Origin: Spirochaetota bacterium
GTDB taxonomy: Bacteria > Spirochaetota > UBA4802 > UB4802
DNA length: 37,189 bases
Direction: 5' to 3'
Assembly: GCA_026414805.1 (NCBI GenBank)
Contig: JAOAIH010000026.1
Location: 1 to 37,189 of the forward strand
Shown here: one piece after another, positions 1-37,189 of the stretch
Position numbering within the stretch: the first letter of the stretch is position 1
Layout: each line of letters opens with the position of its first letter
Notes under the pieces: generated by a model
What the model was told of the DNA's origin: nothing
The model's database searches: none
Seen by the model: the letters and a program-made list of their open reading frames with translations, nothing else
Position numbers and translations under genes: made by a program

Positions 1-73
1 GTACTATATACTATAAATAGAGTGTGTGAAATTTTTAGATGTATAGTATATAGGTATAATTTGGAGCTATACT

Positions 74-1090
74 ATGCTACAGCAGAAGAAATCACAGTTA
101 ACGGGCAGGCAAAAAGCTGCTATATTTCTGGTTTCCTTAGGTTCTGATGTTTCATCAGAGATTTTTAAACACCTGAGAGAAGATGAAATTGAGCAGCTTA
201 CATTTGAGATAGCCCGTTTAGATAAAGTAGAGCCTGAAGACAGGGACAAAGTCCTGATGGAATTTCAGGAATTGATGATGGCTCAGGAATTTATAGCCAC
301 AGGTGGCATTGATTATGCTCGCGAAGTACTTGAAAGAGCCTTGGGAACTCAGAAAGCTATAGATATAGTTAATCGCTTAACATCATCATTGCAGGTGAGG
401 CCATTTGATTTTATACGGCGAACAGACCCTAGTCATCTTTTAAACTTTATTCAAGGTGAGCATCCTCAGACAATAGCATTAATTCTGGCATATTTAGACC
501 CTCAGAAAGCGGCAACAATTCTGTCAGGATTAAACCATCAGATACAGGCTGATGTTGCACGGCGTATTGCTACCATGGACAGAACCTCACCTGATGTTTT
601 ACGTGAGGTGGAGCGTGTTTTGGAACGAAAACTATCTACTCTTGCAAGCGAAGACTATACTTCTGCCGGTGGTATTGATGCAATAGTTGAAGTTTTAACA
701 CATGTTGACCGTGGTACTGAAAAGATTATTATTGAAGCACTTGAGGAAGAAGATCCTGAACTGGCAGAAGAAATTAAGAAGCGAATGTTTGTATTTGAAG
801 ATATTGTATTGCTTGATGATAGGGCTATACAAAAGGTATTACGCGAAGTTGATACACAGGATCTTGCAAAAGCGCTGAAAGGTGTTGATGCCGAAGTACA
901 GGAAAAAATATTCAGGAACATGTCAAAACGTGCCTCAGCGCTATTGCGTGAGGACATGGATTTTATGGGCCCAATCAGGCTAAGAGACGTTGAAGAGGCC
1001 CAGCAGAAGATAGTGAATATAATCAGAAAACTTGAAGAAGCCGGTGATATTGTAGTAGCACGTGCCGGCGAGGAGGAACTCGTTGTCTAA
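74..1090 (+). CDS. fliG: Flagellar motor switch protein FliG
   Basis: FliG forms the rotor face of the flagellar C-ring that the MotAB stator pushes against, in the cytoplasm under the MS ring. The 338-residue length is normal for the family. The middle-domain signature EHPQ followed by TIALILAYL lies near residues 129-140, and the charged C-terminal torque helix follows the MFVFEDIVLLDD segment at about 238-249. A GGAG ribosome site lies 7 bases before the ATG. It is the first complete gene of a co-directional flagellar operon, with fliF expected just left of the window, and its end overlaps the start of fliH by 8 bases. Spirochaetes often have two FliG copies; this one sits in the operon position of the motile form. 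Confidence 0.97.
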   Translation: MLQQKKSQLTGRQKAAIFLVSLGSDVSSEIFKHLREDEIEQLTFEIARLDKVEPEDRDKVLMEFQELMMAQEFIATGGIDYAREVLERALGTQKAIDIVNRLTSSLQVRPFDFIRRTDPSHLLNFIQGEHPQTIALILAYLDPQKAATILSGLNHQIQADVARRIATMDRTSPDVLREVERVLERKLSTLASEDYTSAGGIDAIVEVLTHVDRGTEKIIIEALEEEDPELAEEIKKRMFVFEDIVLLDDRAIQKVLREVDTQDLAKALKGVDAEVQEKIFRNMSKRASALLREDMDFMGPIRLRDVEEAQQKIVNIIRKLEEAGDIVVARAGEEELVV

Positions 1091-2009
1091 GCTTGTATTT
1101 AAACCTACAGAAATTCAGGTTATTTCCGCTCCAAAGCAAATAGAATTACCTGAGAAATACCAGAAGAATGTTCTGGTTGACGAAGAATATGCCGAATTTG
1201 AGGTAGATGAAGAGGGCAATCCTGTTGAGGTATACCAGGGACCTTCTATAGAAGAAATGGAAGCTGAGCTTGAGCGATATCGGCGCGAAACAGAAGAAGA
1301 AGTTCGCCGGATGCTGGAAGAAGCGAAAGCTAAGGCAGCACAGATTGAAGAAGAAGGGAAAAAAGCAGCATTCCTTGAATTACAACAGGCGCGAGAACAG
1401 ATAAAAATTGAAATGGAGCGCTTCAAAATTGAATCAGAAAGGGAAATTGAGCGAGGTAAATTTGAAGCCGAAAAAATGATAAAAGAAGCAGAGTTAAAGG
1501 TTGCAGAGATAGAGCATGAAGCATATAAACGTGGATATGATGCTGGGCGTGAAGAAGGTTATAAAGAAGGACAAGCCGAAGTAATGCGACTCATTGATAG
1601 ATTGGGAACAATTGTATCAACAGCAGTAGACATACGTGATGATATTATTCGTTCATCGGAAAAGCTAATGACCGAAATGATACTGATGATTGCACGTAAA
1701 GTAATAAAAGATGAGATAGTTGAGCGAAGGGAAGTTGTCATTAACAATATTAAAGAAGCATTGCAGCGGGTGAAGGACAGAGATAGAATAGATATCAGAG
1801 TAAATTTTGCTGACCTTGATATGACAACGGCTCATAAGGATGAGCTTATTAAAATGATGGAGTCATTGAAGAAAGTTAATATTTATGAAGATTCACGGGT
1901 TGAACGTGGTGGATGTATTATTGAAACAGACGTTGGAGCTATTGATGCACGTATTTCAACACAACTTGAAGCTATTGAAGAAGCAATTCGCAATGCTCGA
2001 CCATTATAA
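1083..2009 (+). CDS. fliH: Flagellar export apparatus protein FliH
   Basis: FliH is the peripheral stalk of the flagellar type III export ATPase; it holds FliI and links it to the C-ring. The protein has a long Glu/Lys-rich coiled coil (about residues 55-150) with GxxxG-type spacing near the RGYDAGREEGYKEG stretch, then the conserved globular domain that resembles the ATP synthase delta/b subunits. I chose the TTG at 1083 because AGGAGG at 1071-1076 sits 6 bases before it; this start overlaps the fliG stop and implies translational coupling. A GTG at 1062 in the same frame would add 7 residues but lacks a good ribosome site. About 308 residues is similar to other spirochaetal FliH proteins. 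Confidence 0.9.
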   Translation: MSKLVFKPTEIQVISAPKQIELPEKYQKNVLVDEEYAEFEVDEEGNPVEVYQGPSIEEMEAELERYRRETEEEVRRMLEEAKAKAAQIEEEGKKAAFLELQQAREQIKIEMERFKIESEREIERGKFEAEKMIKEAELKVAEIEHEAYKRGYDAGREEGYKEGQAEVMRLIDRLGTIVSTAVDIRDDIIRSSEKLMTEMILMIARKVIKDEIVERREVVINNIKEALQRVKDRDRIDIRVNFADLDMTTAHKDELIKMMESLKKVNIYEDSRVERGGCIIETDVGAIDARISTQLEAIEEAIRNARPL

Positions 2010-2030
2010 TAAAGTAATCCAGAGGTTTGC

Positions 2031-3440
2031 ATGATTCAAATTCTACCTCATGAAAAAATTGATATATTTTCAAAGTATAAGGATGTGATTGAAGAAGTAG
2101 ATACAGTGCGTGCCACAGGAAGGGTTGAAAAAATAACAGGGTTAACGATTGAGTCACATGGTCCGGATGTACAGTATGGAGAATTATGTCGCATTAGATT
2201 GAAGAATGGGAATTACCTTTATGCAGAAGTAGTAGGCTTTAACAAAAATAAAATAATACTTATGCCAATAGGTGATATGAAAGGGGTAGTTCCAGGTGCT
2301 GATGTGTATGCAGTTGGTTCCCAGCTTTATGTGCCGGTTGGTGATGCACTTATAGGCAGGGTCATTGATGGTCTGGGAAATCCTATTGATGGTAAAGGTA
2401 AGTTGTTTTTAAAAGAAAGATACCCTGTGGACAATAAACCTCTGAGTCCATTAGAAAGAGAGATAATTGATTCTCCACTGCCTACTGGTATTAGAGCTAT
2501 CGACGGGCTAATAACTGTAGGCAAAGGACAGCGAATGGGGATTTTTTCCGGTTCTGGAGTTGGCAAATCAACATTGATTTCTATGATTGCGCGTAATACT
2601 GCAGCTGATATAAGTGTTATTGCGCTAATTGGTGAACGTGGAAGAGAAGCAAAGGATTTTGTAGAAAAGGAACTGCAGAATGAAGGTTTAAAACGCTCAG
2701 TGGTTATTATTTCAACTTCTGATCAACCACCAATGTTACGCCTTAGAGCGGGGTTTTTAGCTCATTCAGTGGCAGAGTATTTTAGAGATAAAGGACTGCA
2801 TGTTAATCTACTAATGGATTCTGTAACACGATTTGCTATGGCTCAACGTGAGGTTGGTCTTGCTGCAGGTCAACCCGCTGCTACTCGTGGTTATCCACCT
2901 TCTGTGTTTTCCTTACTGCCACAACTATTAGAAAGGGCAGGCAACAAAAAAGGGGCAGGTAGTATAACAGGTTTTTATTCAATTTTGGTTGAAGCGGACG
3001 ATATGAATGAACCCATTGCTGACGCAGTCAGAGGTATCCTGGATGGACATATTGTGCTGGACAGAAAGCTTGCACATAAAAATCATTACCCCGCTATTGA
3101 TGTTCTTGGATCAATATCACGATGTATGAATGACGTCATTGATGAAGAGCATAAAATGGCAGCAAATACATTCCGTAAGCTTTTGGCTGCCTACCGTGAG
3201 GCAGAAGACCTTATAATGCTTGGAGCCTATGCAAAAGGTTCTGATCCGGATGTGGATAAAGCAATTGAAATGAAGCCTGCTATTGATTCATTTTTACAGC
3301 AGGGAATTTATGAAAAAGACACGTATGAAAACATCAAGAACAGATTAATAGAATTAATGTTAGGAACAAAGGCTAAACCTGCAAAAAGACAGGAATTTGC
3401 TGCACGTACTCCTTATTTTGCCCAGAGGTCTGGGAGATAG
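2031..3440 (+). CDS. fliI: Flagellum-specific ATPase FliI
   Basis: FliI is the hexameric ATPase that energises substrate unfolding and release at the flagellar type III export gate. It resembles F1-ATPase beta subunits. The Walker A motif GSGVGKST is at residues 174-181, Walker B NLLMD near 259-263, and the VALIGERGRE-type segment (here IALIGERGRE) is present. The 469-residue length is slightly above the usual 440-450. An AGAGG site precedes the ATG. It lies 21 bases after fliH and 30 bases before fliJ in the same transcription unit. Confidence 0.97.
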   Translation: MIQILPHEKIDIFSKYKDVIEEVDTVRATGRVEKITGLTIESHGPDVQYGELCRIRLKNGNYLYAEVVGFNKNKIILMPIGDMKGVVPGADVYAVGSQLYVPVGDALIGRVIDGLGNPIDGKGKLFLKERYPVDNKPLSPLEREIIDSPLPTGIRAIDGLITVGKGQRMGIFSGSGVGKSTLISMIARNTAADISVIALIGERGREAKDFVEKELQNEGLKRSVVIISTSDQPPMLRLRAGFLAHSVAEYFRDKGLHVNLLMDSVTRFAMAQREVGLAAGQPAATRGYPPSVFSLLPQLLERAGNKKGAGSITGFYSILVEADDMNEPIADAVRGILDGHIVLDRKLAHKNHYPAIDVLGSISRCMNDVIDEEHKMAANTFRKLLAAYREAEDLIMLGAYAKGSDPDVDKAIEMKPAIDSFLQQGIYEKDTYENIKNRLIELMLGTKAKPAKRQEFAARTPYFAQRSGR

Positions 3441-3470
3441 TTTGTGAGGATAAGATATTTCAGGTAAAAA

Positions 3471-3914
3471 ATGAAGAAGTTTGAATTTAGATTGCAAAAG
3501 TTACTGGATTTACGGATTTCTAAGGAACATGCTATAAAAGCTGAGCTTGCTGGGCTGATTGCAAAGCAGAATGCAGAAATTGCTCTGCAGCAGGATTACA
3601 AAAGGAAAATTAAGGAATACTATAACAGGCTTTCCAATAAGATGCGTCAGGGTACGTTTTCATATTCCGAAGCACTGATGTGTGAGCGTTTTGCTTATAA
3701 TGCTGAAAAAGCTATTGCATTGTCGCAAAGAAGAGTGGAGCAGCTGCAGCCAGAAATTGATAAAGTTCGACAGCGCTTATTACAGGCTTCTAAGGAAAGG
3801 AAGGTAGTGGAACGCTTAAAAGAAAAGAAATATGAAGAATATATGTATCAGTATAACAGAGAAATGGCCAAAGAGCTGGATGATATAAACCAGAGAATGT
3901 ATAACAATGTGTGA
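3471..3914 (+). CDS. fliJ: Flagellar export chaperone FliJ
   Basis: FliJ is the central-stalk-like coiled coil that inserts into the FliI ring and escorts export chaperones. The protein is 147 residues, almost entirely predicted helix with heptad-like Leu/Ile spacing, begins KKFEFRLQKLLDLR (the typical FliJ opening FxFrLqklLdlr), and is rich in Lys, Glu and Arg. Position directly after fliI supports the call; in Borrelia the same position is occupied by flbA. Its stop overlaps the longest possible form of the next gene. Confidence 0.88.
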   Translation: MKKFEFRLQKLLDLRISKEHAIKAELAGLIAKQNAEIALQQDYKRKIKEYYNRLSNKMRQGTFSYSEALMCERFAYNAEKAIALSQRRVEQLQPEIDKVRQRLLQASKERKVVERLKEKKYEEYMYQYNREMAKELDDINQRMYNNV

Positions 3915-3924
3915 GGTTGAGCTA

Positions 3925-4275
3925 ATGGATATTCAGAGCATACAACAAGTTCAAAGTAGAATTAAAGAAATTAAAAGCAGGTTTAAAGCTATTCAGAATA
4001 CTTATTCAAGGGTATCTCCTTTTCCTGCTAGTGTTGTTACTAATAGTAACGTAACGCAATCCCCAAAAGAAGCTGATACAGCTGGCAGCACAGTTGAATC
4101 ACAAAAAAATAATTCAAACAATGTTAAAATAACAGATGAAATCTTGAAAAATGTTATAAATGCAAAGAACAAGAATAGTAAAGGTACAATTGATGTTGAG
4201 CAAATCCAAAACCTTTTGCAAAAAGCCATAACACAGTATACTGCTAACGGGAAAATATTCAATATAGAGGAATAG
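3925..4275 (+). CDS. Small protein of the flagellar operon, unknown function
   Basis: This 116-residue protein is not recognised. It opens with a helical segment MDIQSIQQVQSRIKEIKSRF, then a low-complexity Ser/Thr/Asn/Val linker (about residues 30-65) and a C-terminal helical segment ending in IFNIEE. A similar I-x2-RI-x2-I-x2-RF opening occurs, from general knowledge, at the N-terminus of some flagellum-associated lytic transglycosylases, but no transglycosylase domain follows here. I prefer the ATG at 3925, with GAGG 8 bases upstream, over the ATG at 3907 inside fliJ. It sits between fliJ and the flbB-like gene, so an export or periplasmic-flagellum assembly role is plausible but unproven. 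Confidence 0.65.
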   Translation: MDIQSIQQVQSRIKEIKSRFKAIQNTYSRVSPFPASVVTNSNVTQSPKEADTAGSTVESQKNNSNNVKITDEILKNVINAKNKNSKGTIDVEQIQNLLQKAITQYTANGKIFNIEE

Positions 4276-4310
4276 GCGATGCGTCAGTATTTTAATAAGA
4301 GGTTATAGCC

Positions 4311-4910
4311 ATGAAATTAGTATCAGATTCAACAAAAGTTATATACTTATCAATGATGATTATTTTTATCATCATTGTGGGGTTATTCTGGTTGGATTAT
4401 ATAGGTTTAATAAATATAGGAAAAATATATCATCACTATATTTCAAAGGAAGCACCTTCTGTGGTTGATGCTACTGATGATGAGCCCTCACTTATTGAGC
4501 GGGAAGAATTTGAAAAAGAAAAAGATAAACTGTTGCAAAGAATAGAAGACCTTGATAAGCGTGAAGCAAAGATTGTTGAAGCTGAAAAGATAATAGCAAA
4601 AGAAAAAGAAAAGCTTGAACAACTTCAAAAAGGTCTGGATCAGGAGAAAAAAGCATTAGAGCTGGAAAAGAAAAAGTATTCCGGGTATAAAAAGAATGTC
4701 ATGGATCTGGCAAAAAAAATTGAAAGCATCCCTCCTCAGGATGCTGTAGATATTATGGTTCAGTGGGAGGAGACGCTTATAATTGATGTATTACGTCAGA
4801 TTGACCAGAATGCTGCAAAAGAAGGCAGGATGAGCATTTCTACATATTTGCTATCGCTTATGCCAAAAGACAAAGCAAGCAGGGTAATGTACTTAATGAC
4901 ACAGCTATAA
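4311..4910 (+). CDS. flbB: FlbB-like periplasmic flagellar collar protein (MotE-like domain)
   Basis: The 199-residue protein has one N-terminal membrane segment (about residues 11-30), a strongly charged coiled coil (about 60-130, rich in Glu and Lys) and a C-terminal MgtE-N/MotE-like domain (SIPPQDAVDIMVQW to the end). This architecture and its place after fliJ match spirochaetal FlbB, the organiser of the periplasmic collar around the flagellar motor that supports stator recruitment and filament orientation. It ends only 2 bases before the converging engB gene, leaving no room for a terminator. The alternative is a generic MotE chaperone of the stator protein MotB. Confidence 0.78.
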   Translation: MKLVSDSTKVIYLSMMIIFIIIVGLFWLDYIGLINIGKIYHHYISKEAPSVVDATDDEPSLIEREEFEKEKDKLLQRIEDLDKREAKIVEAEKIIAKEKEKLEQLQKGLDQEKKALELEKKKYSGYKKNVMDLAKKIESIPPQDAVDIMVQWEETLIIDVLRQIDQNAAKEGRMSISTYLLSLMPKDKASRVMYLMTQL

Positions 4911-4912
4911 AA

Positions 4913-5494
4913 TTATTTACAGTGATCTTGAATCATTGCCAGGATTATATTTTTTCCCAATCCTGTTTTTGCGGATGTAGGAATAATAAATTCAGGATTG
5001 ATGTTGAGATTTTTACAAATACGCATAATTCCGTTATTAATATCGTTTTTTGAAACCTTATCGCATTTTGTTGCAAGAATCATTACATTGATATTATTAT
5101 TAAGAGCTTTTGCTATTATAGCTTGTTCGCTTTCATCCGGGATACGCCGTATATCTATCAGTAGAAAAAGAAGCTTAAGGTTAGTACGTGTTGTGATATA
5201 CGTATGAATCATTTCTACAAACTCTTGACGCTTGTCCTGCGAAACCTTTGCATATCCAAAACCCGGACAATCAGCAAAGCTTATTTTTTCGTTTATGCAA
5301 TAAAAATTAATTGTTTGGGTTACACCGGGTTTACTACCTGTTTTGGCAATGTTTTTTCTTCCCAGTATTGAATTGATGAGTGATGATTTGCCAACATTTG
5401 AACGCCCAACAAATGCAAATTCGGGCAATATGTATTTGGGATATTGAGTTACATTGCGAGCGCTAGTAACAAACCTAATACTATTGATTTTCAT
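4913..5494 (-). CDS. engB: Ribosome-biogenesis GTPase EngB (YsxC/YihA)
   Basis: EngB is an essential small GTPase that acts late in assembly of the large ribosomal subunit. All GTP-binding motifs are visible: G1 GRSNVGKSS at residues 30-38, the T of the GVTQTINF switch I stretch, G3 DCPGFG at 75-80, G4 TKCD at 142-145 and G5 TSAK at 173-176. The 193-residue length is typical. The start overlaps the end of the upstream rimI-like gene, suggesting coupled translation in an operon that continues to the enoyl-CoA hydratase. Confidence 0.96.
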   Translation of the reverse strand: MKINSIRFVTSARNVTQYPKYILPEFAFVGRSNVGKSSLINSILGRKNIAKTGSKPGVTQTINFYCINEKISFADCPGFGYAKVSQDKRQEFVEMIHTYITTRTNLKLLFLLIDIRRIPDESEQAIIAKALNNNINVMILATKCDKVSKNDINNGIMRICKNLNINPEFIIPTSAKTGLGKNIILAMIQDHCK

Positions 5495-5936
5495 TGTTAA
5501 TTATCTTTTCCATAAGGATAGCATTGTCAAAGTGATAGTAGTTCTTCCTAAATCCAACTTGATAAAAACCTAATGATGTATAAAACTCAATTGCACTGGT
5601 ATTGGTATCAGCTACTTCAAGAACGATTTTCTTTTGATTATTAGCATGGCCAATAATATGACTTATAAGTAATGTCCCAACTTTATTTCGTTGCATGTGG
5701 GGCCACACTGCAATCCGCAATATTTGGATTTCATCTGCAATATACCATGCAAGGGCAAACCCGGCAAATGCCATATCGATTTCGGCAACAAATAATTTGG
5801 AAAAATGCAAAGCCAATTCCCGTGAAAAGCTTTCAATTGACCATGCATTTTCCCTGAAGACATACATATCTAATGCTGCAATATCTTCAATGTCGCCATA
5901 ATGTGCAGGGCGAATCAAAATTTTATTATTTGACAT
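5481..5936 (-). CDS. rimI: RimI-like GNAT N-acetyltransferase
   Basis: This 151-residue protein has the GNAT fold: acetyl-CoA-binding core with the QRNKVGTLLI stretch (Q/R-x2-G-x-G/A-like), then LEVADTNTSAIEFYTSLGF and GFRKNYY, the C-terminal pattern typical of RimI, which acetylates the N-terminal alanine of ribosomal protein S18. WSIESFSREL near the N-terminus is also RimI-like. I chose the ATG at 5936 rather than the longer in-frame start at 6041, because the extra 35 residues would lie entirely inside the enoyl-CoA hydratase gene and do not resemble a GNAT. The only purine-rich site (AAAGG) is immediately next to this ATG, so initiation probably relies on coupling. Confidence 0.85.
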   Translation of the reverse strand: MSNNKILIRPAHYGDIEDIAALDMYVFRENAWSIESFSRELALHFSKLFVAEIDMAFAGFALAWYIADEIQILRIAVWPHMQRNKVGTLLISHIIGHANNQKKIVLEVADTNTSAIEFYTSLGFYQVGFRKNYYHFDNAILMEKIINNENQ

Positions 5937-5940
5937 CCTT

Positions 5941-6729
5941 TTATTTGTCTTGGAATTTTGCCTCACGCTTTTCAAGAAATGCGGATATACCTTCTTTTTT
6001 ATCTTCAGTTTCGCATAGCTTTCCAAATAGCTCGCGTTCATACGTTAACGCTGTATAAAATTCCATGGTATATCCTTGAGCTATCGCCTGCATTGCAGCT
6101 TTTATTGCCAGTCTGCTACGGGCAGCTATTGCCTTTGCCAATTCCTTTGCTTCATCAACTACTTTGCCTTTTTCAGTTGCCCTATTAACTACTCTGTACA
6201 ATTCGGCCTGTTTGCCACTAATAAAGTTGCCAGATAAAATAAGCTCATACGCTGCTCCTTTGCCAAATAAACGAGTGCTGCGCTGAGTTCCACCATATCC
6301 AGGTATAATGCCTAATTTGATTTCGGGCAAACCAAGTTGTGCTGATTCATCAGCCAGCCGTATATGGCATGCAAGTGCAAGTTCAAGACCTCCGCCAAGG
6401 CAGTAGCCGTTTATTGCAGCAATGAATGGCTTATCGGCATTTTCAATGATATTTAATATTTCCTGGCCGTTTTTAAGAAAATTAGCACCATCTTCTTTTG
6501 TATTTTGTTCTTTGATTTCATTAATATCAGCGCCAGCTACAAATGCTTTGCCAGCTCCTGTGACAATAACAACCCTGACTGCATTATTATCTAAAAGCTC
6601 ATTAATTGCGGTGCGCATATCCGCAAGAACAACGCGATTCAATGCATTCATTGGAGGATTGTCAATAGTCATCACTGCAATACCATTTTCAATAGTATAA
6701 TGACATTTTTTTTGTGAAGAATCTCCCAT
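5941..6729 (-). CDS. Enoyl-CoA hydratase / crotonase family
   Basis: The 262-residue protein is a crotonase-fold enzyme. Oxyanion-hole motifs AGADINEI (about residues 65-72) and GYCLGGGLELA (about 108-118) are intact, and both catalytic glutamates of true hydratases are kept (E116 in GGGLE, E136 in GLPE), so hydration of trans-2-enoyl-CoA is likely, in fatty acid or short-chain acyl-CoA metabolism. I chose the ATG at 6729 because AAGAGGTG lies 7 bases upstream; the longer start at 6789 has no such support. It carries one copy of the GGCGATAGCTC word (6078-6088). It precedes rimI and engB with a 4-base gap; a functional link to them is not obvious. Confidence 0.93.
   Translation of the reverse strand: MGDSSQKKCHYTIENGIAVMTIDNPPMNALNRVVLADMRTAINELLDNNAVRVVIVTGAGKAFVAGADINEIKEQNTKEDGANFLKNGQEILNIIENADKPFIAAINGYCLGGGLELALACHIRLADESAQLGLPEIKLGIIPGYGGTQRSTRLFGKGAAYELILSGNFISGKQAELYRVVNRATEKGKVVDEAKELAKAIAARSRLAIKAAMQAIAQGYTMEFYTALTYERELFGKLCETEDKKEGISAFLEKREAKFQDK
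6078..6088 (-). repeat. Iterated word GGCGATAGCTC
   Basis: Exact copy on the minus strand, inside the enoyl-CoA hydratase gene, read there as codons for Ala-Ile-Ala. Member of the dispersed GCGATAG family described in the findings. Confidence 0.8.
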
Positions 6730-6805
6730 AGTTGCACCTCTTGGAATTAAATTTTTATTAGATTTTTTAGTACGGTATGGGATTGTCAAGATTTAAATTT
6801 AGAAA

Positions 6806-7723
6806 TTATATGAATTGTGTTTCTTTATATTTTATAAGCCTGAACATTGTTACATTGTACGGGGTATCTATCGTATATTGCTTAGCAATGAGTATGAGAG
6901 CACCATTAATGGAATCTATTTCGGTTTTACGTTTGGCAAGTATGTCCTGCAGCATAGAGCAAAAATTATTTTGTGTGTTGCGGCACACAGTGACAGTTGT
7001 TTCAAACATAGTATCAGTATCTAAATTAATTCCATGAGCTGTGGCCACTGCCACTGCCTCAGCAATTATATTGTACATTATGTGCAATGTATAGTCACTT
7101 TTTATCAGGTGGCCGTTAGGAAGTCCAAGTAATGCACCAAGCGGGTTTATTGCGGCATTTATTATAGCTTTTTCCCATATTGCTCTTTTAGGGTCAGGGG
7201 CGATAGTTACTGACAGATTAGCCTCCTGTAGCAGCGAATGCACAATGGAACAATGGTAGGAGCTATCGCCACCAATTATTACAGAACCTTTGCCACCAAA
7301 CCGTACCAGTGAAGGATGCACTTTTGTTGCACCAATTGTTGTTGTTCCATAAACCAGTGGGTTGTGGATGATTGATGCAATGATTTCAACATTGCCAATG
7401 CCATTTTGTAAGGTTACAATAATTGCATCAGGCTTGATGTGTGGCTTTATGTTTTGGATAGCATCACTGGTAGCAAAACTTTTTGTAAATATAAAGATAA
7501 TATCGGCCACAGTAAGGATAGCAGGATCATCGCTTATTTCAGGAATGAATTGATACTGTTTGGAATCAATTTCAACCGTTAGCCCTTTTTTAAGAGCATT
7601 GACGATTTCCTTATTATTTTCTAAAATTACTATTTTATTGTTATGGTGAAGAAAATACGCAAATAGCGACCCCATTGCACCAGCGCCAACAATCCCTATT
7701 GTGTGTGCATTACGATTATTCAT
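6806..7723 (-). CDS. panE: 2-dehydropantoate 2-reductase family (PanE/ApbA)
   Basis: PanE reduces ketopantoate to pantoate with NADPH in pantothenate and coenzyme A synthesis. The Rossmann motif GAGAMG is at residues 13-18, TLQNGIGN is the conserved loop after the cofactor domain, and WEKAIINAAINPLGALLG contains the catalytic Lys; EIDSINGAL contains the conserved Glu and Ser. About 305 residues is the normal length. The ATG at 7723 starts two residues classes closer to the Rossmann strand than the possible TTG at 7759, and is preferred. Two repeat words (7199-7210 and 7260-7270) lie inside this gene. Paralogues with other 2-keto acids exist, so substrate is not certain. Confidence 0.87.
   Translation of the reverse strand: MNNRNAHTIGIVGAGAMGSLFAYFLHHNNKIVILENNKEIVNALKKGLTVEIDSKQYQFIPEISDDPAILTVADIIFIFTKSFATSDAIQNIKPHIKPDAIIVTLQNGIGNVEIIASIIHNPLVYGTTTIGATKVHPSLVRFGGKGSVIIGGDSSYHCSIVHSLLQEANLSVTIAPDPKRAIWEKAIINAAINPLGALLGLPNGHLIKSDYTLHIMYNIIAEAVAVATAHGINLDTDTMFETTVTVCRNTQNNFCSMLQDILAKRKTEIDSINGALILIAKQYTIDTPYNVTMFRLIKYKETQFI
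7199..7210 (+). repeat. Iterated word GGCGATAGTTAC
   Basis: Exact copy on the plus strand within the minus-strand panE-like gene, where the gene reads its complement as Val-Thr-Ile-Ala. Confidence 0.8.
7260..7270 (-). repeat. Iterated word GGCGATAGCTC
   Basis: Exact copy on the minus strand within the panE-like gene, 50 bases from the previous copy in the opposite orientation, read as Gly-Asp-Ser-Ser. Confidence 0.8.
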
Positions 7724-7980
7724 AGTATATTTCTTAGCATGATAATTATACTTTTGCAATAATTGTAAATATATATTTTACAAAATACTTCTATAGAGAG
7801 CAAATTTTTATAATAAAAATTTTTTAACTTGTGAAATGCCTTGTTATATGAATATGCTGATAATATTAAAATTTTGATAATCTGATAAAAATGTATTATT
7901 TTTATAGTAAGTTATAACTATTAAAATTTGATTATTGATTGACCATTGATGTAAATATAGTTAAAAAAGTGATTAATACT
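7724..7980. other. Divergent AT-rich intergenic region
   Basis: About 250 bases between the start of the panE-like gene (-) and the histidine kinase (+). The stretch is very AT-rich with many TATAAT-like and TTTTGATAAT elements, so promoters for both directions must lie here, but no -35/-10 pair stands out and no gene, hairpin or long repeat is visible. Confidence 0.5.
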
Positions 7981-9447
7981 ATGAATAAACCTGTCAGTAT
8001 AGAGTATGATGTTTTGCTTGATAGCATTCAGGCTCCAGTTTTCGTAATTGATGCTTCAAAGAATATTATAGATATAAATAATCATGCCAGAAGATTATTC
8101 TATTCCATTGATATAATTGGAAAATCCTGTAAGGACATCTTCCCTGAATGTGAAAAATCAGGTAATTGCCCAATTGATGCTGCTGATTATAGAATACCAA
8201 CAGGTTGTGAACGGCTAAAACAAACCATGGTATTGAATACTGTAAAAGAACAAGTTGAAGTGTGCGTTGTGCCTATAAAAACACAAAAGGATATATTGTT
8301 TTTTCATATATTGACTGATAACGATATACAAAACAGGCAGAATTTAGTAATGCTTGAAAAAAACATGACCATCTCAACTTTAGCATCAGGTATAGCACAT
8401 GAATTTAATAATATGAATGCTGGAATTCAAGGTATTGTTGAACTGCTGCTTTCTCAGGAGGATCTTTCTTCAGCTGGGAAAAAAGACCTAAAAACAATTT
8501 TGAAAATAGTTAAAAGAGCCACACATCTTATTGACCAATTGTCAATATTAGCACACCGCAAGCCTTCAAAATATATGCTAGTTAACATTGAGGATATTGT
8601 TAATGATTGTATTAGTATTATTAAACCTCAATTTTTAGATGCTGGTATAGCTATTGAAGTATTACATAAAGAAAAAATTCCTGAATTATTTTTAGATGCT
8701 AATATGGTTACTTTAGCACTTATGAATATCCTGTTGAATGCACGTGATGCTATGATAAGTACAACACAAAAAAAACTTATGATAAGTACATCTCAGGATG
8801 ATTATCATGCATATATCACTATAAAGGATACAGGATGTGGTATAAAGGCAGAGAATGTGCAGAGGATTTTTGAACCCTTTTTTACAACAAAAGGACCTTT
8901 AGGACATTCAAATATTCCTGGTACAGGGCTAGGGCTTTCAGTTGCACTTGGAATCATAGAAGAGCATGGTGGAACCATTACCGTTGAAAGTATGTATGGC
9001 CAGGGTACTACGTTTACCATACAATTGCCAATTAATACAGATGATAAAGTTGCTACAGAGGTTGCTGTAAATTATACAGAGTATGATTTTTCAGGCAAAA
9101 GAATTTTAATTGTTGAGGATGATCCAGAATTTGCTAATGTTTTGCAAAGAGCGCTGATGGCTAAAAATGCTGAGGTAGTGTTTGCAAATACTGGGTCGGA
9201 GGGTTTATATCATCTTGATAATTGTACTATTGACCTTGCATTACTTGATGTGCACCTTCCCGATATGACTGTATGGGATATATTGAAGAAAATTCAGTAC
9301 ATGAATAACAGGCCTAATATTATAATCGTTTCGGGAAATTATCTGGCAATGAATAATAATTATATAAATATAGTTGATTATGTTTTGCTCAAGCCTTTTG
9401 ATTTAGAAGAGCTATTTAACGCTATTCAAAACAGTTTGTCTGCATAG
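7981..9447 (+). CDS. Cytoplasmic hybrid sensor histidine kinase (PAS-HisKA-HATPase-receiver)
   Basis: No membrane segment is visible, so this is a soluble sensor. Residues about 8-115 form a PAS domain with several cysteines (CKDIFPEC, CPI, GCERL). The phospho-accepting H140 is in SGIAHEFNN, the ATPase N-box has N253 in LLNARDA, the G1 box DTGCG is at 283-287 and the G2 GTGLGLS at about 314-320. A C-terminal receiver starts near 373 with the acidic pair in ILIVEDD, phospho-acceptor D423 in LLDVHLPD and the conserved Lys in LLKPF. The ATG at 7981 is chosen; a TTG at 7939 would add 14 residues. No response regulator lies beside it. The cysteine-rich PAS might sense redox state or bind a cofactor, which is inference. 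Confidence 0.92.
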   Translation: MNKPVSIEYDVLLDSIQAPVFVIDASKNIIDINNHARRLFYSIDIIGKSCKDIFPECEKSGNCPIDAADYRIPTGCERLKQTMVLNTVKEQVEVCVVPIKTQKDILFFHILTDNDIQNRQNLVMLEKNMTISTLASGIAHEFNNMNAGIQGIVELLLSQEDLSSAGKKDLKTILKIVKRATHLIDQLSILAHRKPSKYMLVNIEDIVNDCISIIKPQFLDAGIAIEVLHKEKIPELFLDANMVTLALMNILLNARDAMISTTQKKLMISTSQDDYHAYITIKDTGCGIKAENVQRIFEPFFTTKGPLGHSNIPGTGLGLSVALGIIEEHGGTITVESMYGQGTTFTIQLPINTDDKVATEVAVNYTEYDFSGKRILIVEDDPEFANVLQRALMAKNAEVVFANTGSEGLYHLDNCTIDLALLDVHLPDMTVWDILKKIQYMNNRPNIIIVSGNYLAMNNNYINIVDYVLLKPFDLEELFNAIQNSLSA

Positions 9448-9466
9448 GTACTTCCTAAAAATAGTA

Positions 9467-9495
9467 TTGACAAAAAATAAAATTCTGTATAAAAT
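9467..9495 (+). promoter_or_regulatory. Sigma-70-type promoter for the lipid kinase gene
   Basis: TTGACA at 9467-9472 is followed after 17 bases by TAAAAT at 9490-9495 (TATAAA overlaps it). It lies in the gap after the histidine kinase stop and about 40 bases before the next start codon, so it should drive the lipid kinase gene independently. Confidence 0.65.
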
Positions 9496-9533
9496 CTTTA
9501 AACAATTTTAACAAAAATTTTACAGGGGCATGT

Positions 9534-10466
9534 ATGTCAAAGCGTGATGATATTTTGCTTATCATAAATCCAATAGCCGGCAGAGGAAGAGCTAAAAAGT
9601 CTGTTGAAAGGATAGAAAAAGATTTTGCAGATTTACATATAAAGCATGATGTAGTGTATACTCAGAGAGTGTGGCATGCTGCAGAACTGGCGGAAGATGC
9701 TGCAAAAAAGGGTTACAGGGCGGTTGTGGTTGCAAGTGGAGATGGTACAGCCAATGAAGTGTTAAATGGGTTGATGATAGCAAGGAAAAAAGGCTATAAC
9801 AAAACTGCTATGGGCCAGATTCCGGTAGGTACTGGTAATGATTTTGCGTATGGGATGGGATTGCCTGATGATATAGATGAATGTATTAAAATAATAGCAG
9901 ATTTTAATCTTAGGAAAATTGATGTTGGTTTTATTAAAGGCGGAGATTATCCTGAAGGTAGATATTTTGGTAATGGTATTGGGATTGGTTTTGATGCAAC
10001 TACTGGGTTTGTTGCCAGCAGAATACGTTTTTTAAGTGGTATGATGGTATATCTCATTGCTGCATTGCAAACAATATTCATATATTATAAGGCTCCAAGG
10101 ATTAAGCTTTTGTATAATAGCAAAGAGACCATAATGGATGCTTTGCAGGTTTCAATAATGAATGGAAAACGAATGGGTGGAGGTTTCCATTTTGCACCTG
10201 ATGGCAGCCCCTTTGATGGATTGCTGGATGTATGCATGGTGCGTTCAATGAACCAGTTCAAAATTTTTGGCATGATTCCTTATTTTATACGAGGTACACA
10301 GGCTAAACGCAAAGAAGTAATGCAGGACAGAACAACAAAGATTGAGGTTGTTGCTGAAAAAGGAGTGCTGCCAGTGCATTGTGATGGTGAGACAATATGC
10401 TATTCAGGTAAAGAGTTGTATATTCAACTTTTCCCAGCAGCACTGGATTTTATCACCAGAAAATAG
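9534..10466 (+). CDS. Diacylglycerol/lipid kinase family protein (DgkB/YegS-like)
   Basis: The 310-residue protein carries the DAGK catalytic signatures: INPIAGRGRA at residues 11-20 (phosphate loop), VVVASGDGTANEVLNGL at about 64-80 (GGDGT-type nucleotide site, here SGDGT), and PVGTGNDFAYGMG at about 96-108. The C-terminal beta-sandwich region with GFDA, GGGFHFAPDGSPFDGLLDV and HCDGE is also typical. It likely phosphorylates diacylglycerol or a related lipid at the inner membrane, recycling DAG into phospholipid synthesis. An AGGGG site precedes the ATG. Confidence 0.9.
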   Translation: MSKRDDILLIINPIAGRGRAKKSVERIEKDFADLHIKHDVVYTQRVWHAAELAEDAAKKGYRAVVVASGDGTANEVLNGLMIARKKGYNKTAMGQIPVGTGNDFAYGMGLPDDIDECIKIIADFNLRKIDVGFIKGGDYPEGRYFGNGIGIGFDATTGFVASRIRFLSGMMVYLIAALQTIFIYYKAPRIKLLYNSKETIMDALQVSIMNGKRMGGGFHFAPDGSPFDGLLDVCMVRSMNQFKIFGMIPYFIRGTQAKRKEVMQDRTTKIEVVAEKGVLPVHCDGETICYSGKELYIQLFPAALDFITRK

Positions 10467-10521
10467 AGTACCATTTATCAAGGGTTATTAAAATATAAAA
10501 TTATAGATAAATATTTAAATA

Positions 10522-11463
10522 ATGAAAATATATAGAATATTGCTCATACTACTATGTATTATATACTGTGCTGATAGTGCATTGGGTAACACATCATTAT
10601 CTGATAGCCTAAATCTTGTTACAGAAATAGGTACAGGTATATTGCATGGCACAGTAGGTGAGTATGTATATTACAATAATAGGACCTTAAGTCAACTAAA
10701 CTGGAATATCAATTATTTGTGGTATCACACTTTATCAATTGCCTTAAATTATAATTTCTTTTTTATTAAAATACAACTTCAGAATGGCATTAATACAGGC
10801 ACAATAGGTACAATTGATGATTCTGATTGGGTAGATGACAACAATCCTACAATAAAAACACATTATTCAAAGCATGATAATTATTGTGAAAGATATAACT
10901 CATATAATGGTAATGTAGGATTTGATACAGATATTAATACTATTATACATTTTAAAGCATACGCTGGTTTTTTATATAGAACAATTAAAATGTCTGCCCG
11001 TGATGGGTATATTCAATATCCTCCGGGCTCACCAAAAGTCCCTGTGTATGGTGTTGGTATACTATATGAGCAACTATATTATATTCCCTACTTAGGGTTA
11101 ACATCAGATATTAATATTACCGAAAAAATAAAAATTTCAGCAGGTTTAATGTTTAGCTTGTTTGCATTTGCAGAAGATGAAGATAATCATGTCCATCGCA
11201 ATCCGGGGGATGATATAAATTTTTATGCTGACTATGATGGGATTATTTATTTAAATGCTCATGCAGGGTGCCAGTACATAGTTAATGAAACGATAGCAAT
11301 CTCACTGAATATGTTTTATGAATATGTTCCAGAACAAAAAGGCGATACATATTATATCAATACATCAACGGGAATAAAGTCCCCGCTGTTAAAAAATGCA
11401 GCAGGATTGAAATATTCAGTATATTCTGTACAGATTTCGTTGGTATATAATCTGAAATTATAA
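10522..11463 (+). CDS. Omptin-like outer-membrane protease
   Basis: An N-terminal signal peptide (about residues 1-22, ending ADSALG) is followed by an Asp/Tyr/Asn-rich beta-barrel sequence of 313 residues, the omptin size. The catalytic pattern is recognisable: IDDSDWVDD gives D100 and D102 (matching the OmpT Asp83/Asp85 pair next to Trp), and EDEDNHVHR gives D221-x-H223 (matching OmpT Asp210/His212). Omptins cut between basic residues in surface or host proteins. The last residues NLKL resemble a barrel C-terminal strand. The start codon has no visible Shine-Dalgarno site. It stands alone between the lipid kinase and a DUF1353 gene. The call rests on motif spacing, not on a database search. 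Confidence 0.75.
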   Translation: MKIYRILLILLCIIYCADSALGNTSLSDSLNLVTEIGTGILHGTVGEYVYYNNRTLSQLNWNINYLWYHTLSIALNYNFFFIKIQLQNGINTGTIGTIDDSDWVDDNNPTIKTHYSKHDNYCERYNSYNGNVGFDTDINTIIHFKAYAGFLYRTIKMSARDGYIQYPPGSPKVPVYGVGILYEQLYYIPYLGLTSDINITEKIKISAGLMFSLFAFAEDEDNHVHRNPGDDINFYADYDGIIYLNAHAGCQYIVNETIAISLNMFYEYVPEQKGDTYYINTSTGIKSPLLKNAAGLKYSVYSVQISLVYNLKL

Positions 11464-11616
11464 TATGGAATTCATGATGAATAATTAAAATACTTCTTCA
11501 ATAGTTTTTAATTTTAAGGAAAGAGAGTGAATTGTAAACTTGCTTCGATATGTTAGTTAACCAGAAAAACTAAATTGTTTAAAGATTTAATATAGTTATT
11601 GAGGGAGGTTCAATAA

Positions 11617-12039
11617 ATGGATAAAATAAAATACCGGAAACTCAATAAATACAAGTATCAACTGATGGAACATTATAATTATCAAACTAATATAATTCTT
11701 GATAATGATGCTTGTGTTCCTGATTTTGTGACATTGCGCAAAGATGGCTTGTTGGAAATATATAAAGGATATGCCTGGGATGGGCCAAGCGGCCCAACTA
11801 TTGATACTAAGGATTTCATGCGTGGAAGCCTTGTTCACGATGCACTGTATCAATTGATACGGGAAGAAAAGATAGAAAGAAAATATAAAGAATATGCAGA
11901 TAAGCTATTGCATGATATTTGCAGAAAGGATGGTATGAGCAGATTCAGGGCATGGTATGTGTACTGGGCAGTGAGGTTATTTGGAACAGCAAGGAAAGAT
12001 CCTTATGATACAACTGGCGGTACTATTGAAGCACCCTAA
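11617..12039 (+). CDS. DUF1353 family protein
   Basis: The 140-residue protein contains the DUF1353 core: GYAWDGPSGPTIDTKDFMRGSL followed by VHDALYQLIR, a pattern I recognise from proteins often found in phages and scattered bacterial genomes. The conserved His-Asp pair in LVHDALY and the Asp in WDGPS suggest a metal-binding or hydrolytic site, but the function is unknown. A strong ribosome site GGGAGG lies 9 bases before the ATG. No other phage gene is near. It ends 4 bases before a converging lipoprotein gene. The 150 bases upstream hold no clear promoter. Confidence 0.85.
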   Translation: MDKIKYRKLNKYKYQLMEHYNYQTNIILDNDACVPDFVTLRKDGLLEIYKGYAWDGPSGPTIDTKDFMRGSLVHDALYQLIREEKIERKYKEYADKLLHDICRKDGMSRFRAWYVYWAVRLFGTARKDPYDTTGGTIEAP

Positions 12040-12043
12040 ATGG

Positions 12044-12385
12044 CTATTCTTTATACTTTATCACTTTGCCTTTAATATGGACGATATTCACTGTTCCAAT
12101 TATCCAGTACTGTCGTTCAATCCACCAGGTTACATCAATAAGATCATCGCCGTTTTTTTGGTTAATAGCATCTGAGATAGCTCTGTCAAAGTTGGCCAGT
12201 GGTGTGACATTGAAAAACCACAGAAGATTAAAATTGCTAGTAAAGGATTGGGCCTGGCCAACAATTTCATACTGCAATGACTTTAGTGGGCGCACATGCG
12301 GTTCATATCCAGCTACATAGCGGGTGGTGATACAACCGGTGAAGGCCATTATACAAAATAAAGCAATGCACAGTAACTGTCGCAT
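12044..12385 (-). CDS. Small lipoprotein, paralogue of its upstream neighbour
   Basis: A 113-residue protein with a signal peptide and lipobox FTGC (Cys18), so it should be a lipid-anchored envelope protein. The mature part shares with the adjacent gene the pattern G-x-AQ, D-x-AI-x2-AI-x2-KNGD-x-LI-V-x-W and a final V-x-GKVIK strand, which marks the two as tandem duplicates. The KNGDALI segment resembles the TRL-like lipoprotein family, but I am not certain of that assignment. No function can be given. Only 2 bases separate it from the paralogue, so the two are one operon. Confidence 0.8.
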   Translation of the reverse strand: MRQLLCIALFCIMAFTGCITTRYVAGYEPHVRPLKSLQYEIVGQAQSFTSNFNLLWFFNVTPLANFDRAISDAINQKNGDDLIDVTWWIERQYWIIGTVNIVHIKGKVIKYKE

Positions 12386-12387
12386 AG

Positions 12388-12756
12388 TTACCTCTTTTTT
12401 GGTGGTTCATTAAGTGTAGCTGGAGCTGTTTTGATTACCTGTCCTGTGACAATGACTTTTGTTACACTGAAAAGAACAAAGTAATAGTGTTTTTGGTACC
12501 AGCGGACGTTGATAAGTGCATCACCGTTTTTGGATGCAATTGCTTCATTAATAGCGTTATCCATATCGGGTCTACCTACTGACCATAAACCAAAAAGCGA
12601 CCACGACCAGTCGCTACCTTGAGCCTGTCCTAGATTTTCAATGATAACTTTATTGTGCAATGGAGTAGATGAAGATGTCATACCCATTGGAGTAACACAT
12701 CCATGTAAAAAAGCTATTCCTGTTATAATTATAGCTATGTGAAAAATATTTTTCAT
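12388..12756 (-). CDS. Small lipoprotein, first gene of a paralogous pair
   Basis: A 122-residue protein with signal peptide and lipobox LHGC (Cys20). Mature residues include LGQAQGSDWSWSLFGLWSVG, MDNAINEAIASKNGDALINVRWY and IVTGQVIKT, matching the downstream paralogue motif by motif. A TRL-like family link is possible. A GGGAGC ribosome site precedes the ATG. It lies 78 bases after the TonB-dependent receptor on the same strand and may be read from the same transcript unless the intervening hairpin stops it. Confidence 0.8.
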   Translation of the reverse strand: MKNIFHIAIIITGIAFLHGCVTPMGMTSSSTPLHNKVIIENLGQAQGSDWSWSLFGLWSVGRPDMDNAINEAIASKNGDALINVRWYQKHYYFVLFSVTKVIVTGQVIKTAPATLNEPPKKR

Positions 12757-12788
12757 ACAATAGCTCCCTTGGTAATTTATTATTCTTG

Positions 12789-12819
12789 AACCTCACCCAT
12801 TCTTTTATAAGGTAAGGTT
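12789..12819 (-). repeat. Inverted repeat between the receptor and lipoprotein genes
   Basis: AACCTCACC at 12789-12797 and GGTAAGGTT at 12811-12819 can form a 9-pair stem (one G-U) with a 13-base loop in the gap between the TonB-dependent receptor and the lipoprotein pair. It lacks a clear U-run on the minus strand, so it may be a weak terminator, an RNA-processing site or a protein site. Confidence 0.35.
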
Positions 12820-12834
12820 TATAATATATAATTT

Positions 12835-15228
12835 TCAAAATTTAACTTCAACACCAAAATTAGGAATAAAACTCAATCCTTCTTCAGATTTGAGTTTTGG
12901 ATTATCATCGCCATACGGTTTATAATAATTCCATGCTAAATTATTTTTAGGCCTATAATTGTAAATGTTAATAACCTCAATATACCATGATACGTATCCC
13001 CACTCATGGTTAGTCTTGTGGCTGTAGCGCACATCTAAGCGATGTTCCCAGGGAAAGCGTTTGGAGTGAATACGGGAATTATCATATACAGGAACATATC
13101 TTCCAGATCCATCAGGGCTTTCATCAGAATCAATTACAGGTGTATACGGAAATCCACTATAAGCCTGGAATCGAGCACTGATAGTATGTTTACCCATAAC
13201 ATACCCTACAACCATTTTCAATGAATGAGGTTGTTCATATGAAAAGGTGAACCACTTATCAGCGTATGGATCTATTGATGCGCCGGTTTTAAATTTTGAC
13301 TGTGTATATGTATAATCAATCCATCCAAATAAACCATCAGCATTTTCTTCTCTGTCAATTCGCAGTAACACTTCAAAGCCATAGGCTCTTTGCTGCCCGC
13401 AGCTTTTGCCTTCCTGAATTACATTGCCGTTACTGTCTTTTATAGGATCATCCTGGTACAGATCCTTAAAGTAATTATAAAATCCTTCAAGCTTAATTGT
13501 TATAAGCGATAGTTTCTGTTCAATGCTCACTGCATTGTGATAGGCTTTTTCTGGTTTATATTCATCACCTGCACCAGCAAGATTGGGGAGATAGTTAAAG
13601 AGATTAGAATTTGTCTGAATAAAACCTGAATATTTTCCTGTGGCATATGAAACAGTTGTATCAGTTGGGAATTCATAGCTTACCATAAAACGGGGATCTG
13701 CTGTTTGCTGTTTTGTCCGTGTGAGATAATCAGTGCGGCAGCCAGGTAAAAGGGTTAAGCCGCCAAACATCAATTTTTGTTCAATATACCCGCCAATCAC
13801 ATGATTATTAAATTTTTGTCCAAGTGGAACCTTTGTGAACAGGTCAGGATCACCAAAATCAGGGATATTATATAATGGAACGTTTGCAACCAGTGTATAG
13901 CCATCGTTAGTGAAATGGTACAGTGTGTATTCCAGTGCACCACGTAACTGGGCATGGTTTTTCCACCATTCTATTTTGATTTTTTCTTTGGCACCATAGA
14001 TGTAGGGTTTTGCAATAATTTTAAGATCCTTTACCCAGTCAGCTGCATTGGCTGATGGAATATTGAGATAGTTATAACTATTAGTGAGTGAGCCAAACAT
14101 CACAATAGTGTTTTCAAATGTGCTGGAAGGCTGCCAGCTGTAGTAAGCTCCCATTGCATGCGAACCTAAGTTATTTTTAAATTCAAATGATGCTAAGAGT
14201 GGGTCAACTTCTTCAGGGGGAGTTGATTCGTTGATAAATTTGATATAGTCATAGGCTCCGAAGAACAAGAGTGTAATGGATTGTGTTTTTGAAAAATAAT
14301 ATTTGCCTTTAAACTGATAATCCCAGTATTCCGGCACTGATTCTATTTCATCGCCAGTGAATAATTTATATATTGCGGGTATAAAAAGCGATAGATATGC
14401 ATAGCGCCCTGATATTATCCAATACCCTTTATTTTCATCTTCTTTTGTTTCTTCATTGTATTGTTTTACTGGTGATTTAAGAAGAATATTTGATGAAATT
14501 AAACCAACGTCAGCAGAACCACCAAATTCATTTACTGTATCAAGCGAATTGATTGATATCACAGCGCCAATGGCATTTGCGTATGGTGAAGGGAAGCTTG
14601 ATGAATACAGGTCAATCTGGTTCATTAAATCATTGTTAATAATGGAATGAATAGCACCAAAATGCTGTGGATTATAAATTGGGATATCATCAATAAAATA
14701 ACCGTTGAAACGAGGGTCAGCTCCACGTATCACAAGTGGGCCAAAAAAACCACTTGTACGGATAACGCCTGGAAGCGAGGTGAGTGCATTGAGTGAATCA
14801 CCAAATGATGCAGGTACTGCTTTTAATTCTTTTACTGTGAGTGTGTAGCGTGCAACTTTCTGTATATCACGTTCACCAGTTATTGTTAATGCTGCGCCTT
14901 TAATGGCAACAGGCTGCAGTACAATATCTTTTTGTATAAATCCATTTATACCAACGGGAAGCGTCAATGTTTTAAAGCCGGCAGATGAAATAATTAATGT
15001 GTAAGTGCCTGCTTGTTCCAATTGTATGCTATACGTGCCATCAGATTTTGTGTAGAATTTTTTTTTGATTTCCGGAATTGCTATGGTTGCAAATTCTACA
15101 GGTTTTTTAGTTGCCTGTGAATATATTGTTCCCTGTATTCCATACTGGAATTGTCCTTGGGCAAAAGTGCCTGTAACAGTAACTATCGCCCATAGTAATA
15201 ACGTAGTGGTTAATGTTATTCGTGCCAT
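12835..15228 (-). CDS. TonB-dependent outer-membrane receptor with carboxypeptidase-regulatory-like domain
   Basis: The 797-residue protein has a signal peptide ending FAQG, then an Ig-like carboxypeptidase-regulatory domain (about residues 28-108: GTIYSQATKKPVEFATIAI with a YSIQL-type strand), a plug domain (about 110-230, with SLPGVIRTSGFFGPLVIRGADPRFNGYFIDDIPI) and a 22-strand-type beta barrel ending in FGVEVKF with a terminal Phe. It imports an unidentified substrate (siderophore, cobalamin, glycan or peptide) using the proton motive force delivered by TonB-ExbBD. It is the last gene of the exbB-exbD-exbD-tonB operon, 3 bases after tonB. Domain order is like receptors of Bacteroidota. Its start carries a GGCGATAGTTAC word (15179-15190). 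Confidence 0.93.
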   Translation of the reverse strand: MARITLTTTLLLWAIVTVTGTFAQGQFQYGIQGTIYSQATKKPVEFATIAIPEIKKKFYTKSDGTYSIQLEQAGTYTLIISSAGFKTLTLPVGINGFIQKDIVLQPVAIKGAALTITGERDIQKVARYTLTVKELKAVPASFGDSLNALTSLPGVIRTSGFFGPLVIRGADPRFNGYFIDDIPIYNPQHFGAIHSIINNDLMNQIDLYSSSFPSPYANAIGAVISINSLDTVNEFGGSADVGLISSNILLKSPVKQYNEETKEDENKGYWIISGRYAYLSLFIPAIYKLFTGDEIESVPEYWDYQFKGKYYFSKTQSITLLFFGAYDYIKFINESTPPEEVDPLLASFEFKNNLGSHAMGAYYSWQPSSTFENTIVMFGSLTNSYNYLNIPSANAADWVKDLKIIAKPYIYGAKEKIKIEWWKNHAQLRGALEYTLYHFTNDGYTLVANVPLYNIPDFGDPDLFTKVPLGQKFNNHVIGGYIEQKLMFGGLTLLPGCRTDYLTRTKQQTADPRFMVSYEFPTDTTVSYATGKYSGFIQTNSNLFNYLPNLAGAGDEYKPEKAYHNAVSIEQKLSLITIKLEGFYNYFKDLYQDDPIKDSNGNVIQEGKSCGQQRAYGFEVLLRIDREENADGLFGWIDYTYTQSKFKTGASIDPYADKWFTFSYEQPHSLKMVVGYVMGKHTISARFQAYSGFPYTPVIDSDESPDGSGRYVPVYDNSRIHSKRFPWEHRLDVRYSHKTNHEWGYVSWYIEVINIYNYRPKNNLAWNYYKPYGDDNPKLKSEEGLSFIPNFGVEVKF
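15179..15190 (-). repeat. Iterated word GGCGATAGTTAC
   Basis: Exact copy within the signal peptide of the TonB-dependent receptor, read as Ala-Ile-Val-Thr. Confidence 0.8.
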
Positions 15229-15231
15229 ATC

Positions 15232-15864
15232 TTATTCCAGTTTAAATTGCATTGGCAATTCCATCTTTATTGCAACACGCTGCCCATTGATAACGGGTGG
15301 TGTAAAGCGTGCCTGTGTAAGTATGGAATATGCTGCTTTTGAAAATTCTTTACTGAGTGCGCTGTATTGTTCAGGAGGCAAATCCTTTGATAAACGTATG
15401 GAAAGCACCTGTACGCCTGTAACTTTGCCATCAGGCGCAATAACTATCTCAACATTGACATTAGCTTCAACATTCTTTTCACGTGCACTTTGCGGATAAA
15501 TTTTCTTAAGCCCACCAATTGGCCTTGGTGGCACAATGTTTGGATTAAAGGAGATGTCATACACCTCTGATTCATCAGAAAGCCCTACAGCCCTATCAGT
15601 TGCTGAAGCTATAGGCTGTCCTGTGGTGGTTGAAATATCCTTTGTGGTTATGCGTTTTGATTGTGCTGTAACTGTTTCAATGTTTATAAATTCAAGTGAG
15701 TCACTTACTTCAGGCATATCAGCTACATAAATTGGAGCAGTGAAGAAAAGAGTAAATCCGGCTATTAGTGTTGAAAGTATGAATGAAAAAATATAGGGAT
15801 GATTCTGTTGGAATCTAACTATCCATTGTAATTTTAATTGCATTTTTCCTGGTGTTGAAGCCAT
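15232..15864 (-). CDS. tonB: Energy transducer TonB
   Basis: The 210-residue protein has one N-terminal membrane segment (about residues 22-44, PYIFSFILSTLIAGFTLFF), a periplasmic linker, and a C-terminal TonB domain with YPQSAREKNVEANVNVEIVIAPDGKVTGVQVL and ARFTPPVINGQRV, the typical P-x2-A-x4-x-G-x-V and F-x-P signatures. The linker is short and not Pro-rich as in the E. coli protein. It overlaps exbD by 1 base and lies 3 bases before the receptor gene, so it probably serves this receptor. Confidence 0.92.
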   Translation of the reverse strand: MASTPGKMQLKLQWIVRFQQNHPYIFSFILSTLIAGFTLFFTAPIYVADMPEVSDSLEFINIETVTAQSKRITTKDISTTTGQPIASATDRAVGLSDESEVYDISFNPNIVPPRPIGGLKKIYPQSAREKNVEANVNVEIVIAPDGKVTGVQVLSIRLSKDLPPEQYSALSKEFSKAAYSILTQARFTPPVINGQRVAIKMELPMQFKLE

Positions 15865-16268
15865 TATTTTTCTTCCCGTGGTTGAGAAATAAATACAACA
15901 TTTAGAAAATCGTATTGACGCAGCACATCAAGTACTGTGGCAACAACTGCGTATTGCAAATCCTTATCTGCGGTAATTGATACAATCCGGTCTTTTTCAT
16001 TCTGTCGTATTGCAAGCTGGTCCTTAATATCCTCAAGTGATGACTGTTTGCCATCAAAATATAATGTGCCTTCCTTAGAAATAGAGATGTAAATACTGTC
16101 CTGCTCGGCACCTTGGGTAACAGCTTGTGGTAGCTCAACGGTAACTCCTTTTGGTGGCTCAGTAGAGGTTGTAGCCATAAAAAATACTAAAAGGAGCATT
16201 GCCATATCAGCTGCTGAAGCTCCCAGTGAAAAGGAACGAAGTTTTTTCAAAAAAGGTGTTGTAATCAT
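15864..16268 (-). CDS. exbD: ExbD/TolR family protein (second copy)
   Basis: A 134-residue ExbD-type protein: a short cytoplasmic start, a single membrane helix (AADMAMLLLVFFMATTS, about residues 18-34) with the conserved Asp (D21) that takes part in proton translocation, and a periplasmic domain ending in FVVFIS-like strands. The motif S-x-A-D-M-A-M-L-L follows the family pattern. It is the second of two tandem exbD genes, 2 bases after the first, as seen in TonB systems with paired ExbD subunits. Confidence 0.92.
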   Translation of the reverse strand: MITTPFLKKLRSFSLGASAADMAMLLLVFFMATTSTEPPKGVTVELPQAVTQGAEQDSIYISISKEGTLYFDGKQSSLEDIKDQLAIRQNEKDRIVSITADKDLQYAVVATVLDVLRQYDFLNVVFISQPREEK

Positions 16269-16270
16269 GA

Positions 16271-16693
16271 TTATCGCTCAGTATGCTTTAATGAAATTTT
16301 GGATAAACCACTTTCACGGATTGCGCTGAGAGTATCCACAAGACGCTCATACCTGATTTCAGGCTTCATATAAATAATTGCAACCGCTTCTTTTGTTTGA
16401 GATTTTCGCACAGCTAAATACTGTAACAGTTGGTTTCGTCCAAGAATTTTGCCATCAACAATAAATCCGTTATCCTGAGGATATATTTCTATAACTTGAG
16501 AAGTTTCTACTTTTACAGTACCTGCGCTTAATGAAGGAAGGCTTAAGAAAACTCCTTGTCGTATAATAAATGAAGCAGTGACAATAAAAAATATAAGCAG
16601 GTTAAACGATAAGTCAGCTATTGGCGTTGTATCAAATTCAATAAGGCGTGTTTGCGTTTGCCTTTGACGGTGTTTCCTAAACAACCAGTACAT
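16271..16693 (-). CDS. exbD: ExbD/TolR family protein (first copy)
   Basis: A 140-residue ExbD-type protein with the transmembrane helix TPIADLSFNLLIFFIVTASF (about residues 23-42) carrying the conserved proton-path Asp (D27), and a periplasmic domain with EIYPQDNGFIVDGK and YERLVDTLSAIRESG, typical of ExbD. It overlaps exbB by 1 base. Sequence divergence from the second copy (only the helix and general fold agree) suggests an old duplication and non-identical roles in the ExbB pentamer. Confidence 0.92.
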   Translation of the reverse strand: MYWLFRKHRQRQTQTRLIEFDTTPIADLSFNLLIFFIVTASFIIRQGVFLSLPSLSAGTVKVETSQVIEIYPQDNGFIVDGKILGRNQLLQYLAVRKSQTKEAVAIIYMKPEIRYERLVDTLSAIRESGLSKISLKHTER

Positions 16694-17337
16694 TATACAC
16701 CTTCCAGTGTAGTATGGTTTTCAATCTGCGAATATCGTGGCAGTTGTTTGGTCTTTTGTATGATGAGCTCTGATGCTTTTGTGTAAACATTTTGCAATAT
16801 GTGTATGAAGAAATGGTAGAATGCTAGTGTGGGAACAGCTATGGATAACCCACCGGCGGTAGTAATAAGAGCAATCTGTATGCCAACAGCAACAACCTTT
16901 GCATTAACTGTGGTTGCTGCTGCAATAGACGCAAATGCGGCAATCATTCCCTGAACAGTACCAAAGAATCCAATAATTGGTGATAAATTACCAACCGCAT
17001 TAAGCAGCACCAGCCCCTTTTCAAGCTGATTATAATACAGTTGTATATTCTTTTCAAGGTCATCAATTGCTTCTTCACGGAATTTATATATATTCTGATT
17101 TAAGAGTGCGTTGATTTTATCTTCTATATGTGCTGTATCCCATATTTTGATTTTTAAATAAAATAGTGAACGTTCAATGATAATGGTTAATCCTACTATT
17201 CCTAAAAACAATATTGGCCACATCAAGATTCCGCCCTGTTTGAATGTAGTCCATAAGCTGGATGAATTGGGCGATAGTTCTTGAGCAAATAATGGTTGAC
17301 TGCAAAGTAAAGTGCAGATAACAAATATTTTTTTCAT
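16693..17337 (-). CDS. exbB: ExbB/TolQ/MotA proton channel protein
   Basis: The 214-residue protein has an N-terminal signal-like helix ending LFAQE, a membrane segment at about residues 35-57 (GGILMWPILFLGIVGLTIIIE), a cytoplasmic region, and two helices containing NLSPIIGFFGTVQGMIAAFASIA and IALITTAGGLSIAVPTLAFYHFF, the conserved ExbB/TolQ/MotA signature with the channel Thr. It forms the proton-driven motor with ExbD. It is the first gene of the transport operon and is preceded by GAGGA and a good promoter. Confidence 0.93.
   Translation of the reverse strand: MKKIFVICTLLCSQPLFAQELSPNSSSLWTTFKQGGILMWPILFLGIVGLTIIIERSLFYLKIKIWDTAHIEDKINALLNQNIYKFREEAIDDLEKNIQLYYNQLEKGLVLLNAVGNLSPIIGFFGTVQGMIAAFASIAAATTVNAKVVAVGIQIALITTAGGLSIAVPTLAFYHFFIHILQNVYTKASELIIQKTKQLPRYSQIENHTTLEGV
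17270..17280 (+). repeat. Iterated word GGCGATAGTTC
   Basis: Variant copy inside the minus-strand exbB gene; shares GGCGATAGTT with the second class. Confidence 0.6.
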
Positions 17338-17717
17338 AAAGTCCTCGTAAAAATTTTATAGATGTAGATGTGTTGATGAAAATAATTCAAATTTAAAACT
17401 ATGTCAAACATTTTTATAAAAGATGCTGGGGGGCCAAATTACTTCTACTAGCTTTATAATATTAATTTTTAAGTAATATTGGGTGAGTAGATGCATATAT
17501 TTGAATAATCATTTTTGTAAAATGAGCCAACAATGATATAATTATTAAAGTGAAAAAATATAATGAATAGTGAGAGTAAAAAAGCTAAAAAAAACAGCAC
17601 ACTACTTTAGAGTATGAAATGAAATGTAATTTAGTAAAGTACAAACAAGCTTATAAATAATGGTGAGCACACTACCATCGTAAGCTGATATTAAATTTTC
17701 TATTTCAGAGGATAATA
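17338..17717. other. Divergent intergenic region
   Basis: 380 bases between exbB (-) and the epimerase (+). Besides the exbB promoter I see a 7-base inverted repeat AATATTA/TAATATT (17458-17464 and 17474-17480) and a 10-base direct repeat AGCACACTAC at 17596-17605 and 17666-17675, exactly 70 bases apart. No coding region or RNA gene is recognisable. An AGAGGATAA ribosome site precedes the epimerase start. Confidence 0.5.
17379..17407 (-). promoter_or_regulatory. Sigma-70-type promoter for the exbB-tonB operon
   Basis: Read on the minus strand, TTGACA (17407-17402) is followed by a 17-base spacer and TATTTT (17384-17379), about 40 bases before the exbB start. The surrounding sequence is AT-rich and has no obvious Fur-box palindrome, so iron control cannot be claimed. 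Confidence 0.55.
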
Positions 17718-18725
17718 ATGAATGTTCTTATAACTGGTACTGCAGGCTTTATTGGTTATTTTACAGCATTACGATTCTTGCACGAGGGGTATAGAGTTGT
17801 TGGAATTGATAATATGAATTCCTATTACGATGTCTCATTAAAAGAAGCACGAAATGCACAATTGCAGCAAAACCCCAATTACACCTTCTATAAGTGCGAT
17901 ATAGCTGATTATGAGGAGCTATCGCACATATTTGAAAAACATTCTTTTGAATATGTGGTGCATCTGGCTGCACAGGCAGGAGTGCGCTATAGTTTAGATC
18001 ATCCTTTTGAATACGTTCATAGCAATATAGTGGGTTTTATGAATATACTTGAGTGTTGCCGCCATAATCCAGTTAAACATCTTGTGTATGCGTCATCAAG
18101 TTCAGTGTATGGAATGAATTCGTGCGTCCCCTTTTCAGTGCATGACAATGTTGACCATCCTGTATCACTGTATGCGGCAACAAAGAAATCAAATGAGCTT
18201 TTTGCACACTGCTATTCGCATTTATATGACATTCCTTCCAGTGGGCTTCGATTTTTCACAGTGTATGGTCCATGGGGTAGGCCCGACATGGCGTATTTCA
18301 AATTCACAAAAGCTATTTTTGAAGACAAACCAATTGATGTATATAACTTTGGCGATATGGAACGCGACTTTACGTATATTGATGATATAGTAGAAGGTGT
18401 GTACAGAATTACTTTTAAAATCCCGCAAAGACAACAGGAGTTTGACACAATGCATCCTGATCCTGCATCAAGCAGTGCACCATACAGGATTTATAATATT
18501 GGCAACAACAGACCAGTGCAGTTAATGTATTTTATTGAGGTGCTGGAGCAAATAACAGGGAAAAAGGCCAAAATAAACTACCTGCCAATACAACCTGGTG
18601 ATGTACTTACAACATTTGCTGATATTGATGAACTTACTCAGGCTGTAGGGTACAGACCAGTTACCACTATTGAAGAAGGGTTGCAAAAATTTGTGAAATG
18701 GTACAGAGAATATTATAATGTTTAA
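17718..18725 (+). CDS. NAD-dependent UDP-sugar epimerase, UDP-glucuronate 4-epimerase-like
   Basis: A 335-residue extended SDR enzyme. The NAD-binding motif GTAGFIG is at residues 7-13, the DNMNSYYD stretch after the second strand is typical of UDP-glucuronate 4-epimerases (CapI group), the catalytic Tyr152-x3-Lys156 is in LYAATKK, and SSSSVYG supplies the serine. GDMERDFTYIDDIVEG and TVYGPWGRPDMA are also characteristic. It probably makes UDP-galacturonate for surface polysaccharide. It is a single gene with its own upstream region and overlaps the end of the converging TPR gene by 4 bases. It contains one degenerate repeat word (17916-17926). Confidence 0.92.
   Translation: MNVLITGTAGFIGYFTALRFLHEGYRVVGIDNMNSYYDVSLKEARNAQLQQNPNYTFYKCDIADYEELSHIFEKHSFEYVVHLAAQAGVRYSLDHPFEYVHSNIVGFMNILECCRHNPVKHLVYASSSSVYGMNSCVPFSVHDNVDHPVSLYAATKKSNELFAHCYSHLYDIPSSGLRFFTVYGPWGRPDMAYFKFTKAIFEDKPIDVYNFGDMERDFTYIDDIVEGVYRITFKIPQRQQEFDTMHPDPASSSAPYRIYNIGNNRPVQLMYFIEVLEQITGKKAKINYLPIQPGDVLTTFADIDELTQAVGYRPVTTIEEGLQKFVKWYREYYNV
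17916..17926 (-). repeat. Iterated word, variant TGCGATAGCTC
   Basis: One mismatch at the first base, inside the epimerase gene, read on the gene strand as Glu-Leu-Ser. Confidence 0.6.
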
Positions 18726-19240
18726 TTGTCTTTTAGTGATTGGAGCAGCGTTTCAATAGTAGATTTATATGTCCCGTTAGTGTCATATTGCATTGATTTT
18801 TGTAAATATGTTTTTGCCATCACTGTATCATTAATTTGTATGTAGCATACAGATGCATTAATAAGTGCTGCTGCTTTGATTGAAGTATATTGATCCATTG
18901 TATATCGTTCAGTTGCCAGAAAGTAAAGTACAGCTTTTTTATAATCACCCATATGATAGAAATTTTTGCCAATGTAATAGTTGGCTATACCCTGAATGAC
19001 CTGATTGTCAGTATTTTGCGCAATACACTCTTGAAAGGAATCAATAGATAAATCATAGAGCTTATCTTTATATGCAATATAGCTGGCATATAAAAGATTT
19101 TTATTTGTCAACATGATATTTTGTATTAAAGAATTCCAGAAATCACGATCTTCTTCAAGTATAGTTATTGAAGTTTGAGCAAATACTATATGTACTGTAA
19201 CAAGAAATACGCTACAATATTTAAGGAATTTTTTCAACAT
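18722..19240 (-). CDS. Exported tetratricopeptide-like protein
   Basis: A 172-residue protein with a signal peptide (about residues 1-21, ending VFAQ) and helix pairs resembling TPR units: ANYYIGKNFYHMGDYKKAVLYF and ALINASVCYIQINDTVMAKTYLQKS fit the W/Y-L-G-Y-A-Y-A-P spacing. It should be periplasmic and mediate protein contacts; no specific partner is evident. It converges with and overlaps the epimerase gene by 4 bases. Confidence 0.78.
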   Translation of the reverse strand: MLKKFLKYCSVFLVTVHIVFAQTSITILEEDRDFWNSLIQNIMLTNKNLLYASYIAYKDKLYDLSIDSFQECIAQNTDNQVIQGIANYYIGKNFYHMGDYKKAVLYFLATERYTMDQYTSIKAAALINASVCYIQINDTVMAKTYLQKSMQYDTNGTYKSTIETLLQSLKDN

Positions 19241-19301
19241 GATGTATTATCCATCTCTCTGCCAATCTTGTTGGATAAGCTTATAATAGATATGTATCTT
19301 T

Positions 19302-19360
19302 TGCAAGTAAATTATTATAAATTATTACCCTCCCAAAATTGAATTATGTGGTTACTTGCA
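19302..19360. repeat. Perfect 9-base inverted repeat upstream of the TPR gene
   Basis: TGCAAGTAA at 19302-19310 and its complement TTACTTGCA at 19352-19360 flank 41 AT-rich bases in the region upstream of the exported TPR gene. It may be a pair of operator half-sites or a coincidence in AT-rich DNA. Confidence 0.3.
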
Positions 19361-19387
19361 TAATTTGATAAATAAAATGATTGATGA

Positions 19388-19561
19388 TCATGCACCAATG
19401 AGGGGTTCTCTTTTTATAAGTATGTGTTTTATATTGGCTTTACCTACAGAAAAGTAAATCTGCTGTGATTCTAACAGTTTAAAATTATTCCACTGGGAAA
19501 CTATGGTTTCGGGGTGTTGCTGCTCTTTAGTTTGTTGTTTGGGTTGTTTTATGGTATCCAT
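19388..19561 (-). CDS. Possible small protein, 57 residues, unknown
   Basis: From ATG 19561, with AAGGA 8 bases upstream, a 57-residue reading frame begins MDTIKQPKQQTKEQQHPE, is Gln/Lys-rich at the N-terminus and ends in HILIKREPLIGA. It has no signal peptide and no family I recognise. The good ribosome site is the only positive evidence; a longer frame to 19648 has no start support. Confidence 0.4.
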   Translation of the reverse strand: MDTIKQPKQQTKEQQHPETIVSQWNNFKLLESQQIYFSVGKANIKHILIKREPLIGA

Positions 19562-19695
19562 GTTGTATTCCTTGATAATGGGTTTTTGAAATAGTATTTG
19601 TATAGCACAATTTTGTCTACACAAAAAAAATATAAAATTTAAAGCCAAAAATCTTTTTGTTTTTTTGTATTGACTTTTTAAAAAACCTTTTTAGT

Positions 19696-19722
19696 TTGAC
19701 AACCGCATATATATTGTAAAAA
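19696..19722 (+). promoter_or_regulatory. Possible promoter for the lolA-rodZ operon
   Basis: A perfect TTGACA at 19696-19701 is followed after 15 bases by TAAAAA (19717-19722), about 105 bases before the lolA start. The -10 element is weak, so the call is tentative. The whole 19649-19829 gap is AT-rich and shows no gene. Confidence 0.35.
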
Positions 19723-19829
19723 ATATGTCTATGCAACGTTACACAGCAGATTTTACATGGATGTTGCAGGGATTCAGCGCTATATATACTTCAGTTTGGT
19801 AATAACTTTCAATTTAAAAAAAGGAAACT

Positions 19830-20525
19830 ATGTCAGGTATATCAAATAATAAGTTTGTAAGTTTGGCGATAGCTCCTGTAATAGTACTATTGTGTGTAAT
19901 TACAGGCTATCCTTATAAGTTTGACTTTTTAACCGTAAATGATATTGTTAAGCAGATTAAAAAAGCTTTTTCTGATGTTGAGAGCTATCAGGCAAACTTT
20001 GTAATGACTTCTGACCGAATGGGTAAACGACAAAATCAGAGTGGCACAATCTGGTATATGGCACCACATTATCTACGTATTGATTTTGATACACCCTACG
20101 GACAAAAAATTGTTTCAGATGGCAAGCAGGTGTGGATATATATTCCATCAATCAATGTTGTTGCAGAACAGGATTTAAACAGTTCAATGTTTGCTATTGG
20201 AACAGGATCAGGCTTAAACAGGCTTTTCTCAAAATATCATTATAAATTTGATGGAAAAGAACAGCCACGAGTGGAAAATAACAATAAATATTATGTATTG
20301 TTTTTAAAACAGAAGGAAACGCGAAGCGGTTTCAGAACAATGAAACTATGGATAAATGAGCAGTATTTTATCACAAAAGCATCTGGCGAAACTGCAAATG
20401 GCAAAAATATTACTATTGAATTAAAAAATATTAATACTAAGGTAGACTTAAAAAAAGGTTTCTTTAAATTTGATCCTCCTTCAAACGCCAGAATAATTAA
20501 AAATCCCATGTTGGCAGAGGAATAG
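19830..20525 (+). CDS. lolA: Outer-membrane lipoprotein carrier protein LolA
   Basis: LolA carries lipoproteins through the periplasm from the inner-membrane LolCDE exporter to the outer membrane. The 231-residue protein has a hydrophobic N-terminal signal segment (about residues 9-26), then DIVKQIKKAFSDVESYQANFVMT, GTIWYMAPHYLRIDFDTPYGQKIVSDGKQVWIYIP and ITIELKNINTKVDLKKGFFKFDPP, the usual LolA order. SD AAGGAAA precedes the ATG. It begins an operon with rodZ, 3 bases downstream. A GGCGATAGCTC word lies in the signal peptide (19865-19875). Confidence 0.9.
   Translation: MSGISNNKFVSLAIAPVIVLLCVITGYPYKFDFLTVNDIVKQIKKAFSDVESYQANFVMTSDRMGKRQNQSGTIWYMAPHYLRIDFDTPYGQKIVSDGKQVWIYIPSINVVAEQDLNSSMFAIGTGSGLNRLFSKYHYKFDGKEQPRVENNNKYYVLFLKQKETRSGFRTMKLWINEQYFITKASGETANGKNITIELKNINTKVDLKKGFFKFDPPSNARIIKNPMLAEE
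19865..19875 (+). repeat. Iterated word GGCGATAGCTC
   Basis: Exact copy in the lolA signal-peptide coding part, read as Ala-Ile-Ala. Confidence 0.8.
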
Positions 20526-20528
20526 TGT

Positions 20529-21659
20529 ATGGTGGCAGGAATAGGTGAAACATTACGCAATGCACGAGAAGCCAAACGGCTATCATTAAAAGATGTCTCA
20601 AAAGATACCAATATTGTTGTAAAATATCTGGAAGCACTTGAAAATGAGGATTTTGAAAAGTTTCCCAGTGAAACGTATTTACTTGGTTTTTTACGTTCAT
20701 ATGCTGAGTACCTGCGTCTTGACGCTGATGAGTTAATCCAGGCGTATAAAGGATATAAGATTGGAGAAAGCTCAACTCCACTGGAAGAGTTAACAAAACC
20801 AACAGGGTTGTCTATAGTAGCACAACTGAGGATGTATGTTGAACAATACCGAAATATTCTTTACATTGCCGGAATTGGCATTGCAGTGCTCATTGTGTTA
20901 TCATTATTCATTAGCCTCATCACATCAGATGTACATGTAGGGAGTGATGATTCAATTAAGGCAATACAGGAAGAGTATTACCGCACGCAGGGTAAAAAAA
21001 TTGCCATTAAAAATATCTGGCCATTACAGCTTACCAATGACAGTGGGATAGTGTTACTGTACAATGATGAAGCGTGTCAGTTTTTAGTAGAAAATAAAGA
21101 GATATTATTTCTACTAAGTGATATAAAGGATAATTCAGTTATAGTGGAATTTTTGCCGGATTCAAAAAAATATGTTCTTGAAATGGAAAAACCTGTAGTA
21201 TGTAGCCCTATTGAATCATCAAGAAATATTGTCCTTACATTGAAAGGATTAACAGAAAACAGAGCTAAAATTAGAGTGCAATTGGCTGCAGCAGAAGTAA
21301 AACCTGATGAAGCTGTCAGTGTGGTAACACCTGTTACTCCGGGCACCGAAGTGGTAACGCATGATCAAAAAAACCTAAAAATAGTATTTGAAGCTGAATT
21401 TGTTCAGAAGACGTATTTTGAACTGTACTTAGATGGTAATGAGCGAGTGCGCGGTATGATGCCTTCAGGCACCAGAGAACGATGGGAAGCATCAGAATTC
21501 ATACAAGTAAAGATTGGTAATGCTGGCGGGGTAAAGGTCAAGATTAATGGAACTGATTACACGTTTGGTTTGCCAGGACAGGTTGCAAATAAAGTAATTA
21601 CCTGGCGAAAAGATCCACAGGATCCAAACAAATATAAACTAGAAGTAAAAGACTGGTGA
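20529..21659 (+). CDS. rodZ: RodZ-like cell-shape protein (HTH plus DUF4115)
   Basis: The 376-residue protein starts with a Cro/CI-type helix-turn-helix (about residues 4-75: IGETLRNAREAKRLSLKDVSKDT then VKYLEALENEDFEKFPSETYLLGFLRSYAEYL), has one membrane helix at about 110-133 and a periplasmic beta domain of the DUF4115 type near the C-terminus (FEAEFVQKTYFELYLDGNE to the end). RodZ links MreB filaments to the envelope and controls rod shape. It follows lolA by 3 bases and precedes rimO by 1. Confidence 0.9.
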   Translation: MVAGIGETLRNAREAKRLSLKDVSKDTNIVVKYLEALENEDFEKFPSETYLLGFLRSYAEYLRLDADELIQAYKGYKIGESSTPLEELTKPTGLSIVAQLRMYVEQYRNILYIAGIGIAVLIVLSLFISLITSDVHVGSDDSIKAIQEEYYRTQGKKIAIKNIWPLQLTNDSGIVLLYNDEACQFLVENKEILFLLSDIKDNSVIVEFLPDSKKYVLEMEKPVVCSPIESSRNIVLTLKGLTENRAKIRVQLAAAEVKPDEAVSVVTPVTPGTEVVTHDQKNLKIVFEAEFVQKTYFELYLDGNERVRGMMPSGTRERWEASEFIQVKIGNAGGVKVKINGTDYTFGLPGQVANKVITWRKDPQDPNKYKLEVKDW

Positions 21660-21660
21660 T

Positions 21661-22971
21661 GTGTTTTCACCATACGACATCTCTTACTATATTATTTCAT
21701 TAGGCTGTCCCAAAAATGAAGTTGATTCGGAGCGGCTCAATGCTGACATGCACAATGCTGGCTTTGTTGAAGCTGGTGAAATTGATAGCGCGGATATAAT
21801 ATTTATCAATACATGTGGCTTTATTGAAGAAGCTAAAAAAGAATCCATTGCAACAATATTTGATGCATTAGATTATACACAGAATAAAAAAAGTAAATTT
21901 AAAAAAAGGGTAGTTGTACTGGGTTGTCTCACCCAGCGGTATAAAGAAGAAATAATTAAAGAAATACCTGAGATAGATCTGGTATGGGGTTTGTACGATA
22001 GCTCTTTAATTGATGAGATTGCTCGTTTATTTGACATTACACTGATACAAAGAGCTATCGCCTTTAAAAGAAAGCCACTCATTGAAAATTTACCGTATGC
22101 ATATATCAAAATAGCTGAGGGATGTTCCAACTTTTGCAGCTACTGTGCTATTCCATTGATACGTGGTAATTTCAACGCGTTTCCACCATCTGCAATTTTG
22201 CAGGATGCAAAGGAAGCTTTAAGTCGTGGTGTAAAAGAGTTGATTATTGTGGCACAGGATACCGCAGTGTATAAATATAATGATATACAAATTGTGGATT
22301 TACTTAAAATGCTCAATGATCTGGAAGGTGATTTCTGGATACGGCTGATGTATTGCCATCCTGACCATATAAATGAAAGGCTGATAGAAGCACTGGCAAC
22401 TGTGCCAAAGGTTGTGCATTACATTGATATTCCCTTCCAGCATGCAAGCAGAAAGATTTTGCAATCTATGAACAGGAAAGGAGATGCACAAACCTATTTA
22501 TCACTGGTACAGAATTTGAGAAAAACAATACCGGATATTGCAATTAGATCAACATTTATGGTGGGTTTCCCTGGCGAAGATGAAAATGATTTTGCAATAT
22601 TGAAAGACTTTGTTGCAGCAGCAAGTTTGGACCGTGTTGGTGTTTTTATATATTCCCCTGAAGAAGGTACAAAAGCATTTACAAAAGGAGATACAGTAAA
22701 AACTGCAATTAAGAAAAAAAGATATGCAGCATTAATGAAACTACAACAGCAAATATCAAAACAAAGATTGGAAAAAACTATAGGTGCAATCGTGCAGGTA
22801 CTTGTTGAAGAAAAGGTTGACCAGCATAATTACATTGGAAGAACCCAATATGATGCACCTGAAATTGATGGTATTTTTTTCTTGACCGCACACAATGTGC
22901 ATGTCAATGATATTGTGGCAGCAAAGATAACTGATACACTTGAATATGATCGTATAGGAGTAATGCTTTGA
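21661..22971 (+). CDS. rimO: Ribosomal protein S12 methylthiotransferase RimO
   Basis: A radical-SAM enzyme that adds a methylthio group to an Asp of ribosomal protein S12. The N-terminal UPF0004 cluster ligands are C16 (LGCPKNEVDSE), C52 (NTCGFIEEAKKESI) and C89 (GCLTQRY); the radical-SAM motif C155-x3-C159-x2-C162 is in EGCSNFCSYCAIP. The LGCPKN-D and NTCGFI-AK-ES words separate RimO from MiaB. A TRAM-type domain follows near 370-436. The start is GTG at 21661; 436 residues is normal. It overlaps pgsA by 4 bases. A GGCGATAGCTC word lies at 22052-22062. Confidence 0.95.
   Translation: MFSPYDISYYIISLGCPKNEVDSERLNADMHNAGFVEAGEIDSADIIFINTCGFIEEAKKESIATIFDALDYTQNKKSKFKKRVVVLGCLTQRYKEEIIKEIPEIDLVWGLYDSSLIDEIARLFDITLIQRAIAFKRKPLIENLPYAYIKIAEGCSNFCSYCAIPLIRGNFNAFPPSAILQDAKEALSRGVKELIIVAQDTAVYKYNDIQIVDLLKMLNDLEGDFWIRLMYCHPDHINERLIEALATVPKVVHYIDIPFQHASRKILQSMNRKGDAQTYLSLVQNLRKTIPDIAIRSTFMVGFPGEDENDFAILKDFVAAASLDRVGVFIYSPEEGTKAFTKGDTVKTAIKKKRYAALMKLQQQISKQRLEKTIGAIVQVLVEEKVDQHNYIGRTQYDAPEIDGIFFLTAHNVHVNDIVAAKITDTLEYDRIGVML
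22052..22062 (-). repeat. Iterated word GGCGATAGCTC
   Basis: Exact copy, minus orientation, inside rimO, read on the gene strand as Arg-Ala-Ile-Ala. Confidence 0.8.
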
Positions 22972-23621
22972 ATATACCAAATTTGGTTACGTTATCACGC
23001 ATAATACTGATACCGTTATTTTTATATTTAATCTTTACCCCAACCATGGAGCATAGGATTTGGGCTCTGATTATTTTTAGCTTAGCATCCCTTACTGACT
23101 TTTTAGATGGATGGATGGCACGCAAGTTGCGTCAGGAAACTGAAACTGGGAAGTTTTTAGACCCACTTGCTGACAAGTTTCTTGTTATTTCAGCACTCAT
23201 AGCATTTTTGTTTTTAGATCCACTCATTCCATTGTGGATGGTGCTTGTTATCATTGGGCGAGACCTCTTAATAACATTGATGCGCTACTTAGCGATTAAA
23301 AAAGGTAGTACACTTAGAACAAGTAGGCTGGGGAAATTCAAAACAGCCTTCCAAATGATAGGTATAATTATAATAATAATGGTATTCATTGTCCGCAATT
23401 CCATTAAAAATGTACAACTTGAAATCAATCAGTTGAGTGCATTGAAGCTTGAAACTGTTGTAGAAATTATTAATTCCAACCTTGTACATAAATGGCTCAT
23501 TGTATGCCCCTATCTCATCATGGCTGTGGTTACATTCCTCACAGCTTTATCAGGCTTGCGGTACATAGTGACTAACTGGCAATTATTTATACCTCCATAT
23601 TCACAAAAGGAAAATAAATAA
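22968..23621 (+). CDS. pgsA: CDP-diacylglycerol-glycerol-3-phosphate 3-phosphatidyltransferase PgsA
   Basis: PgsA makes phosphatidylglycerol phosphate at the inner membrane. The CDP-alcohol phosphotransferase motif D-x2-DG-x2-AR-x8-G-x3-D-x3-D is complete: D44, D47, G48, A51, R52, G61, D65 and D69. At least four hydrophobic helices are visible. The start is TTG at 22968 and overlaps the rimO stop. A roughly 30-residue insertion (about 145-175) between the last helices makes it 217 residues, somewhat longer than the usual 180-190. The next gene, pgpA, encodes the following enzyme of the pathway. Confidence 0.95.
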   Translation: MNIPNLVTLSRIILIPLFLYLIFTPTMEHRIWALIIFSLASLTDFLDGWMARKLRQETETGKFLDPLADKFLVISALIAFLFLDPLIPLWMVLVIIGRDLLITLMRYLAIKKGSTLRTSRLGKFKTAFQMIGIIIIIMVFIVRNSIKNVQLEINQLSALKLETVVEIINSNLVHKWLIVCPYLIMAVVTFLTALSGLRYIVTNWQLFIPPYSQKENK

Positions 23622-23628
23622 AATTAAT

Positions 23629-24108
23629 ATGAATTGGAAAGAATTTTTTTTTACAGGTTTTTTTACCGGTTACTTTCCTAAAGGTTCAGGTACTGTTGGG
23701 GCGCTATTGGCTCTGCTAATATATGTAATACTACATCAAATATGTGGACCGTATGGTACCATAGCTAATGTTATGCTTGTTGCTTTTATTACTTATCCGG
23801 CAATTAAGTTGGGTGATGATGCTGAAATTTATTTTGCTCAAAAAGACCCTCAGGAAGTTGTACTTGATGAAATGCTGGGTTTTTGGGTTACAATGTTGTT
23901 TCATCCATTTAGCCTTAGCTCTTCAGTGCTGGGATTTTTCTTTTTTAGGTTGTATGATATTATAAAACCATTTCCAATAAGTAGGTTGGAGCATTTACGT
24001 GGTGGATTAGGGATAATGATTGACGATATTATTGCTGGTGTATATGCTAATATCACTATTGCCATTATCATTGCTATTATAAAAGCTTTTGGGATTATAC
24101 TTGTGTAA
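23629..24108 (+). CDS. pgpA: Phosphatidylglycerophosphatase A
   Basis: PgpA removes the phosphate from the PgsA product to give phosphatidylglycerol. The 159-residue membrane protein has the family signatures FPKGSGTVGAL (about residues 16-26), LDEMLGFW, FFRLYDIIKPFPI and GGLGIMIDDIIAGVYAN with the DD pair expected at the metal site. It follows pgsA by 7 bases, so two consecutive steps of phosphatidylglycerol synthesis are co-expressed. Confidence 0.93.
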   Translation: MNWKEFFFTGFFTGYFPKGSGTVGALLALLIYVILHQICGPYGTIANVMLVAFITYPAIKLGDDAEIYFAQKDPQEVVLDEMLGFWVTMLFHPFSLSSSVLGFFFFRLYDIIKPFPISRLEHLRGGLGIMIDDIIAGVYANITIAIIIAIIKAFGIILV

Positions 24109-24166
24109 AGGGTAAAGGTGGTCGAAAAAATAATAGGCATACAATGAATCATGTTTTGAGGTATTT

Positions 24167-25033
24167 ATGAATCGTATTTATATAGTCATTTGTATTTTAA
24201 CTATAGCACTTATTCCTTTTTATAGTGTGCATGCTCAACAAACAATAGGCGATAGCTCACTTAAAAAAAATTACTGTATAGAATGCCATATTGCACTCAA
24301 TGGCAAACCGCGGGCAGTAGTACTGGAATGGGAAAACAGTATTCATGCAAGAAAAAATCTTGAATGCCATATATGCCATGGTGGAAATCCACAAGTGAAT
24401 GATGCCAAAGCAGCAAAGGATAAAAAAGCTAATTTTACAGGAAAGCCTAAAAAGAAAGATATACCTGAATTTTGCGGCAGGGAAGGATGCCATGACAAAG
24501 CACTGGCACAATTGAAGAAGGGACCACATTATGATTCGGTTATGAAAATAGGGAGCCCTAATTGTGTTGATTGCCATGGTGACCACAATATTCAGCAGTC
24601 CACGTATCATATTATTACTGATAAAACATGTTCAGGATGCCATAGCGTTGAATATTCCAGAGAACTGGTAAATTCAATTATATCAATTGAGAAAAATATA
24701 GAAGACATAGAACGATCGCTGGAATATATGAACGAACGAAATGTGGAAACCAAAGATATGACAGGACGTTATGTGGAACTAAAAAGTTATTTTCATCAGC
24801 TGGTACATGTTTTTTCAAAACAGGAAATAGATTTTACTAAAAAGTTAGTTGAAGTTGAAATTGAATATCTTGATAAACAGCTTAAAAGTAAAATAGCATC
24901 AGTTAAACGGCTTGATCTTATATATATTTTAACCAGTGCATTCAGCATTGGAATAATCATATCATTTACTGTTTACATTGCATTGATAAGAAGAAGGCGC
25001 GCAAAAGTACAAAAGAATTTCCAATCACGATAA
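24167..25033 (+). CDS. Membrane-anchored five-haem c-type cytochrome
   Basis: A signal peptide (about residues 1-24, ending VHAQ) precedes five haem-c sites: C37-H41 (CIECH), C67-H71 (CHICH), an unusual CX4CH at C103-H109 (CGREGCH), C133-H137 (CVDCH) and C155-H159 (CSGCH), plus further His residues as distal ligands. After the haem domain come about 90 residues of charged helix/coiled coil and a C-terminal membrane helix (about 250-276) with a Arg-rich cytoplasmic end. It probably carries electrons in the periplasm for an anaerobic respiratory chain. A specific terminal reductase is not encoded nearby. A GGCGATAGCTC word is at 24248-24258. Confidence 0.88.
   Translation: MNRIYIVICILTIALIPFYSVHAQQTIGDSSLKKNYCIECHIALNGKPRAVVLEWENSIHARKNLECHICHGGNPQVNDAKAAKDKKANFTGKPKKKDIPEFCGREGCHDKALAQLKKGPHYDSVMKIGSPNCVDCHGDHNIQQSTYHIITDKTCSGCHSVEYSRELVNSIISIEKNIEDIERSLEYMNERNVETKDMTGRYVELKSYFHQLVHVFSKQEIDFTKKLVEVEIEYLDKQLKSKIASVKRLDLIYILTSAFSIGIIISFTVYIALIRRRRAKVQKNFQSR
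24248..24258 (+). repeat. Iterated word GGCGATAGCTC
   Basis: Exact copy just after the signal peptide of the multihaem cytochrome, read as Gly-Asp-Ser-Ser. Confidence 0.8.
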
Positions 25034-25058
25034 ATAATAAGAATTAGCAAATAAGGAT

Positions 25059-25571
25059 ATGTTAGAAAGTTATTTTGAAAAATTTAAACGTTGGTATCTT
25101 TTCAATACTGAAAAAATAAAGTATGTTGGCAAAAAAAATGAAAAGCATGCCTGTATACTGTGTGCAATACGTGACCATGCAAATGATGTTGAGAGCCTTG
25201 AAGTATATCGTACCGATACATTTATTGTTTCAGTTAATTTATACCCTTTTAATCCCGGGCACTGTATGATTTTCCCCATTAAGCATATTGACAAGCTTGA
25301 GGATCTTGGTATTGATGATGTTGTTGCATTGCATAGGTTAACAATAAAAACAATTAATATATTAAAAGAAGAATTTAACCCGTCAGGATTTAATGTTGGG
25401 TACAATCTTGGTTCATGGAGTGGGGCAAGTATAGCTCATATCCATTTACATGTTGTGCCGCGCTTCCCAAACGAACTGGGATTTCTTGATGTTATATCAC
25501 ATACGCGTGTAATGGTAGTGGATCCACATGATGTGTGTGAAAGACTAAAGAAAAGATTTAGCTTGGAATAA
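25059..25571 (+). CDS. HIT-family nucleotide hydrolase/phosphorylase
   Basis: A 170-residue histidine-triad protein. The triad H127-x-H129-x-H131 is in SIAHIHLHVVPR, and NLYPFNPGHCMIFPIKHI is the conserved core strand region; C32 and C35 in CILC resemble the zinc pair of AP4A-phosphorylase-like and Fhit-like members. It would hydrolyse dinucleoside polyphosphates or nucleotide conjugates. It is 26 bases after the cytochrome gene and converges with the zinc-ribbon gene at a 4-base gap. Confidence 0.92.
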   Translation: MLESYFEKFKRWYLFNTEKIKYVGKKNEKHACILCAIRDHANDVESLEVYRTDTFIVSVNLYPFNPGHCMIFPIKHIDKLEDLGIDDVVALHRLTIKTINILKEEFNPSGFNVGYNLGSWSGASIAHIHLHVVPRFPNELGFLDVISHTRVMVVDPHDVCERLKKRFSLE

Positions 25572-25575
25572 ATAT

Positions 25576-25770
25576 TTAGTGTTTTGCCGTTTCTTCAGCT
25601 TCAAAAAGCAATTCAATATCTTTTTTATTTAATTTTATAGTAAACGGTTCATTGCACATGGGACAGTTTCCCGTATTAATGCCGATTGAAAGTTCATTAA
25701 TTTTTAATTGTAATTTTGAGCCGCATAACAGACAGGTAAAATCATTTGCACGCATTGGATGTGGCAGCAT
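25576..25770 (-). CDS. Small zinc-ribbon protein
   Basis: A 64-residue protein with CLLC and CPMC pairs about 22 residues apart, the layout of a rubredoxin-like zinc ribbon, and a short helical acidic tail. I chose the ATG at 25770 because a perfect AGGAGG lies 6 bases upstream; a longer frame to 25806 has no such site. No function is known. It is a single gene opposite to its neighbours. Confidence 0.75.
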   Translation of the reverse strand: MLPHPMRANDFTCLLCGSKLQLKINELSIGINTGNCPMCNEPFTIKLNKKDIELLFEAEETAKH

Positions 25771-25839
25771 TAGTGGCCTCCTGGCACTATAGATGGTATT
25801 ATGCATATATAAAAAATCTACCTTGAAAATATAAAATAG

Positions 25840-25868
25840 TTGTCAAGTATTTTATACAAATATACAAT
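25840..25868 (+). promoter_or_regulatory. Sigma-70-type promoter for the TPR-dprA operon
   Basis: TTGTCA (25840-25845), 17-base spacer, TACAAT (25863-25868); each hexamer differs from consensus at one position. It leaves a 5' untranslated region of about 150 bases before the TPR gene at 26029, in which I see no clear riboswitch or hairpin. The rest of the 25771-26028 gap holds no gene. Confidence 0.6.
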
Positions 25869-26028
25869 TAAAAACAATATCTTTGTTCTGATGAAACTGA
25901 GATTGAAAAAATGATATTGATGCCAATCACTGTTTTAAAAGAGATTTGCTTATGGTTGTGTGGTTCAAAAGCTATTCTATTTTCAGGTGTGCTACATACA
26001 ACGTTTTAAAAGTCTAAAAGGGGGTATA

Positions 26029-26748
26029 ATGTCAAAATTAAAAAAAATCAGCATACCATTACTTATTATAAGCAGTATTGTTGCAATAGTCATTATCTTT
26101 GATGGAGATATTATAAAGAAAATTTTTGTATTAAAACCAGTCCGAGTTGTTACTCAAAGTGAGATTACAAGAATGGAAGAGGAATTGTCTGAACTTACCT
26201 CAAAAAGTATTTCAAATCCTGAAGTGATAAATAAAATAGGGGTGTTGTACCAAAATTTAGGTGCAAAGTATAATGAACGGGAAGCATGGGACCCTGCAAT
26301 AGATGCATTGCAAAAAGCTTTGGGATATGGAAGAAATAATCCCCTTGTCCATTATCAGTTAGCCATAGCATATGCTAACAGAGGATCACAGTTAGAGAAT
26401 AAGGATGATATTGACAAAGCACACATTCACTATGAAAAAGCCTTACAAATGGACCCTAATTTTACTGAGGCTAAATACGGTTTGGCAATTCTTTTATTCT
26501 ATGAAAAAGAAAACCGACAAAAAGCGGTACAACTGATGGAAGAGATAACAAAACAAAAGCCAACATTTTACAGGGCTCGATTTGCTCTGGGAAGATTTTA
26601 TTATGAAAATAAAGACCTTAACAGGTCACTATCGGTTTACCAAGATCTTTATACTGACCTTGAAAAGCTGGATTCACCACTGGCAAAGGAATATAAACAG
26701 GCATGTAAAGAAAATATTCAACGAATAACTGCTGAATTAGCACGGTGA
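26029..26748 (+). CDS. Membrane-anchored TPR protein
   Basis: A 239-residue protein with a Lys-rich start and one membrane helix (about residues 10-26), a short charged helix, and three to four TPR-like units (AWDPAIDALQKALGYGRNNPLVHYQLAIAYANRG; AHIHYEKALQMDPNFTEAKYGLAILLF; a third near YRARFALGRFYYENKDLNRSLSVY). The bulk should face the periplasm. Its role is unknown. The ATG at 26029 with AGGGGG 5-8 bases upstream is preferred over a longer frame from 25960. It is 7 bases before dprA. Confidence 0.82.
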   Translation: MSKLKKISIPLLIISSIVAIVIIFDGDIIKKIFVLKPVRVVTQSEITRMEEELSELTSKSISNPEVINKIGVLYQNLGAKYNEREAWDPAIDALQKALGYGRNNPLVHYQLAIAYANRGSQLENKDDIDKAHIHYEKALQMDPNFTEAKYGLAILLFYEKENRQKAVQLMEEITKQKPTFYRARFALGRFYYENKDLNRSLSVYQDLYTDLEKLDSPLAKEYKQACKENIQRITAELAR

Positions 26749-26755
26749 TTCAATT

Positions 26756-27844
26756 ATGGACAAAAAAATTTATGCTGTTGCTGTGTCACTTATGAGTTCT
26801 GGCTTGTGGCATTTCTATGCAAAGTATCAGCCCGAAATAATCTACAATGAATGTGTTTCTGCTCATGAACAAAAAGTTCAGGAGTATTATTCACAATGGT
26901 ATAGCAAGAGCCCGCTTGAAGAAGCACAAACAATTGTTGAATTGTGCAACAAAATGAATGTGAAAATGATTACTTATTGGGATGATGAATACCCATGTTT
27001 GCTAAAGGAAATTGTTTATCCTCCAGCTGTGTTATATCTCAGAGGTATTATGCCAAAAAACATGTGTCTTGCAATTGTTGGCACCAGAAATGAAGATACA
27101 CTCTCTGGTTCAATTGCTGAACGGCTTTCTGGTATTTTGGCTAAATATGGTATAACTATAGTCAGTGGTCTTGCAATTGGAATTGATCGCAGAGCTCATA
27201 TAGGGGCTCTAAAGTCTGGTGGTTCTACCATTGGAGTTATGGCCAATGGCATAGATATGTTATACCCTTCAAGTAACCGTGATGTCTATACTGATATTAT
27301 AAACTCGGGCAACGGATGTGTGTTATCTGAATACCCACCGAAAGCACGAATAAGCAAGTGGACATTTGTAAGAAGAAACAGAATTGTCAGCGGATTATCA
27401 CAAGGTGTTATAGTAATTAAAGCTGGCGAAAAAAGTGGGGCACTGATTACAGCACGCTATGCTCTTGAACAAAACAGAGAATTGTTTGTGTGTCCAGGCC
27501 ATTCCTTTGATGAAGGATATAAGGGGTGCTACATGCTATTGAAAGAAGGAGCACACCCTGTGTATAACGAACAGGATATTTTTGAAGTTCTTAACGTTGA
27601 TAAAATTAATATTGAGCCAACACTTTTTCAAAACAATCAATACAGGCACGTTACAACAAACGTAAATCTTGCAGTGTATAACGATGATGATATTGTAAAA
27701 ACGTTGCAACATGGTTCATTGGATGTTGATTCGTTAATCAGGGCTGTTGGCAAAAGCAGTGGTGAGGTGCTTGAAAAATTAACCACAATGGAATTAGAAG
27801 GAATTATTACCAGGCAGGGAAATATTATATCATTAAACAAATGA
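26756..27844 (+). CDS. dprA: DNA-protecting protein DprA (Smf)
   Basis: DprA binds incoming single-stranded DNA and loads RecA during natural transformation; it is also widely present in non-competent bacteria. The Rossmann-like domain is clear: LAIVGTRNED, GITIVSGLAIGIDRRAHIGAL, STIGVMANGIDMLYPSSN, LSEYPPKARISKWTFVRRNRIVSGLS and VIKAGEKSGALITARYALEQNRELFVCPG. A winged-helix domain occupies the C-terminus (about 300-360). The 362-residue length is normal. It is 7 bases after the TPR gene and 7 before the haem-c membrane protein. Confidence 0.95.
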   Translation: MDKKIYAVAVSLMSSGLWHFYAKYQPEIIYNECVSAHEQKVQEYYSQWYSKSPLEEAQTIVELCNKMNVKMITYWDDEYPCLLKEIVYPPAVLYLRGIMPKNMCLAIVGTRNEDTLSGSIAERLSGILAKYGITIVSGLAIGIDRRAHIGALKSGGSTIGVMANGIDMLYPSSNRDVYTDIINSGNGCVLSEYPPKARISKWTFVRRNRIVSGLSQGVIVIKAGEKSGALITARYALEQNRELFVCPGHSFDEGYKGCYMLLKEGAHPVYNEQDIFEVLNVDKINIEPTLFQNNQYRHVTTNVNLAVYNDDDIVKTLQHGSLDVDSLIRAVGKSSGEVLEKLTTMELEGIITRQGNIISLNK

Positions 27845-27851
27845 AGGTTGC

Positions 27852-28460
27852 ATGATAGTTAAAAGAGTGCTTATTATTATGTTAGCTATGTTATGGTGTA
27901 TAAGCTTTATACAGATTTTTTCTGTGCCACCATATATTGGCGATATATTTGGTATATATAAATCGGGTTATTTTAAAGAACTTGAAAGAAATATGTATAT
28001 TATTACCGATAGTTTTTTGCACATTAAGACAATGTCAAAAGCTGAGTATGCCTGGATATACCTTAAAGATTTGCAGAAGCGTTTTGGTATAAACATTCAC
28101 GTGTATGATTCCATGGGAAATTTAATACAAGCTCCTGGCATGTCGGAGATAGTTAATAATAGGGATGTCTTGAATGTGATAAATGATATAAAGCCCCAGC
28201 CAAAGTTTGCTGTACACGGACGTATGTACAATGGAGTTATACCTGTATACAGGAAAACAGAATGTAATTTTTGCCATCAGCCTTCTCGTAAACCAGTGTT
28301 AGGCGTAATTGAATTTGCAATCCCGTTTGATGGTTATATTTACTATACCTCAGAGCGAACAATATTATTTATTATTATTACATTTGCTATCAGCGTTTTA
28401 TTGTTTGTGGTTATACGGTGGAATCCATATAAGGATATTAATGAACTGTTTGACAAATAG
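27852..28460 (+). CDS. Haem-c-binding membrane sensor-like protein without an output domain
   Basis: A 202-residue protein with membrane helices at about residues 5-24 and 168-187 enclosing a periplasmic domain that contains one haem-c site, CNFCH at C138-H142. VYDSMGNLI and VIPVYRKTECNFCHQP with VLGVIEFAIPFD recall the periplasmic haem sensor domain (DUF3365/Tll0287-like) of many chemotaxis and kinase receptors. Here the protein stops 14 residues after the second helix, so no kinase or methyl-accepting region follows. It could pass a redox signal to a partner or carry electrons. It lies in the dprA operon. Confidence 0.7.
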   Translation: MIVKRVLIIMLAMLWCISFIQIFSVPPYIGDIFGIYKSGYFKELERNMYIITDSFLHIKTMSKAEYAWIYLKDLQKRFGINIHVYDSMGNLIQAPGMSEIVNNRDVLNVINDIKPQPKFAVHGRMYNGVIPVYRKTECNFCHQPSRKPVLGVIEFAIPFDGYIYYTSERTILFIIITFAISVLLFVVIRWNPYKDINELFDK

Positions 28461-28522
28461 TGAAAGGTATTAATATTCATACGATATTTCAGGGTTAATG
28501 GTGATAGTGGATATACTATTCA

Positions 28523-28534
28523 GTAACTATCGCA
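28523..28534 (-). repeat. Iterated word, variant TGCGATAGTTAC
   Basis: The only clearly intergenic copy, between the haem-c membrane protein gene and topA; one mismatch. Confidence 0.6.
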
Positions 28535-28561
28535 TAAAAATTAGCATATAAGGAAATAGCC

Positions 28562-30664
28562 ATGGCTGAACATAGAAAAACACTTGTGATTGTTGAGTCA
28601 CCAACAAAAGCAAAAACAATAAATAAATATTTGGGGAAAGATTACATCATTGCGTCGTCAATGGGGCATATCATTGATTTGCCAAAATCACGGTTGGCTG
28701 TTGATGTGAATAATGATTTTAAGCCTGAATATATCCCTATACGAGGGAAGGCAAAAATAATAAATGATTTAAAAAAGAAAGCTTTTGAAGCTAAAAATGT
28801 TTTACTGGCAACTGACCCTGACCGTGAAGGCGAAGCAATATCGTGGCATCTTGCAAATGTTTTGAAAGATAAAAATAATGATATCAAACGCATTGAATTT
28901 CATGAGATAACCGAAGATGCAATTAAAGAAGCAGTGAAGAATGCCCGGGACATTAACATGGATTTAGTCAATGCACAGCAGGCACGACGAATCCTTGACA
29001 GGCTTGTTGGATATTATTTAAGCCCAATATTGTGGAAGAAAGTTAAAAAGGGGTTATCTGCAGGAAGAGTACAGTCGGTTGCATTGCGGGTTATTTGCGA
29101 GCGCGAAAAGGAAATAGAAAACTTTATTCCACAAGAGTATTGGACGCTTGATGCCTTATTTGAACATCAAAAGCAGGAATTTACTGCAACACTGGTATCG
29201 GAAAATGGGAAAAAAATTGAATTAAAAACAAAAAATGATGTTGATAGGGTGCTCTCGCTCATAGAGGGAAAACCATTTACAGTTATTAATGTTGAACAAA
29301 AAGAAAGACGAAGAAAACCACAGCCACCGTATATCACCAGCAAATTGCAGCAGGATGCTGCCAGGCGATTAGGATTTTCCACTAGTAAAACCATGATGGT
29401 GGCACAGCAATTGTACGAAGGAGTAAACATTTCCGGTGAAGGGCAGGTTGGTTTGATTACCTATATGCGTACTGATTCTACGCGAATTGCACCTGCTGCA
29501 TTAGCATCAGTGAGGGAATATTTAAATAAAAATTTTACCAAAGAGTATATACCAGAAACGCCTAACTCATATCCAAATAAAAAAGGTGCACAGGATGCAC
29601 ATGAAGCAATACGGCCAACAAATGTGTTCAGGACTCCTGAATCAATTAAAAATGATCTAACTCCTGATCAATATAAATTATATTCGTTGATATGGAGGCG
29701 CTTTGTTTCGTCGCAAATGACGCCCGAGGTTTCACAAGTGGTTACTGTAACACTGAAAGTTGAAGATTTTGAATTCAGAGCAACCGGTAGCAGAGTATTA
29801 TTTAATGGATTTACAGCAATAGAAAAAGAAGAAAGTGCCGAAAAGAAATTATTGCCACAACTAGAAACAGGCCTGGTTCTTATGCCAAAAGCATTTGATC
29901 CACAGCAACATTTCACTTCACCACCTCCACGCTACAATGAAGCGTCGTTGGTTAAATTTTTGGAAGAATCAGGGATTGGCCGTCCTTCAACATACGCACC
30001 TACTATCAATACGTTGTTCAAGCGTTATTATGTTGTAAAACGTGGGAAACAGTTAGTGCCAACGGTATTGGGCAGGTTGGTAAATGACATTATGGTTTCG
30101 TATTTTGAATCGCTTATTAATATTGATTTTACTGCACAGATGGAAGAAAAGCTTGATTTAATTGAGGAAGCAAAGAATGATTGGGTTAGCATGATAAAGG
30201 AATTTTACGAACCTTTCAAGTCAACAGTTCATCATGCCGAAGAACATATTGAGGATATGAAAAATATTTTAGATGAAGAAACAGACCTGTTGTGCGAAAA
30301 ATGCGGCAGCAAAATGGTAAAGCGTTTGGGGAAATTTGGCTTTTTCCTTGCTTGTTCTGCATTTCCAAAATGTTCAAATGCAAAACCATTGCCACTTGGC
30401 AAATGCCCCAAATGCGGTGGTGATATTATTAAACGCACCTCAAAACGACGTGGATCATTTTTTGCCTGCAACAGGTATCCTGAATGTGATTTTGCCACCC
30501 GCGAGCAAGCGTCAGAACATGCATGTCCAAAATGCGGTAGTCTGCTTTTTATCCGTAAGATAAAGAAAAAAGGTGAGATGCTTGTATGCTTAAATGAGCA
30601 ATGTGGGTATACGGTTACACTTCTGGATGAAGATAAAACGGATGCTGAAGTACAAGTAAGCTAA
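28562..30664 (+). CDS. topA: DNA topoisomerase I
   Basis: A type IA topoisomerase that relaxes negative supercoils. The TOPRIM domain starts LVIVESPTKAKTI with catalytic E12, and D85/D87 are in TDPDREGEA; the nucleophile Y301 is in GLITYMRTDSTRI. Three C-terminal zinc ribbons follow: CEKC...CSAFPKC (about 577-605), CPKC...CNRYPEC (about 618-643) and CPKC...CLNEQC (about 657-682). 700 residues is standard. AAGGA precedes the ATG. The order topA-xerC-hslV-hslU is common in bacteria. Confidence 0.98.
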   Translation: MAEHRKTLVIVESPTKAKTINKYLGKDYIIASSMGHIIDLPKSRLAVDVNNDFKPEYIPIRGKAKIINDLKKKAFEAKNVLLATDPDREGEAISWHLANVLKDKNNDIKRIEFHEITEDAIKEAVKNARDINMDLVNAQQARRILDRLVGYYLSPILWKKVKKGLSAGRVQSVALRVICEREKEIENFIPQEYWTLDALFEHQKQEFTATLVSENGKKIELKTKNDVDRVLSLIEGKPFTVINVEQKERRRKPQPPYITSKLQQDAARRLGFSTSKTMMVAQQLYEGVNISGEGQVGLITYMRTDSTRIAPAALASVREYLNKNFTKEYIPETPNSYPNKKGAQDAHEAIRPTNVFRTPESIKNDLTPDQYKLYSLIWRRFVSSQMTPEVSQVVTVTLKVEDFEFRATGSRVLFNGFTAIEKEESAEKKLLPQLETGLVLMPKAFDPQQHFTSPPPRYNEASLVKFLEESGIGRPSTYAPTINTLFKRYYVVKRGKQLVPTVLGRLVNDIMVSYFESLINIDFTAQMEEKLDLIEEAKNDWVSMIKEFYEPFKSTVHHAEEHIEDMKNILDEETDLLCEKCGSKMVKRLGKFGFFLACSAFPKCSNAKPLPLGKCPKCGGDIIKRTSKRRGSFFACNRYPECDFATREQASEHACPKCGSLLFIRKIKKKGEMLVCLNEQCGYTVTLLDEDKTDAEVQVS

Positions 30665-30669
30665 ACAGT

Positions 30670-31575
30670 ATGGACCACTATATTGATAAATTCATTCAAT
30701 ATCTTATTGCCGAAAAAAATGCTTCGCCTTTGACTGTTGAATCGTATGGCAAGGATTTGCATCAGTTTGTACATTTTCTGGAAAGCAATGGGCAATGCCC
30801 GGTAACTATCGCCACAATAACAACTGAAACAATCCGTGATTTTATTGATTATTGCTTTGAATTGGGAAATGAACTATCTACAATTGAGCGCAAAGTTGCA
30901 ACATTAAAATCGTTTTTTAAATACCTTGAGTTCCATAATTATATTGAACATAACCCAGCTCGCCAGATTCATTATTCAAAACACAGTAAATTCCTTCCCA
31001 CTTTTTTAACCTTTGATCAGATACAGAAACTGACATCATTTGAATGCAAAAGCTTTAGTGACTATCGTGATAAAGCACTGCTTGAAGTTTTTTACTCAAC
31101 AGGTGCACGTGTTTCGGAAATTGCTAATGCTGATGTTGAAGATTGTGATTGTGTGTCTAAAAGATTGAAAGTGATGGGGAAAGGTTCAAAGGAAAGAATT
31201 GTTTTTTTGAATGATACTGCAATTGTGTCATTGCAGAAATATTTTGACGAACGCAGAAAAAAGTTTGGTACAATAACCCAACCGCTCTTTGTAAATAATA
31301 ATGGCAAACGATTGACAACTAGAGGTATTTTTTATATTATTGATAAAAGAGCTAACCAGGCGCATTTGTGGAAATCAGTAACACCTCATGTGTTGCGTCA
31401 CAGTTTTGCAACTGAGTTGCTCAACAGGGGTGCAGACATTAAAGCTGTGCAGGATATGTTGGGGCATGAGAGTATTTCTACAACACAGAAATATACTCAC
31501 ACTACAACACAGCGATTAAAAGAATTATACATGAAGTACCATCCCCATGCACACAGGAGAAATGATAATGAGTAG
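30670..31575 (+). CDS. xerC: Tyrosine recombinase XerC
   Basis: Resolves chromosome dimers at the dif site with XerD. All catalytic residues are present: R147 (STGARVSE), K171 (GKGSKER), H240 and R243 (HVLRH), H266 (GHESI) and the nucleophile Y275 (TQKYTH). The N-terminal SAM-like core-binding domain spans about 1-90. 301 residues is normal. It follows topA by 5 bases and overlaps hslV by 8. Without the partner recombinase or the dif site in the window, XerC rather than XerD is inferred from the topA-hslVU context. It contains a GGCGATAGTTAC word at 30802-30813. Confidence 0.92.
   Translation: MDHYIDKFIQYLIAEKNASPLTVESYGKDLHQFVHFLESNGQCPVTIATITTETIRDFIDYCFELGNELSTIERKVATLKSFFKYLEFHNYIEHNPARQIHYSKHSKFLPTFLTFDQIQKLTSFECKSFSDYRDKALLEVFYSTGARVSEIANADVEDCDCVSKRLKVMGKGSKERIVFLNDTAIVSLQKYFDERRKKFGTITQPLFVNNNGKRLTTRGIFYIIDKRANQAHLWKSVTPHVLRHSFATELLNRGADIKAVQDMLGHESISTTQKYTHTTTQRLKELYMKYHPHAHRRNDNE
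30802..30813 (-). repeat. Iterated word GGCGATAGTTAC
   Basis: Exact copy, minus orientation, inside xerC, read on the gene strand as Val-Thr-Ile-Ala. Confidence 0.8.
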
Positions 31576-32113
31576 TACATCAATCCACGGTACCACGGTA
31601 CTTGCAATTAAAAAAGATAATGCATTTGCTATGGGATGTGACGGGCAGGTTACTCTTGGAGAAACAGTAATAAAAAGTAGAGCAGTGAAACTACGAAAGG
31701 TATATAACGATACAATACTTACCGGTTTTGCGGGCTCAGTAGCCGATGCGCTTACGCTGTTTGAACGGCTTGAGCAAAAGCTTGAATCGTATTCGGGTAA
31801 TATTCCGCGCTCGGTTGTGGAGCTTGCACGCGACTGGAGGTTGGACAGAGCTTTGCGCCGGCTTGAAGCTGTGCTTATTGTTGGCAACATACAGCATCTA
31901 TATTTAATAAGTGGCAATGGTGAAATTATTGAACCAGATGACGGCATAATTGGTATTGGTTCGGGTGGAAGTTATGCGATAGCTGCTGCACGAGCGCTTG
32001 TGCGCAATACCACATTAAGTGCATACGAAATAGTAAAACAATCATTGCTTATTGCATCTGAGATTTGCATTTATTCAAATAGTGCTATCACAATTGAGGA
32101 GATAAAAGCATAA
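31568..32113 (+). CDS. hslV: HslV peptidase subunit of the HslUV protease
   Basis: A threonine protease that forms a double hexamer and degrades proteins unfolded by HslU. From the chosen ATG the protein opens [18 protein letters not shown]; removal of eight residues would expose the catalytic Thr9 in GTTVLA, as in HslV proteins. [21 protein letters not shown] and [21 protein letters not shown] are family signatures. The ATG at 31568 has AGGAGA 7 bases upstream and is preferred over 31547. Its stop overlaps the hslU start by 1 base (TAATG). Confidence 0.96.
31975..31985 (+). repeat. Iterated word, variant TGCGATAGCTG
   Basis: Two mismatches, inside hslV, read as Ala-Ile-Ala. Confidence 0.5.
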
Positions 32114-33525
32114 TGGGTGATATACAAATACAGTTTACTGAAGATAGCGATCTTACGCCACGGCAAATAGTCAGTGAGCTTGATAAATACATTATAGGGC
32201 AAAAAGATGCAAAAAAATGTGTGGCGATAGCTCTAAGGAACAGAAGTCGCAGGAAAAAATTGGACCCTGAGCTTCAAGAAGAAATTGCACCAAAAAACAT
32301 CATCATGATAGGGCCCACTGGTGTTGGTAAAACTGAAATTGCACGACGATTGTCACGGCTGGTAAATGCACCATTTATAAAAGTTGAAATTACAAAATAC
32401 ACTGAAGTTGGATATGTGGGTAGAGATGTTGAATCTATGATACGTGATTTAACATCTATAGCTGTAAACATGGTGAAAAAAGAATACAGTGCCATGGTAG
32501 AAGAAAAAGCGTTGAAGAATGCGTATGAAAAAATTGTAGATATAATCATTCCCAAAAAGGGATTTGAATTTGATGAACGGCAGATTTCAGGTTTTCATGC
32601 TGACAGGGAATCTATCTTTGAGTCTGATACATTGTATGAGCAAATGCGCGCACAATATATGGAAGATTTAAAAAGCGGTAAACTTGATGATCTTGAAATT
32701 GAATATGAAGCAGAAGCACCTAATGTAATTCCGGTAATGTCTATTATGGGGGGCTCAGGGTTTGAAGATATTGACCTGCAGATTCAATCAATGCTTGGCG
32801 ATTTGATGCCCAAAAAATCGAAGCGCAAAAAAAGCACAGTAAAGGATGCACTGCGTATATTCATTGCCGAAGAAACAGAAAAGCTTATTGATATGGAAAA
32901 AGTGACTAATGAGGCAATCCGTCGTGTTGAGGATATGGGAATAGTATTTATTGATGAAATAGATAAAATTGCTGGTGCTGAATCAAAAACAGGACCCGAT
33001 GTATCGCGCCAGGGAGTGCAACGAGATTTGCTGCCTATTGTTGAGGGAACAACCGTCAATACAAAATACGGGCCGGTAAAAACAAATCATATATTGTTTA
33101 TTGCTGCTGGTGCGTTCAATATTTCAAAGCCTTCAGACCTTATACCCGAACTTCAGGGAAGGTTCCCAATTCGCGTGGAATTGTCTTCGTTAACCGAAGA
33201 GGATTTCAGGAAGATACTCACAGTGCCAAAAAATTCACTCACACTGCAGTACAAAGAGCTGCTTAAAACTGAAGGCGTTACAATAGAATTTACTGATGAT
33301 GGCATTGCCGAGATAGCAAAGACAGCACAGTTGCTTAATGAGGAACATGAAAACATAGGTGCCCGCAGGTTACACACAATTATGGAAAAGCTACTTGAAG
33401 ATATACTCTTTGATGCCCCGGATTTAGATGATGCTCATAAAAACTTTGTCATCAATGCTGAATTTGTAAAAGCCAAGTTAGGACCTACACTAAAGAATAA
33501 GGATTTATCACGGTATATTTTGTAG
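32113..33525 (+). CDS. hslU: HslU ATPase subunit of the HslUV protease
   Basis: An AAA+ unfoldase of the Clp/Hsp100 group. Walker A GPTGVGKT is at residues 67-74, the pore loop GYVGRD at 100-105, and Walker B IVFIDEID near 277-284. The I-domain (about 110-240) is intact, and the C-terminal RYIL matches the tail that docks into HslV. 470 residues is typical. Start codon overlaps the hslV stop, so the pair is translationally coupled. It carries a GGCGATAGCTC word at 32223-32233. Confidence 0.97.
32223..32233 (+). repeat. Iterated word GGCGATAGCTC
   Basis: Exact copy inside hslU, read as Ala-Ile-Ala. Confidence 0.8.
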
Positions 33526-33711
33526 TTATGGGTTTGTGTAAAATACATTGCCACCCCTTACAAGATACCATGATAGTGCAATATCAGATTACTTAGTGGA
33601 CAATTTTATAATTAAAAAAGAACTTCCACACATTTGTTAAAAACACACTCAAATAATATTTTGAATAATGAGCATGTCCAGGGTGGGTTTAAGTAATTTC
33701 ATAATTAATTA

Positions 33712-33739
33712 TTGACATTTTTATATAATATGTTATTAT
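33712..33739 (+). promoter_or_regulatory. Strong sigma-70-type promoter upstream of cas6
   Basis: TTGACA at 33712-33717 (perfect consensus), 16-base spacer, TATTAT at 33734-33739 (one mismatch to TATAAT). Transcription would start near 33746, about 250 bases before cas6, and would run through a terminator-like hairpin first. It is the best promoter in the window by eye. Confidence 0.7.
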
Positions 33740-33745
33740 ATACAA

Positions 33746-33955
33746 AATTGTAATGAAAAAATAAAAATAGTACTATTGGGTTTGCAAATACACTGAACAC
33801 ATAGATGCAACATATGCAGTGTGACTGTCAATATCTTGAAAAAAAATCTGATATCTTTATATATAGAATGCTCACAATTGTTTTATATCGATTGGTGATT
33901 CATTAATGTAGTAAAAAAATTACAGGTGGGACACTATACGTCCCACCTGCTTTTT
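33746..33955 (+). ncRNA. Candidate short leader RNA or attenuator before cas6
   Basis: A transcript from the 33712 promoter that stops at the hairpin would be about 210 bases. It has no convincing ribosome site or reading frame, and contains a 7-pair stem near 33789-33823. It could be a regulatory small RNA or an untranslated leader whose terminator is conditionally read through into the cas genes. This is inference from promoter and terminator geometry only. Confidence 0.35.
33923..33955 (+). terminator. Intrinsic terminator-like hairpin upstream of cas6
   Basis: A perfect 10-base stem (CAGGTGGGAC at 33923-33932 with GTCCCACCTG at 33940-33949), a 7-base loop and a C followed by five Ts. It is the only classical Rho-independent terminator I found in the window. 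It lies about 400 bases after hslU and 37 bases before cas6. Confidence 0.8.
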
Positions 33956-33992
33956 ATATTATAAACATAGATAAAATATAAGGAGTTTGATG

Positions 33993-34751
33993 ATGAGGTT
34001 TGCTGCATTCCTTGAATTTGAGAATGAACACGTACATATACCGCCATGGTACCGAATAGCTTTTGCATCGTTGTTAAAAGAGGCTTTGCGCAATGGCGAT
34101 AACACTGGTATGCTTTATTCATATTATTATGGTAATGATAAAAGGAATGTTCCAAAACCTTTTACTTTTTCAGTCAAGTTACATGTGGAAAAGGTATTAC
34201 AGGATTCTATACATAAATTACAGGTTGGCAAATTTGCAGCATTGTATGTTTCAAGCAATAATTATGAATTCATAATTGCTTTGTATAATGGATTGCAAAA
34301 ATTGAAAAAATATAATATCTATGGTTGCCCATTTTCAATTACACGATTTTCATTGCTTCCCAAAAGAGAATGTGGTTCAAAAGAGGTATTTTCTATTTTT
34401 TCGCCAATTGTAGTGCGTCGTGTAAGCGATGATAAAAAAGGAATAGGGTATGCTCACGTTAATGATGAAGATTTTATAAAAATGCTCAAGTACAGTATAG
34501 TAAGCCAGTGTAAGTTTCTGGGCGATAGTTACTGTGTAATGCCTGATGATATTATGATAAATACCAACGCAGCGTTCCCAGTTAAAATTCCTCATTATAA
34601 TAAAATGAATCCAGACAAACCTGAAATAATTGTAGCCACAGATGGAACAATAGAGATAGAGGCACCAAAGGAAGTAGTGCAACTATTATATGATAATGGC
34701 ATAGGCGCCCGACGCAGTCAAGGCTTTGGCATGCTGGAGGTGGCGGGATGA
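33993..34751 (+). CDS. cas6: CRISPR repeat endoribonuclease Cas6
   Basis: Cas6 cuts the pre-crRNA within each repeat. The 252-residue protein has two ferredoxin-like halves and ends with the glycine-rich signature GIGARRSQGFG at residues 236-246 (G-x-G-x5-GFG-type), the hallmark of Cas6. A His-rich stretch near residues 13-15 (HVH) may contain the catalytic His but this cannot be settled by eye. AAGGAG lies 7 bases before ATG 33993; an ATG at 33990 and a TTG at 33987 are in the same frame. It is the first gene of the cas operon. Base composition is like the housekeeping neighbours and one GGCGATAGTTAC word lies at 34521-34532. Confidence 0.9.
   Translation: MRFAAFLEFENEHVHIPPWYRIAFASLLKEALRNGDNTGMLYSYYYGNDKRNVPKPFTFSVKLHVEKVLQDSIHKLQVGKFAALYVSSNNYEFIIALYNGLQKLKKYNIYGCPFSITRFSLLPKRECGSKEVFSIFSPIVVRRVSDDKKGIGYAHVNDEDFIKMLKYSIVSQCKFLGDSYCVMPDDIMINTNAAFPVKIPHYNKMNPDKPEIIVATDGTIEIEAPKEVVQLLYDNGIGARRSQGFGMLEVAG
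34521..34532 (+). repeat. Iterated word GGCGATAGTTAC
   Basis: Exact copy inside cas6, read as Gly-Asp-Ser-Tyr. Confidence 0.8.
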
Positions 34752-34840
34752 AGAGTATTAAGTTTTCTCCGTGGGAGAGGTTGTGTAATGTGGTTTTCAA
34801 GTTTTTCAACAAGGTGGGGGTAAAACATGTGTTTAAATAA
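34748..34840 (+). CDS. Possible 30-residue protein between cas6 and cas8
   Basis: An ATGA overlap with the cas6 stop starts a 30-residue frame, MKSIKFSPWERLCNVVFKFF then NKVGVKHVFK, which ends 14 bases inside cas8. It is basic and amphipathic. Coupled translation is possible, but a frame this short may be chance; no homologue is known to me. Confidence 0.3.
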   Translation: MKSIKFSPWERLCNVVFKFFNKVGVKHVFK

Positions 34841-36293
34841 GAATGAATATGCCATTTATCCATCAAACTGGCTTATGAGGGCTGGTATTGTTGGATTTTT
34901 AAGAATTTTTAAAAATAATGGTAATAATACAAATTTAATAAATAATGATGGTAATCTGGAACTTGGTAACAATGAAATAGAAATGTTTTTTGAAAGATAT
35001 GCTTCATTTTTGAGCGAAGAAAATTTATATGGAACAATTAAAGAATTCTATAACAATTCATTTTTAGCTCAAGTTTGGCAAAAAGACATGAAAAGTACTT
35101 TGAGAGAGGTTGCTTTAGTTTTAGAGAATAATAACAACAATGACAATGACATAAAAACTTACGTTGGCTATGCTTCGGATAAAAAAATTAATAATCAAGA
35201 AACCTTACTCACTAAATTAAATAAAATTTTAAAAAAACTTAAAAAAGATGAATTAAGTCACAATAAGTTTTTAAAATATCAAGAAATCAGTGATGCTAAT
35301 TGTATATTTGAATCAATTAATAACTCTCAAGAAAACATGATAATAATTAATGGTATCGCTGATAAAAAAGGTAAAATTACTGACCAAGAAAAAGCAAAGT
35401 TGGATCAAATGCAATTTAATACAAATGATAAAACAAAAAGTTTTTTTGATTTAATTAACGATTTAAATAACATTTTGAATAAAAATGATACATTAAAAGA
35501 ATATTTAAAAAATATAATTCAAAATTATTTTTCAGAATCAAGCAAGATCGATGATGAAAAACTTATTTGTACTTTTTGTAATGAAAGAAAAGCAATTAAA
35601 AGAAATAAGGAGTATATCATACTAGATGAAGTGCACTTTACTCCTTTAGGGGCAAGCCCTTCTAATTTAGCAAATTTTTTCTGGGAAGGGAAACCAAATC
35701 TATTTATGTGTCTTCCCTGTGAATTAATAATTTACTGTGTTGCCTTTGGGTTTACGAAGTTCAATGGTAAATATTACTTTATTGATGCACCTGTAGATAT
35801 TCAGGAAATAAAAGAAATAAATGATATATGGAAAGACTGGTTAAATTCCAATTCCAGTGAGGCAACTTTAAAGAATTCATTTATAGAAATATTGAAAAAA
35901 ACTGAAAAAATGAAAGCAAAATGGAGCCTGCAAAATATTTCGATTATAGAAATAAATCCAGTATCTCCAAATACAAGTAATATTTATAACCTATCGATAT
36001 CTCCCGAGATTGCTTATGCAATTAGAAAACGAATTCAAAGTTATCCTTACTCTTTAAAAAAGATATATGATATATTTATTGAAAATTTATATTCTCAAAA
36101 GCCATTATATGATTTAGTTGGGCATTTATTATATGGTTACTTATCAAAAGATAAACTAAAGAATATAGATCAGACTAAATTAGAAAAGTCATCAATAGGA
36201 AGACTTATATTAAATGGAAATAAGTTATCTAACATGAAAGATGTATTATTTTTTTTAAAATTTCAGAAGGAGGTAGAAGATTATGGAAAATAA
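34827..36293 (+). CDS. cas8: Type I-B Cas8 large subunit, Cst1/CXXC-CXXC group
   Basis: The large subunit of Cascade recognises the PAM and starts R-loop formation. The 488-residue protein opens with YAIYPSNWLMRAGIVGFLRI, matching the conserved Cst1 N-terminus (YP-NWL-AG-VGFLR), and has two Cys pairs, CTFC at 248-251 and CLPC at 295-298, the zinc site that gave the CXXC-CXXC family its name. It is Asn/Lys-rich and strikingly AT-rich (6 G/C in 35461-35520 by hand count), unlike hslU or cas6. AAGGTGGGGG precedes the ATG. The C-terminus ends abruptly (KEVEDYGK) where the next small gene starts, so part of the usual C-terminal region may have been split off. Confidence 0.85.
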   Translation: MCLNKNEYAIYPSNWLMRAGIVGFLRIFKNNGNNTNLINNDGNLELGNNEIEMFFERYASFLSEENLYGTIKEFYNNSFLAQVWQKDMKSTLREVALVLENNNNNDNDIKTYVGYASDKKINNQETLLTKLNKILKKLKKDELSHNKFLKYQEISDANCIFESINNSQENMIIINGIADKKGKITDQEKAKLDQMQFNTNDKTKSFFDLINDLNNILNKNDTLKEYLKNIIQNYFSESSKIDDEKLICTFCNERKAIKRNKEYIILDEVHFTPLGASPSNLANFFWEGKPNLFMCLPCELIIYCVAFGFTKFNGKYYFIDAPVDIQEIKEINDIWKDWLNSNSSEATLKNSFIEILKKTEKMKAKWSLQNISIIEINPVSPNTSNIYNLSISPEIAYAIRKRIQSYPYSLKKIYDIFIENLYSQKPLYDLVGHLLYGYLSKDKLKNIDQTKLEKSSIGRLILNGNKLSNMKDVLFFLKFQKEVEDYGK

Positions 36294-36647
36294 CATTGAT
36301 AATGCTTTTAAAGAGGGAAAAACCATTAAAAATCTTCTTTTGGGTCTTCAAGGAGAATCTGCAAAGAAAACTATACAACGATTTTCCTATCGTTTCTTAG
36401 AAGGGCTGAAAAGCGCGATCAAGCAAGCCTTACCAGAGACATTATCACCTTGTATATGAATTTCGATGGAAGAAGTATACCATCGTTTTTTGTGGAGGTG
36501 CTTAAAGATTTTAATTCACTGAGTCAGATTGGCTATGCATTTTTACTTGGTCTTAATTCATATACAGGTAATGATCAAATTATAGCTTCTAGTTCTGAAA
36601 ATGAAGAGCTATCGCAAGAAGAAAATCTAAATAATGAGGAGGAATAA
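36283..36647 (+). CDS. Frameshifted small cas gene, probable Cas8 C-terminal part / Cas11-type small subunit
   Basis: From ATG 36283 a frame overlaps the cas8 stop by 11 bases and is led by AGAAGGAGG about 9 bases upstream; an in-frame TAG at 36274 shows initiation must be here. It reads MENNIDNAFKEGKTIKNLLL and on to YRFLEGLK, then hits TGA at 36459. One base gained in the A4 run at 36409-36412 joins it to the next frame as EGLKKRDQASLTRDIITLYM, continuing NFDGRSIPSFFVEVLKDF and QIGYAFLLGLN, giving about 121 residues. That text resembles what I recall of the C-terminus of Cst1 proteins (YRLLN-L-, LIRLYM-, YAFLLGL). Either the gene is truly broken, or the base is a sequencing error. It carries a degenerate repeat word at 36606-36616. 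Confidence 0.6.
36606..36616 (-). repeat. Iterated word, variant TGCGATAGCTC
   Basis: One mismatch, in the small frameshifted cas gene, read on the gene strand as Glu-Leu-Ser. Confidence 0.6.
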
Positions 36648-36648
36648 A

Positions 36649-37189
36649 ATGAAAGCTATAACCTTTACTATTGTTACACATAAGGCTCAAAGCCTTAACT
36701 ATGGAGAGACAATAGGCAATGTTTCAACTTTAAAAAAACTTACAATTGGTAATGACACGCCGAGAAGACTTATTACCTATGTTTCTGATAAAGCTTTAAA
36801 ATATGATATTAAAAAAAGAGGTAGAGAGAGTTTCGATTGGAGATTAATGGACAATAACGTATCAGAAATAATAAAAGGATGTGTTGAAAATATTCAAAAT
36901 GGTAAAGGCGAGTTTAATTATCAAAAATTTTATGAAGAAATGGTAAAAAATTATGAAGAATTTGATTTATTTGGTGGAATGTTTGCAGACATAGGCGGTG
37001 TTTATAGTGATAAAAAGAAGAAAAAAATAGAAATTAATAATGTAAAAGTAGAGGTTGATATTGATACAACAAAACTTCAACGTACTGCTCCAGTAAGGGT
37101 AACAAATGCTTATTCAATATCAGAATTTGTGTATGATAGTAATCTATTGCATGACATTGATGCATATAATAGGTATATCCAATTTACAG
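36649..37189 (+). CDS. cas7: Type I-B Cas7 backbone subunit, Cst2/DevR group (partial, runs off the right edge)
   Basis: The first 180 residues of a Cas7 protein: KAITFTIVTHKAQSLNYGET, then NDTPRRLITYVSDKALKYDI and DLFGGMFADIGG, the last being a conserved DevR/Cst2 motif, then LQRTAPVRVTNAYSIS. Cas7 forms the helical backbone of Cascade on the crRNA. AGGAGG lies 7 bases before the ATG, and the gene starts 1 base after the previous stop. The window ends inside it; cas5, cas3 and perhaps cas4-cas1-cas2 are expected next. Confidence 0.9.
   Translation, partial: MKAITFTIVTHKAQSLNYGETIGNVSTLKKLTIGNDTPRRLITYVSDKALKYDIKKRGRESFDWRLMDNNVSEIIKGCVENIQNGKGEFNYQKFYEEMVKNYEEFDLFGGMFADIGGVYSDKKKKKIEINNVKVEVDIDTTKLQRTAPVRVTNAYSISEFVYDSNLLHDIDAYNRYIQFT

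Follow-up and report, generated by a model that had tools for sequence, protein, structure and literature searches.

The locus between hslU and cas6

The window, by which is meant the whole stretch of 37,189 nucleotides analysed here, carries a topA-xerC-hslV-hslU run that ends with hslU and is followed, after a gap of 464 bp, by cas6, cas8b1 and cas7 of a type I-B CRISPR-Cas system cut by the contig end. The genome of the window (G000) and those of four relatives (G001-G004) form one genus, and the relatives named here are represented by assemblies of uncultured bacteria. The features of the gap and the genes that follow are:

33712..33739, plus strand: promoter P1, TTGACA-N16-TATTAT, interpreted as a promoter orphaned when a WYL regulator gene left this place
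33740..33912, no strand: degenerate spacer from P1 to the operator, where the lost WYL gene is presumed to have been, not conserved in the G000/G001/G003 alignment
33913..33919, plus strand: A7 tract, UP-element-like, aligned in 3/3 hslU-cas6 gaps
33923..33949, no strand: extended palindrome with perfect 10-bp arms, the outer 5 bp not conserved in G001, G002 and G003
33928..33944, no strand: 17-bp operator GGGACACTATACGTCCC, predicted from sequence as the binding site of a WYL regulator
33955..33960, plus strand: -10 box TATATT of P2, the predicted regulator-dependent cas promoter, with a start expected at about 33967; conserved TATATTATAA block
33980..33985, plus strand: cas6 ribosome-binding site AAGGAG, kept in G001 and CAGGAG in G003
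33993..34751, plus strand: cas6 (Pfam Cas_Cas6_C, E 2.7e-20), its ATG at 33993 conserved among relatives
34827..36293, plus strand: cas8b1/cst1, type I-B (TIGR01908, E 5.2e-25; PF09706)
36634..37188, plus strand: cas7, DevR family (PF01905, E 1e-11), cut by the contig end

P1 consists of TTGACA (33712-33717), a 16-nt spacer and TATTAT (33734-33739), with 11 of 12 consensus matches and a TG ahead of the -10 box. A promoter scan of 28000-37189 gave 39 promoter-like matches, P1 being one of two at 11/12, while shuffled sequence gave a mean of 42.1 matches of at least 9/12; the scan alone is therefore no proof, and P1 is taken as genuine because the element is conserved in relatives. The distance from P1 to the palindrome is 188, 124 and 48 bp in the three hslU-cas6 gaps.

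The arms of the hairpin (33923-33932 and 33940-33949) form 10 pairs, 7 of them G-C, around a loop of 7 and are followed by CTTTTTATAT, with the T run reaching 33955. The fold has an energy of -19.6 kcal/mol (z -6.86) and was equalled by 0/200 shuffles. Both elements are thus present as described in the sequence-only reading, which took them for the start and end of an attenuator or small RNA. That reading also held the hairpin to be the only classical terminator in the window. It is clearly the strongest terminator-like match, but scans of three slightly overlapping window stretches gave 9, 13 and 6 such matches, near the shuffle level of 4.7, 12.3 and 4.5. The A7 tract at 33913..33919 doubles as the T run of an apparent minus-strand terminator.

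No conserved small RNA was found between P1 and the hairpin, a stretch that varies in length and is not conserved in the G000/G001/G003 alignment, and Rfam covariance models gave 0 matches at gathering score over the whole window. When the leader was checked as a riboswitch or attenuator its fold had a z of -2.4, and no helix competing with the CAGGTGGGAC arm was seen in the MFE or centroid fold of 33746-33989.

The palindrome and its spacing to a -10 box

Relatives of cas6 were sought in 59 genomes, of which 13 were positive. All of the five nearest loci (G000, G001, G002, G003 and G017) have the pattern GGGACRN5YGTCCC upstream of cas6. The alignment of the hslU-cas6 gaps of G000, G001 and G003 has one kept block, with the order A7, AGGTGGGACAYTATAYGTCCC, spacer, TATATTATAA, AAGGAG and ATG, and the rest of the gap drifts. 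With as many as three mismatches allowed, GGGACAYTATAYGTCCC matches the window at the palindrome alone (1 found, 0.09 expected), and the site differs from the consensus by one base, TATAC for TATAT.

Other search patterns were given up. The strict extended palindrome, GGTGGGAC-N0-16-GTCCCACC, was found in the window only among 20 genomes, a seeming uniqueness that gave way to the core motif. Outside the genus and G017 the loose GGGACRN5YGTCCC matches were put down mostly to chance in GC-rich DNA, since the reversed control was equally frequent, and a 33-mer pattern with 3 mismatches was dominated by chance, with controls as high, and nothing was counted from it.

The 15-mer GGGACANTATNTGTC has 21 exact matches in six of seven genomes (G000-G004 and G017) and is absent from G005; the reversed 15-mer has 0 matches in all seven. 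Judged by the ORF lists, 20 matches are intergenic, and the one inside an ORF, on G000:C5, was taken as a coding chance. Downstream of the 15-mer lie cas6 in four cases (five with the one-base-changed site of the window), recC in four (G000, by Pfam; G001; G002 and G004, by protein similarity), an HmaA/DrmD-like helicase on G000:C61, a lipoprotein-like gene in G000 and G003 and small membrane ORFs in G001 and G002. The G004 genome gave no cas6 match and has a site before cas12a, identified by Pfam and as Cas12a by PADLOC. Six further sites precede a pair of genes for a small membrane protein and a beta-rich protein (twice each in G000 and G003, once each in G001 and G004).

The exact matches and the window site together make a set of 22 sites, some of which are orthologous and so not independent. 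Before this count a site on G000:C14 (3 mismatches, inside an ORF), one on G002:C46 (inside an ORF), one on G000:C55 (degenerate, no clear -10 box), one at G001:C114:22596 (3 mismatches) and one on G004:C55 (degenerate orthologue of the membrane/propeller site) were dropped. An earlier set of 23 sites differs in adding G000:C55 and G001:C114:22596 and omitting G000:C5.

The sequence TAnnnT begins at +9 to +11 from the 17-mer at 20/22 sites, and other 3-nt bins hold 0-7/22. The two misses are the coding site on G000:C5 and the recC site of G001, where the box is at +8. An upstream run of at least four A is present at 19 sites. A good -35 element is absent from 22/22 sites, the best match to TTGACA at the proper distance being 1-3/6, and the palindrome itself fills the -35 region, from about -39 to -23, an arrangement shared with promoters that depend on an activator. 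A palindrome over the -35 region at a fixed distance from the -10 box is the signature of a promoter and operator and not of a terminator. The sequence-only reading had seen no second promoter between the hairpin and cas6; TATATT at 33955-33960, exactly 10 nt past the palindrome, is the conserved -10 box. Its proposal that the element controls the cas operon is accepted as probable; the mechanism that it put forward is not supported. The expected P2 start at about 33967 is 26 bases ahead of the cas6 ATG.

The terminator-like part of the hairpin is less widespread. A T tail is found at 4/22 sites and a perfect outer stem together with a T tail in the window only. The terminator form, a G-C-rich stem with a U run, is absent from the other four of the five cas6 loci; the G017 site has a strong stem (-20.2 kcal/mol) without a T tail. 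The AGGT of the left flank occurs also at other palindrome sites.

The membrane/beta-rich pairs (L104:2787-4213, L106:946-2084, L109:4196-5672, L111:2165-3600, L051:5915-7126 and L114:2136-3364) combine a small membrane protein of about 90-110 aa with a beta-rich, propeller-like protein of 260-380 aa. The long form of the latter is predicted to be all-beta with a C-terminal helix (pTM 0.64), and the two members scanned had no Pfam or PADLOC match. The pair is a possible damage or defence module. Another pair, of a nucleotidyltransferase (PADLOC PDC-S09) and a HEPN-like partner, lies between operator and recC in G001 (L108:2773-3512), and a nucleotidyltransferase/HEPN-like pair resembling it lies between cas6 and cas8 in G002 (L019:8498-9282). 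The identities given by Pfam, PADLOC and other libraries here and elsewhere have the standing of annotations.

WYL genes and the origin of P1

The G017 palindrome has a WYL-domain gene on one side and cas6 on the other. The orthologous WYL genes of G001 and G000 each have a copy a few bases past the stop; in the genome of the window this gene is on another contig (G000:C76) and cut by the contig end. The regulator has HTH, WYL and WCX domains (PF08220/PF08279, PF13280 and PF25583 in P0001 and P0002). Its predicted model has a pLDDT of 76 and a pTM of only 0.46. The top Foldseek matches are 8tp8 (DriD, E 2e-13) and 9fnd (PafBC, E 7e-13), with TM-scores near 0.43 at the query pTM of 0.46, and the CapW and BrxR structures match more weakly. 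In an alignment of eight WYL sequences R167, R194 and R200 are invariant, and R194 and R200 align with arginines of PafBC. As a pointer to an ssDNA ligand of the WYL domain these conserved residues are suggestive only.

Relatives of the WYL protein were searched for in 392 Spirochaetota genomes at E 1e-25, with 37 positive, and 30 loci were checked for the palindrome. The form GACAN5TGTC lies at -2 to 51 bp from the WYL stop in 17/30 loci, and 21 occurrences were found in total in the 112,457 bp of the same loci. The 13 loci with no such palindrome right after the stop (one has a site upstream, 12 have none) include those of G002 and G003, of the same genus, and one, L200, that stops at the contig end. 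Outside the focal genus and G017, 12 of 14 WYL-adjacent sites have TAnnnT at +10 to +12, and almost none have it elsewhere. This independent phylum set is the strongest evidence that palindrome, promoter and WYL gene make up one unit.

The genes next past the WYL sites include cas3-HD (G307, G244 and G360), cas6 (G050) and small membrane peptides (G358 and G249). In G370 cas3-HD is again the next gene and the palindrome is upstream of the WYL gene. The G010 locus has GGACATTATATGTCC between a WYL gene of 33% identity and type I-C cas genes (cas5c and cas7). Scans of genome contigs gave four loci with the WYL alignment and no relatives with cas6.

The second WYL gene of G050 (C34), beside another cas6, has no such palindrome; it is a different WYL gene that lies directly ahead of cas6 (L152:59-1842), an arrangement which suggests another WYL-cas regulatory type. 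At L190:2486-2638 and L199:2496-2663 the WYL operator is ahead of short peptides (50-56 aa) that have a single hydrophobic stretch. These are reminiscent of DidA, presented in PMC4211646 as a division inhibitor induced by DriD. The WYL relatives at L150:5080-10501 and L178 (G046 and G105) have a divergent upstream region with the variant palindrome AGGAACATATAGTTCCT, which in L150 stands before a gene of 270 aa followed by two large GTPase-like genes.

The WYL start in G001, G002, G003 and G004 is preceded, at a distance of 54-73 bp, by a promoter of the P1 type, and in G001 and G003 the gap between hslU and cas6 contains the P1 motif as well. Downstream of hslU in G004 come TTGACA-N16-TATAAT and then the WYL gene, the end of which is just upstream of the palindrome and cas12a on a second contig, the join of the two contigs being inferred. 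With blastn the WYL-start region of G004 matches the gaps of G000 (39 bp, 79%, E 7e-6), G001 (53 bp, 89%, E 6e-13) and G003 (87 bp, 71%, E 7e-6), and the G003 gap retains a degraded WYL ribosome site and start. A tblastn search of the window's gap for a relic of WYL coding sequence gave nothing convincing. Since a P1-type promoter precedes the WYL gene and the WYL-start region of G004 matches the gaps, the best reading is that a departed WYL gene once had P1 on its left and the hairpin on its right, the operator-promoter having apparently stayed with cas. The post-hslU locus of G004 (L114:7706-11633) apparently holds type V-A cas12a where sister species have type I-B, suggesting an exchange of effectors under a conserved operator-promoter.

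Regulation of the cas operon

With a probability of roughly 0.8 the palindrome serves as operator and promoter for a WYL regulator resembling DriD and PafBC; this regulator, probably an activator, would drive the cas operon from about 33967. A homodimeric HTH-WYL-WCX factor, encoded at G000:C76, would bind the palindrome at 33928-33944 in the place of a -35 element, between the upstream A tract and the -10 box exactly 10 nt downstream, and would enable the housekeeping RNA polymerase to initiate near 33967 and transcribe cas6-cas8-cas7. Single-stranded DNA from damage or phage replication would be the likely trigger, a signal we infer by analogy with DriD, PafBC and SiwR. The same protein would control recBCD, the DrmD/HmaA-like helicase and the small-membrane-protein/propeller pairs. 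P1, which is homologous to the promoters of WYL genes, would be a remnant of the WYL gene's own constitutive promoter, the gene itself having moved away from an ancestral position between hslU and cas. The conserved palindrome with its fixed spacing, the missing -35, the A tract and the adjacency to WYL genes and cas genes are seen directly in the sequences; binding by the WYL protein, its homodimeric form and activation over repression are predictions. Activation is favoured on three grounds: the sites have no -35 element; the promoter of the WYL gene itself is near consensus and carries no operator; and DriD, PafBC and SiwR, the nearest proteins to have been characterised, activate from sites that are placed similarly within the promoter.

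The same WYL protein could instead be a repressor, its dimer sitting on the -35 region and blocking the promoter until a ligand frees it. The palindrome does overlap the promoter, and the predicted fold is matched by CapW and BrxR, which are WYL repressors, of CBASS and BREX respectively. These resemble the spirochaete protein as WYL regulators of anti-phage systems and differ from it in being repressors and in their weaker fold match. In addition, PMC4012209 describes Sll7009 as regulating a type I-D CRISPR system negatively. Repression is nevertheless unlikely: with 1-3/6 matches at all 22 sites the unaided promoter would be weak, the near-consensus and operator-free promoter of the WYL gene fits a constitutively made activator that responds to a ligand, and the closest folds are those of the activators DriD and PafBC.

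An intrinsic terminator or attenuator, at which P1 RNA is stopped so that cas expression needs read-through or anti-termination, would account for the 10-bp stem of -19.6 kcal/mol, the T run and the promoter upstream. It is very improbable, as G001, G002 and G003 keep neither the outer stem nor the T tail, the T tail is found at 4/22 sites, the distance to the -10 box is fixed, the stretch from P1 to the hairpin is not conserved and the sites lie directly after WYL genes and ahead of unrelated genes. The anti-terminator pairing to be looked for under the sequence-only reading was not evident in the fold of 33746-33989, and the small-RNA form of its mechanism lacks support, with no Rfam match and with P1 matching the promoter of a WYL gene. 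P1 transcripts could still terminate at the hairpin and T run in this species. That the palindrome, with P2 as the cas promoter, also terminates stray P1 transcripts here and nowhere else is compatible with the operator-promoter reading, and is possible although the odds are somewhat against it: P1 is still near consensus and the outer stem and T tail coincide only in the window, but a feature of a single species may be a chance drift of the operator flanks, the AGGT left flank being found elsewhere too. Finally, the position of the hairpin just upstream of cas6 would suit an RNA target of Cas6 that mimics a CRISPR repeat and serves autoregulation, an idea that is hardly credible given that the repeat GTTTGAGCTTCCAATAGTGGGATTTAAAG of the G002 array, the sole array compared, is unlike the hairpin and that the site is also ahead of cas12a and non-cas genes.

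Preference for an operator of a WYL activator agrees with what is described for known WYL systems, as far as the excerpts of the papers cited here go. DriD of Caulobacter is an HTH-WYL-WCX protein with a pseudo-palindromic site over a poor -35 at a fixed distance from the -10 box (PMC12340889), and its regulon comprises few genes, including repair genes and the small membrane protein DidA of 71 aa with one TM (PMC12340889, PMC4211646). It differs in its host phylum and, in those excerpts, in a site of 20 bp; the spirochaete regulon holds CRISPR-Cas, recBCD and a DrmD/HmaA-like helicase, its site is typically just 3' of the regulator gene, and ssDNA sensing is here proposed by analogy. SiwR of Mycobacterium smegmatis also has a palindrome between the regulator gene and the activated operon, from -35 to -10, but the palindrome is of 19 bp and the excerpt describes control of two DinB-like genes and no defence genes (PMC10693628). 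The mycobacterial PafBC is likewise a WYL/WCX activator of promoters without the usual -35 (sigma adaptation), triggered by ssDNA (PMC11804915); it is a heterodimer with a non-palindromic site (PMC6789036) and a regulon of more than 150 genes (PMC10693628). WYL proteins have been predicted as regulators of CRISPR-Cas (Makarova et al. 2014, PMC4012209). For Sll7009 the cited text describes neither an operator nor a promoter architecture; here one operator serves I-B, I-C and V-A loci plus recBCD.

Already described, in the portions of the literature just cited, are thus WYL activators with palindromes over the -35 and the predicted WYL control of CRISPR loci (PMC4012209). Searches of open-licence papers turned up no account of this operator, no cas promoter that depends on a WYL protein and no WYL regulon in which cas and recBCD are combined, and the CRISPR/RecBCD regulon and its operator appear to be new. 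More tentatively, and with chances that we put a little below even, the Spirochaetota would have an SOS-like, LexA-independent regulon of damage and defence. In it an ssDNA-sensing WYL activator would use one portable promoter, A-tract - GGGACAYTATATGTCMY - N10 - TATATT, to switch CRISPR-Cas (I-B, I-C or V-A), RecBCD, a DrmD/HmaA-like helicase and the membrane/propeller modules. The operator-promoter would outlast both exchange of the effector and relocation of the regulator, and immunity would be induced by the ssDNA of phage infection and of RecBCD activity.

The control of when bacteria make CRISPR proteins is largely an open question, to which the finding contributes an exact site, a promoter geometry, a candidate regulator and its putative partner genes, all predicted from sequence. 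The recurrent site also draws attention to uncharacterised gene pairs as possible modules of defence or of the damage response. In E. coli RecBCD generates spacer precursors, and co-regulation of cas and RecBCD would link immunity to the enzyme that makes them. If the activator reading holds, CRISPR and DNA-repair genes would be switched on together in a group of spirochaetes, and immunity would be tied to the sensing of DNA damage or of invading DNA.
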